Positions 1 to 54,606 of a stretch of 54,606 bases of DNA are shown here, one piece after another (positions within the stretch are counted from its first letter, which is position 1; every line of letters begins with the position of its first letter). The stretch spans positions 1 to 54,606 of IMG/VR virus record IMGVR_UViG_3300030107_003944; one strand, given 5' to 3'. The stretch comes from a virus. The notes below the pieces were generated by a model, which saw nothing but the letters and a program-made list of their open reading frames with translations, searched no databases and was not told the DNA's origin. Both the position numbers and the translations under genes were made by a program.

Positions 1-53
1 GGAGATAGCGAGGGATTTCCCTCAAACCCCGTCACCCTAAGAGGAAATAGAAG

Positions 54-1130
54 ATGGCAATTAGTCCTGATGTAGTCGCAACCGCACTACAGGATCTTGC
101 TCCTGGGTACTCGGAATTGTTCTCCCTTTGGCACCCCCTCATGGAACGGGTTGTGAAACGGGGAAATGTAGACCGAGCTACTCTGAAAGGTCCATATCGT
201 GAGTTCGTGGTTGTTTCCGGTGGTCCCGGAACGGTCACGCAGGTCCTTACCGGATCTGAAATCGTCGCAGGTGGTCGTACCCAATCGGCCCAACGTGGTA
301 ACTCCTACGCTCCGCGTTTGATTTATGCGTTTGACGTTCCTGGTAAAGATCTCGCTGAAGCAAATGGCGAAAACGATCTTGCCAAGATCATCAAAGCCTA
401 TCCCGAGTTGGCTCTGTCCGACTTCCACGAGCGGATCTCCGATCAGCTTGCTTCGGGTAATGGCACGGGCGTGAATGGTTTTCTCACTCTAAACGGTGAT
501 CAAAACTACAACCCCCAAGGCACCAACCGTACCGGAGCTTTCCAGTATCTGACACAAGCCGCTCAGGTCGCGGGTGCAGCTACTGTCTTCGGTTTGAATA
601 AAGGAACTACCGCTGGTTGGTACAACCAGTACGGTCAGATTGCTTCTTTTGCTACGGACGGTCGTTCAACCATGCGTCAAGTGTATTACGCAGCTTCTCG
701 CCAAGGCTCAAAAGCCAGCGGCCCCGTGGACTTGCTCCTCGGTGATGAGTTGTCTTACTTGAACTACATCGATGATCTCGATGATCAAGTTCGCGTAATG
801 CGCGTCGAGGGCGACAAGGCTCCGAAGGCTGTGCGTCAGGGAATTCCTTTCCTTGAGGCTGACTTCTTCCTTGAGCAGTCCATCGACACCACCCAGTTCA
901 CCAATGGTGGAGCCAACAACGGTGTGGTTTACATGCTCAAGACTGATACTTGGCACATGTACACCCTCGGTCACGACTCCAACATGGAAACCAAAGGTGA
1001 CTTCGCAGTTCGCGGTCCTATCCGTATTCCGGAGCAGGATATGTGGCGTTACGAGTACGTTCTCAACATGGGTATGTACTGTGATCAGCTTCGCGCGAAC
1101 GGTGTTGTTACTGGTGGCGCAATCCCATAA
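54..1130 (+). CDS. Major capsid protein (copy 1)
   Basis: A 358-aa protein assigned as the shell subunit of the icosahedral head. The assignment rests mainly on position: a near-identical copy follows the terminase, portal and scaffold genes at the other end of the window, and a decoration-like gene and a head-tail adaptor follow this copy. It is Gly/Ala/Asn-rich with no membrane segment, as expected for a capsid subunit. The ATG at 54 is preceded by AGAGGAAATAG as ribosome-binding site. The 53-base leader (with a small GAGGG-ATTT-CCCTC hairpin at 10-23) is identical to the leader of the second copy. Compared with copy 2, the first 128 residues are identical; differences cluster at residues 129-220 and 275-300. 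HK97-type fold is inferred, not seen. Confidence 0.8.
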   Translation: MAISPDVVATALQDLAPGYSELFSLWHPLMERVVKRGNVDRATLKGPYREFVVVSGGPGTVTQVLTGSEIVAGGRTQSAQRGNSYAPRLIYAFDVPGKDLAEANGENDLAKIIKAYPELALSDFHERISDQLASGNGTGVNGFLTLNGDQNYNPQGTNRTGAFQYLTQAAQVAGAATVFGLNKGTTAGWYNQYGQIASFATDGRSTMRQVYYAASRQGSKASGPVDLLLGDELSYLNYIDDLDDQVRVMRVEGDKAPKAVRQGIPFLEADFFLEQSIDTTQFTNGGANNGVVYMLKTDTWHMYTLGHDSNMETKGDFAVRGPIRIPEQDMWRYEYVLNMGMYCDQLRANGVVTGGAIP

Positions 1131-1157
1131 ACCCCTAAAGTCTTAAGGAGACTTATC

Positions 1158-1631
1158 ATGGCTATTACAACTGCGGCTGGTATTTCAGCCACTACAGTTA
1201 CCACTGATCAGCAAGCTCCCCTGGGGTTTGAACTGGTTGTTCCTACGGCAAACCAAGGCGAGCAAGTTTGGATTTACATCTTCAACGATGAAGCTGCACT
1301 CCAACTTACCCAAGGTATGTTGATCATGCGAGACTTGGCGACCGCTACTTATGATGGAATCCGGTCTACCGGAGCCGTCTCCCCTCAACGAATCATTGGT
1401 GTTGCGCAGCACAATATCGCTGCACAGTCCTATGGATTCATTTTGAGGAAAGGCATCGGACAGGTTCTGTGCGACGGCAATGTTACTGCTGATACAGCAG
1501 TGTGCCCGGATGCAAACGCCGGTCAATGTACTGACGTTGCCGCTGTGACTAATGCTGCCATCGGAGTGGCTTTGGCCACAGACGCGGGCGCTGCAACCTT
1601 GGTTGCTGCCCACATCAACTGCACCGGCTAA
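1158..1631 (+). CDS. Probable head decoration/cement protein
   Basis: A 157-aa protein directly downstream of the capsid gene, with a strong ribosome-binding site (AAGGAGACTTATC before the ATG). It is rich in Ala, Thr, Gly and Val with alternating hydrophobic residues, predicting a beta-rich fold, and has Cys near residues 109, 116, 123 and 155 that could form disulphides. Small beta proteins in this position commonly coat phage capsids; the pattern resembles the DUF2190-like decoration proteins, and the 154-aa product at 17358 has a similar character. No transmembrane or signal segment is seen. The role is inferred from position and composition; a head-completion protein is the main alternative. 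Confidence 0.5.
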   Translation: MAITTAAGISATTVTTDQQAPLGFELVVPTANQGEQVWIYIFNDEAALQLTQGMLIMRDLATATYDGIRSTGAVSPQRIIGVAQHNIAAQSYGFILRKGIGQVLCDGNVTADTAVCPDANAGQCTDVAAVTNAAIGVALATDAGAATLVAAHINCTG

Positions 1632-1657
1632 TCTCGCTGAACTGTAGTAAACTTAGG

Positions 1658-1683
1658 AAGCACCCCTCTTCGGGGGGGTGCTT
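1658..1683 (+). other. Intercistronic hairpin
   Basis: A 9-bp perfect stem (AAGCACCCC at 1658-1666 with GGGGTGCTT at 1675-1683) lies between the decoration and adaptor genes. No T-run follows, so it is more likely an mRNA-stabilising or processing hairpin, or a weak Rho-independent attenuator, than a strong terminator. Confidence 0.6.
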
Positions 1684-1702
1684 ACCCTAATAGGAGTGCG
1701 TC

Positions 1703-3277
1703 ATGAATCTTGGAGAGATTAGAGCAGCGATGTTTTCCCAAGCAGATTGGGCACCCAAGAACTCTACTGATGCCAAGAATCGCGCTAATGAGTTCATCAA
1801 CCGGGCTTATCTGCAACTCGCGCAGGAAGCCCCTTTCTTATTTTTTGAAGAGAGAGTCGGGCTCGCTACTCTTCCAGACGACACTCCTGACACGACAGCT
1901 ATCAGAGAACTGAACCCAGCTTCTGCTGCGGACACAATCTCTGTTGGAGGTGCGGGCGCTGATCCCTGGGTTTTGAAGAGGGACCTTCCTACGACAACGG
2001 GTGGGATCACTACTTGGGACACGACCGGACGATGGAATGGTCGAATGATCTTGGTGACCGACCCTCTCGGCATTCAACATCGAAGAATGATTCGAGACAT
2101 CTGGACAGACACGAATGTCCAGTACATCTCTCTTTTCCAGCCCTGGAATAATCTGACCGATACCCTAATGGATTGGAGGATTTATTCTGAGGACTATTAT
2201 CTCCCAGACAATGTGATTGAGGTCAACTCGATTCGGCTATTCCGACAGAATCAGACTTGGCCCTTAGACATCGTTGGGCAGCTTGAAGCCGAGCAACTCT
2301 CTTTAGCAGAATCTCCCCAAGTTGTTGTGGGAGGTGTCCCTCGAACTGCTTTTCGTCGATACCATCGACAAATCGAAAGTCCTACTAAGGCACCCGAGGG
2401 CACCTACGGTGGAGCTAACAGTTGGGTAGGACCAGAGCCTGCGGGTCAGTTTGAATACTGTTTCACTTATTGTTGGGGATACCGAGACGGAGACTTCCGA
2501 AACTTTGGTCCCTCCCAACCCTACTCCGCAGCACAGAGTGTTCCTTCTCGGATGGAGCCTCTATGGGAATCTGCTCCAAGTCCTGTCCTATCGATCACGA
2601 CCTCCAACCGAGTTGAGGATCCTGTCGTATACAATGGCGCTGCAATCAACGTCATCACTCCTGACATTGACTACATGCAGGGCTTTGGTCGAACCGCAGA
2701 TCGTCGTTATCGCCATTCTGGTTGGAGGAAGCGGATCTATCGACGACGGATCACAGTCGATTCGGTGAACTACGGGGCTCTTCCCCAACAGCTTGCGGGT
2801 GCTGTAAATCAAGAGACCCCAGATGCTTTTATTCTGATCGCAGAGATTGATGGGTTCACCACGACTTTTGTGGATAATGGACAAATCCTTCCGGACTACC
2901 ACCGTCGTCTTCGAGAAGTTCATGGATATGAGTCGGTTCGATTCTTCCCCCGTCCTAATGATCGGTTTCAGATCGACATTCGTTGTCTTTTGCGCCCAGA
3001 TGAAATGAAGGATGATCAGGATGTCCCTCAGATTCATATTGACGGAGTAGAAGTCCTACTCTACCGGGCACTTGGCTTTCTCTATGAAGCCCAAGGGAAT
3101 ACGGAACTCGCAGACCGGGCCATTGGAAGGTTTCGAGAAGCCTTATTTACTCTGACGAAACGCTATGGAGACCTCCGTTATCCAGGAGAAGCTCTAATGA
3201 AGAGGCCAGCACGGGCTTCTCGTATTATGGATACCAGACGACCCTGGCGTCGGTGGTACAATCTTCCATCTTCCTAA
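1703..3277 (+). CDS. Probable head-to-tail adaptor protein (large)
   Basis: A 524-aa protein preceded by AATAGGAGTGCGTC before the ATG. Residues 1-50 form a helical segment containing a run typical of small connector/adaptor proteins (ANEFINRAYLQLAQEAPFLF around residues 28-47), followed by a long beta-rich, Trp/Tyr/Arg-rich body and a Pro/Arg-rich end. Its position after capsid and decoration genes and before a nozzle-like protein suggests it joins the portal to the short tail. It is much longer than gp4/gp6/gp11-type adaptors, so it may carry an extra surface domain (roughly residues 70-450). The function is inferred from context; a fibre-anchoring structural protein is the alternative. Confidence 0.45.
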   Translation: MNLGEIRAAMFSQADWAPKNSTDAKNRANEFINRAYLQLAQEAPFLFFEERVGLATLPDDTPDTTAIRELNPASAADTISVGGAGADPWVLKRDLPTTTGGITTWDTTGRWNGRMILVTDPLGIQHRRMIRDIWTDTNVQYISLFQPWNNLTDTLMDWRIYSEDYYLPDNVIEVNSIRLFRQNQTWPLDIVGQLEAEQLSLAESPQVVVGGVPRTAFRRYHRQIESPTKAPEGTYGGANSWVGPEPAGQFEYCFTYCWGYRDGDFRNFGPSQPYSAAQSVPSRMEPLWESAPSPVLSITTSNRVEDPVVYNGAAINVITPDIDYMQGFGRTADRRYRHSGWRKRIYRRRITVDSVNYGALPQQLAGAVNQETPDAFILIAEIDGFTTTFVDNGQILPDYHRRLREVHGYESVRFFPRPNDRFQIDIRCLLRPDEMKDDQDVPQIHIDGVEVLLYRALGFLYEAQGNTELADRAIGRFREALFTLTKRYGDLRYPGEALMKRPARASRIMDTRRPWRRWYNLPSS

Positions 3278-3290
3278 AAGGAGCCCAACA

Positions 3291-3596
3291 ATGCTGGAAA
3301 AACAAGATGATACTGTCCTTAGTCCCGTTCGAATTATTACCGGAGCTGTCTATGAGCGTGCTCGGGGTGCTGAAGTCGAACAAGTTGTCTGTCTTGCTCG
3401 GATTACACAGAATGGAAAGATCCGAGGTCTCTTCCGACGATACGGAATGACCTATGAGCGGTACGACGAGAGCACTGAAGAGATGATGTCGTGGACACTC
3501 GTCTGGGCCCCAGATGGCAGCCATGAGTCCAAGAAGGTGGCGAAGAAAGCCACCAAGAAGTCTCCCCGGACAACCAAGGTCGCTGAAGCGAAGTAG
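3291..3596 (+). CDS. Small basic-tailed hypothetical protein
   Basis: A 101-aa protein preceded by AAAAGGAGCCCAACA before the ATG. Residues 1-75 look like one compact alpha/beta domain; residues 78-101 are a Lys/Arg/Thr/Ala-rich tail (KKVAKKATKKSPRTT), as seen in nucleic-acid-binding virion proteins. It is only 13 bases after the adaptor gene and 17 before the nozzle-like gene, so it belongs to the head-tail operon. No family is recognised. It could bind DNA inside the connector or act as a tail assembly helper; neither is shown by the sequence. Confidence 0.7.
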   Translation: MLEKQDDTVLSPVRIITGAVYERARGAEVEQVVCLARITQNGKIRGLFRRYGMTYERYDESTEEMMSWTLVWAPDGSHESKKVAKKATKKSPRTTKVAEAK

Positions 3597-3613
3597 TCCT
3601 ATAGGGAGAATCA

Positions 3614-5758
3614 ATGGCAGATACTCGGTTTCGAGTGAAATCAGATGTACTTCCGATTCGAGTAGAATCGGGAAGGCTGATTCTTCCGGAGAATATCGGA
3701 TCCAGAGTAGAGAATATGTTCCTTACAGAGGAAGGAACACTTCGCTCTGTCTGGGGTCCTGCGCCCTTTGTTCCGAACTATGGGAGTGGGAATCCCACCT
3801 ACACTAATCTCAAAGGGATTTACCATGCTCGTGTTGGGCAGGATGGGGAGCAGGACATTCTCCTGATTCAGGACGCGGACAAGGTTCGAATCTTTGAGGG
3901 ATGGGAAGCCGGGAGTGGTACTCCCAATGATGTGTGGGATCCTCCTCTCATCGCCCCTACTGGGGCCGATCTTCTCGCAGAGATCGGATCGGATGACAAG
4001 CCACGGTTCCCGTGCCAGTTTGAATCAACTCCCAATGGGATCGTGATCATTCCTTCTGGCGAGTCTTCTCGTCCCTTTTTCTTTGATGGAGAGGTAGTTC
4101 TTCCTCTTGGATACGATTCTGCTCCGGCTTCCCCCGAACCGATGGGTCCTGAAGTCTCAGGAAGTGTTTTCTATGACCATGACGGAGGAAACCTCCCCCC
4201 ATGGGCAGGAAGAGGACGTGTGGGATCTCTTTCTTTGGATTCTGTCGCTACGAACCAAGAGGGGAGGACGGCAAGATCCGGGTATCGGTATGCTGTTCAA
4301 TGGATTGATCGGTGGGGAAATCTCTCTCCTCTTTCCGGAGAAAGCGCCACAGTAGATATTCCTGGATCGGCTTCCGGAGCCAATCCAGATGACGAGCTAA
4401 AGATTCTTTTCGTCGCTGGAATCGATAAAGGACCAGATGGAACAAGAGGCCGATTTATTTGTAGAACCCGAGATGTCTTCAACGCGGGAACACTCAGGTT
4501 GTTTGAGATCCCTGGATACTCTTCAGGAGGATTCCTCTCTCCTCCCACTCTTCCAGACAACGTTGCAACCGGATTTCCAGACAATGTTCCCGATTCGTGG
4601 CTCCTATCTGAACCCCACCGTCCAGTTCATGTTGTTCCTTTCAAACTTTATACTTTAGCTTTTGGAAGAGGCTGGGCGGCTAACTTCCGAGATGATCCAG
4701 GAAAGATCCATCCATCAATGCCAGGTCGATGGGGCACCTTTCTCGAAGGGGAAGAAATCTACCCGGACCCGAGGGGGGCCGAGATTACGGGAATGTGCCA
4801 AGTACAGGACGGACTGTTAGTTTTCACGGAGAATACTACATTCATCGTCGTGGTGTCTTTCGGAGGAGAAGGGTTTCAGACAAGAACTCTTCATCCAACA
4901 ATCGGATGTGTCGCCCCCTCTTCCATCAAAACACTGCCTGATGGGACAGCCGTTTGGTTGGGGCGCGAAGGATTCTACGCGGCAGTAGGATCTGGAGATT
5001 CTTTAGGAGTTCGAATAGTCTCAGAAGAGATCACTCCGGAGCTAAAAAATATCAATAAGTCCCGGAGACTCCAGTCCACAGCAGCAATGGATGTTCGAGA
5101 AAAGAAATACCGATGCTGGGTTCCGATGGAAGGATCTCTCACAAACAATGTTTGTTGGGAGTTCGACGGAACTGGGTGGACTCGTAGAACTGATGTAGAA
5201 GCAGCAGACGTTTGCGTGACTCAAGATCACCGGGCCTACATGATTGCAGGTGGAAGAGCGACGATTCGAGGAGGCGCTCCTGCTCAGGGAGTGTGGCTTT
5301 TAGACCATCAAGTTCAGTCTTGGCTCCCATTCCCTCGGGCATCTATCGTAGAGACATGTTGGCTGCGATCTGGAGCAGCCGGACAGAGAGGAAGTCCTAC
5401 AACGATCTATCTTTGGTTTCGGGAAATGTCTTCCGGAACAGTGACCATTGAGGTTCAAAGGGATTGGAAATCCAGAGTTGTTGAGTCCGAGACTGCTCCT
5501 CTCTACCCTACTGATGACACACCACCCTTCTGGGGCACTGCAACATATGGTGGAACAGATGCAGATGGAAATCAGATTGTTTGGGAAAAGCGCCGTCCCT
5601 ACTGGACTCGGGTGGACATTTCTATTCCATCCTGCGAAGTCTTTAGACTAAAAATAACCCTCCAGGCAGAAGGCACGAACCCCGGGTTCTGGGAGTTCAT
5701 TGGAATGTCCTTCGATGAGGTTCCACATCCAGATACTTTCAGGGGGTATCCCAAATGA
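3614..5758 (+). CDS. Probable tail nozzle/tail-hub protein
   Basis: A 714-aa protein with TAGGGAGAATCA before the ATG. It is rich in Gly, Trp, Pro and Asp with many short beta-like repeats, and contains recurrent motif-like runs (for example YAVQWIDRWGNLSPLSGES near residues 223-241 resembling a fibronectin-like strand, and FTENTTFIVV near residues 402-411) typical of beta-propeller and beta-sandwich tail proteins. Its place after the adaptor and before fibre-like genes matches the nozzle proteins of short-tailed phages (P22 gp10 or T7 gp12 roles). There is no tape-measure gene in the genome. The assignment is from composition and synteny. Confidence 0.5.
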   Translation: MADTRFRVKSDVLPIRVESGRLILPENIGSRVENMFLTEEGTLRSVWGPAPFVPNYGSGNPTYTNLKGIYHARVGQDGEQDILLIQDADKVRIFEGWEAGSGTPNDVWDPPLIAPTGADLLAEIGSDDKPRFPCQFESTPNGIVIIPSGESSRPFFFDGEVVLPLGYDSAPASPEPMGPEVSGSVFYDHDGGNLPPWAGRGRVGSLSLDSVATNQEGRTARSGYRYAVQWIDRWGNLSPLSGESATVDIPGSASGANPDDELKILFVAGIDKGPDGTRGRFICRTRDVFNAGTLRLFEIPGYSSGGFLSPPTLPDNVATGFPDNVPDSWLLSEPHRPVHVVPFKLYTLAFGRGWAANFRDDPGKIHPSMPGRWGTFLEGEEIYPDPRGAEITGMCQVQDGLLVFTENTTFIVVVSFGGEGFQTRTLHPTIGCVAPSSIKTLPDGTAVWLGREGFYAAVGSGDSLGVRIVSEEITPELKNINKSRRLQSTAAMDVREKKYRCWVPMEGSLTNNVCWEFDGTGWTRRTDVEAADVCVTQDHRAYMIAGGRATIRGGAPAQGVWLLDHQVQSWLPFPRASIVETCWLRSGAAGQRGSPTTIYLWFREMSSGTVTIEVQRDWKSRVVESETAPLYPTDDTPPFWGTATYGGTDADGNQIVWEKRRPYWTRVDISIPSCEVFRLKITLQAEGTNPGFWEFIGMSFDEVPHPDTFRGYPK

Positions 5759-6495
5759 GTTGGAGATTTCCTAAGTACCCAGTAAAGAACACCCAAACAG
5801 TTGATTTGGAAGACGTGAATGCGAACTTCTTGGAGTACGCAGAAGAGTTGGGAGGACAACTCAATGAACACAACTGGAAAGAAGGAGCGATTGCAGCAAC
5901 CACTTCTTTAGAGAAAGATGCCGCTTTTGCATGGCATCAGGGAGGAGCCTACGACGCTCGACCAAGTCATGTTTGGCCTGGTCCTACAGCTAATTCTCAG
6001 TTGATTACGGCTCGTCCAGTCTGGACAGCTATCTCTAATTGCACTCTTACTTTTACTTCTCCGGATTGTCTCCTTTGGCTTCATGGATCAGCCCAACTAA
6101 ATCAAGGAGCTTTGGACTCCAGTTCAGGAAGACCCTCAAACACCGGATCCATTTGGGGCCCTGCGGGTGCAAGTGGAGGATCAACTCCGACTGGAGGCCC
6201 CTACTTCGTTTCAGTTCAACTCGCGATTCGACTCGATGGGTATGTGATCCCGGAATCTATCATCGGAGGGACGGAGATCGACAACGATGATGCTTCAGGA
6301 GTTCGAATGCCGATGATGCCTCTTGTGACAAGTATCGTCTTCCCCGTAGCCACAGGAAGTCATACGGTCGAGTTGGTTGCTCGCACGGTCGGAAAGGTTT
6401 TGGAGAAAGGCGGAGGCGCTCAATCTCCAGAAACATCTCCTTTAGGATTCTATGTGTCTTCCCGAGAAATGATCTGCTTAGAGATGAGGAGGTAG
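5755..6495 (+). CDS. Tail fibre-like protein A
   Basis: A 246-aa protein whose ATG overlaps the stop of the nozzle-like gene (ATGA), indicating translational coupling. The N-terminal 45 residues carry a pattern of the type DxNxxF...LGGQLNEHNWKEGAI, which recurs in altered form in the next two proteins and is common at the base of phage fibres and short baseplate appendages. The rest is Gly/Ser/Thr-rich and beta-like, with a Gly/Ser/Thr/Pro-rich stretch around residues 125-145. It is likely one of three related appendage subunits attached to the nozzle. The precise role (receptor binding or structural collar) is unknown. Confidence 0.5.
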   Translation: MSWRFPKYPVKNTQTVDLEDVNANFLEYAEELGGQLNEHNWKEGAIAATTSLEKDAAFAWHQGGAYDARPSHVWPGPTANSQLITARPVWTAISNCTLTFTSPDCLLWLHGSAQLNQGALDSSSGRPSNTGSIWGPAGASGGSTPTGGPYFVSVQLAIRLDGYVIPESIIGGTEIDNDDASGVRMPMMPLVTSIVFPVATGSHTVELVARTVGKVLEKGGGAQSPETSPLGFYVSSREMICLEMRR

Positions 6496-6496
6496 C

Positions 6497-7222
6497 ATGG
6501 CTGAGATTTCTTTTGATCCTATCGATACTCAAGAGTTGTTCACTACGGGCTCTCTAAACAACCGATTTAGTGCTGGAGCCGGATCTCTTCAAGTCGCAAT
6601 CAATGATCTTGAAGAGAATGCAGTTGCTCCCGGGGCTCTGAACGAGAACCATCTTCCTTCTTTGGCTCTTTTTCGAGGAAGCATAACTCAGAACGCAGGA
6701 ACGTATACTTATGCGGTCTCTGGATACACAGGAGGAACTGGGTACGCAGCGATAGACTCGAACGGGGAGACCGGAGGAGGAACCCCCTTTGAGATCGATC
6801 TCGGAAGTCTGTACAACCTCTCTTCGGGCCAAGCTCAGGGAGTATTTGTGTTGGTGGATGTGGGAATCCACTTCATCAAGCGAGCCGCTGGAAACTATGA
6901 TGATTTAGATGGGGTAACTATTCGCGTTCAAGGCTACAACGGAGCCGCTTGGGAATCAATCAACCGAAGCCAACGATTCCTCTCTGCTCAGATTTATCAG
7001 GGAGCCGCAGAGTCTAATAACCGAAGTCTCTACGCTCGGATTCCTGTTCGGACTCTCATCAAAGCCGCAGACATGACGGGCTCCGGAGGAGGAACAGCAA
7101 GTTCAATAAGCAAAGTTCGCGTCCAGATCGCTGTTAATAGTGGAGACAACTCTACCGATGTCACGGCGGCTCTTCATACAAGAAATATGACCGCTATTGT
7201 TCTACAATCAACAGTGACATAG
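6497..7222 (+). CDS. Tail fibre-like protein B
   Basis: A 241-aa protein with GAGGAGGTAGC before the ATG, one base after the previous gene. The N-terminus (LNNRFSAGAGSLQVAINDLE at residues 18-37, then ALNENHLPS near 45-53) matches the NxxF...N...LNxNxL pattern of proteins A and C. The C-terminal part is a beta-rich domain with many Ser, Thr, Gly and aromatic residues. The run of three similar-sized proteins sharing the same N-terminal plan suggests duplication of an appendage gene, with each copy keeping the anchoring segment and changing the distal domain. No enzymatic motif is visible. Confidence 0.5.
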   Translation: MAEISFDPIDTQELFTTGSLNNRFSAGAGSLQVAINDLEENAVAPGALNENHLPSLALFRGSITQNAGTYTYAVSGYTGGTGYAAIDSNGETGGGTPFEIDLGSLYNLSSGQAQGVFVLVDVGIHFIKRAAGNYDDLDGVTIRVQGYNGAAWESINRSQRFLSAQIYQGAAESNNRSLYARIPVRTLIKAADMTGSGGGTASSISKVRVQIAVNSGDNSTDVTAALHTRNMTAIVLQSTVT

Positions 7223-7230
7223 GAGAGAGA

Positions 7231-7995
7231 ATGGCTGACGTGACCATCCCAACTATTGGAGCCGGAGTTTCGAACGGAACTGTGGTGGAGCAGAACTTCT
7301 ACAACCCAACTGCTACGGGAACTACTTCGGCAGAGATCATCAATGGACACTTAGATGATGCCAATCGGAACCCAGCATGGAAAATCAACCGCTCTCAGAT
7401 CCAACACAGAGCCCTCTCCCTGGGCAAAAGTGAAGGCGGAAGTCTAAGTCTCGATTACTTCGGAGAACTCTTTCCTGGATGGAATGTCGCAGATGACGTT
7501 TCAGGAGCCGCCGCCACACGAGAGAGAATGGACACACTTTATCAAGTGATTCCAGGGGCTTCGGTCTCTTTCTATCTACCCTACGATCCTTCTTTTATCC
7601 TGTTCTCTTGGCAAGTCTTCGTCAGCGCTCAACAGGAAGACACGGTCAATGACACCAGTGGTGGCTTATCAATCCCCCATCCTGCAAATCATGATAACCC
7701 CGTGAAACTCCGGTTCTTTTTGAACGGAGCACGAGTGGCCCAGAGGGATCAGCCTGTTCCTACGAAGGTCTGGGATGCAACGGATACTCGGGGAACGTAT
7801 GACCGAGTGTGGACCGGACACTATATGACTACTTCAATCAACACCTCGGGCTGGTACAGTGCCAGTCTTCGAATTGCGGTAGATCCTGGATACAATGGGT
7901 CTTCTGGAGTCTCGGCTACGAGATTCCCGACTCAAAGCTCAAACACCTTGGGCCGTGTTCGTGTTCGATCAATGAGCTATGTAATCTTTAGATAG
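7231..7995 (+). CDS. Tail fibre-like protein C
   Basis: A 254-aa protein with ACATAGGAGAGAGA before the ATG. The N-terminal segment (VVEQNFYNPTATGTTSAEI near residues 18-36, then INGHLDDANRNPAWKINRSQ near 37-56) is the third version of the pattern found in proteins A and B. The downstream part is a beta-rich jelly-roll-like domain with many aromatic residues. It ends six bases before the stop/Shine-Dalgarno of the internal-protein gene. Likely a receptor-contacting or collar subunit; the family is not recognised with certainty. Confidence 0.5.
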   Translation: MADVTIPTIGAGVSNGTVVEQNFYNPTATGTTSAEIINGHLDDANRNPAWKINRSQIQHRALSLGKSEGGSLSLDYFGELFPGWNVADDVSGAAATRERMDTLYQVIPGASVSFYLPYDPSFILFSWQVFVSAQQEDTVNDTSGGLSIPHPANHDNPVKLRFFLNGARVAQRDQPVPTKVWDATDTRGTYDRVWTGHYMTTSINTSGWYSASLRIAVDPGYNGSSGVSATRFPTQSSNTLGRVRVRSMSYVIFR

Positions 7996-8004
7996 GAGTT
8001 TAGG

Positions 8005-8751
8005 ATGGCTACAGACTCAGACTATGGGGCCGGAAAGTGGTTTCGCGACCATGTGATGGGCTCGGGAATTACAGCTAAAGGAGCTTACAATAAGAAGCTC
8101 TTTGAAGATGTCGATAGAATGAACCAGGGCCAACTCGGATTCTCTGATGCAAAGAAGCAACAGATGAAAACGGGAGCGGTAGACGATGCCGTACAGGCGG
8201 CTTCCGCAGTTGGGCAAGACGTTGCTGAAGTTGCAGGAGGAGATCCCCAGGCGACCAAAGCCCTTATGAAGGGGATGAAAGAAGCCGCTGAGGCGGGAAC
8301 TAATGCTCAGGTTGCTGTTGAGATGGCGAGTGCTCAACAGGCAGCATTAGAAGAGGAAAGAACGGTCAAGGCTCTCAACGAAAAGCGCAAAGAGTGGAAT
8401 GCAAATGTCGAAGACTTCCTGAGTGAAGGCCTGGAAGGATTGGGAGAGTCCGTAGTGGATGCGGGGGGGTTCATGGCGAAGATTGCCCCAATGCTCATCA
8501 ATTTCTGTTGGGTTGCGCGAGAAGTTCTTCCTCACCAATGGAGAGACTGTCGAACCTACATTCTTTTTGGGGCTCCAAAATGGTTTCGAACTTGGTATGT
8601 AAAGAATGGAGAGAAGACAGCCGGGTGGATTCGTCGCAATCCCTGGGCAAGAATCGCCCTCAAGCCTCTCTTCAAATACTTTGCTTGGCGAGGTAGAAAG
8701 ATGGCAGAAAGCGACCCTCGTCTTATCGAAGCGCAAGCCCATCTTCTGTAG
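8005..8751 (+). CDS. Probable internal virion (ejection) protein, small
   Basis: A 248-aa protein with TAGGAGTTTAGG before the ATG. The N-terminal two thirds is Ala/Gln/Glu/Lys-rich and predicted helical (residues 45-130), followed by a hydrophobic stretch (GGFMAKIAPMLINFCWV around residues 153-170) and a Trp/Arg-rich amphipathic C-terminal region. It starts a block of three genes with growing size (248, 786, 2037 aa), like the internal virion protein cassettes of short-tailed phages whose products are ejected to form a channel across the cell envelope. The function is inferred from position, helicity and the membrane-active-looking end. Confidence 0.5.
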   Translation: MATDSDYGAGKWFRDHVMGSGITAKGAYNKKLFEDVDRMNQGQLGFSDAKKQQMKTGAVDDAVQAASAVGQDVAEVAGGDPQATKALMKGMKEAAEAGTNAQVAVEMASAQQAALEEERTVKALNEKRKEWNANVEDFLSEGLEGLGESVVDAGGFMAKIAPMLINFCWVAREVLPHQWRDCRTYILFGAPKWFRTWYVKNGEKTAGWIRRNPWARIALKPLFKYFAWRGRKMAESDPRLIEAQAHLL

Positions 8752-8760
8752 GAGAGTCTC

Positions 8761-11121
8761 ATGAGTAGTGCCCGTAGGAACATCGAAGTTCTAAGAAAGA
8801 TTGAGTTTCTTGAAGAGTTTCCACAACTTGCCTCTCTGTTAGAAGGGATGGCACAAGACCAGGAAGAGCAGAAGACAGCCAACATCGCACAAAACGCGGG
8901 GCTGATCGGCTATGAACTCAGAAGAGACCCGGGCCAAGCCGAGGCGGAGATCAAAGCCCTCCACTACTTGGCACAGGTAGATAAGAACACAGCCGCTCTG
9001 GCAAAGAACCTTCGGCCAGAGTTGAGTCCTCTCATTGAAGCCTACATGGACCTGTGGGGAACAGTGAAGACAGCAGAGGGAAGTGTTGACTCTGCTCAGG
9101 TTTCTCAACTCGGAAGTGCTCTGGGAAAAGCCATGGATCGACTGTCTGAGTATGACGATGGAGTTGATGCTGCGGTTTCGTCTCTTCCTGCTGAAACATA
9201 CTCCGTCCTCAAAAACGCTTTCAACAACAACACTAAGCAACATCGAGGAGTAAGAGTCTTTAGGGATAAGACTAAAGATGACATGGCTTTAGCCATGAGA
9301 GATATTTTAAACAACATTCCCTCCCCTCAACAGAGAGGGGCTGTCATATCTTGGGTGTCTTCTCGAATGGGCATGAGTCCCGCTGGTTTCATGAAAGAAC
9401 TTCGGGAGGCCCCGGGAGTATCGCCAACCGTAAAATCGGGCCTCTTAGAGGAAGAAAGAGGATTAGCAAGACACCGAAGAAATGCTTACACCGAGCGAGA
9501 TGTCCTCGAAGCAGAGAAGCAAAGCGCACTCCAGCTTATGCAGAGAGAGAGTGTTGGAATGCCTGGAGAAATGAGAGCAATGTTCCAGGCCCTCATAAAG
9601 GCAGGAAACGAGTCCCCAGAGGCGATGGCTCAGATTTTAGGGATGAGTGGACCAGGAGTCCCCGAGACTGAAGCCTCGAAAAAGATGCAAGAACTCGTAG
9701 ATGGCATTCTTGAGGAAGACGGAGATGCTGGCTATTGGCTCTCAGACGCTGAATGGCGAGAGCGAATCATTAACAGTCCTGAGTGGGATGAAGCAGTCCA
9801 AGCATACGGATACTCGGGAGACCGACACGAGATCTATGACCGACTCGTAGATCAATGGGAAGATGCTGCGGGAAATGCTCGCGACGAAAGCTGGGCTGAG
9901 GACGCTTTTCGTATTCGTCACGGACTCGCATCGAGGCCGAGTGCTGGAGACAAGGTTCGAGCATGGCTAACAGCCGTCACACCCGGACGAGCAGGAAAGG
10001 CATACCGCAAGTTTCGAGATCAACAATATGAGGCAGTTGGGGTTCCAAAGAACGAAGATGGAGAAGGATGGAAGTTGGGAGGTCGCAAGGCATACCAGGA
10101 ACTTCTCGAAAATAAGGATGACGAACTCGATTCGTTCTGGGACAACGTGGAGATCGCTCCCAAGGAAGAAGAAGAAGAAGAAGAAGAAGAAGCAGAGGAA
10201 GTAGTAGAAGATAGCGCTGTGGGAGCGACGGTAACAGAGATCACAGGACTTCCAGCCAACACGATGGGAAAGCACCTCCCCAGCCGAACCAAGGGCAATC
10301 AGTTTCGAATTTGGTTTATATCCAATCATCCAGAGAAGGCGAAAGAGATTGACCTGAACTCTATAGGTAGCCACACCAACAGCTACATAAGAAAAGCCTG
10401 GGAATACGCAGGAAAGGATTTCTTAGATCGGGAAACGCATGACGAAGCAGAGTCCAAGAAAGTGGAGGAGTCAGGAGAAGGGGAGAAAGCTCCCGACAGA
10501 CCCACTCTGCCAGGAGCAGGAACAGGAGAAGGAACAGGAGAAGGAACAGGAGAAGGAACAGTAGAGGTAGAAGAAGAAGAAACAGGGGACGTCGAGACCG
10601 CTCCCGAGGAAAAAGAAGAAGAAGAAAAAGAAGAAGAAGAGAAAGAGTCGCTTACCCGGGAGGAAGTCGAGGAACTCCTCAAGAAGCAAGCAGCGGCGGC
10701 GGCGAGAGGAGAAGCAGCGAGAGCAGAAGTCCAGAGTGGGGAGACTGATTTCGATGAGCCTTCTCAAAAAGAGAAGAATATGTTTCGAGATATCCCCCTC
10801 ACCGGGCACACAAAGGATCCGGGGTTTGCTCCGTATCCCGAAGGGGGAGGGGTCACCGAAGCTCCTCGCGGTCCCGGACACGGGGCAACTGCCTTCGAGA
10901 CTACGAAGGGAACCGGGTTTAGCAATGTTAGTGCCAAGGCAGCTTCAAATCCCAACCTGGGCCAAGCTGGAGGAATGCAGACTCCAGACAAAACGGCGAT
11001 GGCTGCTTCTACTGAAAGAATCCAGAAAGTGATGCAGTCTGCCCAGGAGAGAATGCAGAAGAAGAAACTGGAAGACGCCCAACGGGCACAAGGAGGAGCA
11101 CCCCCTCCAGGAGTGGCATAG
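8761..11121 (+). CDS. Probable internal virion protein with acidic repeats
   Basis: A 786-aa protein with TAGGAGAGTCTC before the ATG. Residues 1-450 are mostly helical and Ala/Glu/Lys/Arg-rich. Then come a glutamate run (residues about 468-482), a short globular island (about 497-560, containing GNQFRIWFISNHPEKAKEID), a GTGE triplicate encoded by a 12-base repeat (10519-10554), two more Glu/Lys-rich runs, an Ala-rich helix and a disordered Gly/Pro tail. The globular island has an FR-W...IDL...N-YI-AW pattern that I associate, weakly, with small domains in phage virion or lytic proteins. Its location between two other candidate ejection proteins suggests packaging inside the head. Confidence 0.5.
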   Translation: MSSARRNIEVLRKIEFLEEFPQLASLLEGMAQDQEEQKTANIAQNAGLIGYELRRDPGQAEAEIKALHYLAQVDKNTAALAKNLRPELSPLIEAYMDLWGTVKTAEGSVDSAQVSQLGSALGKAMDRLSEYDDGVDAAVSSLPAETYSVLKNAFNNNTKQHRGVRVFRDKTKDDMALAMRDILNNIPSPQQRGAVISWVSSRMGMSPAGFMKELREAPGVSPTVKSGLLEEERGLARHRRNAYTERDVLEAEKQSALQLMQRESVGMPGEMRAMFQALIKAGNESPEAMAQILGMSGPGVPETEASKKMQELVDGILEEDGDAGYWLSDAEWRERIINSPEWDEAVQAYGYSGDRHEIYDRLVDQWEDAAGNARDESWAEDAFRIRHGLASRPSAGDKVRAWLTAVTPGRAGKAYRKFRDQQYEAVGVPKNEDGEGWKLGGRKAYQELLENKDDELDSFWDNVEIAPKEEEEEEEEEAEEVVEDSAVGATVTEITGLPANTMGKHLPSRTKGNQFRIWFISNHPEKAKEIDLNSIGSHTNSYIRKAWEYAGKDFLDRETHDEAESKKVEESGEGEKAPDRPTLPGAGTGEGTGEGTGEGTVEVEEEETGDVETAPEEKEEEEKEEEEKESLTREEVEELLKKQAAAAARGEAARAEVQSGETDFDEPSQKEKNMFRDIPLTGHTKDPGFAPYPEGGGVTEAPRGPGHGATAFETTKGTGFSNVSAKAASNPNLGQAGGMQTPDKTAMAASTERIQKVMQSAQERMQKKKLEDAQRAQGGAPPPGVA
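10519..10560 (+). repeat. 12-bp in-frame tandem repeat
   Basis: Three perfect copies of GGAACAGGAGAA (10519-10554) followed by half of a fourth. They encode Gly-Thr-Gly-Glu repeats inside the 786-aa virion protein and sit near GAA-triplet runs at 10165-10195 and 10604-10640. Such repeats can change length by slippage. Confidence 0.85.
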
Positions 11122-11124
11122 AGA

Positions 11125-14100
11125 ATGGCATTAGAAGACCAAACTCCAACCGGGCAGGACCCTGAACAAGACACTCCTGAGAACGAGGAGATTATCCAAT
11201 TCCCCTTGGGGGGCATCGCCGCTACTCTTTTAGGAACGACTCCCAGCGCGACTCGGAGTAATCTTGCCTTGAATCCTCCTCCTTCTGAAGATCCCAAGGA
11301 CTTGCAAGAACAAGCAGAGTATGGGGTCGCGGTTGATTCTCTTGATCCCCAGGACACGAGTACTCCTCCCTCTCCCACTACTTTTGACTTAGAATCTGGA
11401 GGAGATCGGGAAGTAGAGAAGGCTACCTCTCCCGACATCTACTTGGCTTCTTCTTCCCCTCCTGTGGGGTGGACTCCATCTCGGGTAGAGATTGACAGAC
11501 TATTGGAGGAAAAGCTCCTCTCCCCCTATGAAGCGAAAGATCCTCAAAAAGTGTGGGATGCGGGAAGAGCTTCTCAAACAAGGAGAGGAGGAACAGACTG
11601 GGTGGGGAAGAAGGCGGGACAGTATCTTCGTCATCGAGCGGTAAGTGGTGAGTCCTTCATTCAGAATCTAATCCACCAACAAGTTGAAATCGGATCTATC
11701 ACTAAGCAAGTTCGAGAGAAGACTGCGATTGATCCAGACGCAGCTTGGGACTTGGTCTGGAAAGTCCACACCAATAAGCTCCAAGACGAAGATCTCAACC
11801 AGGGCAAGACTCGATCCAAAGAGGATTTTAATCGAGAGGTTGAGCGAAGAACTCAGCGCTCTTTATCCGAGTTTGCGGCGTCTCGAAGCAATATTCTCTG
11901 GATCCATCCGGACACGAATGAACTGATTGATGACATTCAAGATGACTGGCTTCCAATCAAGATGATTCGAGTTCTCGCTAATAGTATCCCCCTCTCTCGT
12001 GTGGGACCTGGAGATATTCCAGACAGTGCAGATGCAAGAGTTCGAGCACACGCCTTTACTTCGGGCCCTCAAGTAAAGGTTGAGGGACTCGCATACAGAA
12101 TCGCCCGGGCTTCCCCCTCTACTTGGCTTGCTCCTAAATGGTTTGGGGGTCACGCAATCGGATCAAGAGAGTGGACTGAGTCCATTCTGGCAGGCGATGA
12201 CATCACTCAACATATCGATGAGATGGGAGAGGCTCTCGGACGATACATTCCGGGAGAAAGGTTTGACCGCGCTGCGGGAGTCATCGCAACCCTGGGTATC
12301 ATCGCATTCGAGCCTGACTTGGGATCTTTTCTCCTCACTGGCCCTGGGTATGCTGCAAAAGGGCTCCGACTCGCGAAGACAAATAGAAAACTTCTCAAAG
12401 CAGCCCAGTTTCTCGATGAGATGTCTACGGTTAATGCCACAGGAGCAAAAAGTCTCGATCAGATCTCAGATGAACTGGAAGCCTTCGATGAGGCCATCTT
12501 CCGAGCGATCGAGATGGAGGCAGCCAGCAACTACCGAACAGTCGGAGGCTTGGAAGGAGCAACTCTCGGAAGTACGGGGGCTGCTTCAAATGTGTATAAG
12601 AAACTGGGGGAGATGAACGTCCTCAAGAGAGAAAGGATCGCAGAAGCTCGAAAGCTTGAGGCACAAGCAGTCACCGAAGAAGGGAAAGCGGCCCTCGCGT
12701 TGAAGAAGCAGCAGATCGCAGAGATCGATTTGGCCCAGGCGTACATTTTACGAGAACACGCCGAGACTCTAAAAAATAACTTCCTCGTGATGCAGGGGAT
12801 GAGTCCTGAAAAAGCGGCAGCTATCGTAAAGAAGAAAGATGCTCCTGTAGTGGGGACTGCTGCCAGGGACACAGATAAGCTCGCTTCTGATCTTGAAAAG
12901 AAAGCAGAGGAGATTCGAAAGGATCCTATCGTCCAGCAAAAGCTTAAAGAATACGATGAGGCTGCCACCGACCTCGCAAGTCTATTTGACCACATGGTTC
13001 AAGGATTTCGTCTCCTCCCCGAAGCTCGAAGGGTAGATGGAAAGCTTCGAAGGGGATGGGACATCCTTTCGACTGAAGGAAAGAGAACAGCAGCGTCTGT
13101 CTCAAGTCGAGCAAAACCGATTCGAGTTCCTACTATTGGATCGAGGATACGAGTTCCTACGGAGACGGGAGGAACCCGGATTGCAGAAGTAGAGCGCATT
13201 CGAATCACAGGTCCTGGAGGAAAGCCCCGACTTGCTCGTGGAAATGAGAACGAGATCATAATCGAGCTTACCGATGGGTCCACGTTTAAACACCCTTTCC
13301 GATTAGATAAGCCGACAGCAAAAAGGCTGAAGACTAAGATCGATAGATTCGACGAGCTTCACGAATTAGTTTCAGCAGAAGGGGGAATCGTCTCCCAGAT
13401 GCTCAAGATGAGAGAGGATGCGGCAGCCGCTCGGAGACTCGCAGAGCAGATTCGAACAGCAGGTCCTCATGCAAAGCGTCTTCAAGCATTCGAAGAAGCA
13501 ACCGAGCGCCTCCGAGAAGCATCAAAAGCGTACAAAGAAGCTTCGAAAGAAGCTGGAGTAGCCGCGAGAAGTCGAGACAAGGCTGTTAAAAAGTGGGTTG
13601 GGCAGAGTGAAGAGGCAGTTCGAGCCGAGATTCACGCTGTAGAGACTGCTCGAATTCGAGAACACTTTGGAGAGGCAATCAAGACTGTTCGAGACGGGCT
13701 TGAGAACTTTCGAGTCGCGGGCCTTACTCGCCTAAAGGCTCACAACATCTACTCCTCTCCTCGAAAGTTTGCTCGTGCTGCTTTGAATCTTAGAAAGCTG
13801 GACGATGAAGCCATCCAATCCTTTGGGATGAAGATTGACGATGAGGCACTTTTCAAGGAATATCAAGAACTTAGAAAGAAGGTCACGTCTGGTCCCGTCA
13901 AACACCCAACAAAGGAAGTAGGGATTGAGTTCGACTCGGCTTCTCTTCTTCGAGAGTTAGAAACTCTCGCTGGAGATCGGAAAGCAGTAAGCGAGTTCCT
14001 CGCCTCCGACCGGGGCAAGAGTCTCAAATGGATCTTTGAGACCGGGGCAAAAACCCCACATGGACGTCTTCTTCTGGATACCGACACTGCTTCCAAAGTG

Positions 14101-17100
14101 CTCTCGGATGTTCGAACATTCCTTCGAGAGGCCAAAGGAAGGGAACTCTATACTGAGAGTGTCGCAGTGGGACGCCTGGTCTATGACGCTTGGGATGATC
14201 TCCAACTGTTTCAGAAAGGAAAGTCCAACCTCAATCGAGGATTCGTCAACACCCTCATCCCCTGGGGCAACTGGAGAAGAGGATTCCGAAACGCAATGTC
14301 GATGGCAAAGCGGAGAGGAGCGAGCTTTGACAATGTCCAAGAGAGAATCGGTAGATACACCAAAGAGGTAGAAGATGCTTTCGTGTCTACGGAGCGCCTC
14401 CTTTCTCGGGGCAGAATGGAACTCATTGAGATCTCTCGAATGGAGGCGCTGGGAGGCACGCCTGCTGAACGGTTCGAAGTCTGGTTGGACAGCTTTGCCG
14501 AGGTCAATCTAAAAGAAGGAAAGCCTCGGTGGAATCTGGCTACTGGGAACGGAAGCCCCTATCAAAAGGGTGCCCAGCAGATGGCTGCCGACTATCGAAC
14601 AGACCCCCGAAGGCTTGAAGATGCTCGGGCGGCGGGTGAAACAAAAGCGATTCAACTGAGGGCCAAGTTGCGCCGACTCATTGAGACTGCTCGGAAGGGG
14701 AGAGGAAAGATCGTAGGAAAGGGAGAAGAAATCACTCTTTCCCCCAAGTTCTTAGATGAGCTTGAGCGTGGCATTGATCAAATTACGGGGGATCTCGTTT
14801 CCCGAGTCACAGAGAGCGCACAATACGGAAAACCATCTCGAACTCTCCAGGCTGTCTCGCGTATGTGGCTTGCTCGGGGTAAGGGACGTCCCATAGCTGT
14901 GACAGAGGATGATGCCATTCTCTTAGCTCTTGCAAGACACTTTCTCGGGAACTCAAACACTTTCGGAAAAGAAGTCAATGCTCTCGGGGAAGTAATAGAT
15001 GAAGGCTTCTCCGCGAAGATGCGAAATCTCACTTTCGCTTTGAGGAGAGAGGTGGACACGAATGTGGATCGAGTAAACGCTCTCGCTTCTTCTGCATTCA
15101 TGGCTTCCGCTTCGATTGGCACCCTGGGCTATAGGCTCCAAAGAGCATCAGGAATCTCAATCAAGGCGAGCGTGGCAGCAGACATCAACCGTATTTTCGA
15201 AGGAAATATGGCAGAGGTGAAGAACCCAGAAGCTGCTTATGATGCCCTCAATCGGATGGGGATGCCCTTCAGTCAAGACAAATGGACAAGCAGTGGGAGA
15301 CAGATAGCGGGGTTCGTCAAAGACGTCTCGGGAGAGCATCGTCGCCTGATCCAGATGGGAACAACGAAGGGAGGAAGCTCGATTGTTCCCCAAAACATGG
15401 TTGAAGCCTTAGAAGCCCGGGCTGAAGACCTCGTCAAAGAGCTTCGAGTTGCCAGTATTCGAGGTGTGGAACCCTTAGCGGCAAGAATGTACGGAGACTA
15501 CCTTGCTGCTTGGCGGGGATCCGCAGTAACTGGATTGATTATTCCCAACCCTCGCTATTGGACCAACAACATTATGGGAGACTTCTCTCAGATGTGGATG
15601 GAAGCGGGCCTGTGGCAAGCATCAAAGCGAAGTTTCTACAACCTCCCTACCAATCTTCCTTTCTTTGGAAGAAGATGGCAGGAAATGAACCTGTACATGG
15701 CAGAACAGGTAGCAGGCAAGTCTGGAAGAGGAGAAGCCCTCCCGGGCATCCTCTCCTCTGCCTTGAACCCTTTTTTGGGAAGAGTGTTCAAAGGAGAAAA
15801 AGGCCACTTCTTCACTAAGAATGGGGAGCCCATTACTTTCGATCAGTTGAGAAGATGGGCCTTAGAAGACGGTATTTCAGAGTCCTTCGTTCGAGAAGAA
15901 CTGATGCAAATGTATGGCCGAACGGCTGACGACTTCAAGAGAATGGGAAGGGAGATGTATGACTGGTGGCAAGGTCAGATTTATGACCATGCCGCCCTCG
16001 TTCAAGAGCGTCAACGAATGGGGTTCTACGCTGACCTCCTCCAGAGAGGATACTCCCGAAAAGAAGCAGCAGAGAGAACGAAGCGGGCTCTCTATGACTG
16101 GTCGCATGGAATCGCAGAGTGGGAAGGGAGGACTCTCTCTCGAATCATTCCTTTCTGGAGATTCTGGCGTCTTGGAATGAAGCAGTTGCACTACTCTTTC
16201 CTCGAACCTTTTGTCTCTCCTTCAGGAGCCTACCTCAAGAAGGCGGCCCTCGGGAATACGAAGTTGGCTCGGATGAGACAGCAGCTTCTTATTTGGCCGT
16301 CTCTTCCTGAGTTCATCTACGAAAATAATGCTCATGCAGGAATGTCTCTTCAAGAGCAGACAGACATGCTCGCCCATCAGATGGGGAAACCCGGGTACTA
16401 CCAGACTCGACCATCCCCTGGAGCGATTCCTTATGACCCGGTTCGACGGGAAGCTTACCTTCGGCGAACAGGGAAGGACATGACACACCGGCAGATTATC
16501 ATGCCGCCTGCAACTGTTCCGGACCTCTTCGATATGGGCACTGGACTTTGGACGGGACTCTTTCTTACCTTGAATAAGTTTAGTCGGGTAAAAGGAATTT
16601 TTCCGGGAGCAGACTCGGATCCAATCTTTGATATTCCAATGCGAGGAGATGTTGGAGCACAGTTCTTTGAGCCCATTCTGGGCGGTCTTGCCCCTGGGTG
16701 GGAAACTATGGCAAGGTCGGTTGCCTCTACATGGGGAGCAGACTTAGATTTTGAGATGAGGTCTTCAGATCGATACTTGAGTCCAGATGAAGAAATGATC
16801 TGGAAGAAGTTCGCCCCTCTACGAGCCCAAATGAAATGGGACAACGACTCAGGAAGGTATAAAGTATCTACCCACATTCACTGGTTGTGGAGATCCGCTC
16901 CGGTCACGGCGACTCAGGTGACGAGTTGGATGGGAGGGATTGCCACTCACAACGAGTACCGAGACCGCTCTCTCTTAGAAACCTGGGCACGAGTTTTCGG
17001 TCGGGTGACGGGAGTCTATCGAGAAGTTCCAATCAATATCTATGAGACTCTGGAGCAACGCCAGCGTGGATTGAAAGAAGAGTTTGACAAGTTTATTCGA

Positions 17101-17238
17101 AGCCATGGTGAATACCTGGGGAATCCATATGAAGGTCCTCGTGATCCGAAGTACATTCCTGCGAATCTACGTCGTCAACAAGAAGAAATCCAAGAAGGTT
17201 TAGACGAGATGGGAAGCGAGAGTCCTCTGGATTACTAA
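11125..17238 (+). CDS. Giant internal virion protein (2037 aa)
   Basis: The longest gene in the window, starting three bases after the previous stop. Layout: a Pro/Asp-rich disordered head (residues 1-110); a long helical, coiled-coil-prone centre (about 430-1000) rich in Ala, Glu, Lys and Arg; and a C-terminal region (about 1450-1960) rich in Trp, Tyr, Phe and Gly. The latter contains NPRYWTNNIMGDFSQMW near 1474-1490 and a W..G...EWEGRTLSRIIPFWRFWR run near 1657-1681. This PRYW-NN-GD plus E-(x)n-PFW layout occurs in large phage virion and polyvalent proteins. No lytic transglycosylase signature was recognised. Likely ejected with the DNA as a channel or tunnel component. Confidence 0.55.
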   Translation: MALEDQTPTGQDPEQDTPENEEIIQFPLGGIAATLLGTTPSATRSNLALNPPPSEDPKDLQEQAEYGVAVDSLDPQDTSTPPSPTTFDLESGGDREVEKATSPDIYLASSSPPVGWTPSRVEIDRLLEEKLLSPYEAKDPQKVWDAGRASQTRRGGTDWVGKKAGQYLRHRAVSGESFIQNLIHQQVEIGSITKQVREKTAIDPDAAWDLVWKVHTNKLQDEDLNQGKTRSKEDFNREVERRTQRSLSEFAASRSNILWIHPDTNELIDDIQDDWLPIKMIRVLANSIPLSRVGPGDIPDSADARVRAHAFTSGPQVKVEGLAYRIARASPSTWLAPKWFGGHAIGSREWTESILAGDDITQHIDEMGEALGRYIPGERFDRAAGVIATLGIIAFEPDLGSFLLTGPGYAAKGLRLAKTNRKLLKAAQFLDEMSTVNATGAKSLDQISDELEAFDEAIFRAIEMEAASNYRTVGGLEGATLGSTGAASNVYKKLGEMNVLKRERIAEARKLEAQAVTEEGKAALALKKQQIAEIDLAQAYILREHAETLKNNFLVMQGMSPEKAAAIVKKKDAPVVGTAARDTDKLASDLEKKAEEIRKDPIVQQKLKEYDEAATDLASLFDHMVQGFRLLPEARRVDGKLRRGWDILSTEGKRTAASVSSRAKPIRVPTIGSRIRVPTETGGTRIAEVERIRITGPGGKPRLARGNENEIIIELTDGSTFKHPFRLDKPTAKRLKTKIDRFDELHELVSAEGGIVSQMLKMREDAAAARRLAEQIRTAGPHAKRLQAFEEATERLREASKAYKEASKEAGVAARSRDKAVKKWVGQSEEAVRAEIHAVETARIREHFGEAIKTVRDGLENFRVAGLTRLKAHNIYSSPRKFARAALNLRKLDDEAIQSFGMKIDDEALFKEYQELRKKVTSGPVKHPTKEVGIEFDSASLLRELETLAGDRKAVSEFLASDRGKSLKWIFETGAKTPHGRLLLDTDTASKVLSDVRTFLREAKGRELYTESVAVGRLVYDAWDDLQLFQKGKSNLNRGFVNTLIPWGNWRRGFRNAMSMAKRRGASFDNVQERIGRYTKEVEDAFVSTERLLSRGRMELIEISRMEALGGTPAERFEVWLDSFAEVNLKEGKPRWNLATGNGSPYQKGAQQMAADYRTDPRRLEDARAAGETKAIQLRAKLRRLIETARKGRGKIVGKGEEITLSPKFLDELERGIDQITGDLVSRVTESAQYGKPSRTLQAVSRMWLARGKGRPIAVTEDDAILLALARHFLGNSNTFGKEVNALGEVIDEGFSAKMRNLTFALRREVDTNVDRVNALASSAFMASASIGTLGYRLQRASGISIKASVAADINRIFEGNMAEVKNPEAAYDALNRMGMPFSQDKWTSSGRQIAGFVKDVSGEHRRLIQMGTTKGGSSIVPQNMVEALEARAEDLVKELRVASIRGVEPLAARMYGDYLAAWRGSAVTGLIIPNPRYWTNNIMGDFSQMWMEAGLWQASKRSFYNLPTNLPFFGRRWQEMNLYMAEQVAGKSGRGEALPGILSSALNPFLGRVFKGEKGHFFTKNGEPITFDQLRRWALEDGISESFVREELMQMYGRTADDFKRMGREMYDWWQGQIYDHAALVQERQRMGFYADLLQRGYSRKEAAERTKRALYDWSHGIAEWEGRTLSRIIPFWRFWRLGMKQLHYSFLEPFVSPSGAYLKKAALGNTKLARMRQQLLIWPSLPEFIYENNAHAGMSLQEQTDMLAHQMGKPGYYQTRPSPGAIPYDPVRREAYLRRTGKDMTHRQIIMPPATVPDLFDMGTGLWTGLFLTLNKFSRVKGIFPGADSDPIFDIPMRGDVGAQFFEPILGGLAPGWETMARSVASTWGADLDFEMRSSDRYLSPDEEMIWKKFAPLRAQMKWDNDSGRYKVSTHIHWLWRSAPVTATQVTSWMGGIATHNEYRDRSLLETWARVFGRVTGVYREVPINIYETLEQRQRGLKEEFDKFIRSHGEYLGNPYEGPRDPKYIPANLRRQQEEIQEGLDEMGSESPLDY

Positions 17239-17357
17239 TATTAGAAGAAGCATCCTCGACAAATCTTTCTTCCCACAGTAAGATTTCAATAACTTCCGTG
17301 AAGAACGGAAGTCCTCACTGAAGATAGTTAGAGAAGACTCTAAATAGGAGAGTAAAA
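17239..17357 (+). other. Intergenic region with two inverted repeats
   Basis: About 119 bases without a gene. It contains ACTTCCGT-GAAGA-ACGGAAGT (17292-17312, 8-bp perfect stem) and, 15 bases on, TTAGAG-AAGA-CTCTAA (17328-17343, 6-bp stem) ending at the ribosome-binding site TAGGAG of the next gene. No T-run follows either stem. They may separate the expression of the ejection genes from the following small virion genes by RNA processing or attenuation, or be operator-like sites. I see no clear promoter. Confidence 0.55.
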
Positions 17358-17822
17358 ATGCCAGTCATGAAGCAGAAATCCCTTCAACCCGCGACCGATA
17401 CCCCTTATGCAGAGGGAATCATGGTGTTGAACAACACGGGAGCCGACATTCCTGCGGGTCGAATCGTGACTTTCCAACGAGGCGCAAACACCGCAACCTC
17501 TGGCGCGGTGGTTACAGTCGAGCTTGCAGATGCGAGTTCTGCGGCTCGATCTAAGAATCCCCTCCTCGTCACAAAGCACCTGATTCCGACCGGAAGACGT
17601 GGCGTTTGCCTCCCCTGGAAGATGCTCACAGGACTCGATACTTCGGCACTTGCTCTCGGGGCTGTTGTTTATCTGGCTGCCGGTGCGAGTTCGGGAGCGC
17701 CAAAACTTACTGCGGGTGCAGTGGGTGGTGGAGCAGATCGAATCATCGGAGTCGTGTTTGAGGTTTCTGCCACGACGGGACGCATCTTTGTATGCCCCAC
17801 AATGATGGCTGGTTGGAACTAA
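17358..17822 (+). CDS. DUF2190-like small virion protein
   Basis: A 154-aa protein with AATAGGAGAGTAAAA before the ATG. It is Ala/Gly/Val/Thr-rich and beta-like. The segment MVLNNTGADIPAGRIVTFQ (residues 22-40) followed by LGAVVYLAAGAS (about 97-108) and IIGVVFEVSATTGRIFVC (about 132-149) fits the plan of DUF2190-type capsid decoration proteins: a start-of-fold value strand, a central conversion-like strand and a C-terminal reporting strand. It would be a second decoration-type protein in addition to the 157-aa one at 1158. Expected on the capsid surface or tail; not demonstrated. Confidence 0.5.
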   Translation: MPVMKQKSLQPATDTPYAEGIMVLNNTGADIPAGRIVTFQRGANTATSGAVVTVELADASSAARSKNPLLVTKHLIPTGRRGVCLPWKMLTGLDTSALALGAVVYLAAGASSGAPKLTAGAVGGGADRIIGVVFEVSATTGRIFVCPTMMAGWN

Positions 17823-17834
17823 TAGGGGGCCTGA

Positions 17835-18263
17835 ATGGCTGGACCAGTAAACAAAAAGACTTGGATTCGGGTAACGCCCGGAACTGTGGCTGACTCAGGG
17901 AACATTACCTCTGTAGGTAATGCCATGATTGAGGGCACAGCGACGAATGTTCCAATCCGAGGCTGGATTCGACGAGTTCGAGCGGACATTACCGCTGGAA
18001 CGGGTGCTGGATCTGCTACGGTTGCCCTCGAAGTTCGAGAGAACTCGGGGGGAGCCGGGGCATTCGGAAAGACACTCGTGTATTCATTGTCTACGGATCC
18101 CCTGGATCAGGAAGAAGATCCTGGAATCTTCTATGAGATCCCAGCGGTTTCTACTACGACAGGAAATCGAAATACGGGAGTTCTCTTCGTAGCTGTTGCA
18201 ACGAACAACGCTGCAACCGACCATGTAATCGCTGTCCAAATTGACATTGAGCCCGCCAATTAG
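17835..18263 (+). CDS. Small beta-rich virion protein
   Basis: A 142-aa protein with AATAGGGGGCCTGA before the ATG, 12 bases after its neighbour. Composition is Thr/Val/Ala/Gly-rich with regularly spaced charged residues, predicting a beta-sandwich. RGWIRRVRADITAGTGAGS (residues 42-60) and TNNAATDHVIAVQIDIEPAN (123-142) look like adjacent strands. It pairs with the DUF2190-like gene in an operon, and tandem small beta proteins of this kind are often trimeric decoration or appendage-tip proteins. No family is recognised. Confidence 0.5.
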   Translation: MAGPVNKKTWIRVTPGTVADSGNITSVGNAMIEGTATNVPIRGWIRRVRADITAGTGAGSATVALEVRENSGGAGAFGKTLVYSLSTDPLDQEEDPGIFYEIPAVSTTTGNRNTGVLFVAVATNNAATDHVIAVQIDIEPAN

Positions 18264-18271
18264 GGGGGTTC

Positions 18272-20161
18272 ATGTCAGTACAACCCGGGCAAGTAGAGAG
18301 GGAAAAACGAAGGCTCGAACGAAGACGTAGAAAAGCCAGAGCAAAGGCTAAACAAGAAGCCTTCCTGCGCTCTATGTCGGCAGATGACTGGCTCGATCTC
18401 GCCGCTCTGTATTCCTATTACGACCATACACACTATCGTGAAGGAGACACAGGAGATGTCCCCCGCTCCCCTCGGGCAAGAAGAAAGTGGCTGAATGACT
18501 GGCGTCCCTCCTTGAGTGAAGAGGAACAGAAAGAGGCTAAAGAAGTATTTGACGCTCTCTGGTCTGGAGGAGACCCTCCCCCGGGCACTCCTCGTAGCGT
18601 AGAAGATCTCTACAAGCTTCTATCGATACAAAAAGTCTTTCCTGATTTTTCCAAGATGACTCCAGAAGAAGCGCAGGCTGTGAGAAGAGGAGAAGATCCC
18701 TTCACTCAGTTTGATGAAGAGCGGGACTCGCCTCGGGAAAGGGAGGGAGTAGGTCCAGTTCGGGGGCGAATCTACGAGGATGTTGGAAGTCGAGGAGATC
18801 GACTCTCTGGCAGAGGAACCCGTCGAATGTTTCGCTATCATCCAGTCTTCTCTCCGGGGACTCAACCAGAAGGCATGTGGCTTTGGGGAAATCTACTCAA
18901 AGCCGGAGGAAAAAAAGTCTTCACTGAAGTCCTTGGTCCTGCTTTGGCAAAGAGACAAGATCAACAGCGAGAGATGGTTCAGGATCGTCTTGCAACACTT
19001 CGAGGACAGTATGAGCCCTCCTATTCAAGAGGGTGGTGGAATACGATGGAAGCCCTTCGCGAAGTTCCACCAGAAGATCTTCTAAAGACAGTCTTACGGG
19101 GAGATCTTCCTGGACAGGAGCCGAATCGACTGGGAGTTCAAGGAAGAGCCTATGCCCACTGGGCGTTGATCAACAAGATGAAGCCCGGATTTTTCGAGGT
19201 TCCCCAAGAGGGTCCACTCGGCATGTGGGCTCCTATCGGAGAGAGTACTGGGATAGGTCCAGAAGGACGGAACGTCCCCTGGTTTCCAGATAAACTCGAA
19301 AATGTAGCGCACTTCGTAGTGACGGGGGGACTCTCTGCCTTTCTTCCAGAAGCAGAGCCCCCCGCTTGGGAAAACCCAGGGTCTCAAATCCATCAGGCAC
19401 GAGAGGGGGATCTGATGAAAGAAGACAACTGGCATGTATGGAATATCCAAGAGAAGAATGCCGCCCTTCTTGGGCAATATGAGGCGATGGAGTTCATTCA
19501 CAGACAAATCATCGAAAACAAGGAAAGTCTGGATCAAGTCAACCAAAAGTTCGAGGCAGGAACGATCTCTGAGAGAGAAGCCACCCGAAGAACTTTAGGT
19601 CTGATGGGAGTAGAGATTACTCCATCTCTAAATGAAAGTTTGAACAAGCTTCCAGATGAGGTTCTTCCCCCAGAAGAGCCTCCAGACCCTGTTCCTCTTT
19701 CTCTCGCACAGCGAGATGCTTTGATCCGTGAGGGGAAAGAAATCCCTCCTCATTATCTCGTTAAAACGGAATGGGACGAGGAAGAGAAGAAAAAGTTTGA
19801 GGAGGAATGGGAGACTCCAACTCCTACAGGAAGTCTTCAAGAAATCTACGGATTAGATGACTCGGGATCTCCTACGGGGATGACTCCCGAGCAGGCATAT
19901 GAAGAACACTTTTGGCAAAAGCAGGATCTTCCTTCTGATCTGACTCAGACCGAGCCGTTCCCCGGCTGGAGTCCCCCCACTCCAGAACAGACATATCAAC
20001 AAGAAGTCCTGGACTGGCATCCTCCTAAGATCTTTCCTACGGATCCTTCTCCAGATCCGGCTCCTAAAACAAAGAGAGTCAAGAGGAGAACCTCATTCGC
20101 CAAAGACCCCCTCACAGGAGAGTATCTCAATCCTGAAGTGTGGATCGAGGTTCCGGAGTAG
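18272..20161 (+). CDS. Hypothetical virion-region protein, 629 aa
   Basis: A soluble protein with TTAGGGGGGTTC before the ATG. Residues 10-35 are very basic (RRLERRRRKARAKAK), residues 35-130 helical, a central part (about 190-380) is Gly/Pro/Trp-rich and probably globular, and the C-terminal 170 residues are Pro/Glu-rich and probably disordered, ending with a basic patch (KTKRVKRRTSF). The mix of basic ends and disordered linkers resembles DNA-contacting internal proteins. Its place after small virion genes and before a basic 114-aa protein keeps it in the late operon. I do not recognise a family. Confidence 0.75.
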   Translation: MSVQPGQVEREKRRLERRRRKARAKAKQEAFLRSMSADDWLDLAALYSYYDHTHYREGDTGDVPRSPRARRKWLNDWRPSLSEEEQKEAKEVFDALWSGGDPPPGTPRSVEDLYKLLSIQKVFPDFSKMTPEEAQAVRRGEDPFTQFDEERDSPREREGVGPVRGRIYEDVGSRGDRLSGRGTRRMFRYHPVFSPGTQPEGMWLWGNLLKAGGKKVFTEVLGPALAKRQDQQREMVQDRLATLRGQYEPSYSRGWWNTMEALREVPPEDLLKTVLRGDLPGQEPNRLGVQGRAYAHWALINKMKPGFFEVPQEGPLGMWAPIGESTGIGPEGRNVPWFPDKLENVAHFVVTGGLSAFLPEAEPPAWENPGSQIHQAREGDLMKEDNWHVWNIQEKNAALLGQYEAMEFIHRQIIENKESLDQVNQKFEAGTISEREATRRTLGLMGVEITPSLNESLNKLPDEVLPPEEPPDPVPLSLAQRDALIREGKEIPPHYLVKTEWDEEEKKKFEEEWETPTPTGSLQEIYGLDDSGSPTGMTPEQAYEEHFWQKQDLPSDLTQTEPFPGWSPPTPEQTYQQEVLDWHPPKIFPTDPSPDPAPKTKRVKRRTSFAKDPLTGEYLNPEVWIEVPE

Positions 20162-20163
20162 AA

Positions 20164-20508
20164 ATGGCAAGTAAGATTAGTTGTCCGAGCCACAATGGTT
20201 CGAAGAAGAGAGACTATGAGTGTGAAAAAAGACAACGCGCTGATGTCCCAAAGAAAGAGTTAGAAGAGAAGAAACGAAAACACGCTGATCGTTCTCGGGC
20301 TTACCGACGTCAGAATGGCAAAAAAGGAGATGGAAAAGATAATCATTCTCCTTCGGGCCACAGAAAGAACAATGGTAAAACAGTCTCAGTGAGCGAAAAA
20401 GACAATAAAAACTACTGGGATGAGAACCGTTCCGATAAGGAAGAAATCAAGAAAAAGATTTCAGCCTCCCTCCGGGCAAACAGAAAGAAGCAAACGAGGA
20501 AATCATAA
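20164..20508 (+). CDS. Small highly basic protein, 114 aa
   Basis: Start chosen at the ATG at 20164, two bases after the previous stop, because GTTCCGGAGTAGAA supplies a ribosome-binding site; the frame is open further upstream (to 20140), but only inside the previous gene. Roughly a third of the residues are Lys or Arg and there is almost no hydrophobic core, so it is probably disordered and nucleic-acid-binding. Two Cys (C7 and C20 in SCPSHNGSKKRDYECE) are visible. The stop overlaps the next start (TAATG), showing tight coupling to the Gly-hinged tail protein. Possible roles: DNA condensation in the head, or a host-directed factor. Confidence 0.65.
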   Translation: MASKISCPSHNGSKKRDYECEKRQRADVPKKELEEKKRKHADRSRAYRRQNGKKGDGKDNHSPSGHRKNNGKTVSVSEKDNKNYWDENRSDKEEIKKKISASLRANRKKQTRKS

Positions 20509-21482
20509 TGGCAAGAACATCACCCGCAGCGGCGGGAGGAAGAACAGTTCCAGCACCTGCTACTGGCGGTGGCGGTGGCGGTGGAGGGGGTAATCCCTGG
20601 GAAGACTGGGTTGAGTTCGATCTTTCTAAAATCGCAGATGAGAGCGAGTGGAAGAAAATCGAGGGCGCTGGCATCGGGGCGATCGACGTCACAGCAGCCA
20701 TGTCAGGTGACCAACTTCACGTCACCTTTCCCGACATCGGCAGCGGGTACAACGCACGGAACATCACCACCACACAGCACGGGTTGTGGTTCATTAAAAA
20801 AATAAAGCTCGATCCCTGGGCGAATCAAGCGACTCCTGCGGGCCAAGCGGCGCACAACTTTCAAAGTGAGAGCACGCTCCTGAAACTTGAGATGCAGTTC
20901 GATCACACGAATGGGCCTATCAATGGAACATCCGATCAAGGTTATGGCCATCAGGTACATGCTGCTTGTGGGATTATTGCCTATGCATCTGACCAGGGCA
21001 CAGATCCACCTCTCCCTGGCACCACAAACTATGCCGGAGTGTGTGTAACAAAGAATCGGTCCAACGATCCTAACAACTTCAGCAATGCTACTCAGAAGCT
21101 CAGCATGTACAAGTCCGGCCTTTTCAGCCGTCATGGAAAAGGTCTGGGAGAGGGGAGAATCTGGCGAAACCAACCGGGTAGTGACACAACTTCCCACGAT
21201 GCGATTGTATTTCAAGCTGGTGTTTCTACAAACTTAGTTGCACATCCTATTGGCTCCTACAACGAGCAAATGCCCTCTGGCTCTTATGCTACTACCGATC
21301 CTTTTGGACCAATGGTTGCGGCTACCCAGACAACAAACAACGCTACTCGTTTTGGCGGGAAGCATTTATATCTGGCGTGCTGGTTCGGTTTCGACGTTAA
21401 CGGAAAGAAGGGTGGTGTTATCCGTATCACAAAGTTCCGCTACCTACTACAACCCCTTTCCGCACGCGCCGCACTGGAGTAA
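20508..21482 (+). CDS. Gly-hinged tail/appendage protein
   Basis: A 324-aa protein coupled to the previous gene (TAATG). The N-terminus is a Pro/Ala/Gly-rich linker with a run of nine glycines (about residues 20-28), followed by a large beta-rich domain with many Asn, Gly, His and aromatic residues, which looks like a lectin or concanavalin-type receptor-binding fold. The flexible N-terminal hinge ahead of a globular domain is a common arrangement for tail proteins that swing to contact the host. No catalytic motif was seen. An internal structural role is possible. Confidence 0.5.
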   Translation: MARTSPAAAGGRTVPAPATGGGGGGGGGNPWEDWVEFDLSKIADESEWKKIEGAGIGAIDVTAAMSGDQLHVTFPDIGSGYNARNITTTQHGLWFIKKIKLDPWANQATPAGQAAHNFQSESTLLKLEMQFDHTNGPINGTSDQGYGHQVHAACGIIAYASDQGTDPPLPGTTNYAGVCVTKNRSNDPNNFSNATQKLSMYKSGLFSRHGKGLGEGRIWRNQPGSDTTSHDAIVFQAGVSTNLVAHPIGSYNEQMPSGSYATTDPFGPMVAATQTTNNATRFGGKHLYLACWFGFDVNGKKGGVIRITKFRYLLQPLSARAALE

Positions 21483-21484
21483 TC

Positions 21485-21772
21485 ATGGCTGCTATCTGCC
21501 TGTTTGAGACGAAAAGTACGAGTGCAGCCGACGATATAGTTGCTGCTGTAGATACTGGAGAACTGTGGGGCGTAGACATGGGCACCACCTCCGGGAGTTC
21601 TTCTTATTCTAAGTACGCTTTAGTTGAGTGTACTGCGAACAGAGCCATTCAAATCACTGGTGTGATTCCCGAAGACGTCTCGCTTAGCGTTATTGATGAC
21701 GACGTGGCCAGCTTCACAAATGCTACAGCAAACGAAAAAGTGTGGTATTTACGCGGTAAGATTGGGGGCTAA
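21485..21772 (+). CDS. Small hypothetical virion-region protein, 95 aa
   Basis: Starts two bases after the previous stop, with the ribosome-binding site inside the upstream gene end (CTGGAGTAATC). It is Ala/Ser/Thr/Val-rich and beta-like with no membrane segment, so probably a small structural partner of the Gly-hinged protein, such as a chaperone or tip subunit. It ends just before the lysis-type membrane genes. No family is recognised. Confidence 0.65.
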   Translation: MAAICLFETKSTSAADDIVAAVDTGELWGVDMGTTSGSSSYSKYALVECTANRAIQITGVIPEDVSLSVIDDDVASFTNATANEKVWYLRGKIGG

Positions 21773-21775
21773 TGA

Positions 21776-21967
21776 ATGGAACAGCGAGTTCGAAAGCTTG
21801 AAACTGATGTAGCTGTACTGGGCCAGAGACAGGACACGGTAGAGTCAGAAGTGTCTTCCATTCGGGCAGATATTCAGGGGATCAAGAAAGAGATCCACAA
21901 AGCCCAAGGTTTGATTCTGGCCACTGTGGTTATCATGCAGTGTATTGCAATCTTCATGGAGGGGTAA
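21776..21967 (+). CDS. XhlA-like small membrane protein (holin-associated)
   Basis: A 63-aa protein. Residues 1-42 form a heptad-like coiled coil (VRKLETDVAVLGQRQDTVES, then SSIRADIQGIKKEIHKAQ), and residues 44-61 a single hydrophobic segment (LILATVVIMQCIAIFM). This order, coiled coil then a C-terminal membrane helix, is the XhlA (haemolysin XhlA) plan found in phage lysis cassettes, where XhlA works with a partner holin to permeabilise the membrane. The next gene has the reverse order, fitting a two-protein holin. Assignment is from topology and resemblance. Confidence 0.65.
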   Translation: MEQRVRKLETDVAVLGQRQDTVESEVSSIRADIQGIKKEIHKAQGLILATVVIMQCIAIFMEG

Positions 21968-22126
21968 ATGGAAGGCGAGGTATTAGCGCAGTACCTTGAC
22001 CTGGGCATGACTGCCGTTTTTATCGGCTATCTCATCAACCAGAATAGACGGATGGGCAGACAACTCACGAAGATGACCCGAAAGTATGAGGAACTCTTTG
22101 AGCGCGTACTGAAAGCAGTTGAATAG
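21968..22126 (+). CDS. BhlA/UviB-like small holin, 52 aa
   Basis: Too short for usual gene calling; found by reading after the previous stop. The ATG overlaps the stop of the XhlA-like gene (TAAATG). Residues 1-5 are acidic, 7-24 hydrophobic (AQYLDLGMTAVFIGYLI), and 25-52 a basic-then-acidic helix (NRRMGRQLTKMTRKYEELFE). One membrane helix followed by a charged cytoplasmic helix is the BhlA/UviB bacteriocin-holin plan. With the preceding gene it would make the membrane hole that releases the lysin at the end of infection. Confidence 0.65.
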   Translation: MEGEVLAQYLDLGMTAVFIGYLINQNRRMGRQLTKMTRKYEELFERVLKAVE

Positions 22127-22166
22127 ATAATCGCGTCCCAACTATAGCGATTTCCAAGGAACAGGC

Positions 22167-22352
22167 ATGAAAAACTTGAAGTGGCAGGAAGATGTGCCCT
22201 TTATTGATTGGCTCATCTCCAAGAACTATGCAGAAATAAAGGATGGAAAAGTCCAACCTCATACATCGTTAGGTCTTGTGTTGTATATGCATGAGGCTTA
22301 TCGAGCAGGGCTTAACCAAAGAGGAGGGCCTCGTGGCACACTTCTCTCTTGA
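22167..22352 (+). CDS. Small hypothetical protein, 61 aa
   Basis: The ATG at 22167 has CCAAGGAACAGGC as ribosome-binding site. The protein starts MKNLKWQEDVPFIDWLISKN and is mixed alpha/beta, with no membrane segment. Its 3' end overlaps the start of the next gene (GTG at 22333) by 20 bases in a different frame, suggesting coupled translation. It lies between the holins and the DUF2589 pair. Function unknown; the overlap and the ribosome-binding site support that it is real. Confidence 0.55.
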   Translation: MKNLKWQEDVPFIDWLISKNYAEIKDGKVQPHTSLGLVLYMHEAYRAGLNQRGGPRGTLLS

Positions 22353-22821
22353 TGAGTTTGTTGGAGCAATCCAAGAAGCCGTCGTCAAATCAACAGACAT
22401 TGCTGAACAGCATGAACTGAACCACATTCGGCAAGAAGAATACTGGATTGATACCGGAGAGAAAGACAAAGATGGGCAACCTATCTTCCGTCCTCGAATG
22501 GTGACAGTTCGTTTGCCCGTTTGGGACGAGGGCAAACAAGTCCAGAAGGACATCCAGGTTCCGATGCAAACACTCGTCACCGGACAATCTCTCGCCATCG
22601 AAGAGCTAACCGTTCAGATGGATGTCGAACTTCAAGGCATGGAGGATGGAGCAGATCTCGGGTGTACGCATAGAAAGCTGAAGATAAATCCTTCAATAGG
22701 TGGAAATGGGTGGTTCGCCAAAAAGAGAAATACTGCTAAGATCTCAATAACTTTCAAGGGGCAGGACCCTCCAGAAGGTTATGCAAGGATTGATAACCAA
22801 CTAATCAAACTACTTCCGTAG
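22333..22821 (+). CDS. DUF2589-related protein A, 162 aa
   Basis: Start chosen at the GTG at 22333 because AAAGAGGAGGGCCTC is a very strong ribosome-binding site just upstream; the open frame reaches 22276 but with a Cys-rich N-terminus that looks non-coding. The N-terminal helix (LDEFVGAIQEAVVKSTDIAE near residues 6-25) and the strand VPMQTLVTGQSLAIEELTVQ near 81-100 match the DUF2589 plan (a helix, then paired strands with conserved IEELTV). It is followed at once by a canonical DUF2589 protein. DUF2589 proteins typically occur as such pairs in bacterial genomes and have no known biochemical function to my knowledge. Confidence 0.7.
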   Translation: MAHFSLDEFVGAIQEAVVKSTDIAEQHELNHIRQEEYWIDTGEKDKDGQPIFRPRMVTVRLPVWDEGKQVQKDIQVPMQTLVTGQSLAIEELTVQMDVELQGMEDGADLGCTHRKLKINPSIGGNGWFAKKRNTAKISITFKGQDPPEGYARIDNQLIKLLP

Positions 22822-22830
22822 GAGAGAACA

Positions 22831-23490
22831 ATGCCAGATGGCCTCGTGAAAATGTCAGATCAGTTTGGTGGATTGCCAATGGACCAGCTCATTGGTGGTC
22901 CGCTGGCGGCTGCTTGTAACTCCCAGATTCAACTCGCTAAAGCAACGGCTGACTTTATCCAGAATGTTGGCTTAGTGACTGATGCTAATGGTGTGATGAA
23001 AGCTCGGACTGTTGACTTTACCTACACGAAGCCCGTAAATGATGGAAACGGTGGGTACACAGAAGTTACCAACCAACTCGATGTTCCTATCCTGGCGATT
23101 CTGAATACTCCCTCGCTTCAAGTGAAGGAGGTTGAAGTAGACTTCACGATGGAAGTGAAATCCAGCACATCAGAGAAGTCCAGCCGAGACTACGAAGCTA
23201 CTCTCGATACCGAGATCAAAGCAGGATGGGGTCCAGTAAGCGTTGACGTGAAGATTCACGGATCGGTTTCCGCTAAAAGCGAGAATGCTCGCTCTTCTGA
23301 CAACTCAGCTAAGTACAACGTAAAGGTCATTGCCCGCGATGATGGAATGCCCGAAGGGTTGAAGCGTTGCCTGGACATCGTTCAACAAGCCATTGCAGAA
23401 AAACCCCAAGCCGGTCCTCCTGTGAATCAGCCTGTGAATCAGCCTGCGAACCCTCCGGCAAATCCAACCAATCCTCCAGGTAACGGGTGA
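22831..23490 (+). CDS. DUF2589 family protein B, 219 aa
   Basis: Preceded by TAGGAGAGAACA. Features of DUF2589 are visible: LPMDQLIGGPLAAACNSQIQ (residues 16-35), ATADFIQNVGLV (about 38-49), LDVPILAILNTPSLQVKEVE (about 84-103), FTMEVKSSTSEKSSRD (about 106-121), SARSSDNSAKYNVKVIARDDG-type strand (about 155-178), and a helix RCLDIVQQAI. The C-terminal 25 residues are Pro/Asn repeats (QPVNQPANPPANP), a disordered tail. Paired with protein A in one operon inside the lysis region. Role in the phage is unknown: envelope-active, regulatory or structural are all possible. Confidence 0.75.
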   Translation: MPDGLVKMSDQFGGLPMDQLIGGPLAAACNSQIQLAKATADFIQNVGLVTDANGVMKARTVDFTYTKPVNDGNGGYTEVTNQLDVPILAILNTPSLQVKEVEVDFTMEVKSSTSEKSSRDYEATLDTEIKAGWGPVSVDVKIHGSVSAKSENARSSDNSAKYNVKVIARDDGMPEGLKRCLDIVQQAIAEKPQAGPPVNQPVNQPANPPANPTNPPGNG

Positions 23491-23496
23491 TAAGTC

Positions 23497-23724
23497 ATGA
23501 AGAATAGAGGAAAAATCCTACAACAAGCAATCATCATGGCAGAAGATCTCTTCCCCGGGCCAAAGAAGGGGAAAGAGAAGCGAGCCTGGGTTATCAAGTT
23601 CATCAACGAACACGTCAATTTCCCAATCCTCAATGAGAGGCAAGAGGCAAAGATCATTGGATTCGCTGTTGATGTTTTATGCGACCTCATGTTCCAAAAA
23701 GTCCAGGAGATCAAACAACAATGA
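23497..23724 (+). CDS. Small protein resembling phage holin-associated family, 75 aa
   Basis: A 75-aa protein starting six bases after the DUF2589 gene. Two helices (residues 5-20 and 52-75) flank a conserved-looking core (KRAWVIKFINEHVNFPILNE about 28-47) ending in EAKIIGFAVDVLCDLMF. I have seen similar short proteins next to lysins in phages, but the exact family name is uncertain. There is no clear transmembrane segment; the C-terminal helix is amphipathic. It overlaps the next gene by ATGA, so it is coupled to the peptidoglycan enzyme. Confidence 0.55.
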   Translation: MKNRGKILQQAIIMAEDLFPGPKKGKEKRAWVIKFINEHVNFPILNERQEAKIIGFAVDVLCDLMFQKVQEIKQQ

Positions 23725-24314
23725 TTCCTGCACTACTCCAACACGTCCAATCCCTGGGCCACAAGGTTTTCGATGGTGGCCATGCCTACAATCTGAACAT
23801 CATTGGCATCCGAAACAAGGAACAGGGAAACTCTTTCAACGATTTTCTTTGTTGCGTCTACCGAGAAGAAGAAAACGGTCCTTGGATCGTGAAGTATTGG
23901 GAAGCGACGACTGATCCGGGCAAGTTCTGTCTTGAGAACCCGGAAGTCTATGGAACATCAGCCGGGACGGCAATCATTGTCCCTGGGCAGTACCGAGGAG
24001 CCTACAAGTTAGACCTCCATCGAGGAAAATACGAAGCTTTGTGTCAGCGGAATGGAAAGATAAAAGTCTACCGAGACGGCAATAGAGACGACATCGTGGA
24101 TATGGACCCTGATACGATTCAGGAAGGATATTTCGGATGCAACATCCATAAAGCTGGCACAAACTCTACCAGAGTAGATAAATGGTCCGCAGGGTGCCAG
24201 GTTTTTGCCCGGAGTAAGGATTTTGAGGAGTTAATTTCCTTGTGCCATAAGCAAATCGAACATCACCCCAACTGGGCAAAGACTTTCACATACACCCTCA
24301 TCACGGAGTGGTAA
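23721..24314 (+). CDS. Probable endolysin, YkuD-like peptidoglycan enzyme
   Basis: A 197-aa protein; the ATG at 23721 overlaps the previous stop (ATGA), preferred over the upstream ATG at 23679. A C-terminal motif, GCNIHKAG (His143) followed by KWSAGCQ (Cys159), has the spacing and SxGC core of L,D-transpeptidase-type (YkuD) catalytic His/Cys sites. Phage lysis cassettes often carry such enzymes as peptidoglycan-cleaving or -modifying proteins. It sits after the holin genes and before a membrane-anchored acidic protein. No signal peptide, so it would need the holins for export. A related Cys-peptidase fold cannot be excluded. Confidence 0.55.
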   Translation: MIPALLQHVQSLGHKVFDGGHAYNLNIIGIRNKEQGNSFNDFLCCVYREEENGPWIVKYWEATTDPGKFCLENPEVYGTSAGTAIIVPGQYRGAYKLDLHRGKYEALCQRNGKIKVYRDGNRDDIVDMDPDTIQEGYFGCNIHKAGTNSTRVDKWSAGCQVFARSKDFEELISLCHKQIEHHPNWAKTFTYTLITEW

Positions 24315-24316
24315 AA

Positions 24317-24520
24317 ATGGAAAAACTCAAAGAACTTTGGAAGAAACTCAACCCCCGAGTAGCGATTGTCGGAGGAGTAGTCGTAGTTTCTACTACGCTC
24401 GGAACCTGCCATCTCTTAGGTGAAGAAGAGGCTCCCAAAACAGAAGAAGCCGCCCCGGAGGAAGCTCCAGCAGAAGAAAAACCCGCTGAAGCTCCCCAAC
24501 CAGAGGCGACTGAAGAGTAG
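24317..24520 (+). CDS. Membrane-anchored acidic protein, possible spanin-like
   Basis: A 67-aa protein; ATG at 24317 chosen, with GGAG 9 bases upstream, rather than the in-frame GTG at 24308 that overlaps the lysin gene. A basic N-terminus is followed by a hydrophobic segment (residues 14-34) and a Pro/Glu/Ala-rich acidic tail (36-67). The sequence around Cys31 (TLGTC) only weakly resembles a lipoprotein box. Position after the lysin would suit a spanin or lysis accessory protein; this is inference. Confidence 0.55.
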   Translation: MEKLKELWKKLNPRVAIVGGVVVVSTTLGTCHLLGEEEAPKTEEAAPEEAPAEEKPAEAPQPEATEE

Positions 24521-24524
24521 AAGG

Positions 24525-24614
24525 GCGATGGGGGAGACCTTGGCGTTGGGCCCAGGAGAGTTGGACGTGCCTGTTCTTTCTGTCCTACTCCTCTCCCCCA
24601 TCGCTTATTTTTTA
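24525..24614 (+). terminator. Large inverted repeat with T-run (terminator or structured RNA)
   Basis: A perfect 13-bp inverted repeat, GCGATGGGGGAGA (24525-24537) and its complement (24592-24604), with 54 bases between and TTATTTTTTA directly after. It could be a Rho-independent terminator with an unusually large loop, closing the late operon, or a small structured RNA ending in a terminator. Inside the loop CAGGAGAGTTGGAC and GTCCTACTCCT can pair further. A 38-aa gene lies downstream of it. Confidence 0.6.
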
Positions 24615-24625
24615 GGAGAAAAGAA

Positions 24626-24742
24626 ATGCCCTTCAAGAAGGTAGGTAAGGACAAGTGGAAATCCCCTTCAGGGAAGAAGATGTCCGGGAAACAAGTTCGG
24701 GCTTACTACGCCAAGGTCAATGGATCTAAGAAGAAGAAGTGA
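24626..24742 (+). CDS. Small basic protein, 38 aa
   Basis: Found by reading after the hairpin: ATG at 24626 with TAGGAGAAAAGAA as a very good ribosome-binding site, reading to a TGA at 24740. The product starts MPFKKVGKDKWKSPSG, continues with a Q-V-R-A-Y-Y helix and ends in a Lys run. Short basic proteins beginning MPFK.. are frequent in phages and are of unknown function. Its 3' end overlaps by 17 bases the 3' end of the convergent ATPase gene on the other strand. Confidence 0.55.
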   Translation: MPFKKVGKDKWKSPSGKKMSGKQVRAYYAKVNGSKKKK

Positions 24743-26060
24743 TTTCCAGAGGCTCTCCGACTGTCCGAGAGATCTGAACGTACTTCCAGTTTGCTTTCTT
24801 CTTCCCCTTTGGGCGAATGGTCGTCATTAAGATGACCTGGGGCTTGGCTTTCTCTAAGACTTTCATCGTCTTAGAAAGAGTATCCGCATCCCACATGCGA
24901 TCATCTACGACAATCAAGTCATTCTCATCTCCCAGGGCAGAAGCGATAGCTGCGAGAACTCGCGCCTCAGTACTCCCGGAAAGCGCCACATCCACTGGAC
25001 CACCTTCTCCTCGCCAGAGACCAATCTCAAATGTGGGAGAAGTGGGGTCGAAGTGTAGCTTTTCTGGTTTGGGAAGGAATGAAGATACGAGTTCAATGAA
25101 CTCATCTGATGCCCTATCAAGCATGTCAAACATTACTCGGAGGATCTCTCCCTTCAGTTTCTTCAAAGAATCCTGAAGACTCTTTGCTCTGACCTCACCA
25201 TTCCGGGCTGCGGAAGCGGCACGGGAAAGTCTCTTCGAGAGTAGGACTTCAGACATTTCTCCCTGAACTTCCTCTGTCGGAGGGATTCGCTTGATGGCCT
25301 CCTCTCCTCCTAAGTAGTCAATGAGATGCCGAAGAACATGCTTTGCTTGGAGAGTTGGATCCGAGCGATAATCGATGTAGATCATCTGAACTAAGTCTCG
25401 AAGGTGGGCTCGTGACAGCCCCTTTCCAATCCCTTTGACTTCTTCATCAGAAACACTCTTGAAAGAGCCGAGGGATTCCAGAGCAATCTGTCCTGCCTTC
25501 ACCACTGAGGATTGGTTTCTTTGTATCTTGCCCAGCCGTGTGAGAACTTCTACCAAACTCACAGAGCCTTCCATTCCTGGAAGGACTAAGATGAGAGCCT
25601 CTTGAAGATCAGATGGGATCTCAGAGAGTAGGTCTCCTACTGGAACAGACTCACAGAGCTTCTCCCAGAAGAACTTAGCTTTCGTCTCTGGGTTTCCTGC
25701 CATCACAGCATGGAGTTCTGCGACGGAAAGAGCCGCTCCTTCTGGTCCTTCTCTCTTGGGGCGTTTCCCCTTTTCCAACTCCCAAAAGCAAGTCTCTCCA
25801 TCACTCAACTCTGCATCAACACTACAAGAACTACTTCCGTGAGGAATCAAAGAAGAGAGGAGAGATCCATCTTTGATGGGTTTATCTCTATAGAGGAGAC
25901 CGAATGCACTCCCCACTCGGGCAAGTTGAATCGACTCGGCGATGGCACTCTTGCCTGCTTCATTGTCCCCAATAAGAACAGTGTTCTTTCCAAGGTCTAC
26001 GTTGTAGGGCAAACTGTCGGGGCTTTTCACGGTAGACGTGATTCGTACTACATGACTCAT
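24726..26060 (-). CDS. RecF/SMC-like ATPase
   Basis: A 444-aa protein. The ATG at 26060 is chosen (GGGAG 10 bases upstream, ATGA overlap with the upstream gene); the frame extends to 26084. Walker A GDNEAGKS is at residues 31-38, an ABC-type signature LSGSTEAR at about 360-367, and Walker B DLIVVDD at about 381-387; this order is that of RecF/RecN/SMC ATPases, which couple ATP-driven dimerisation to DNA repair or structural maintenance. The middle is helical but short, so no long coiled-coil arms. Last gene of the leftward replication operon. Role in DNA end handling or recombination is inferred. Confidence 0.75.
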   Translation of the reverse strand: MSHVVRITSTVKSPDSLPYNVDLGKNTVLIGDNEAGKSAIAESIQLARVGSAFGLLYRDKPIKDGSLLSSLIPHGSSSCSVDAELSDGETCFWELEKGKRPKREGPEGAALSVAELHAVMAGNPETKAKFFWEKLCESVPVGDLLSEIPSDLQEALILVLPGMEGSVSLVEVLTRLGKIQRNQSSVVKAGQIALESLGSFKSVSDEEVKGIGKGLSRAHLRDLVQMIYIDYRSDPTLQAKHVLRHLIDYLGGEEAIKRIPPTEEVQGEMSEVLLSKRLSRAASAARNGEVRAKSLQDSLKKLKGEILRVMFDMLDRASDEFIELVSSFLPKPEKLHFDPTSPTFEIGLWRGEGGPVDVALSGSTEARVLAAIASALGDENDLIVVDDRMWDADTLSKTMKVLEKAKPQVILMTTIRPKGKKKANWKYVQISRTVGEPLEITSSS

Positions 26061-26329
26061 TTGTATTTCTCCCAAAGCTCGCAAGTAATGGAGCCGAATT
26101 TATCTTCATACACATGAACGAGGGCAGCGCCGTTCGCTCGACTGGGAATAGAAGTTCCCTTCTTCCAGCGAATTAGGCTTTGTACACTGGGATTAGTGCC
26201 TGCCAAGTAATCACTCATCTTTACAGCGATGAGTTCTAAAGACATTCCAGAGGCCAGAAGTTCTTCAACTATAGGTCCGGTGTCTGTTCTGGCTTTCGCC
26301 AGCGTTTCCATATCAATCTGTCGAGCCAT
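26057..26329 (-). CDS. HTH DNA-binding protein, 90 aa
   Basis: ATG at 26329 chosen because AAGGAGAAAGAAC precedes it; the open frame runs on upstream to 26377. A helix-turn-helix-like run (IVEELLASGMSLELIAVKMS and SVQSLIRWKKGTSIP, about residues 20-65) resembles XRE/Cro-type domains: a first helix, GMSLELIAVKM, then a recognition helix in which SVQSLIRWKKG matches. Overlaps its neighbours by ATGA (downstream) and 17 bases (upstream), so it is a regulator encoded within the replication operon. The palindromic operators at 36953 or 43311 could be its targets; this is untested. Confidence 0.65.
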   Translation of the reverse strand: MARQIDMETLAKARTDTGPIVEELLASGMSLELIAVKMSDYLAGTNPSVQSLIRWKKGTSIPSRANGAALVHVYEDKFGSITCELWEKYK

Positions 26330-26783
26330 GTTCTTTCTCCTTGAAAGGAAGTTCGAGTTGTTGAGGTTGAGGCTCACAGCGGAATCCTTCTTGCCAGTCG
26401 TCTACATCAAAGGGGTAGACTTGGGTGATTCGCTCAAGCTTTTCATCAGAGAGCAAGAAGACAGGACGGCCTGCTCGAACTGCCAAATCGACAATCTGAG
26501 CAGTCGCCCTGCCTACTGTTGTGCCGGGAACTACGATAAAATCGTAGTAGGGTTTTCGAGTGATGGCGTGCTCTCTTTTCACCACACTCTTGGTCCAGAC
26601 ATTCCAGTCTCCACGACAATGGATTCGAAAGTCCTCATGTCCGGGGACTACGGATACTTTCAAATCCTTACCCGCACGCTCTCCCTTGGCACGGATAAGT
26701 TCTTGTATTCGAATACTATTCTGGGAGATCGTTTCAGTGTCCTCTCCCGAAGGATGAGCATAAAAGATTCTAATCAGTTTCAT
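26313..26783 (-). CDS. Rossmann-like protein (deoxyribosyltransferase/SLOG/TIR-like)
   Basis: ATG at 26783 chosen since MKLIRIFYAHPSG begins directly with a predicted first beta strand and GGAAAGGGAAAAC precedes it; a TTG at 26846 overlapping the polymerase stop (TTGA) is a credible alternative with its own GGAGTGAGG. The strand IFYAHPSGED, and the later YYDFIVVPGTTVGRATAQIV with AVRAGRPVFLLSD, fit the nucleotide-binding folds of nucleoside 2-deoxyribosyltransferases, SLOG or TIR-like proteins. The active-site residues needed for one specific family are not obvious. Role could be nucleotide metabolism or counter-defence; unknown. 156 aa. Confidence 0.6.
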   Translation of the reverse strand: MKLIRIFYAHPSGEDTETISQNSIRIQELIRAKGERAGKDLKVSVVPGHEDFRIHCRGDWNVWTKSVVKREHAITRKPYYDFIVVPGTTVGRATAQIVDLAVRAGRPVFLLSDEKLERITQVYPFDVDDWQEGFRCEPQPQQLELPFKEKEHGSTD

Positions 26784-26842
26784 AAGTTTTCCCTTTCCTC
26801 GCCACTCTCGGCAGCGGTCACATTCACAGATGATCGAGCTTC

Positions 26843-29356
26843 TCAAACCTCACTCCAGCGATTACCGATGTCTGCTCCAGCGGTGTAATCAAGAAGAGGA
26901 TTCACTTTCCTACGTCGGTTCATGGCGTGTTCCAGAACTTCCGCAGCAAACTCAGCTTCTCCTTCGGGCACCTCTAAATAGAGAGCATCATGGCCATGAT
27001 TGATGAGCCACTCCACAGGAAGAGTTTCTCTTGGGGGATTGATCGCTTCTGTCGCAAACCAATCTTGGACCCCATAAATAAGTTCGAGCATCGCTTCATT
27101 CACAATCACCACACCTCCCGACTGGATGGGGTGATTCACAAGCTCATTGATCTTGTCTTCATTTCTAAAGTAGCGGCGACGGTCCCATAGAGAGTCGCCG
27201 ATAAACCCTTCTTTCCGATAGCGAGTTTCAATCATTCGCCACCAACGGGGGATCTCAGGGTCTGCTCTTTTCAGTCCTTCGACGACTTGACGGACGTCCT
27301 CAACCGTAAGGTGAGCGTAGAGGAGGTTTCCGTCGTCATCTTCGACCGAGACGATTTGCTCGTGGATACGTTTAGTAGAGGCGGCATACTGCCAAGCGTA
27401 CCGAGTGTTCTTTGTGATGTCTCGGGTTGCTTTGAAGGTCGCCTTGCCTTTCTCCTTACGATCACTGGGAGCCCCTTCGAGGTTCCAGATTCCTTTGCCA
27501 TATACGATCTCCATTGTTTCATTGTGTGGGTCGAGTCCCTCTCGAATAACTCGAAGGGAGTGTTTTGCTTGTGCCTCTTCTGCGATCAGCCGAAGCTCAA
27601 GTTGATCCATGTCTGCTCCGATGAGAACACACCCCTCCCGGGCAACAAAGATGTCCCGAAGAGAGTAGGGAATGTTCTGGGCATTTGGATTACTTGAGGA
27701 ATATCGGCCAGTTGCGGGGAGTCTGTTGTAGCTGGGATGAATCCGAGTGATCTGCTTTTCAATCAAAGGTCGGATGTAGGTGCCCAGGAGTTTCGTAACT
27801 TTTCGATAGGTTCGAACAGACTGGAGAAACTCTACTCTATCTTTGGACAAGCCATAGTGAACGATCATAGTTCGAAGTGTTTCGTCATCAGTAGAGGGAT
27901 CTCCTGTTTTCTCCGAGTAGTGATGAGGAGCGAGTCCCCATTTAGAGAAAAGAAGGTTTGCCATCTGTCTGGTGCTCTGAGGATTGAAGCCTTCTCCTAC
28001 GATGTCCTGACATCGACGAAGGTGGAGTTTTGATTCCGTATCCAACCTGAGCATGTGTTCAGTGGCTTTCCCTAAATCTACTCCCATCCCAACTCTTTCC
28101 ATCGTAGCGCCCAGGGATTGGAGCATGTGTTCCCGAGGAAGAAGATGCTGCTGTCTTCTCTTCTTCACATCCCGGGCAAGAGGGTTCGCGATTCGAGCCG
28201 TGACACAAACATCTTTTCCACAGTAGATATGAAGTTCTTCATCCGTCTTTGCCTGGACTGCTGTGTGGTCAGCCTTCCAAGCTTCCGGGTTGTCTGTATA
28301 AAATGAACCGACAAAGCCCAGGTTGTGAGGAAGTTCATTGTCCGCGAGGAGATGAAGTAAGATCGTGTCACAAGTAAGCTTTGGAGTGACCCCGAGCCAA
28401 GACTCTACGCAGAGGCGGTCGTACTGGCCTGCATTGTGTCCCAGAAGGAACACTCCAGGAAACTGAAAGAAGATTCTTAAGGCGTTTTCCAGCTCTCGAA
28501 TGATCTCCAAATCGGCTAAATATTCTCCATTGATTCCTCTAATCGCTACAACGAGAGCCTCCTTCTCTGTGCCGAGTCCTACACAACGAATGTTCGCTGT
28601 CATCGGATCAATCCCATCAGTTTCTAAATCGTAGGCGACGAAGTCTTTCTGGGTTCTCCAGCGTCTAAGAAACTCTTGGAGGACCTTGGGGTCTGTGGTT
28701 CTCGTAATCTCAGGCTCGGGCCAGTCTAAGGTCCCAGAAAAGAATCGAAACGCTTTTCTCAAGTCGTGCCGGAAGACTTCCCGGTAGGCTTGCTGGCGAA
28801 GAACCCAAGCGGGGTGCATGGTATACCCGACCTCCAAAGTCACTTCAGGATCCCAAGGGGCTGGCACGAGTTCGCATCCCCCTCGGATGTTCATGATTGA
28901 AACATCTCCCCCCCGGATTGCTTTCGCTGCTGTCTTTCCCAGACAGATGATTCGTTTGATTCCGGTAGCTTTCAGTTCTTCATAGAGAAGAGTCTTACAG
29001 GTATCGAAAGGACGTTGGAGGAGAACAGCCTCACTCTCACTCTCCCGGGCCTTCTTCACTCGCCTCTTGTTGATTCGAGAAACCTGAATGTTCACTGCCT
29101 CCAAATCATTCTTTGGAGGGCGACACCTAACAGTGTTTGCGATGTAACATCTGTCCCGAGGGATATTCAAAGCATTGAGAGCAGACTGGAGTTCCATTCC
29201 ACTCGGTCCAACGAAGGGTCTCCCCTCTACAGTCTCATGCATTCCTGGCGCTTCTCCGAGAATGATCACACGATCATCATCATGAGTTTCAGAGAGCACC
29301 GGGGCAGCGGCCCCGCCCTGACAGAGGGCGCAGTTTTTACAGATTGGATAAAACAT
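26843..29356 (-). CDS. Uracil-DNA glycosylase / family A DNA polymerase fusion
   Basis: An 837-aa fusion. Residues 1-200 are a family 4-like uracil-DNA glycosylase: iron-sulphur Cys candidates C6, C9, C78 and C120, motif GEAPG (34-38), G-PFVG (45-50), and HPAWVLR (181-187). Residues about 235-400 are a 3'-5' exonuclease with YDLETDG (242-248), GHNAGQYDR and YCGKDV. Residues about 415-837 are the polymerase: motif A ADMDQLELRL (581-590), O-helix R645-K649-Y653-Y657, motif C HGHDALYLE (787-795). The O-helix position equal to E. coli F762 is Tyr. It would replicate phage DNA while excising uracil. No clear ribosome-binding site; see the structured leader. Confidence 0.9.
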   Translation of the reverse strand: MFYPICKNCALCQGGAAAPVLSETHDDDRVIILGEAPGMHETVEGRPFVGPSGMELQSALNALNIPRDRCYIANTVRCRPPKNDLEAVNIQVSRINKRRVKKARESESEAVLLQRPFDTCKTLLYEELKATGIKRIICLGKTAAKAIRGGDVSIMNIRGGCELVPAPWDPEVTLEVGYTMHPAWVLRQQAYREVFRHDLRKAFRFFSGTLDWPEPEITRTTDPKVLQEFLRRWRTQKDFVAYDLETDGIDPMTANIRCVGLGTEKEALVVAIRGINGEYLADLEIIRELENALRIFFQFPGVFLLGHNAGQYDRLCVESWLGVTPKLTCDTILLHLLADNELPHNLGFVGSFYTDNPEAWKADHTAVQAKTDEELHIYCGKDVCVTARIANPLARDVKKRRQQHLLPREHMLQSLGATMERVGMGVDLGKATEHMLRLDTESKLHLRRCQDIVGEGFNPQSTRQMANLLFSKWGLAPHHYSEKTGDPSTDDETLRTMIVHYGLSKDRVEFLQSVRTYRKVTKLLGTYIRPLIEKQITRIHPSYNRLPATGRYSSSNPNAQNIPYSLRDIFVAREGCVLIGADMDQLELRLIAEEAQAKHSLRVIREGLDPHNETMEIVYGKGIWNLEGAPSDRKEKGKATFKATRDITKNTRYAWQYAASTKRIHEQIVSVEDDDGNLLYAHLTVEDVRQVVEGLKRADPEIPRWWRMIETRYRKEGFIGDSLWDRRRYFRNEDKINELVNHPIQSGGVVIVNEAMLELIYGVQDWFATEAINPPRETLPVEWLINHGHDALYLEVPEGEAEFAAEVLEHAMNRRRKVNPLLDYTAGADIGNRWSEV

Positions 29357-29374
29357 AGTGTTGGGCTAAAAAGT

Positions 29375-29450
29375 GGAGACGGCGGGGGCCTGGTACAAAA
29401 CTCCGGTGAGGGCACGATGCCCTATTAGATATTTGAATCCCACCGCCTCC
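29375..29450 (-). other. Structured leader upstream of the polymerase gene
   Basis: On the minus-strand RNA a 12-bp stem closes a 76-base element: GGAGGCGGTGGG pairs with CCCGCCGTCTCC using two G-U pairs that would be A-C mismatches on the plus strand. An inner hairpin AGGGCA-TCG-TGCCCT sits in the middle. The element ends 18 bases before the polymerase ATG at 29356, and no Shine-Dalgarno sequence is seen between them. Confidence 0.6.
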
Positions 29451-29460
29451 GGGAAAAGGA

Positions 29461-29516
29461 GAGTCACCACCGATTTTTTGAACACGCCCTTTTAGATTCG
29501 TGGTTGGCGGTGACTC
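29461..29516 (-). repeat. 13-bp near-perfect inverted repeat
   Basis: GAGTCACCACCGA at 29461-29473 pairs with TTGGCGGTGACTC at 29504-29516 (11 Watson-Crick pairs, one G-U, one mismatch) around a 30-base loop. It lies between tRNA-Asn and the structured leader of the polymerase gene, 7 bases from the tRNA 3' end, and may serve tRNA processing or transcript separation. Confidence 0.6.
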
Positions 29517-29523
29517 ATAAGAA

Positions 29524-29596
29524 CTGGGGCAGCGGGACTTGAACCTGCAACTTCCTGATTAACAGTCAGGCGTTCTGCCAATTGAACTACACCCCA
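29524..29596 (-). tRNA. tRNA-Asn (anticodon GTT)
   Basis: A complete 73-base cloverleaf on the minus strand. Acceptor TGGGGTG/TGCCCCA; D-stem GTTC/GAAC with an 8-base loop containing GG; anticodon stem CCTGA/TCAGG with loop CTGTTAA giving GTT; T-arm GCAGG-TTCAAGT-CCCGC with one A-C mismatch; discriminator G, as in Asn tRNAs. The CCA end is not encoded (GTTC follows), so it would be added by the host. It lies between the SSB-like gene and the polymerase leader, in their direction of transcription. It would supply Asn decoding during late infection. Confidence 0.93.
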
Positions 29597-29672
29597 AAGA
29601 GTTGAGACATCTGTTTGACCACGGACATGCCTCCCTGCTCCGCCGATTTACCCCAAAAGGGTCAGGTCTAAG

Positions 29673-30200
29673 CTACTGCATTAGAAACTCAAAATCGTCA
29701 TCCGAGGACGTCGTAGCGACGGGGGCAGCAGGAGCGCCATTCGCCACTGTCTTCTCCGGCTCTACCACAAAGTTAGCAGGAGCAGGAGCAGCTTGAGCTT
29801 TCTTCATCTGATTGAAGTAGTTCTCATTGATGTAGCGATAATCAGGATAGCTTCCATCAACAGGACGACCGTTAGCACCCATATTTGGGGCGGTGTAGTT
29901 GAAGTAAACCGTCTTACCTGCGAGCTTGTCGAAGGGGAACTTAGTCTTCCCTTTCAACTTACCCTCGGGCACTCCAGCAGAAACCAGGAAGCCCATGAGG
30001 AAAGGCATCGCTTTAGGGTTCAGCGAGAAGCTGTCCTTGTGGCGAACGCCCTCTGTGATCATATAGACCAGCAGACGATTGGAATCTTCGTAGTGACGAA
30101 ACTCCAGGATTTGGGCCGAATGAAGACCCGTTTCAAGATAACCAATACCGGCTCCGGCTGGAGTGTGTCCGGTAAAGTCAAGTTCAATAGTTACAGACAT
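29673..30200 (-). CDS. SSB-like single-stranded DNA-binding protein
   Basis: A 175-aa protein with CTTAGGAGTCACAA before the ATG. It has a beta-rich N-terminal domain (residues 1-125), a Pro/Ala/Val linker and an acidic-aromatic end (SSDDDFEFLMQ), the typical plan of phage and bacterial single-stranded DNA-binding proteins, whose tail recruits partner proteins. Adjacent to a Sak4-like recombinase gene and to the polymerase, where an SSB is expected. The OB fold itself is inferred, since the core sequence is not closely recognisable. It would protect ssDNA during replication and stimulate annealing. Confidence 0.6.
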   Translation of the reverse strand: MSVTIELDFTGHTPAGAGIGYLETGLHSAQILEFRHYEDSNRLLVYMITEGVRHKDSFSLNPKAMPFLMGFLVSAGVPEGKLKGKTKFPFDKLAGKTVYFNYTAPNMGANGRPVDGSYPDYRYINENYFNQMKKAQAAPAPANFVVEPEKTVANGAPAAPVATTSSDDDFEFLMQ

Positions 30201-30264
30201 TTGTGACTCCTAAGTCAGTCTGGGGGTGAAAACCCACAACACACACACGCGAGTGGGAAAGATG

Positions 30265-30318
30265 GGACCGGAGGTCGGAGAAACAAGCACAAAGGAAAAA
30301 GCTTGCGACCTCCGATCC
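30265..30318 (-). other. Intercistronic hairpin before the SSB gene
   Basis: On the minus strand GGATCGGAGGTCG pairs with CGACCTCCGGTCC over 13 bp (one U-G pair that is A-C on the other strand), with an inner CAAGC/GCTTG stem. No T-run follows, so processing or mRNA stabilisation seems likelier than termination. It fills most of the 119-base gap between the Sak4-like and SSB-like genes. Confidence 0.6.
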
Positions 30319-30319
30319 A

Positions 30320-31276
30320 CTAAACGAATAATCCTTCTTCTTCCTCGATGGGCCGAGAGAACAGTTCGAGAGCTTCAAAGGATTCATAATGCTTGAGAGT
30401 AGCTCTGTGAAGACCATCTTGGAGAGCCCACCGAATGTGGGGGACCTCTTTCTTGCCTTTAAGATTCTCGACGGCTTCTTTCAGAACCTCAGACCAGTTC
30501 TCGATACCACTCTCCAGAATCTTATCTGAGAGTTTCTGAGCGACTCCATCAATCCATTCCAGTCCTCTTGGGTATGGAATGAGATATCCTGCGGCTCGAA
30601 GACCTTCCGCGATATTCATCGGGGCCATGCCAGGAAAGACAGAGAGTCTGTCCCCTGAAACATAGTCAGGTTGAGGCTCGAAACAGAGTTGGTACTTCCA
30701 GGGAGCAGCGGTAGGTTCGAACATTGCTCGGCCAATCACATCGACCATGCCACTAAACTTTTCTGGAAGCTGACCGGGCAGTGAAGGACCACCGCGAACA
30801 AACTTACCGCTGCTGGTTCTGGGAGGTTGTTCATGGCAGTTGAAGATAACGATCATCCCCTGGGCAGTAGCCGCACGAGCGGCATTCCGACAGGCAAGAA
30901 CATCCCGAGTCAGAGCGGACCACATTCCACCCCGACCTTTTGAGGTCTCGTATTCATTGATCGTCGATTCTACAATCAAAGAGAAGTCATCAATCACAAT
31001 CGATGGGACTCTCTTCTTTTGAACGACGGCTGCTTCAATCGCAGCAGTGGCTTCTGGAACAGTCTGAGCTTCTGCTACCTTCAACTTCTCAAGTCCCAAG
31101 AATCTTTGGGCAGAGAGAAGACCTGCGGGGTCTCCGATGAAGAGTCCAGTTGCTCCGGCTGCTGCGGAAGCGATTGTTTTTCCGGCTTTACTTGGGCCGT
31201 AGAGGCAGATGAATACGCCCCCAGCAGGCGCACTGCTTCGGCCATTGGAGCCATTAGCTCCATTCTTGGTAGACAT
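30320..31276 (-). CDS. Sak4-like RecA-type ATPase (recombination)
   Basis: A 318-aa protein starting at the ATG at 31276 (GTTTGGAGAAAATC upstream); the frame extends to 31294. Walker A GPSKAGKT lies at residues 27-34, Walker B SIVIDDFS at 92-99, with an acidic partner in the helix after it. This RecA core with a short N-terminus and next to an SSB gene is the pattern of Sak4 single-strand annealing proteins. The C-terminal 110 residues are helical and end in an acidic tail (RPIEEEEGLFV), which may bind a partner. It probably works with the SSB and Cas4-like nuclease in recombination-dependent replication. Confidence 0.75.
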   Translation of the reverse strand: MSTKNGANGSNGRSSAPAGGVFICLYGPSKAGKTIASAAAGATGLFIGDPAGLLSAQRFLGLEKLKVAEAQTVPEATAAIEAAVVQKKRVPSIVIDDFSLIVESTINEYETSKGRGGMWSALTRDVLACRNAARAATAQGMIVIFNCHEQPPRTSSGKFVRGGPSLPGQLPEKFSGMVDVIGRAMFEPTAAPWKYQLCFEPQPDYVSGDRLSVFPGMAPMNIAEGLRAAGYLIPYPRGLEWIDGVAQKLSDKILESGIENWSEVLKEAVENLKGKKEVPHIRWALQDGLHRATLKHYESFEALELFSRPIEEEEGLFV

Positions 31277-31310
31277 GATTTTCTCCAAACACACACTTGG
31301 TTTATGAAAG

Positions 31311-31496
31311 CTAACACACTGGTTTTTTACTGGTCAACTGAATGACATCGATAATCTGGTCAAGGGTAGTAATCTTCTTGAGAACAGGATCCTGTTCATC
31401 CTCACTCTTCAGGCGACTTTGAAGTTCAGCACCAAAGAAGTGGAGAGCTTCAAGAACGACGGGCATTTCGTCCTCTGTGATTTTGAGTAGAATCAT
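31311..31496 (-). CDS. Small hypothetical protein, 61 aa
   Basis: The start at ATG 31496 overlaps the stop of the nuclease gene (TGATG). The protein is helical and begins MILLKITEDEMPVVLEALHF, with no membrane segment. Its position between the Cas4-like nuclease and the Sak4-like ATPase points to a small partner in DNA processing, but no family is recognised. A GTG three bases upstream (31499) is in frame and cannot be excluded. Confidence 0.6.
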   Translation of the reverse strand: MILLKITEDEMPVVLEALHFFGAELQSRLKSEDEQDPVLKKITTLDQIIDVIQLTSKKPVC

Positions 31497-32308
31497 CACT
31501 CATCTCCAAAGCGACACAAGTCATAGGCATCGCACTGTCCGTACTTTCCAAAGCACGTCTGATTGTTTAGGGCCATTGGCCACTCTTCAATCGGCTTCCC
31601 ATCAAAGAGGGCTATCTTGCGCTCTCCTTCTTCAATGACTTGGACGAAGTGTTTGAGAGCTTGAGGAGCAGGTTCGAGAGGACGACGGTCAAAGTCAAAG
31701 GGAGGAGAGAGTTTGATTCTATTTACAAGAACTCCCGCAAACTTCTCTTTGTACCGAGCTTTCCCGAAGAGTTGGTATCCAATGAACTGTCCATCAAGAA
31801 TGTGTTGTCTAAGAGTTTTAGAGTTCAATCGATAAGCTGACTTGTGGTCAACAATCCAAACTCTCTCGTTCGCATCTTCAATGATTAGGTCTGCTCTTTG
31901 AGTATAGAGATGCTTCTTCTTTCCAAGATGAGCTTTGAGTTGGTGTTCAACATCGAGAACCTTCCACTCTTCAAAGTGCCAGTTGTGTCTATAAGCAAAG
32001 TAGGCATCTTGAATCTGAGAAATAGCTGACATCCAAAGAGGAGATTCATCCTGGTTCTTCTCAGCGAGAGCGACAATCGCATCTTCTGGAAGAAGCCAAT
32101 CATCTGGATTACCTCCAATCTGTTTCTCTTTCAATCTTTGGTAGTGGTGAGCCAAAGCAACATGAATCAAAGAACCATTTACGAGAGGAGCGGAGATCTT
32201 GAACTTCTTTCCACCGATCTCTCTCCACGCAAACAAACGTGGACATCTGATAACGTTCTGTATTCTGTGCCAACCCCTCTCAGAGGGTCCTGCATCGAGC
32301 AATTTCAT
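31496..32308 (-). CDS. Cas4/RecB-like PD-(D/E)XK nuclease with Fe-S cysteines
   Basis: A 270-aa protein. GSLIHVALAHHY (His49), then Glu121, RADLII (Asp140), IVDHKSA (Asp154, Lys156) and QFIGYQL (Gln174) give the PD-(D/E)XK catalytic core. Cys22 in RCPRLF with Cys252, Cys259 and Cys265 at the C-terminus match the four cysteines of a Cas4/AddB-type 4Fe-4S cluster. These enzymes resect DNA 5' or 3' ends and are widespread in phage recombination modules. A sigma70-like promoter (32327-32354) lies just upstream, so it starts a transcription unit with the Sak4-like gene. AGAAGGAACAGGCTC precedes the ATG. Confidence 0.85.
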   Translation of the reverse strand: MKLLDAGPSERGWHRIQNVIRCPRLFAWREIGGKKFKISAPLVNGSLIHVALAHHYQRLKEKQIGGNPDDWLLPEDAIVALAEKNQDESPLWMSAISQIQDAYFAYRHNWHFEEWKVLDVEHQLKAHLGKKKHLYTQRADLIIEDANERVWIVDHKSAYRLNSKTLRQHILDGQFIGYQLFGKARYKEKFAGVLVNRIKLSPPFDFDRRPLEPAPQALKHFVQVIEEGERKIALFDGKPIEEWPMALNNQTCFGKYGQCDAYDLCRFGDE

Positions 32309-32326
32309 GAGCCTGTTCCTTCTTAT

Positions 32327-32354
32327 ATTATAGTCGAGTGAGCCTCAGATTCAA
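32327..32354 (-). promoter_or_regulatory. Leftward promoter before the Cas4-like nuclease
   Basis: Minus strand: TTGAAT (-35), 16-base spacer, TATAAT (perfect -10), 19 bases from the ATG at 32308. Well-formed sigma70-type elements in the short gap between the SNF2 helicase and nuclease genes. Confidence 0.65.
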
Positions 32355-32364
32355 CCCTCAAATG

Positions 32365-34017
32365 TCAAGTCGAGGTCAAGGCAGCCACGCGGGCCACTCT
32401 TTCCAGTAAACGTTCTGCTGCGCCTTCTGAAGTGTCTACACCGCCTAAAGCGTTCTCGACTTCTTCAGCAGCAACGTCTTCTCCGATCTCTCCAACATGA
32501 GGAAGTTTGTCCAAGAGAAGGTCTGCAACGTGTTCATCCGCAGTCGCTCGGGCAATGACATAGGAGACCAGAACTGGACGCTCTTGTCCCAAACGAGAGA
32601 AGCGGCCCTCCCATTGAATCACTTTGTCTGGAGTCCAGGGCAACATAGCAATGAGAGCGAGATCAGTATCTTGCAAGTCTACGCTCTCTCCCCATGCGTC
32701 TCCTGTTCCAACAAGAAGACAGGGACCGGGGTGAGCCATGTACTCGTGTCGAATCTTATCTCGATCTGTGGGATCAGTTCCACCGTGAGCCCACCACATT
32801 CCGCAACCTTCAATCTTCTCGGCTCCTTTTTTCAGTCGAGCAGCGAGGCGTTCACAATCTATCCGACGACCAGAGAACACGGTTACTTTCTGGCCTCCCT
32901 TCAGGGCAGTAATAATTCTCTCTTCAATGTAAGAATGCTTACGGGATGCAGCTTCCATAAGAAGGGTCTCGAAGTAACTCTCCTTGGCTTCTTCCCCTCC
33001 ACCTTTTAAGGCTTTTCTTGCCTTAGCCAGTTCTCTCTTCATAGCAGAGGGCTTGTCTTGATCAGAGATTTCTAAGCGAACTACTTCTCTCCTCTTCTTG
33101 GGCAAGTGCTTGTTCACTTCATCGCGTGTGACTCGAACCTTCACTTCCTGGAGACGGGACTTGAGTTCGTGAGGGTTACTCATTCCCAGGTACTCATAGC
33201 CATATCCATTGTGCTGTCCCGCGCAGTATCGGATACCGAACTGATGGAAACTTCCCCACTGCCAGGGCTCGATGATGTCGAGTTGAGTCCAGAGATCTCT
33301 TACTCTTCCGGGAATGGGGGTAGCAGTCAGTCCAAGCTTTCGAGGACACACGGCACTAATCCTCCGGGCAGAGTCCAGGCTGTTTCCCAGTCCATCGAAA
33401 CGAATAGAGCCATCGGGCATCACTGTGGCTTTCGTATGCTTTGGACGTCTCAGCCAATGAATCTCATCCCAGACGGAGACAGAAGGGCGAGCCTTTACGA
33501 TTTCGTCTACCCAGTATTTGATTGTTTCCCAGGCAGTAATGTACAGCTTGGTAGGATCAAGAGGGATTTCCCGAGAACGTTGTCCTGTGAGAAGGACAGG
33601 TTCCAAGACCGTATACCTCCGACATTGCTCGGCCCATGTTCCTCGGGCGGCGGCTTTGGTGATGACAAGTTTGATTCCCATCGGAGCGATTCCAATAGCG
33701 TAAACCAATCCAACGAGTGTTTTCCCAGCACCGGGGGGAGCCCACCCATGTGACCCGGGAACCGCGAATGCTTTACTGAGCATCCGTCGCTGGTGTTCCT
33801 TAGCGAATCCATTGAGGTCTTCCACCAGGAGTGGATTAGCTAAGAATCCCGACACGATCTCATCGGGAACTTCAGGAGGAACCGGGGACTCCCATCCTAA
33901 AACTGAATGACTATTCAGTGGAACTCGATACGTTCCATTCTTGTTTGTCCAGATTCCTGGAATATCTTCAGCACCCTCGGGCACACTTTTACAGAAGACG
34001 AACGGCCTGTTCTCCAT
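32365..34017 (-). CDS. SNF2-type superfamily 2 helicase/translocase
   Basis: A 550-aa protein; ATG at 34017 chosen (CAAAGGAGAAAAGACA directly upstream), dropping a 40-residue extension that would overlap the primase gene. Motif I GWAPPGAGKT (residues 91-100), motif II DEIH (184-187), motif III GLTATPI (229-235) and motif VI QWEGRFSRLGQ (near 490-500) identify an SF2 ATPase of the SNF2/DEAD-like type as found in phage replication modules. It would translocate on dsDNA or unwind branched structures. It lies between the primase-helicase and the Cas4-like nuclease. Confidence 0.85.
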   Translation of the reverse strand: MENRPFVFCKSVPEGAEDIPGIWTNKNGTYRVPLNSHSVLGWESPVPPEVPDEIVSGFLANPLLVEDLNGFAKEHQRRMLSKAFAVPGSHGWAPPGAGKTLVGLVYAIGIAPMGIKLVITKAAARGTWAEQCRRYTVLEPVLLTGQRSREIPLDPTKLYITAWETIKYWVDEIVKARPSVSVWDEIHWLRRPKHTKATVMPDGSIRFDGLGNSLDSARRISAVCPRKLGLTATPIPGRVRDLWTQLDIIEPWQWGSFHQFGIRYCAGQHNGYGYEYLGMSNPHELKSRLQEVKVRVTRDEVNKHLPKKRREVVRLEISDQDKPSAMKRELAKARKALKGGGEEAKESYFETLLMEAASRKHSYIEERIITALKGGQKVTVFSGRRIDCERLAARLKKGAEKIEGCGMWWAHGGTDPTDRDKIRHEYMAHPGPCLLVGTGDAWGESVDLQDTDLALIAMLPWTPDKVIQWEGRFSRLGQERPVLVSYVIARATADEHVADLLLDKLPHVGEIGEDVAAEEVENALGGVDTSEGAAERLLERVARVAALTST

Positions 34018-34034
34018 TGTCTTTTCTCCTTTGT

Positions 34035-36308
34035 TTATTCGGACGCAGTAGCGTTGGGCATCTCCAAGAGATTGTCTTGTTTCTTTGTGGGGAGTCCAAG
34101 GTAAGCTTGGAACTTCCTTCCTCCGGATTGAATCCACTGGACTCCAACCTTTGGAACTCCAATCAATGCCAACCTCAAAGTAGATTCGGGGCGAATGTCT
34201 CTTCTACCATTCCTCTCACACCATGTTCGATAGGAACCATAGAGAAGTTCACAGGGAATAATCCCCCGACCGATAGCAATGTCATTACTCGGCATCCCAA
34301 CATAGTCAGGACCTGGGGGATAATCAGAGAGAGTAGCTCCCGCACCAACCTCTGCAATGAGATCGACAAACTGATCCACACTTCCTCGGGATGCTTCTTG
34401 AAGAAGCTTGCGAGCCTTAGCAGAGTAGGGGCGAGCGATCAGACTGTAGTTTACTTCCATTGCGTGAAGGTGAGCAGCAAAGGCACGAACCTCCAAGGAA
34501 AAGGAGCGAGAGTATTTCCCCAGCTTAGGATTGAAACAGCCAGCGAGCATCTTTCGATACTCCCAATCACACTTCTCAGGCATTAGAACCGTGAAGCGGC
34601 GGTCATCCTTTTCCAGCATGAGAGGACGGCGGTCATTAGAAGTGAGCCACCAAGTCATTCGATTCTCAACTTCTGTTCGCGCAGCATAGGGAGCACGACA
34701 GGGAACTCGATCATCTGTGATGTAAGCCTTTAATGCAGGAATGACAGCATCACTATCCCGGGCACCAGAAACCGCGACCTCATCTGCTAAGACAAGAAGT
34801 CTTGTAACGTAGCTGGCGTTGAAAGAATCCTTGAGAGCACGATTGGAAACGATAGCTGAGTTTCTTTCTCCAACAGCAGCAGCAAGAACTCTTCCATACA
34901 TAGACTTACCAACACCCTGTTGCGGAGACATGCAGAGGACAGCAACCATTGAACGTCTCTCTGGACGTTGAACGATTGAGGCGCTCCAATGCATCAACCA
35001 CTCGACTGCTTTCTCATCTCCGCTACAGAGAACGTTGATGAGTTTCTCGATTCGATCCCACTTTCCTTCTAAAGGACGAATCTCAGGACGAGCATAAAGA
35101 TTGAGCATTGCTCCGAGACCATCTTCATAAACGGTGGGACCTCGGGAAGAATCACAAGTGAACCCATAAACCTGGCGAGAGAGAATGTGGTCAATCATAG
35201 CATTGACATGGTTCCCATCTAATCCATCAGAGAGCTTTCCAATGAGATGATTGAAGATGCCATCTTTTCTAAGAGGAGACCCAACCTGCCAAGCTCCTTG
35301 CTCTCTTCTATAGAAGACATTCTGAGGAGCATTGAAGACAATGTTCGAATCAATGTAGAACCTCAACTTCTCGGGCACTTCCTCAAGAAGTTCTTTTCTT
35401 TTGAGAACGGAGTGGGCTGCTCCTCTTGTCTTCTTCTTTCCATCTTTCTTATCTTTGGACCCACGAAGCCAGAACTGTTTCTTCTCGTGATCGTGTCTCT
35501 CACTGGTACACATGAGGAAAGCACGGCCATCATTCATCACACGAAGAAAGGCAGAACCGAAGGAAGCGTCTTCTTGAAAAGGACAGGCACACTTATGTTT
35601 TGCTGCACCAAGGGGAAGGATTTCTTCGACTGTTGCGACGTCCTTTCCATCTTCAGAGAGGACCAGCTTCGTAGAAGGAGTAAGGATCAAACCTCCTTCC
35701 GAAGAAGTCTTCGTTTCTTCTTTCGTATCTGCCATCAATGAATCCACACACAAGGGACTAAATGATACCTCTAAGAAGCTCTGAAAGGAAGAGCCAGTCC
35801 TACGAACCGGCACCGCATAAAGCCTCGCGATGTCACTGCATCCAGTATCTACTCCTTCTGTGTATCCGATCAGAGCCAAAGCTTCCTCTCGAACTGTAGG
35901 AAACTCCGAAGGATTGACAGGACGGGACAGGAAAAGAACCACTCGGTAACGCGGTTCTTCATCAGTATGGGACCAAGTAGTGTAGACGCAGTAGGCTACT
36001 TCTATAGTCTGAAGATGCTCTGCCATTCTCTCCGCGCTCCAACCTGGATGGTCGTAGTCGAATACGATGGCAGAGATCTGAAGAACGTTCCCATTGGCGC
36101 GTTTGCTCTTAGGTCCCTGAGTAGGAAACAGAGCAGGACTCCAGCAGTGCAGCTTGTTCTTTGGGAACTCTTTCTGTCTCCATGTCGGATCGGTAAAGAA
36201 TCTTTCCAGTTGCTGGGCGTTCTTGACAAGGATACTGGACGGGCGTACAGTGGTAAAGCCTCCCTGGAATAGACTCATGTTCCAGGGCAACCACTCAATA
36301 TCATTCAT
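34035..36308 (-). CDS. Primase-helicase (AEP-like primase + DUF5906/D5-like helicase)
   Basis: A 757-aa protein with GGAGTCAAACA before the ATG. N-terminal primase: FDYDH (residues 83-87), TTWSHTDEEPRYRVVLFLSR (110-129) and SDIARLYAVPVR (158-169) match the catalytic and conserved strands of archaeo-eukaryotic-type primases. A Cys-rich stretch follows (C240, C242, C267) that may bind zinc. C-terminal helicase: GVGKSMYG (465-472), LLVLADEV (504-511) and a sensor-like TSNDR (556-560) fit the DUF5906/D5-type superfamily 3 helicases. Together they start and unwind phage replication forks. Confidence 0.8.
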   Translation of the reverse strand: MNDIEWLPWNMSLFQGGFTTVRPSSILVKNAQQLERFFTDPTWRQKEFPKNKLHCWSPALFPTQGPKSKRANGNVLQISAIVFDYDHPGWSAERMAEHLQTIEVAYCVYTTWSHTDEEPRYRVVLFLSRPVNPSEFPTVREEALALIGYTEGVDTGCSDIARLYAVPVRRTGSSFQSFLEVSFSPLCVDSLMADTKEETKTSSEGGLILTPSTKLVLSEDGKDVATVEEILPLGAAKHKCACPFQEDASFGSAFLRVMNDGRAFLMCTSERHDHEKKQFWLRGSKDKKDGKKKTRGAAHSVLKRKELLEEVPEKLRFYIDSNIVFNAPQNVFYRREQGAWQVGSPLRKDGIFNHLIGKLSDGLDGNHVNAMIDHILSRQVYGFTCDSSRGPTVYEDGLGAMLNLYARPEIRPLEGKWDRIEKLINVLCSGDEKAVEWLMHWSASIVQRPERRSMVAVLCMSPQQGVGKSMYGRVLAAAVGERNSAIVSNRALKDSFNASYVTRLLVLADEVAVSGARDSDAVIPALKAYITDDRVPCRAPYAARTEVENRMTWWLTSNDRRPLMLEKDDRRFTVLMPEKCDWEYRKMLAGCFNPKLGKYSRSFSLEVRAFAAHLHAMEVNYSLIARPYSAKARKLLQEASRGSVDQFVDLIAEVGAGATLSDYPPGPDYVGMPSNDIAIGRGIIPCELLYGSYRTWCERNGRRDIRPESTLRLALIGVPKVGVQWIQSGGRKFQAYLGLPTKKQDNLLEMPNATASE

Positions 36309-36323
36309 TGTTTGACTCCATGG

Positions 36324-36366
36324 ACTCCCGTCTCTTGTTCTTTCTCAGATCACAAGGGGCGGGAGT
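36324..36366 (-). other. Intercistronic hairpin before the primase-helicase gene
   Basis: ACTCCCG (36324-36330 as complement) pairs with CGGGAGT, with a second CTTGT/ACAAG stem inside, in the 69-base gap between the 143-aa gene and the primase gene. No T-run. It resembles the other intercistronic hairpins of this strand. Confidence 0.55.
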
Positions 36367-36377
36367 TCTATTATTGA

Positions 36378-36809
36378 TTATTCTGAAATATCACCGCAGC
36401 GATCTGGATGGAACCATAGAAGAGGGCGCTTGCCTTCCTTCCTAACTTGCTTCTGATAGAATCCTTTGGACCTCAGAGCACGAGAGAGTTGGTTCTTATA
36501 AGCTTTAGGTCGAATGATCATATCAGGGCCGACAGCTTGAATGAGATCGTCTAATGTAAAACCATAGTCTCCAAGATCGAAAGCCACCTTCAACACGGAA
36601 GAAACAGAAGGGTAGTTCGACAGAGGCTTCTCCGTGGAGTCCATAGCGAAGCTTCCAAGAAGAAGTGGGAACTCCTTGAGACCTTGTTGAACAAACTTCA
36701 GAGCGAGAAGAGAAGCTTCCAATCGGGAGACTCCAAGAGATCTTCCAACGTCGGAAGAAACCTCACTCATCTGAGCTTGAAGGGCAGTTATATCTTGATT
36801 GACACTCAT
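36378..36809 (-). CDS. Hypothetical early protein, 143 aa
   Basis: First gene of the replication operon, with ACAGGAGAAAAC before the ATG. Residues 1-40 are helical, the middle mixed, and the C-terminal part (FTLDDLIQAVGPDMIIRPKA, then LSRALRSKGFYQKQVRKEGK) has a winged-helix-like pattern: helix, basic recognition helix, then an RPLLWF strand. It could be the operon's own regulator acting on the palindrome at 36953-36972, or a replication initiator. No family is recognised. Confidence 0.6.
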   Translation of the reverse strand: MSVNQDITALQAQMSEVSSDVGRSLGVSRLEASLLALKFVQQGLKEFPLLLGSFAMDSTEKPLSNYPSVSSVLKVAFDLGDYGFTLDDLIQAVGPDMIIRPKAYKNQLSRALRSKGFYQKQVRKEGKRPLLWFHPDRCGDISE

Positions 36810-36927
36810 GTTTTCTCCTGTTCAAAAAACTAAGAGGGTGGAAAAGAATCATCTAACTTGAGATAGATAGATTCAGTTAGGACCTAAGTTTTATACTCTC
36901 TTTTTTCTTACTTGATAGACAGAGGGT

Positions 36928-36957
36928 ATAATAATAATAGTAGTTTAGACCCGTCAA
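36928..36957 (-). promoter_or_regulatory. Leftward early promoter P2
   Basis: Minus strand: TTGACG (-35, 36952-36957), 18-base spacer, TATTAT (-10, 36928-36933), about 120 bases before the 143-aa gene. The -35 box is inside the right arm of the 20-bp palindrome, so a protein on that site would block the promoter. Confidence 0.6.
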
Positions 36958-36972
36958 CTAACGTTAGTTGAC
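36953..36972. promoter_or_regulatory. Perfect 20-bp palindrome (operator)
   Basis: GTCAACTAACGTTAGTTGAC reads the same on both strands, with 10-bp arms and no spacer. It covers the -35 box of P2. A diverged second copy lies at 37072-37092. Operator for a dimeric repressor is the best reading; an origin element is possible. Confidence 0.8.
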
Positions 36973-37028
36973 AAATAGCTGCATCGAATACCGGGGGTGA
37001 ACCTTGTCAACCGCGTCACTCTATACCC

Positions 37029-37057
37029 ATTATACTCCGGCGTGCATGTCAGTGCAA
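37029..37057 (-). promoter_or_regulatory. Leftward early promoter P1
   Basis: Minus strand: TTGCAC (-35, 37052-37057), 17-base spacer, TATAAT (-10, 37029-37034). The best sigma70-like promoter I can see in the window. Transcription would run through the palindrome at 36953-36972 into the replication operon. Confidence 0.75.
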
Positions 37058-37071
37058 CCCTAAATATCGCC

Positions 37072-37092
37072 GTCATCCAACGTTAGTGTGAC
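37072..37092. promoter_or_regulatory. Imperfect second operator copy
   Basis: GTCA-(3)-AACGTTAG-(2)-TGAC shares the AACGTTAG core and the GTCA/TGAC ends with the perfect palindrome about 120 bp away. It ends 15 bases upstream of the -35 box of P1, so each promoter has its own site. Confidence 0.55.
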
Positions 37093-37214
37093 ACAGTAGA
37101 CACTCTGAGAAAATGTTCCGTAGTGTTCGGAAGCGGAAGCGGCATAAAAAGGGCTGGCACGGAGGCCAGGAGAGAGGAGGCTCTCGGCTCAACTAAAGTT
37201 GGACTTCCGAGATC

Positions 37215-37253
37215 AAAACAAAAAAGCCCCCGAGGAGCGAACTCCCCGAGGGC
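37215..37253 (-). terminator. Rho-independent terminator of the MoxR/VWA operon
   Basis: Minus strand: GCCCTCGGGGAG-TTCG-CTCCTCGGGGGC, a 12-bp stem (with G-U pairs) with a TTCG tetraloop, followed by TTTTTTGTTTT. It ends the operon from 42378 just before the replication-operon promoters. Confidence 0.85.
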
Positions 37254-37259
37254 ATCAAG

Positions 37260-37322
37260 TTAGCTGAAGATGTACCAAAGCATATAGACACTAAGCCAGA
37301 ATGCAAAGGGCACAAAGATCAT
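37260..37322 (-). CDS. Candidate membrane microprotein, 20 aa
   Basis: An ATGA overlap with the stop of the 300-aa gene opens a frame of 20 residues (MIFVPFAFWLSVYMLWYIFS) that is almost wholly hydrophobic. There is no separate Shine-Dalgarno sequence, so translation would depend on coupling. It ends seven bases before the terminator hairpin. Such a short gene could be chance; support comes from the coupling and from two other membrane microproteins at the operon's start. Confidence 0.35.
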   Translation of the reverse strand: MIFVPFAFWLSVYMLWYIFS

Positions 37323-38221
37323 GTCTGATTCATAGCCTGTAGAAGTGCAATAGCAGCCGTCGCTTGTACTTCTTCAACCTTCTCCTTCAAGTCGTCGAAA
37401 GTCTTCCCAAGAATACCGGAATAGGCTTCTACCTTTTCCATGAGATCTTGGGCGCTATCTCTTTTCGTTTTCAAGGCTCTCTTTCCTGGCTTCTTCTCGG
37501 GATCTTCTTCTACAAGAGAAGCCGTCAGTTCAGATAATCGAGTTTCGACTTCCTGGATCAATCCATCACAGACTGCGCTAACGGTGTCTTCATCTCCAGA
37601 AGTCCTCACTTTATAGAAAGTGTGAGAAGGATTGGCCTCTTTCACTACTCGAATGATCTCATCCCACTTGGCTTCCATGTGACTTGGAATCCAATACACT
37701 CCACCTTTCTGGCGGAGAGGAGTTCCGACCATTCTATCTTTGCAGACTTTGACCATCTGAACCCCCAACTGGGCAGCAGTTATCTTTCCCCGCTCCGAAT
37801 AGTAATCCTGAGAGAAGGCTTCAAACTTAGGATGGTTTGGGTCATTACAAAGAAGACCTCCTTTCCCGATGACCTTGACTCGGAGTTCTTCAGCATAAGT
37901 ATTCCGACGATCTCCAGTCAGGTGATCCCTATGCTCTGTTTCAAGAACAATCCCATATCCCAAGTGCCCACTTCCTTTTCCTAACGGTCGAATGATGTAC
38001 TTATGAGAAGGAAAGTTTCGAGTAAGGGCACGCTTCAAAGCATTACCGAGATTCAACTTCTTAGGAAGACAATCCCTAATCCCCAGTTCATCGAATCCAT
38101 CGACTAAAGTTTGGAAGCAAGTTCCTTCTGAAAGTGACCAATAAACGATCACTCCGTTGAACTCGACTTGGACCTCTTCACTCCCGGAAGAGTGGCTATC
38201 AAAATTGAATGCGTTTTGCAT
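37319..38221 (-). CDS. Hypothetical protein of the MoxR/VWA operon, 300 aa
   Basis: Preceded by AACAAAGGAAAAGAA, the same type of ribosome-binding site as the AAA+ gene of this operon. The N-terminal 160 residues are mixed alpha/beta with LPKKLNLGNALKRALTRNFP (53-72) and LRQKGGVYWIPS near 168-179; the last 60 residues are a long helix (KRDSAQDLMEKVEAYSGILG and FDDLKEKVEEVQATAA). It recalls the phage DUF6744-like proteins, but I am unsure of that name. It is the last full-size gene of the operon and may be the substrate adaptor of the ATPase/VWA pair. Confidence 0.6.
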   Translation of the reverse strand: MQNAFNFDSHSSGSEEVQVEFNGVIVYWSLSEGTCFQTLVDGFDELGIRDCLPKKLNLGNALKRALTRNFPSHKYIIRPLGKGSGHLGYGIVLETEHRDHLTGDRRNTYAEELRVKVIGKGGLLCNDPNHPKFEAFSQDYYSERGKITAAQLGVQMVKVCKDRMVGTPLRQKGGVYWIPSHMEAKWDEIIRVVKEANPSHTFYKVRTSGDEDTVSAVCDGLIQEVETRLSELTASLVEEDPEKKPGKRALKTKRDSAQDLMEKVEAYSGILGKTFDDLKEKVEEVQATAAIALLQAMNQT

Positions 38222-38255
38222 TTCTTTTCCTTTGTTAAGTGCGTGATTGCACCGG

Positions 38256-38283
38256 CTAACCTACGGGCGAACCCGTAAGTTAG
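38256..38283 (-). other. TTCG-loop hairpin in the leader of the 300-aa gene
   Basis: Minus strand: CTAACTTACGGG-TTCG-CCCGTAGGTTAG, a 12-bp stem with one T-G pair and a TTCG tetraloop, 35 bases upstream of the ATG at 38221. No T-run. It may stabilise the 5' end of a processed mRNA or set the level of the downstream gene. Confidence 0.65.
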
Positions 38284-38291
38284 AAAGAGAA

Positions 38292-38405
38292 TCATGCTTT
38301 ACTGATTACCTGATAGTGAAGAAAGACTCTCTCAAAGAAAGTCAGTTCATCTATTTCTGCGTACCATCGATCCCAATCGAATGGGATTAGAATCCTACTC
38401 TCCAT
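38292..38405 (-). CDS. Small protein, 37 aa
   Basis: An ATG at 38405 lies inside the end of the VWA gene with GTGGAGGTAGGTG as a strong ribosome-binding site, and the frame reads to a TGA at 38292. The product starts MESRILIPFDWDRWYAEIDE and ends in FFERVFLHYQVISKA, a compact alpha/beta micro-domain with no membrane segment. The ribosome-binding site quality makes it more credible than a chance frame. Function unknown; likely belongs to the MoxR/VWA module. Confidence 0.5.
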   Translation of the reverse strand: MESRILIPFDWDRWYAEIDELTFFERVFLHYQVISKA

Positions 38406-39687
38406 CACCTACCTCCACAACGTGAACCCATTTTGGAAGAAAGTACTTTGTGAACTCCCCAATAAGGCAGACGATTAGCGGGATGCCATTCAAGTCTTCT
38501 TCTCTTGGAAAGTCGAACTCTCCGTCCGTCATCACAACAATACAGTTGGGATCCTCTCGGACTGCTCTATCAAAGAGTGGTCTCATGTCAGTTCCTCCAC
38601 GACCTCGAATCTGAATATCTGAAACATTGTGGACATACTGAGCGAATCGAACTTGAGTGTCTCCAGTCACAACGAATGTCTCAGACGCAGACATCTGAAG
38701 AACAGTTCCTATCTCTTGGAAACAGTCTGTTAGATCCTGATCTGACATTGAACCGGAAGAGTCCACAACAAGAGCAGGAACCAAAGAAGGTTCAAAGTAT
38801 GCAGGGAACACAACATCATTATAGAGAGCAGACATCCTACGGTTTGGTCGAGTGTAGGTAATCGCACTTGCGCCGATTACTTTCTCTTGGGCTTCTCGTA
38901 AGAGTTGAGAGAAGACATCTTGCCAATCTATCTTTGCTTCTCCCGCAACTTCTCCCGACCATTCAATCCACTCCCCGGGCAAAGAGCCAGGATTAGTTTT
39001 AGATGCTTTCTGAATGTCGAGAGCAGTTTCGTACTGAATCTCTTCCATCTCTTCTGAAGTTCTTCCTGGATTAGAATCAGTAGGTGGTCCAAGTTCCCAA
39101 GGACGTTCCCCATCTCCGACAGCATCTCCGTCCTGAAAGTCGGAATCACCAGACGCCTCCTCCTCGGGGCTGGCTTGCTCCTCTTCTTCTGGAATGTCGG
39201 CGTACTTCAAATAGTATTCCATAGTCTCGCCTGTCTCAAGACGAGCCCTTGGATTCTTATGGGAGAAGTGTCGAACTCTTATACATTCTGAGGGCAAGTA
39301 AGTATCGAGATAATACTGACAGTTCAAAGCCATATCGGCTGCGATGTTTACTTTCCTCATACTGATTGGATCTCCGTTCTCATCTCGCATTGAGCGGAAC
39401 CGAGAGAAGTGACACATCAGAGGATGTTGAATCTCATGAAGGATAGAAGCTACAGATTCTGTCTTCTTCTCCTTCTCCGGGCCAACGATAACCCGGAACT
39501 CAACATAGATTCTGTTGTGTTCATCCACACACCAGTTGTTCCCAGATTGATCTCTCAATCCATAGACGGGAACGAACTCGGCACTCATGATTGCTTTGGA
39601 CATTAGAGGATAGACTTGGCATGCGGCAAGTTTGAGAATCTCAATCTCTTTTCTAAACTCTGTGGTTTGTTCTTGTGTAAGGTTCAT
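38395..39687 (-). CDS. VWA-domain protein with HExxH metallopeptidase motif (DUF2201-like)
   Basis: A 430-aa protein coupled to the gene before it by ATGA. Residues 1-160 carry LHEIQH (His84, Glu85, His88), a zinc-peptidase motif, with NIAADMALNCQYYLD (about 114-128) behind it. Residues 165-215 are an acidic linker. The C-terminal VWA domain has MIDAS residues DSSGS (309-313), GGTDMRP (364-370) and TDGE (387-390). This layout matches DUF2201-type VWA proteins, which work with MoxR AAA+ ATPases. Similar phage genes are sometimes labelled CobT-like. It could act as a metal-dependent adaptor or protease in host or virion remodelling. Confidence 0.8.
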   Translation of the reverse strand: MNLTQEQTTEFRKEIEILKLAACQVYPLMSKAIMSAEFVPVYGLRDQSGNNWCVDEHNRIYVEFRVIVGPEKEKKTESVASILHEIQHPLMCHFSRFRSMRDENGDPISMRKVNIAADMALNCQYYLDTYLPSECIRVRHFSHKNPRARLETGETMEYYLKYADIPEEEEQASPEEEASGDSDFQDGDAVGDGERPWELGPPTDSNPGRTSEEMEEIQYETALDIQKASKTNPGSLPGEWIEWSGEVAGEAKIDWQDVFSQLLREAQEKVIGASAITYTRPNRRMSALYNDVVFPAYFEPSLVPALVVDSSGSMSDQDLTDCFQEIGTVLQMSASETFVVTGDTQVRFAQYVHNVSDIQIRGRGGTDMRPLFDRAVREDPNCIVVMTDGEFDFPREEDLNGIPLIVCLIGEFTKYFLPKWVHVVEVGDGE

Positions 39688-40913
39688 GATGTCTCCTCAT
39701 CGTCAAAGACATGGTTGAAGTCAGCGAAAAGATAGAAGTTGTTTCTCTCTTTCTTTTCTTGGGGTGAAAGATAGTTGTTTGGAGCTGGAAGTGTGTTCTT
39801 CAGAGGACCGTAGTTCCTCAAAGAAAGACTTAGGTAAGTAGTTACAAACCTGTGTTGTCCTGAATGAGTTCTTTCCCACCTTCCAACAAGTAGGAAAGAA
39901 GGAAACAAACGTTCTCCGTAGTGGAACTCCCAGAAGCTACGAGGTGGAATCTGAATGGGGAAGTACCCTTTCTCCAGAACTTCTTTCATCCAAACGGAGT
40001 TGTAGAAGTAGTGAACCCACTGTGCAACTTTGGAAGTCTTATAGATCCCGGGAGCTATAGGAGAGATGCTTCTCGTTCCTTGGATTTTGGAGAGGATCTC
40101 CCATCCTTCTTTATGAGAGAAAGAACCAACTCGATAGCTTCTCTTTCGACTTGTCTCAAACCCACACTTCTCAGCTTCTCTAACTAAGAGAGGGTAGAAC
40201 TTCCTGAAGAAATCATCTCCGAGACGTTCCTTCTCCTCAAGCGTACTGCGTACACTTCTTATGAGAAAGCTCGTCCCAAATGTTTTCGACATGAACTCTT
40301 CTACAAACTTGGGACCTCTTCCCATAGAGTCTGTGGCAAAGTCTGCGACTCTCTTTCTCTTGTTTCTCTTCTCACTTACTTGCCGAGCTTTCTTTGCAGC
40401 GGCTCGTAGAGAGAGAGGAATCAAAGCAAGAAAGTCAGAACGAGTGACAGGGTGTTCATTAAGAATATTCTTAAAGCGTTTTCCAGCCTTCTCTGGGAAA
40501 GCATTCATACAATCCAAAGCTTCCGGAATGTTCTTCCAACGTTCTGATTTATTGAAGACCCAGTTGAGTCTTTCTTGGCTCCAGTGAACGTAAACTCTCC
40601 ACGCGGAGAGAACTTCCAAACATCGACACCGAAACTCTGGAGCAAGAACTTTGATTGCTCGAACTTTGTCTAATGAATACTCCGAGCCATGGCGATGGTT
40701 CATAAGAATGAGAGAAGTTTGGACTTGTTCTCTTCTTACGGGAGTGTGTCCAAGAAAGGAACCATTTTCAATTCGTATCCTACGACGGTAGTTTTCTTCC
40801 GGAGTCAGAGAAGAGTATGTCCTCTTCCCAATCCGCTCGGAGACCGCCACAACGTGACGGCCTCCAATGCAGTTTACGTTTGCGACATGCAAAGAAGGAG
40901 ACTTGTTTGACAT
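39684..40913 (-). CDS. Hypothetical basic protein between MoxR and VWA genes, 409 aa
   Basis: GGGGGAAGGACTC precedes the ATG; the stop overlaps the VWA start (ATGA). Its spacing (12 bases after the MoxR-like gene) and overlap place it firmly in one operon. It is Arg/Lys/Phe/Tyr/Trp-rich with basic helices (AAKKARQVSEKRNKRKRVAD near residues 172-191) and ends in a short acidic tail (FDDEETS). The N-terminal part (residues 1-90) is mixed alpha/beta. I do not recognise a family. Possible roles: nucleic-acid binding, or the substrate-selecting partner of the ATPase. Confidence 0.65.
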   Translation of the reverse strand: MSNKSPSLHVANVNCIGGRHVVAVSERIGKRTYSSLTPEENYRRRIRIENGSFLGHTPVRREQVQTSLILMNHRHGSEYSLDKVRAIKVLAPEFRCRCLEVLSAWRVYVHWSQERLNWVFNKSERWKNIPEALDCMNAFPEKAGKRFKNILNEHPVTRSDFLALIPLSLRAAAKKARQVSEKRNKRKRVADFATDSMGRGPKFVEEFMSKTFGTSFLIRSVRSTLEEKERLGDDFFRKFYPLLVREAEKCGFETSRKRSYRVGSFSHKEGWEILSKIQGTRSISPIAPGIYKTSKVAQWVHYFYNSVWMKEVLEKGYFPIQIPPRSFWEFHYGERLFPSFLLVGRWERTHSGQHRFVTTYLSLSLRNYGPLKNTLPAPNNYLSPQEKKERNNFYLFADFNHVFDDEETS

Positions 40914-40925
40914 GAGTCCTTCCCC

Positions 40926-42086
40926 CTACTTCTGGAACTGGCTTAGGATTTGAGAAACACTCGACATCATCGAGGCATAAGCCAAAGCATCTCTTGGAAT
41001 CCCATTCTTGAGAAGATGCTTGTTCCCCTGGAGAAGTCCCGAAAGAGTTTGAGCCGCAAGTGCAGCCGTGTCTTTATTGGGAGCCCGTCCTAAGAGAGAC
41101 CATGCGTTATGGTATTCCGTGAGATCAAGCGTTCCTGAAACCCGGGCAGCTACTCCATTGAAGAAAGCAAACTGCTTGTCTGCTCGCGTAGGAAGATTGA
41201 CTGCATCTGGATTCTGAAGAGCATCGACGACACTCAATCCTTCCATCTGCATTCGAACCCAAGCTCCAAACTCTCTTCCAAGAGCTTCTCCGACATGGCC
41301 TCGGAAAGCTTTCTCTCGAACCTGGATAGAAACAGAAGAGAGTCGCATAACCGTGTCCATCTTGATTAGATTGGACCACGTTCTTGGATTACCCCGAGGC
41401 TTGTTCATAAACTCTCGACTTGGATCCTGAGCAAATCCAGAATGGTTTGCGAATCCCGCAGCTTCTGGAGTTCCTTTCGAATGGAGAAAGGAGATCACGT
41501 CAGCCGCAGCTTCTTGAGTTCCCGGGAACCACTTTCCTTCCATCATATTCTTGGACCAGAAAGCAAAGTCCATCTCCCAATGGATGTGCAGAAACCGAGT
41601 TGCTACTGGAGGAGCCAAGTTAGTTGGATTGACTGCGATCTCAGGCGGATTAGCCAGAGCCACAATATGAATGAGATTCTCGTCGAGTCTCTCATCTCCA
41701 ACGATCTTCTCCGAGATGAAAGAAAGACACGGAGCCATCACAGGTTTGAGCATGGTAGTGAACTCTTCCATGACAAAGACGAACTGTCTTCCTTGAGCGT
41801 TCTCTTCCATTGCTTCTTTGATTGCTCGGAGAACTGGAACCCGAGACCACTCTCCATCATCCCCCCGGGCAAAGAGACCGGCGATGTCTGTTTGTTCCAT
41901 CGAGTTTCCATTCAGGAACCAGTACTTTACTGGAGTTCCATCATCGTTCTTCATTGTCTGAATGAAAGCCTCAATCCCCCGAGACTTTCCGCAGCCGTCC
42001 ATTCCCCAAACGAGAATAGGTTGTGATGGCTTTGTTTCGAAAGCTGCATTGAGCAGCGCGAACGTTTCATGCATTTTACCAAACAT
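40926..42086 (-). CDS. MoxR-type AAA+ ATPase
   Basis: A 386-aa protein. Start at the second ATG of ATGATG (42086), because AAACAAAGGAAGAA is the same ribosome-binding site form as in neighbouring genes and lies 8 bases away; an upstream ATG at 42179 coupled to a microprotein stop is possible. Walker A GMDGCGKS (residues 28-35), a MoxR-like NGNSMEQTDIAGLF (about 60-73), Walker B FVFVMEEF (about 102-109), sensor-like HIVALANPPE, and a VATRF arginine-type motif are visible. MoxR ATPases act as chaperones with VWA partners, here encoded two genes downstream. Often annotated CobS-like in phages. Confidence 0.8.
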   Translation of the reverse strand: MFGKMHETFALLNAAFETKPSQPILVWGMDGCGKSRGIEAFIQTMKNDDGTPVKYWFLNGNSMEQTDIAGLFARGDDGEWSRVPVLRAIKEAMEENAQGRQFVFVMEEFTTMLKPVMAPCLSFISEKIVGDERLDENLIHIVALANPPEIAVNPTNLAPPVATRFLHIHWEMDFAFWSKNMMEGKWFPGTQEAAADVISFLHSKGTPEAAGFANHSGFAQDPSREFMNKPRGNPRTWSNLIKMDTVMRLSSVSIQVREKAFRGHVGEALGREFGAWVRMQMEGLSVVDALQNPDAVNLPTRADKQFAFFNGVAARVSGTLDLTEYHNAWSLLGRAPNKDTAALAAQTLSGLLQGNKHLLKNGIPRDALAYASMMSSVSQILSQFQK

Positions 42087-42175
42087 CATTTCTTCCTTTG
42101 TTTTAGATGTTTCCGAGTCGCAGAATGCTATCGGCAGAAACCCAGGAAGAAGAACTCCCTGAGTTTCGGTCGATG

Positions 42176-42259
42176 TCATCTCCGGACAAAGTAGTGAGCG
42201 CCGAAAGCGGCACAGGGTGGGATGATTAGAAGAACGATTGGAGCAAGCATAAGACTCAT
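42176..42259 (-). CDS. Membrane microprotein, 27 aa
   Basis: Read from ATG 42259, which overlaps the stop of the preceding microprotein (ATGA) and is preceded by AAAGAGGAGACTTTCCA. The product MSLMLAPIVLLIIPPCAAFG continues with HYFVRR, i.e. one hydrophobic helix and a basic end. It also overlaps by ATGA a possible upstream start of the MoxR-like gene, so a chain of coupled genes is set up. Function unknown. Confidence 0.55.
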   Translation of the reverse strand: MSLMLAPIVLLIIPPCAAFGAHYFVRR

Positions 42260-42378
42260 TGGAAAGTCTCCTCTTTTGGAAGCGGCACGGATTGATGTTT
42301 GTCTCGCTCAAGTTCCTCGCCGATAGCCGCGACAACGCAAAGAAGAATGAGAAAGAAAGATAAAGTGATGAATGACAT
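42256..42378 (-). CDS. Membrane microprotein, 40 aa
   Basis: Read from ATG 42378 with CGGGAGATAGTCAC as ribosome-binding site. Residues 2-20 are hydrophobic (SFITLSFFLILLCVVAAIG), then an acidic/basic tail (EELERDKHQSVPLPKEE). First gene of the MoxR/VWA transcription unit, after the terminator at 42531. Its topology is that of small membrane regulators or holin-like antagonists; the genome already has other holin candidates. Confidence 0.6.
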   Translation of the reverse strand: MSFITLSFFLILLCVVAAIGEELERDKHQSVPLPKEETFQ

Positions 42379-42530
42379 GTGACTATCTCCCGATAGTAAG
42401 AGAACGTTCTAATAACTTGCGGTAGCGGCAAGGCTCTCCGGGGCTGGCTCGGAGTTGGCCTTCTTAGGAACGGTAGGAGCTTCTGAACTTGAGAAGTCCA
42501 GACCGAAGAAAGGTTCGAAACTCCAGACGC
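42379..42530 (-). other. Gap between terminator and MoxR/VWA operon
   Basis: About 150 bases without a gene, between a terminator and the first microprotein. A promoter for the MoxR/VWA operon is expected here, but I find only weak candidates (for example TTGCCG, and TTATTA or TACTAT at poor spacing). TGCCGCT words occur here and in the two microprotein genes; I see no array. Confidence 0.4.
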
Positions 42531-42562
42531 AAAAAGGCCCCAAGGCGGAAAACCTCGGGGCC
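42531..42562 (-). terminator. Terminator after the 215-aa gene
   Basis: Minus strand: GGCCCC(G)AGG-loop-CCT(T)GGGGCC, a stem of 9-10 bp, followed by TTTTTGCG. It lies 21 bases after the stop at 42583 and separates the 215-aa gene from the MoxR/VWA unit. Confidence 0.75.
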
Positions 42563-42582
42563 CTAAGTCGAGAAGCTACGGT

Positions 42583-43230
42583 CTAAGCTTGACCGGATTC
42601 CTCAAGTGCTTTCTTTCGGGCTTGCTCGGCACGCTTGACAGCTTGTGCTTTCTCAAGTTGGAGAGCCTGAAGAGTCCACGCCTCAAGTGTAGCCGCATCA
42701 ACTTCCCATTCCTCGACAAGTGGTTCAAGCAGTAGGGAGACGTCAATCTTCCCAGCGGTTAGAGACTCACCATCTTCCGAGAGTTTAATGAACGCGCCCC
42801 AATCCCGGGATGCTGCATACTTTCCGTGTTTCACACGCAGAGCACGCGCGGCTAACTCTTCCGCACCATAGGTCCCCATTTCTTCCTGAACCATAGCGTC
42901 TTGAATGTCTGGGACGTGTTTAGCACCTGCGGCAATGTTGACCAAAGCCAGAACAGTGTCTCCCTTTTTGGCGTCCTTTGTCAGAATGATAGAGACCACA
43001 TTCTTTGAAGTCTCTTTCACTTTTGCAGAACGGCTAACACTCAGACATAGAAAAGGACGCGCCGCATTTGAGAGAGGAATGTCCTCAATATTCACGGGAA
43101 CAGAATCGCCCTTCTCAGTTTTGATTTTAGCGCCCGCTCTTGTCAGAAGAGAGAGAGGAAGGGAAGTGACTCTCCCGTCAAACTCGGTTGAAGTTGGAAG
43201 AGTGTTAGCGACTTTCTTTGCTTTCGACAT
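42583..43230 (-). CDS. Hypothetical early protein, 215 aa
   Basis: Preceded by AACAAAGGAAAAACCAAA before the ATG. Residues 1-150 are mixed alpha/beta with IEDIPLSNAARPFLCLSVSR (about 48-67) and KNVVSIILTKDAKKGDTVLA (about 76-95); the last 40 residues are an Ala/Lys/Glu helix. The gene is monocistronic: its own promoter (43308-43337) and terminator (42531-42562) frame it, so it is likely made early and in large amount. Candidate roles include a DNA-mimic or anti-host factor; no family is recognised. Confidence 0.65.
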   Translation of the reverse strand: MSKAKKVANTLPTSTEFDGRVTSLPLSLLTRAGAKIKTEKGDSVPVNIEDIPLSNAARPFLCLSVSRSAKVKETSKNVVSIILTKDAKKGDTVLALVNIAAGAKHVPDIQDAMVQEEMGTYGAEELAARALRVKHGKYAASRDWGAFIKLSEDGESLTAGKIDVSLLLEPLVEEWEVDAATLEAWTLQALQLEKAQAVKRAEQARKKALEESGQA

Positions 43231-43265
43231 TTTGGTTTTTCCTTTGTTGTCGACTTTCCGGGAAT

Positions 43266-43299
43266 GCTCCCGGGAGCGAGCAAGAAAACACTTTCTTGC
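43266..43299 (-). other. Structured 5' leader of the 215-aa gene
   Basis: Two perfect inverted repeats: GCTCCCGGGAGC (43266-43277, no loop) and GCAAGAAA-ACAC-TTTCTTGC (43280-43299, 8-bp stem). Both lie in the transcript between the promoter and the ATG at 43230, and may affect mRNA stability or translation. Confidence 0.65.
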
Positions 43300-43307
43300 C
43301 TACGGCA

Positions 43308-43337
43308 ATCATATCACGATATCGGCATGATTACCAA
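43308..43337 (-). promoter_or_regulatory. Leftward promoter of the 215-aa gene
   Basis: Minus strand: TTGGTA (-35, 43332-43337), 18-base spacer, TATGAT (-10, 43308-43313). The spacer and the -10 region contain the repeated GATATC words described at 43311-43365, so the promoter should be controlled by whatever binds them. A second TTGGTA lies further upstream at about 43376-43381. Confidence 0.6.
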
Positions 43338-43365
43338 GCGATATCCGCATGAATATCACGCTATC
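43311..43365. repeat. 22-bp-spaced operator-like repeats
   Basis: CGATATCGGCATGA (43317-43330) and CGATATCCGCATGA (43339-43352) are 22 bp apart, two helical turns, with one mismatch. ATATCACGATATC (43311-43323) and ATATCACGCTATC (43353-43365) flank them. They overlap the promoter of the 215-aa gene. Confidence 0.7.
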
Positions 43366-43406
43366 CTCTCACCCTACCAAACGGTAGATAAGGGGCGGGG
43401 GATAGG

Positions 43407-43436
43407 TGAACAGGCGTTCAGGTGAACAGGTGTTCA
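43407..43436. promoter_or_regulatory. Two tandem LexA/DinR-like boxes
   Basis: TGAACAGGCGTTCA (43407-43420) and TGAACAGGTGTTCA (43423-43436) are 16-bp spaced copies of a GAAC-N4-GTTC inverted repeat, the form of Gram-positive (DinR) LexA boxes. They lie between the divergent leftward and rightward units. Confidence 0.7.
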
Positions 43437-43443
43437 GTATCCC

Positions 43444-43623
43444 ATGGGGGGTGTGCTTCCTGGTATGGGGGGACTTCCTCAAAAGAAGAAGAAGAACACC
43501 GCAGAAAAAAAGAAGCCGGGAACTTCTCTCCGAGGGATGGGGCTGTCTCTCCTCAAGGGTCGCCCACTCACTCGCGAACTCGTGAGGGGCATCCCCTCTC
43601 GTCGAGCTTTTGTTTCCGGTTGA
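43444..43623 (+). CDS. Possible small basic protein, 59 aa
   Basis: The only frame of note in the stretch between the LexA-like boxes and the next gene. An ATG at 43444 reads to a TGA at 43621 giving a very basic product (MGGVLPGMGGLPQKKKKNTA at its start, later RRAF). No Shine-Dalgarno sequence precedes it. The Gly/Lys composition is coding-like for this phage, and a second ATG at 43465 is in frame. I rate it uncertain; the region could instead be non-coding leader. Confidence 0.3.
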   Translation: MGGVLPGMGGLPQKKKKNTAEKKKPGTSLRGMGLSLLKGRPLTRELVRGIPSRRAFVSG

Positions 43624-43688
43624 CCCCCCTCTTTCACGCGCGACCATTTTTGAGGTGTCCATCAACGTCTACCAAGTTATCATCCAGT

Positions 43689-44588
43689 ATGCGAACGGAT
43701 TCGTGGTTAGAGCTTCTCAGGCTTCCTCAGTTCGGAAGAGATCCTCTTCCCGAGAGAGCAAAGTTCCAGCATGTGCTGTACGCGCTGGGACTATGTCCTC
43801 CGGTGATGGAAAGACAGGTCACTGCTCCCCTCCGGGCACACAAGATGATCCTCCAGATCAGGAAGAGGATGTGCTACCTCCCGATCTTTAGGGAAAATGT
43901 CTTTAGTAAGACGATGGGTGTCGCGCACAGTGAGTGGACGGATCACGCTGCGCGAGCTTTCAATCTTGAGGAACCGCCTACGCCGTATGAAGTTGCCACC
44001 TTCACCCTGGGCCAAAGAGCCGGAAATGCACCCCCAAGGAGATTTTTCCAAGGGATCGCGACGAGAGCACCGAAGATCCATACGAGCGCGTTCCAGTGGT
44101 GGTTGATGGGATTGGGGGATGAGGTTTTGGAGGAGTTGGTGCCCGGATGGGAGGGTGCGAGGAGCGAGTTCATAAAGACGCTGATGGGCACTTCTTCCTT
44201 TGCAATGTGGGCACTCGGGACCAACCTGATGCCAATCGTAAGGACACGGGCGCACGCCAGGGCACTTTTGACGGAAGACACGCGCTTTAGGAAAGTGCGG
44301 AGGGAGTTGTACGATACGACTTATGTGCAGACGCTCTTAAAGTTAGGAAAGCGTCCCCACCCGGTTCCTCGCAATCTTCCTGCGCTCTCTCCGGTGTTTA
44401 GGACGAAAGAGGAAAAAGAGGAGTACCATGAGAGTCTCTCGGAAAGAAAGAAGAGGCATCGAAGAGGTTCTCAAGGGAATGTGTGGTGGAATGTGATAGG
44501 AATAGAGAAGTATCCAACTCGGCAAGAACGCAAGAAGATGCGACAAGAAGGGTGGGGTTTTGAATATGAAGGGAGACTAAAACTATGA
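43689..44588 (+). CDS. Hypothetical basic protein, 299 aa
   Basis: First full-size gene of the rightward packaging operon. ATG at 43689 is chosen because the protein becomes regular from MRTDSWLELLRLPQFGRDPL; the frame is open to 43422 but that part is Ser/Arg/Pro-rich and covers the control region. No clear ribosome-binding site precedes 43689. It is rich in Arg, Trp and hydrophobic helices (HTSAFQWWLMGLGDEVLEEL near 145-164), with basic C-terminal stretches (ERKKRHRRGSQG). It overlaps the next gene (ATGA). Function unknown; DNA binding near packaging is plausible. Confidence 0.6.
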   Translation: MRTDSWLELLRLPQFGRDPLPERAKFQHVLYALGLCPPVMERQVTAPLRAHKMILQIRKRMCYLPIFRENVFSKTMGVAHSEWTDHAARAFNLEEPPTPYEVATFTLGQRAGNAPPRRFFQGIATRAPKIHTSAFQWWLMGLGDEVLEELVPGWEGARSEFIKTLMGTSSFAMWALGTNLMPIVRTRAHARALLTEDTRFRKVRRELYDTTYVQTLLKLGKRPHPVPRNLPALSPVFRTKEEKEEYHESLSERKKRHRRGSQGNVWWNVIGIEKYPTRQERKKMRQEGWGFEYEGRLKL

Positions 44589-45076
44589 ACGATGAAGATA
44601 CTCCTAACCCTGGGCTTGAAGAGGCCGAAAAAGAAGCAGTGAAAACCCAGGTTGAAACTGCATTATCGAAGATTACATCTGTTCCAGACGACAATCAAAG
44701 CCTACTAAGTCCAGAAGCTTTAGAAGAACTACGGATTCAGGCGCTGGTAAATGAAGAGACCCTGCCTGCTACTTTTCTCGCGAAGGCTGCCCCCCATCTT
44801 CATAGTACGAATGGAGTAGTCGATTTCGCGACGACTGTATGTTTAGCGGTTGCGCGAGGAGAAATCAAGTCTGGACAATCGGCAGAGCTACGAAAATGGG
44901 CCGAACTTATGTACACTTGCATCGTGGCAAACGGTCCCAAGAATCAACAGAACGTCCAAGTCAACTATGTTGAGCAACTCATTCAACTCGCTGGGGGAGA
45001 AGAAGCTATGCAGCCAGAAGTCCTGGACGTTAGAGATGCCATAGTAAAACCCCGCAAGAAAGCTCAAGGAGAGTAA
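44585..45076 (+). CDS. Probable terminase small subunit-like protein
   Basis: A 163-aa protein overlapping the previous gene by ATGA. It is helical and acidic at the N-terminus; the part FATTVCLAVARGEIKSGQSA (about residues 80-99) followed by ELRKWAELMYTC (about 100-111) resembles the helical oligomerisation region of small terminase subunits, and the C-terminus is basic (KPRKKAQGE). Position upstream of TerL fits, though three genes, one of them long, separate them. A different DNA-binding role remains possible. Confidence 0.45.
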   Translation: MNDEDTPNPGLEEAEKEAVKTQVETALSKITSVPDDNQSLLSPEALEELRIQALVNEETLPATFLAKAAPHLHSTNGVVDFATTVCLAVARGEIKSGQSAELRKWAELMYTCIVANGPKNQQNVQVNYVEQLIQLAGGEEAMQPEVLDVRDAIVKPRKKAQGE

Positions 45077-45434
45077 GAATGGCTGACGATTCGTTTAAAG
45101 CAAAGAAAATCCTGACTCCGAGTGAACAGCGTTGGTTTTCGATGATCTCAGAAAGTGCGCCAGACAGGGCAGAGCTTCACGAAGCTGGAATGCACTTGAG
45201 CCGAGATGGTAGAACTCTCTACATTAAAGATGAGGATCAGGCGTTTAAATACATAGATGAAACTATACTTAGCGAATCTCGCCCATCAGGCCCTGGAGTA
45301 AGAACCCTCCCGCCCAGCTTTTCGGCAGCTCAGTTCAAAGGGCATTTTATCGGCAAGACTGTTGAGATCCCGCCCGGTGAGACCATTGACCTTGCCTATC
45401 CCTCAGAAGCCCCAAGGAGAGTAAGAATGGCTGA
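45065..45434 (+). repeat. 22-bp direct repeat of a start signal
   Basis: The 22 bases at 45065-45086 (containing AAGGAGAGTAAGAATGGC) recur without a mismatch at 45413-45434. The copies are exactly 348 bp, or 116 codons, apart. Each holds a Shine-Dalgarno sequence and the start codon for a protein beginning Met-Ala-Asp. Confidence 0.9.
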
Positions 45435-47286
45435 TAAGACCCCAACGGCCCGTGAACTTCGAATTGCTCAGATGAAACGCAAGCTCGATGAGGCCATTAA
45501 AAATCTCAGCGCTCCTCCAGCGCGAGAACCACCGAAATCTCCCCATCTACGCCCTCCGACTCTCAGCGTAAACTCCTTGGGGATTGACGGTCTGGGGCGG
45601 GCTCATCAGCAGTTTGATAAATATGGCATGTACATGGATGAGGCGGATCAATTAGCCTTCCGAGCAAAACTCGATGAGGCATATGGCCTCGTTACTGATG
45701 AGATGATCAAAAAAGTCGGAGAACAAAAAGCCCGAGCGCGGGCAAAGACCGGCCCAGACTCAGCAACAGAAAAATGGCTCCGAATGGTCGAAAAAAGACG
45801 AGGAGCGCCCGCTGACGCACCCGGAGCCGCTGGGGTATTCGAACGACAACGACGGAAACCGACTCCGGAAAGCGCGGCTCGAAGAGCCCTGGTAAAGAAG
45901 GAAATTGAAGACGCTCGGAGAGCATCAAGTCTTAATCTGGATATGTTCAAAGCGACTGAATTGCTTCCTCTTAGGCAAGAGTTTATCGAAATTAAGATGC
46001 GGAATCCCGAGTTGAGGAAGCTTGGGAGGTCTAAGTGGCTTGAATTTCTCACTGATCCGGAAAAGAGGAATGCTTTCCAAGGTGGTCCTGAGTTTAAAGA
46101 AGCTCTAAGACTTTTCGCAGAGAAGGAAAAGGCGGTCCGGACCTACAGGGCCATGCAGGCGGATGCGACCCGAAGGATAGTAGACCTCGAAGAGAAGTTG
46201 ACTTTACCTCCTACAGGGAAAGGAGGCTCTGCCCCGAAAACAAGAAAGGACCTCCGGGAAGGAGCGGCTGCCCGAGCGCTTGATGTAGATCGCTCTCGTA
46301 AGAAGATGGGGACTGGTTGGATTTCTTCAACTCCAAAAGTACCCCCTTCCTTCACGAAATTCATAACCACAGGAGGCGGGAGAAGAGACCCACTGGGGGA
46401 CGCACATATAGATAAATTAGAGTGGCGACTTAATAGGGCCGTCTCAGATCTCCTAACTCCGGCACAGTGGGGAGAAGACATGGGGATCGAAAATATTCGA
46501 AACCTGAGAGGAGAGTTAGATGCTGCCCTCGCCGATGGTCTTGTGTCTCAAGAGGACCATGCCCTTCTCCAAAAAAAGGTCGGTGAGGCAGAAAATCTCA
46601 TTACTCCTGATATGGAGAAGAGAGTAGGAGAGCGCCAAGCTCGACGGATCGAAAAAGCAGAAAAAAGACTCGCAGCCGCCGAAGAACAACTGTCATCAGC
46701 AACACCGGGGACTCCAGAACACTCGAAAGCTGCTAAGAGGCTTGACGCCGCTAAGAAGCACTTAAAGGTACTCGGGAGGCTCGCGGGAACTGCGGCTGGA
46801 GTTTACGAAGCGAATCTCCTCGCGAAGGACATAAAGGATCATGGTGTCCTGAAGGGTACTGGAGCATATCTCGCGAAAGGTATCGAAGGGACCGGAGAGT
46901 TGGCTCAACTGCCCGAGAAGGCGACTGGGCACATCAAAAAAAGGTGGGAAGATATGGGATATACCGGCGACTCCCTGGGCACACTACCACCCTCCGGCGT
47001 GAGTGCCGCAGACACAGTAGCGGAGTATGTCGGCAAAGCTGGAAGGGGGCTTGAGTGGACCGGAGATAAAATACTGAAAGGTCTCGGAATCCGAGGAGAG
47101 AAGCCCCTGTCGGGACGAGAGCTTATGATGAAGGATGATGACGATGAACTCGAAGACTTGGAACTTCTGTACCCTGAATATGATGATGAGGATGAACCGG
47201 AAGTTCCCATCGATGTGGTAGAAGATCGGAATGGGGCCATTCGGGAAGCATCGAAGAGAGCACTTAGGAAGGGACAGAATCTGTGA
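45079..47286 (+). CDS. Large hypothetical virion-region protein, 735 aa (internal start at 45427)
   Basis: Two starts are equally well supplied with ribosome-binding sites: ATG 45079 (735 aa) and the in-frame ATG 45427 (619 aa). The body is helical, Ala/Glu/Lys/Arg-rich, with a repeated module: DKYGMYMDEADQLAFRAKLD with its VGEQKARARAK end (about 178-225) and ELDAALADGLVSQEDHALLQ with VGERQARRIEKAE (about 478-530). A small hydrophobic helix lies at about 565-580, and the C-terminus is acidic. It lies upstream of the packaging genes. Resembles internal virion or ejection proteins rather than an enzyme. Confidence 0.6.
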   Translation: MADDSFKAKKILTPSEQRWFSMISESAPDRAELHEAGMHLSRDGRTLYIKDEDQAFKYIDETILSESRPSGPGVRTLPPSFSAAQFKGHFIGKTVEIPPGETIDLAYPSEAPRRVRMADKTPTARELRIAQMKRKLDEAIKNLSAPPAREPPKSPHLRPPTLSVNSLGIDGLGRAHQQFDKYGMYMDEADQLAFRAKLDEAYGLVTDEMIKKVGEQKARARAKTGPDSATEKWLRMVEKRRGAPADAPGAAGVFERQRRKPTPESAARRALVKKEIEDARRASSLNLDMFKATELLPLRQEFIEIKMRNPELRKLGRSKWLEFLTDPEKRNAFQGGPEFKEALRLFAEKEKAVRTYRAMQADATRRIVDLEEKLTLPPTGKGGSAPKTRKDLREGAAARALDVDRSRKKMGTGWISSTPKVPPSFTKFITTGGGRRDPLGDAHIDKLEWRLNRAVSDLLTPAQWGEDMGIENIRNLRGELDAALADGLVSQEDHALLQKKVGEAENLITPDMEKRVGERQARRIEKAEKRLAAAEEQLSSATPGTPEHSKAAKRLDAAKKHLKVLGRLAGTAAGVYEANLLAKDIKDHGVLKGTGAYLAKGIEGTGELAQLPEKATGHIKKRWEDMGYTGDSLGTLPPSGVSAADTVAEYVGKAGRGLEWTGDKILKGLGIRGEKPLSGRELMMKDDDDELEDLELLYPEYDDEDEPEVPIDVVEDRNGAIREASKRALRKGQNL

Positions 47287-47831
47287 GCGATAGTCCCTAC
47301 AAGCAGAAAGCTCCACTCCCTGGACAATCCGTCGATCTCGTTCCGGATGAGAGTCCGATTACGATTGCGGATATGATTCGCCAGGAGGGTGGGAGCATAC
47401 CCAAAGCGATGACAAGACATCGAAATGGAGCGGCTGAAAAGGCGCTCGCTCCCTCAAAGCCCTCCACTCCTTTCGATTGGGAGAAGCTTAGGACAGAAAG
47501 ACTTCCCTTCCTGGACAGCTTCGAGAGTGAAGAAGGAGAGGGATCAGACTCTCCCGATGTCCTTGACGGTCTCACCTCAGAGGAGAGATTAGAGCAAGAT
47601 AGGGAAAAGTTCGGAGAAGTCTTTGACCACAACCGCATCCATAGCATCTCTGTTGGACAAGAATGGCCGAAAGAGAAAAAAGACTGGGCGCACGGTACTT
47701 TTGATCAACTGAAAAAAGACGCTCCGGGCGGAGACTGGCAGCTTACTAATGAAGCAGAGGATGGCACCCTAACTTTCATTGACCTGAAAACTGGACAAGA
47801 GACAGACTACCGCTGGGACGGAGAAGAATGA
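47283..47831 (+). CDS. Hypothetical protein, 182 aa
   Basis: Begins with a GTG overlapping the previous stop (GTGA), and ends with an ATGA overlap to the terminase gene, so it is translated together with both. Residues 1-110 are Pro/Glu/Ser-rich and likely disordered; residues 120-182 (HGTFDQLKKDAPGGDWQLTN and TFIDLKTGQETDYRWDG) form a small folded domain. It might help the terminase, or be a structural partner of the 735-aa protein. Not recognised. Confidence 0.6.
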   Translation: MSDSPYKQKAPLPGQSVDLVPDESPITIADMIRQEGGSIPKAMTRHRNGAAEKALAPSKPSTPFDWEKLRTERLPFLDSFESEEGEGSDSPDVLDGLTSEERLEQDREKFGEVFDHNRIHSISVGQEWPKEKKDWAHGTFDQLKKDAPGGDWQLTNEAEDGTLTFIDLKTGQETDYRWDGEE

Positions 47832-49531
47832 GCCAAACCAATGCAGCACAGCTTCTGAATACGCTCCGGTCTCCGGCGCATGCTCTTGCTGCATTTGGAG
47901 AAGTTCATGATCAGAAAACGGGACGGTTCGTCAAATACAATCCGACAGCGATTACGGGAAGGCTTCAGTTGGAGGTCCTCGACTATATGTCGAACCCCCC
48001 AAGACTCCCCTCGGGAGAGACGATTTTCCTTACCCTTCTGGGCTACCGTCAGGCGGGAAAAAGCCTCACGACAGAATACGCAGCCTACTGTAAAGCAGCT
48101 TTCATCCCGGGCTGGGACCACGTTTGCATCGCGGATAACCGAGACCGCGCTGACTACCTCCATAAACGTGTTCACTATTTGCACCAACGGTGGCCGAAAG
48201 CTCTCAAATCGCGTTCGATGGCGACCCGAGAAAGCCGACAGCTTACGTTTGACCCCCTACAAGGGGGAAAAATGCGTGTCCTCTCTGCCGAATCGGGAGC
48301 GGTTGGTGTTGGTCAGTCTCCTGACTCTTTCCATGCTTCCGAGTGTCATCTTTGGTCAGACTTCAATGGATCAATGTTCCTCATCAACCCGTCACTCATC
48401 AATAGGCGAGAGGCGCTTGTAGTCTTTGAGGCCACCCCTTGGGAGCGAAACTGTGCTTGGCATGAGCACTATGTGATGGCAAAAAAGGGTGCGGGTAGGC
48501 ACAAGGCCGTATTTTTTCCGTTTTGGGACGGAAAACTCAACTCTCGTGCGACTCCAAAGGACTTCCAGCCCACAAATGAAGAGGTTGGTCTCCTAAATCG
48601 CTATGGTCCCCAGGGGTTGACTACCGACAATCTCACTTTCCGACGATTCATCATGGATACGGACCCTGAAGTCCGCCGAAATCCCGAAATGTTCGGGGTG
48701 ATGTACCCGTTTGACGACATCTCGTGTTGGATTGCGTCGGCAAACTCCGCAATTCCCGAACATGCCCTCAAAAAGCACCTTCAGGCCGACCTAAAACCTT
48801 GGACCGGGCCATATCAAGAGTATGAAGCCCCCCAAGAAGGCGCAATTTACGCGATTGGAGTCGATCCGAGTGGATACGCGGCCCGAGATCACGCTTCATT
48901 CCAGGTTTTGAAGTGTTGGCGCGGAGAATGGACCCAAGTCGCGTGTTTTGCGGAGCATATCGACCCTCTCTCCTTCACAAATCAGCTTGTGAGGACCGCT
49001 AAACGCTATAATAAGGCTCTGATCTGTGTTGAGTCGAATGGTGTCGGTCAATCGGTTTTGGCCCTGTTAGATGACCGAGATTACCCGAATCTGTACTATG
49101 AAGCGAAGTTCAAGGCCGGTTTTACCACTACATCCAAGTCTCTTGACCAAGCAACCGGGTGGGTAATCGATGCATTGATGGATGAACTGGTTTTGAACGA
49201 CCGAGATCTTCTTCAACAGCTACAGACCTACAAAAACGACAAACGCACCGAGGAATCTGCTGCTGCGGAGATTCTTAGAGGGTCTTCCAGCAATCGACGT
49301 CGGGATCGGCACCACTGGGATAAAGTTTCTGCTCTGATGATGGCTGTCGTGGGTGCTCGCTATCTCCCGGTTCGAGACAAACCTGGGACGCGACGAGAAG
49401 AAACGAATGTGCTCATGTTCACTGGGATGAGTTACGATGATCAAGAGAGGTATCGGAAGAAACTCTCAGAAGACAAAGTACCGGCCAGATCTCGCCCAAC
49501 CTATCGATCTGTCCGGAAGAGGAGAAAGTAG
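47828..49531 (+). CDS. terL: Terminase large subunit
   Basis: A 567-aa protein. Walker A GYRQAGKS is at residues 72-79, an ASECHLW acidic Walker B-like site at about 170-176, and the coupling motif EATPWER at 201-207. The nuclease domain shows GVDPSG (344-349, Asp346) and CVESNGVGQS (400-409, Glu402), with a third Asp in DRHHWDKV near 487-494. It packages DNA into the procapsid and cuts the concatemer. It is followed by two small genes and then the portal. I cannot assign cos or headful type from sequence alone. Confidence 0.92.
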   Translation: MSQTNAAQLLNTLRSPAHALAAFGEVHDQKTGRFVKYNPTAITGRLQLEVLDYMSNPPRLPSGETIFLTLLGYRQAGKSLTTEYAAYCKAAFIPGWDHVCIADNRDRADYLHKRVHYLHQRWPKALKSRSMATRESRQLTFDPLQGGKMRVLSAESGAVGVGQSPDSFHASECHLWSDFNGSMFLINPSLINRREALVVFEATPWERNCAWHEHYVMAKKGAGRHKAVFFPFWDGKLNSRATPKDFQPTNEEVGLLNRYGPQGLTTDNLTFRRFIMDTDPEVRRNPEMFGVMYPFDDISCWIASANSAIPEHALKKHLQADLKPWTGPYQEYEAPQEGAIYAIGVDPSGYAARDHASFQVLKCWRGEWTQVACFAEHIDPLSFTNQLVRTAKRYNKALICVESNGVGQSVLALLDDRDYPNLYYEAKFKAGFTTTSKSLDQATGWVIDALMDELVLNDRDLLQQLQTYKNDKRTEESAAAEILRGSSSNRRRDRHHWDKVSALMMAVVGARYLPVRDKPGTRREETNVLMFTGMSYDDQERYRKKLSEDKVPARSRPTYRSVRKRRK

Positions 49532-49770
49532 TGGTTACCCCTGAAATCTATCGAGATCCGACGAAAGACTTGGCAGTCGTTGAACTCGCCCCGGGCCTAA
49601 AACTCACGGTTCCCATGAGTTTTTTCGCGAAGTATGGGACACTCCAGATGGACTTAGAAGAAGTGACTCCAGTCTTGGAGGAGCTTTATTCTTTGATCAC
49701 TCTTGTTCCTGTTCAGGGGAATCCTGGAGTAACTTTGAAGGAGGCACTGAAATTCGATGGCTCAAGATGA
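49531..49770 (+). CDS. Small protein, 79 aa
   Basis: A GTG start overlaps the terminase stop (TAGTG). The product is a mixed alpha/beta mini-domain (PGLKLTVPMSFFAKYGTLQM at about residues 21-40) with no membrane segment. It overlaps the next gene by 14 bases. Small genes between TerL and portal are common in phages and are often head-assembly helpers; no family is recognised. Confidence 0.6.
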   Translation: MVTPEIYRDPTKDLAVVELAPGLKLTVPMSFFAKYGTLQMDLEEVTPVLEELYSLITLVPVQGNPGVTLKEALKFDGSR

Positions 49771-49999
49771 AATTCCTCCTTTCGAGAAACCCGATGAACT
49801 GACATCGGAAGATGCCCTCTCCCGACTTCGCAAATATGCTTTGGGAGAGATTCAAAAAAGAACAAGAGAGGCAATGCGACCCTCTCAAATAGAAGTGAGC
49901 GAGGGGGCCATTCCCCAACCGAATCCACTTCCCGAAGGAGACATTGAGGTAGAAGATCCCTTCGAGAGTCCTTATGAATACTTCGAGGATGAAGCCTAA
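49757..49999 (+). CDS. Small acidic protein, 80 aa
   Basis: ATG at 49757 within the end of the preceding gene, following TTTGAAGGAGGCACTGAAATTCG. Helical first half (SEDALSRLRKYALGEIQKRT about residues 17-36) and a Pro/Glu-rich acidic second half (IEVEDPFESPYEYFEDEA). Ends with a one-base overlap with the portal start. Perhaps a portal- or procapsid-associated protein; unknown. Confidence 0.6.
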   Translation: MAQDEIPPFEKPDELTSEDALSRLRKYALGEIQKRTREAMRPSQIEVSEGAIPQPNPLPEGDIEVEDPFESPYEYFEDEA

Positions 50000-51852
50000 T
50001 GCTGACAAAGAAACAAATCATCGGCTTGATTGACACTCACAAGAGTCGATCACATATCGATCAACACGAGTGGGACAAGGTCCGCGCGTGGTACACCAGC
50101 CATGCGAATGAGATGGCCACTGACATTCCCCAAGGAGCGTCGGGGCCAAGCTCTGTCTCTGAAGATCTCAGCATGGAGACAAACTATCCATATGCTTTCG
50201 TGGATACGATGGTCGCCAACATCTGTCCAAACAATCCTGAAGTTACGGTGAATGCACGTCGGCGGAATCTTCACGAGCCTGCGAAGTATCGAGAAGCTCT
50301 CATCAATGACACCTTCCGCCGTTCTGGGCTTCACCGCATTCTTTGGCGAGCATCCACGATGGCGAGTGTCTATCCTCGATCATTCGTAAAGGCTGTTTGG
50401 AACTGGCGTAAGCGTTCTCCAGATTTTCTGGTCGTCGATCTTCGACACGTTTGGTTTGATCTTACCGCAGAGAGGTGGGAAGACATCCGGTACTTGATCG
50501 AGGTAACGGTCCTCACTCGTGAGGATTTCAATGCTCGCATCAAAGGAAAGGGAGACAAAGCAGATCGAGCCTATGATCCGAAAGTCGCAGAAAAGGCTAC
50601 CTTTGGCGGGTATCCTGAGTGGCTTCGAGATCGCTTGAAAGATCAGACCATCATGAACGATTCCTCTAAGGAAGTGTTTGAGTGGGTCACGGTCTATGAG
50701 GTTTATGATTTCACAGGAGAGGGGCGGTACTACCACTACATTGAGGAAGAAGAGAATCCGCTTTTCGCAGGAGAGCTTCCTTATCGGTTCTGTCGGAATC
50801 CTTTCTACCGACTTAGTTTCAACGATAATCTTCAGGATATTGGGGGGTTGAGTGATGTCACTCTGATCCAGCCGATCCTTGAGCGGTTGAACGAGTTGGA
50901 CACGCTGATGCTTTGGTTCGCCCAAACATCGATCCCAATCACCATGCTCAACTCCGGGCTGGTAGACAATCCTGAACACATTCGAAGCCAACTACGGAAC
51001 GCCACATCCCCGGGCTCAATCGTAGAGGTTGCAGGAAAAGCGAATGCCTCGATCCAAGACATCATCGGGCACACTCAAACGCCAGGACTTTCCCCAGAGT
51101 TCATCGCAACCCGAGACCGATGCATCCAAATCATTGAATTTATCTTGGGTATTCCGCAATACTCTCGGGGAGTTGTCGGTGTATCTGACGTGGCAACCGA
51201 GGTCGCGCTGGCGGATACTGCGACAAGGACTCGCAACGGTCGTCGGCAGAAAGAAGTCTACGACTTGATCGGATGGCAATCCCAGACAATCATCGGACTC
51301 TATGAGGAGTTCCTCGCAGATGATGAGGTTCTTCCGGTTCGAATGTTGCCAGACGCCCAAGTTGTTGAAATCACTCGGGCATCGATGATGGCTCGCGAGC
51401 TTCTCTCTGCCCGAGGGGAGGAACCTCTGGAGTATGACTATGAAGCCGTGCCTTACTCTCCGACCGAGAACAACCGGCTGGTGCAACTTCGGAACCTCCA
51501 ACAATTCTTCCCGCTTCTCCAGCAGAGCCCCCAAGTTGATCAAAACACCTTGGTCCGTAAGCTCGCAGAACTACTACAAATGCAGGATGTCCTCAAGACT
51601 ACCCAACAGTTGGAGCAAGAAGCGGACGCCGCCGCCCAGGAGGCGCAGGCTGCTCAAGCTAAGTTAGCTCAAGCGCAAGGACAAGCTCAGGGGCAAGATA
51701 CGATTGCTTCTGGGGCGCTTCCTCCAGGAACGGAGCCTCCTCTTCCTCCCAATCCCGCAGGGTTTGGTCCCGGAGGAGGAGAGGGGAGTCCTCTTACTGG
51801 ATTCGGAGGAGCACCCTTTGATCTGAACCCAGACATTCCGAGGAATCAATAA
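49999..51852 (+). CDS. Portal protein
   Basis: A 617-aa protein starting at ATG 49999. The N-terminal part has YPYAFVDTMVANICPNNPEV (about 62-81) and TMASVYPRSFVKAVWNWRKR (about 115-134); the middle strand of the wing is followed by a long C-terminal helix/coil (ARELLSARGEEPLEYDYEAV around 465-484; then Gln/Ala repeats EADAAAQEAQAAQAKLAQAQ), and a Gly/Pro tail. The layout, size and place between terminase and scaffold identify the dodecameric portal through which DNA enters and leaves. The Q/A-rich end may be the barrel-crown region. Confidence 0.85.
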   Translation: MLTKKQIIGLIDTHKSRSHIDQHEWDKVRAWYTSHANEMATDIPQGASGPSSVSEDLSMETNYPYAFVDTMVANICPNNPEVTVNARRRNLHEPAKYREALINDTFRRSGLHRILWRASTMASVYPRSFVKAVWNWRKRSPDFLVVDLRHVWFDLTAERWEDIRYLIEVTVLTREDFNARIKGKGDKADRAYDPKVAEKATFGGYPEWLRDRLKDQTIMNDSSKEVFEWVTVYEVYDFTGEGRYYHYIEEEENPLFAGELPYRFCRNPFYRLSFNDNLQDIGGLSDVTLIQPILERLNELDTLMLWFAQTSIPITMLNSGLVDNPEHIRSQLRNATSPGSIVEVAGKANASIQDIIGHTQTPGLSPEFIATRDRCIQIIEFILGIPQYSRGVVGVSDVATEVALADTATRTRNGRRQKEVYDLIGWQSQTIIGLYEEFLADDEVLPVRMLPDAQVVEITRASMMARELLSARGEEPLEYDYEAVPYSPTENNRLVQLRNLQQFFPLLQQSPQVDQNTLVRKLAELLQMQDVLKTTQQLEQEADAAAQEAQAAQAKLAQAQGQAQGQDTIASGALPPGTEPPLPPNPAGFGPGGGEGSPLTGFGGAPFDLNPDIPRNQ

Positions 51853-52286
51853 TGCCCACTTATAATGGAAGATGTGATGAGTGCGGAGAGTTCGAGGACA
51901 TGATGAAAGCCAGTGAGTACCTCAAGGCTGGAGGTCTTACTTGTCCTTCCTGCAAGAAGTCGGCGACAACCTTGATTCGCACCGCGCCTGCAATCGTTGG
52001 CCCTCTTCCCTCTAAAACTTTAGAGATCGACCAGATCGGACAGAACTTTTCTTCTCCAGAAGAGAAGAGAGCTTATTTCAACAAGAGAAAAGACCGGGCA
52101 ATCGTAAGTAAGAGTGATTCCCGATGGACTGACCACTATGATGCTGTTCGAAATCAAGCAGATCGAACAGCTAAGTCTCAAGGTTTTCGAGACCATGAAG
52201 ATAAAAAGGGATATTTAACTCGGGAGAAACAGCAGAAAAAGGCTGTGGCTCGCGGGGATAAAAAGATTCAGGTTAGTACTTCGTAA
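51852..52286 (+). CDS. Zinc-ribbon protein (FmdB-like), 144 aa
   Basis: The ATG overlaps the portal stop (TAATG). Four cysteines (C8, C11, C31, C34 in RCDECG and TCPSCKK) form a zinc ribbon of the FmdB-type that begins MPTYNGRCDECG. The rest is helical and basic. Such a gene after the portal is common in some phages, where it may act as a head-assembly or packaging cofactor. A sigma70-like promoter lies after it. Confidence 0.7.
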   Translation: MPTYNGRCDECGEFEDMMKASEYLKAGGLTCPSCKKSATTLIRTAPAIVGPLPSKTLEIDQIGQNFSSPEEKRAYFNKRKDRAIVSKSDSRWTDHYDAVRNQADRTAKSQGFRDHEDKKGYLTREKQQKKAVARGDKKIQVSTS

Positions 52287-52327
52287 CTATTCCCTGGGCA
52301 AAATGGCTAAAGTGCCATATCCTTCCC

Positions 52328-52356
52328 TTGACTATCCTTGACGGCTTAGGTAAAAC
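52328..52356 (+). promoter_or_regulatory. Rightward promoter before scaffold and capsid genes
   Basis: TTGACT (-35), 17-base spacer, TAAAAC (-10, 4/6) in the 93-base gap after the zinc-ribbon gene, 24 bases from the next ATG. Would boost scaffold and capsid expression. A second TTGACG lies inside the spacer. Confidence 0.5.
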
Positions 52357-52379
52357 CTCAACATACTTTGGAGAATTTC

Positions 52380-52724
52380 ATGGCTAAAGAAAAAATGCCC
52401 TTTATGGAAGAAGAAGTCATGGAGGAAGAAATTTCTCCGGAAGACGAAGCTCTTGAACTTGAGGGTGAAGGTCCTGATGTAGCAATCGATGTCGATGTCG
52501 AAGAAGTCACCGACTTCGCTTCTCCAACAGAAGCTCTTGCGGCTGCAATCGAAGAACATGGTGCGGATGCAGAAGCTTTGATCGCCTGGTTCGATGAGTA
52601 CGGATATGAACTCGTCAAGAAAGGTGATGAAGGAATGGGAATCGAAGAAGAGCCCATGGAGTTGGATCTCATTGCTATGCGGAATCAAGCAGCCTCGAAC
52701 GCATTCCCAGGTGAGATGGCGTGA
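52380..52724 (+). CDS. Acidic protein, 114 aa
   Basis: ATG at 52380 with TTTGGAGAATTTC upstream; a TTG at 52368 is an alternative. Strongly acidic in residues 1-50 (EEEVMEEEISPEDEALELEG), then a helix (EALAAAIEEHGADAEALIAW, about 53-72) and a short end. It overlaps the scaffold start (GTGA). Small acidic proteins before the scaffold are frequent and may be scaffolding cofactors. Not recognised. Confidence 0.6.
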   Translation: MAKEKMPFMEEEVMEEEISPEDEALELEGEGPDVAIDVDVEEVTDFASPTEALAAAIEEHGADAEALIAWFDEYGYELVKKGDEGMGIEEEPMELDLIAMRNQAASNAFPGEMA

Positions 52725-53653
52725 GCGAAGAAGTCCCTTCAACTCCTGTAGCGACTCCGGACTCGGCTGTCGCTGCTCAACCTGAGCCCTCCCAGGCGAC
52801 AGCAGACTTGAGCGTTCCCACAGGTGGGGCAGCGGCAGTCCCGGCAGGTGCTCCTGCGGTGACTTCTGCTGACGATCCGTGGCCTACAGTTGAATGGGAC
52901 TCTTGGAATGGAAGCGTAGACACTCTTCCTGAGCAGTACCACGAGACAGTCCGAGGAGTTCGTGGATACTTCGAGCGGGACTTTTCTGATCGAGCAGAAG
53001 AGATCTCAAACCTCCGTTCAATGTATGCAGCAATGCTCAGTGAGGAAGAAGACCCTCGAATCGGTCAACTCACAAATCAGCTTTCTTCTCTACAGGACAA
53101 GTATGAGAAAGAGCAGATCCAATATAAAGAACTCCAAGAACGTTTGAGTTCTACTGAGAACCGAGCAGTCGAAGAATATGTGGATCGTTTCTGGAAAGAC
53201 CATGCGGATCTTTCGGAAGATAAAGAGAAGCTCCAGGTGTTCTCTCAGTTTCTTTTGGAGAAGAATGACTATGGTGGAATGTGGGACGCTTACGTCGCCG
53301 CAGAACTCATGGCCTTCCCTCCTGAGATTATTCAGGTCGCCGTCGATGCAAAGAAAGACGGAGTTTCCGACCAATATGCACTCAAGTTAGCGAAGGCACG
53401 CGCAGAGCTTGAAGAAGTCAGAGCCCAACCAACCGGCCCTTCTCCTGAAGAGGTCGCAGCCGCTCAAGCGAAAGCACAGGCGGAAGCAAAGGCTAAAGCT
53501 CCTCGAACGGGAGCAAAGATCACGAATGGCGCTACTCGATCTTCCCGACCTCAAGTCGCGAAGAAATCGGTGAACGACGCGGATTCGTTAGACGAAATGA
53601 GACTTCTTGCTGCTCGTCGTGCATTTTCTGTGCATGGTGGGGGCAGGAGATAG
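52721..53653 (+). CDS. Scaffolding protein
   Basis: A GTG start (GTGA overlap) gives 310 aa: a Pro/Ala-rich flexible N-terminus, a coiled-coil-prone centre (residues 95-150), helices (about 160-230) and a basic, Ala/Lys-rich C-terminus. This charge-split helical plan and its location just before the capsid gene identify a scaffold that shapes the procapsid. Its last codons (GGG AGA TAG-type end) are also present at the first bases of the window. Confidence 0.75.
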   Translation: MSEEVPSTPVATPDSAVAAQPEPSQATADLSVPTGGAAAVPAGAPAVTSADDPWPTVEWDSWNGSVDTLPEQYHETVRGVRGYFERDFSDRAEEISNLRSMYAAMLSEEEDPRIGQLTNQLSSLQDKYEKEQIQYKELQERLSSTENRAVEEYVDRFWKDHADLSEDKEKLQVFSQFLLEKNDYGGMWDAYVAAELMAFPPEIIQVAVDAKKDGVSDQYALKLAKARAELEEVRAQPTGPSPEEVAAAQAKAQAEAKAKAPRTGAKITNGATRSSRPQVAKKSVNDADSLDEMRLLAARRAFSVHGGGRR

Positions 53654-53698
53654 CGAGGGATTTCCCTCAAACCCCGTCACCCTAAGAGGAAATAGAAG

Positions 53699-54606
53699 AT
53701 GGCAATTAGTCCTGATGTAGTCGCAACCGCACTACAGGATCTTGCTCCTGGGTACTCGGAATTGTTCTCCCTTTGGCACCCCCTCATGGAACGGGTTGTG
53801 AAACGGGGCAACGTAGACCGAGCTACTCTGAAAGGTCCATATCGTGAGTTCGTGGTTGTTTCCGGTGGTCCCGGAACCGTCACGCAGGTCCTTACCGGAT
53901 CTGAAATCGTCGCAGGCGGTCGTACCCAATCGGCTCAACGCGGTAACTCCTACGCTCCACGTTTGATTTATGCGTTTGACGTTCCTGGCAAGGATCTCGC
54001 TGAAGCAAACGGCGAAAACGATCTCGCCAAGATCATCAAAGCCTATCCTGAGTTGGCGCTGTCCGATTTCCACGAGCGGATCTCGAACCAGCTTGCTTCC
54101 GGAAACGGCGTTGGTGTCAACGGCTTCTTGACCTTGAACGGTTCTGCGGGTGTTACCTACAACCCCCAAGGAACTGCTCGCACAGGAGCTTTCGAGTTCT
54201 TGAACCAAGCTGCTCAAGTTGCTGGTGGTAGTACGGTCTTTGGACTGAACAAGGCGACTACCGCAGGTTGGTACAACCAATATGGACAGATTGCTTCCTT
54301 TGCGACCGATGGTCGTCAAACGATGCGTCAGGTCTACTACGCTGCAAGTCGTCAAGGCTCTAAGGCAAGTGGTCCTGTTGATCTGCTCCTCGGTGATGAG
54401 ACTTCGTATCTCAACTACATCGACGATCTGGATGATCAGGTTCGCGTGATGCGAGTTGAGGGCGACAAGGCTCCGAAGGCTGTTCGTCAAGGAATCCCCT
54501 TCCTTGAAGCAGACTTCTTCCTTGAGCAGTCCATCAACCTTGGTCAGTTCGCTACTGGTGGATCGAACAACGGTGTTATCTACATGCTCAAGACTGACAC
54601 TTGGCA
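53699..54606 (+). CDS. Major capsid protein (copy 2, cut by the window end)
   Basis: Open to the window end (302 codons seen). Its leader (53646-53698) is identical to that at 1-53, and the first 164 bases from the repeat start match copy 1 exactly. Beyond that many synonymous changes appear, plus about 20 amino-acid changes and a 2-residue insertion (LNGSAGVTYNPQG against LNGDQNYNPQG), roughly 92% protein identity by my count. Its neighbour is the scaffold gene, so this is the properly placed capsid gene; copy 1 is either the same locus in a variant or a tandem paralogue. Confidence 0.85.
   Translation, partial: MAISPDVVATALQDLAPGYSELFSLWHPLMERVVKRGNVDRATLKGPYREFVVVSGGPGTVTQVLTGSEIVAGGRTQSAQRGNSYAPRLIYAFDVPGKDLAEANGENDLAKIIKAYPELALSDFHERISNQLASGNGVGVNGFLTLNGSAGVTYNPQGTARTGAFEFLNQAAQVAGGSTVFGLNKATTAGWYNQYGQIASFATDGRQTMRQVYYAASRQGSKASGPVDLLLGDETSYLNYIDDLDDQVRVMRVEGDKAPKAVRQGIPFLEADFFLEQSINLGQFATGGSNNGVIYMLKTDTW

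Follow-up and report, generated by a model that had tools for sequence, protein, structure and literature searches.

The window, a virus record of 54,606 bp classed as linear, encodes on its minus strand an operon (42378-37260) whose core is, with high confidence, a MoxR-type remodelling pair. The pair is composed of an AAA+ ATPase and a DUF2201 protein that joins a putative metallopeptidase domain to a VWA-like domain. In one clade of related loci a DUF6744 protein is, to judge from gene neighbourhood, a conserved third partner of the pair.

Eight ORFs make up the operon, which lies between two strong rho-independent terminators, and they follow one another in the order 40 aa, 27 aa, ATPase (417 aa), 409 aa, VWA (430 aa), 37 aa, 300 aa and 20 aa (Table 1). 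A sequence-only reading of the same DNA had described a leftward operon of eight ORFs framed by terminators, and all of the ORFs and both terminators were located accordingly. Its further statement that nearly all genes are coupled by ATGA overlaps was too strong: such overlaps occur at four of the seven junctions (40/27 aa, 27 aa/ATPase, 409 aa/VWA and 300/20 aa), whereas the VWA gene and the 37-aa ORF overlap by 11 nt and gaps of 12 and 70 nt separate the ATPase from the 409-aa ORF and the 37-aa from the 300-aa ORF. Homology backs the ATPase, VWA and 300-aa genes.

Table 1. Features of the operon and its flanking terminators, in the order of transcription
Feature	Position	Strand	Basis
Rho-independent terminator upstream of operon, ending the transcript of a 215-aa gene	42525..42565	-	GGGCCCCGAGG-TTTTCCG-CCTTGGGGCC-TTTTT; 61-nt RNA fold -29.1 kcal/mol
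40-aa ORF, N-terminal hydrophobic helix, ATGA-coupled to 27-aa ORF	42256..42378	-	ORF list; chance of chained ORFs 0.15%
27-aa hydrophobic ORF, ATGA-coupled to ATPase	42176..42259	-	ORF list, shuffle test
MoxR-type AAA+ ATPase (AAA_5, phrog_1297), 417 aa	40926..42179	-	Pfam, PHROG, motif conservation
409-aa basic protein, orphan	39684..40913	-	ORF; no homologue
DUF2201 protein, 430 aa: N-terminal HExxH putative metallopeptidase, acidic linker, C-terminal VWA with MIDAS	38395..39687	-	Pfam, PHROG, motifs
37-aa ORF, 11-nt overlap with VWA stop	38292..38405	-	Weak phrog_37731 match (0.017)
DUF6744 protein, 300 aa	37319..38221	-	PF20529; homologues beside MoxR/VWA
20-aa hydrophobic ORF, ATGA-coupled to DUF6744	37260..37322	-	ORF list; unproven
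Rho-independent terminator closing operon	37226..37253	-	12-bp stem then TTTTTTGTTT; fold -24.1 kcal/mol

The ATPase carries the Walker A and B, sensor 1, arginine finger and sensor 2 elements of the AAA_5 type and matches Pfam PF07728 (AAA_5) above the curated cut-off (7.4e-5) as well as phrog_1297 (5e-23). Among relatives Walker A K65, sensor-1 N177 and R195 are each present in 76/76 and R266 in 74/76. The best PDB chain, CbbQ, is a weak match (E 0.092).

The VWA protein matches PF09967 (1.2e-17) and PF13203 (3.3e-12), both above cut-off in one protein, in addition to phrog_1314 (9.9e-44). Its DUF2201_N (putative metallopeptidase) domain, of the zincin type by its HExxH motif, is separated from the DUF2201 (VWA-like) domain by an acidic linker with 21 D/E in 62 residues. 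The presence of HExxH and MIDAS motifs together, as proposed from the letters alone, is borne out, and both are nearly invariant across 87 loci. The HExxH motif reads HEIQH (residues 84-88), with H84 and E85 each kept in 85/87 and H88 in 87/87. The MIDAS motif consists of D309-x-S-x-S313, T366 and D388; D309, S311, S313 and D388 are each found in 87/87, and the conservation of T366 is partly built in because its GGT motif belonged to the search pattern for most loci. H93 and D118 are also nearly invariant and could be metal ligands. The VWA homologue of RM378 has EExxH instead of HExxH, and peptidase activity may thus be dispensable in some DUF2201 members. To our knowledge no DUF2201 zincin domain is present in the VWA partners of the bacterial RavA-ViaA and CbbQ-CbbO systems. 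Both PHROGs (phrog_1314) and RefSeq (N4 gp25, RM378, LIT1) call the DUF2201 metallopeptidase-VWA family 'HNH endonuclease', a widespread database name for phage VWA proteins that finds no support in their predicted domain content. A search of the literature found no experiment on any phage DUF2201 protein.

The two genes of the pair travel together. A tblastn search with the VWA protein returned 248 phage records, mostly of N4-like-sized genomes of ~70-78 kb, and the ATPase gene is close to the VWA gene in N4 (gp24/gp25), LIT1 (gp33/gp35), RM378, phiTE, Rhizobium phage TM27A and Pag-Yong1. A scan of viral contigs with a VWA-only profile gave 80 loci, and co-occurrence was counted over 87 loci including the window. 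The ATPase is present at 82 of the 87, on the same strand at 80 and within 1 kb at 70; at the other five the VWA gene lies 0-461 bp from a contig end, and these loci are cut there. The sequence-only reading had staked the module on the ATPase and VWA genes co-occurring in related phages and on the HExxH and MIDAS residues being conserved, and the relatives bear out both. The second gene downstream from the VWA gene in Planktothrix phage Pag-Yong1 (L003:7965-9005) carries the annotation anti-CRISPR AcrVA2.

The 300-aa protein matches PF20529 (DUF6744) at 9.3e-10, with 38.4 bits against a curated cut-off of 27, over the C-terminal half of the profile. A profile made from the window's protein detects DUF6744 at 24 of the 86 related VWA loci, the window not counted, where its gene often immediately follows the VWA gene, and the cut-off set by Pfam for DUF6744 is exceeded in 21 of 50 whole records. 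A separate DUF6744 scan of viral contigs, which is not fully independent as its seed alignment was drawn from VWA-linked loci, gave 23 loci, 12 of them new; eight of the new loci carry ATPase and VWA genes, two are cut at an edge, and two are distant and without VWA. In all, DUF6744 stands beside the ATPase/VWA pair on ~33 contigs. On a quick tree of the VWA proteins it is strongly clustered, with 6 changes against 26.7 in shuffles; its carriers form one clade, and the window stands apart on a deep branch of its own (the window's best VWA identity is 30%). Searches with the single DUF6744 sequence gave no matches, and homologues were found only through profiles. Many phages that have the pair are without DUF6744: no match to it was found in the genomes of N4, LIT1, RM378, phiTE, Rhizobium phage TM27A and Pag-Yong1, and a pattern scan of bacterial and archaeal genomes returned none.

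DUF6744 also tracks an SF2 helicase, which is present in 21 of 37 DUF6744 contigs and on the same strand in 20, and because of this the link between DUF6744 and the MoxR pair may be one of shared neighbourhood only, or part of a wider replication cluster. This phrog_16-like helicase (ResIII + Helicase_C; L008:14935-16449, with homologues in 20 other DUF6744 contigs) lies 1.4-7.6 kb from DUF6744, and one distant contig (L109) has DUF6744 and the SF2 helicase with no VWA gene detected. The helicase of the window itself falls outside the phrog_16-like set; it matches phrog_62 for the most part and phrog_16 weakly. Where large neighbours at DUF6744 loci can be named they are mostly DNA-metabolism genes, with 13 helicases among the 91 and one terminase. 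The predicted structure of the DUF6744 protein is confident, with a pLDDT of 88.7; compared with the PDB it gave no match with E below 0.001, and its matches in a viral structure library are uncharacterised proteins. Likenesses to CorA, BAG1 and RRF (Z about 10, in the helical C-terminal half only) fall within common helical arrangements, and no function was drawn from them.

In dinucleotide shuffles, a chain of two ATGA-coupled ORFs, each at least 20 codons long, that leads into the ATPase start arises in only 0.15% of cases, and owing to this rarity the 27- and 40-aa ORFs are probably real genes, even though the 40-, 27- and 37-aa ORFs have no homologue among relatives. The 37- and 20-aa ORFs are unproven as genes. 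None of the microproteins was found in relatives, and they were rejected as conserved parts of the module. The 409-aa ORF is long, has a good ribosome-binding site and shares an ATGA overlap with the VWA gene; its existence is not backed by homology. Its product has no match in Pfam or NCBIfam, a non-significant best PHROG match (0.087), and no homologue in INPHARED, IMG/VR or the related loci, and a single-sequence structure model was not usable (pLDDT 33). As no homologue was found anywhere searched, the 409-aa protein was likewise rejected as a conserved part. The co-conservation of four genes in phages, which the sequence-only reading proposed to look for, holds for the ATPase and VWA genes and, in a subset, for DUF6744, and fails for the 409-aa protein. 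It had also been suggested that the two proteins then without a name may define the substrate; the orphan shows no sign of belonging, and the suggestion survives for the 300-aa protein, co-conserved as it is in one clade.

The operon is situated at the head of a leftward replication arm. Between 24.3 and 43.3 kb ORFs cover 16,588 nt on the minus strand against 659 nt on the plus strand, and the genes of this arm include DNA polymerase A, helicase, exonuclease, Sak4-like and primase genes; structural and packaging genes (terminase, portal, capsid) run rightward on the plus strand. The polymerase ORF (26843-29356, minus strand) joins a family A DNA polymerase to an N-terminal uracil-DNA glycosylase superfamily domain (PF03167, residues 25-191), and a tRNA-Asn (GTT) gene lies in the same arm (29523-29597, minus strand). 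In the structural arm the plus-strand ORF 11125-17238 encodes a protein of 2037 aa without a Pfam match. This is the largest ORF of the window, to be set against the ~3,400-3,600 aa of the giant virion RNA polymerase, and on this count the window is not placed in the Schitoviridae. Its major head protein belongs to phrog_9953, and the MoxR/VWA pair is its one N4-like mark, with the reservation that the contig may be incomplete. At each end of the contig (1-955 and 53645-54605) lies a copy of one major capsid gene, the two being 86% identical in DNA and 92% in protein over 302 aa; these are either capsid paralogues in tandem, or the genome is circular and was closed in assembly across variants from two strains.

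In N4 the corresponding genes, gp24 and gp25, are core genes and middle transcripts (PMC4193335), and gp33 and gp35, their LIT1 counterparts, are both absent from the proteins listed by mass spectrometry of LIT1 virions (PMC3715699). Together with the replication-arm position, these two observations favour, with moderate confidence, a client in replication or host takeover over a part of the virion. The sequence-only reading had left the choice between a host and a virion target open; gene position and N4 middle-gene timing favour a target in replication or host takeover, and the virion is less likely given LIT1 virions without the pair. The LIT1 proteome is compatible with an assembly role as well, since a chaperone that assembles virions need not sit in them.

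The pair itself, correctly recognised from the letters, was already published for N4 gp24/gp25, phage 0305phi8-36, where it was described in 2007 (PMC2147016), and the group 2.2 jumbo phages, for which Iyer et al. 2021 proposed a function in virion assembly (PMC7824862). N4 gp24/gp25, part of the Schitoviridae core, and LIT1 gp33/gp35 share with the window an adjacent ATPase and VWA gene in the same order and strand, the same HMM families, the HExxH and MIDAS motifs and the vicinity of replication genes. They differ in that the window's pair is split by the 409-aa orphan and followed by DUF6744, which N4 and LIT1 lack, and the window's VWA protein is 23% identical to LIT1 gp35. The group 2.2 jumbo phages, likened here by described architecture, have a MoxR ATPase and a vWA cochaperone that carries a metallopeptidase domain at its N-terminus (PMC7824862), whereas in the window, a 54.6-kb contig, the operon belongs to the replication arm and includes DUF6744. 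In the haloarchaeal tailed viruses HVTV-1 and Hardycor1 an AAA gene adjoins a vWA-MIDAS gene in a replication/accessory module (PMC7911831), and HVTV-1 also has a DUF6744 homologue, HVTV1_25 (E 3e-12); however, the archaeal vWA protein fails the DUF2201-type profile and the HVTV-1 DUF6744 gene is ~15 kb from the AAA-vWA pair. Bacterial RavA-ViaA and CbbQ-CbbO likewise combine a MoxR motor with a VWA/MIDAS partner (PMC10585395, PMC4660213). The literature searched holds no report of a link between DUF6744 and MoxR/VWA and does not name DUF6744. The novelty here appears to lie in the DUF6744 subtype, within which the window branches deeply, and in the argument from genomic position.

In known pairs a MoxR ATPase is coupled to a VWA cochaperone that acts on a client (PMC7159879; PMC7824862). 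For the window we lean modestly towards a MoxR chaperone pair acting on an early replication or host-takeover complex, with DUF6744 as the best candidate for adaptor or client. The ATPase would probably be a hexameric motor and the DUF2201 protein, docked to it, probably its cochaperone; the VWA MIDAS would hold the client, the zincin domain would possibly cut it, and ATP hydrolysis would then remodel, mature or dismantle it. Given the operon's place at the head of the replication arm, the most likely client would be a protein complex that serves replication or host takeover and is made early on in infection, and not a virion part, and DUF6744 would be the best candidate adaptor or client in the subtype that carries it. 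A bolder version, which we consider improbable, has the MoxR motor, the DUF2201 zincin-VWA protein and DUF6744 as a three-part machine in which DUF6744, as dedicated client or adaptor, links the motor to the replication helicase encoded nearby, and by which the phage replisome is loaded, matured or dismantled.

A chaperone for virion assembly, with proteolytic processing of structural proteins, is what was proposed for the MoxR and metallopeptidase-vWA pair of group 2.2 jumbo phages (PMC7824862). There is an analogy with p618/p892 of Acidianus two-tailed virus, and roseophage RPP1 encodes several virion proteins near its gp24/gp25 homologues (PMC4193335). Against the arm in which the window's pair lies, the N4 timing, the LIT1 virions and the DNA-metabolism character of nameable DUF6744 neighbours, this explanation is unlikely here. 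A counter-defence or host-takeover machine, in which the motor and the zincin act on a host protein, for instance a defence factor or a replication or transcription protein, by removing or cleaving it, would suit the early/middle position, the small variable companion ORFs, the 409-aa orphan between the pair genes and the patchy partners, and the conflict systems of bacteria commonly include MoxR-vWA pairs (PMC7159879). It is nonetheless doubtful: genes of that kind are usually patchy, whereas the pair belongs to the core genes of all N4-like phages across hosts (PMC4193335), which suggests housekeeping. A chelatase-like role of the CobS/CobT or ChlI/ChlD type, with metal inserted into a metalloenzyme of phage or host, is very improbable, for although an acidic linker followed by a MIDAS VWA domain beside a MoxR/AAA_5 ATPase recalls ChlD and CobT, Pfam assigns DUF2201 and not CobT or ChlD, and the window shows no apparent large catalytic subunit of the CobN/ChlH kind.

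The chaperone pair favoured here matters beyond the window, as N4 gp24/gp25 belong to the core gene set of an entire phage family and the co-conserved third partner offers a concrete candidate client. The replication-arm position argues for a role other than the published virion-assembly proposal, and both the candidate client and this alternative role are approachable in the cultured phages N4, LIT1 and HVTV-1.
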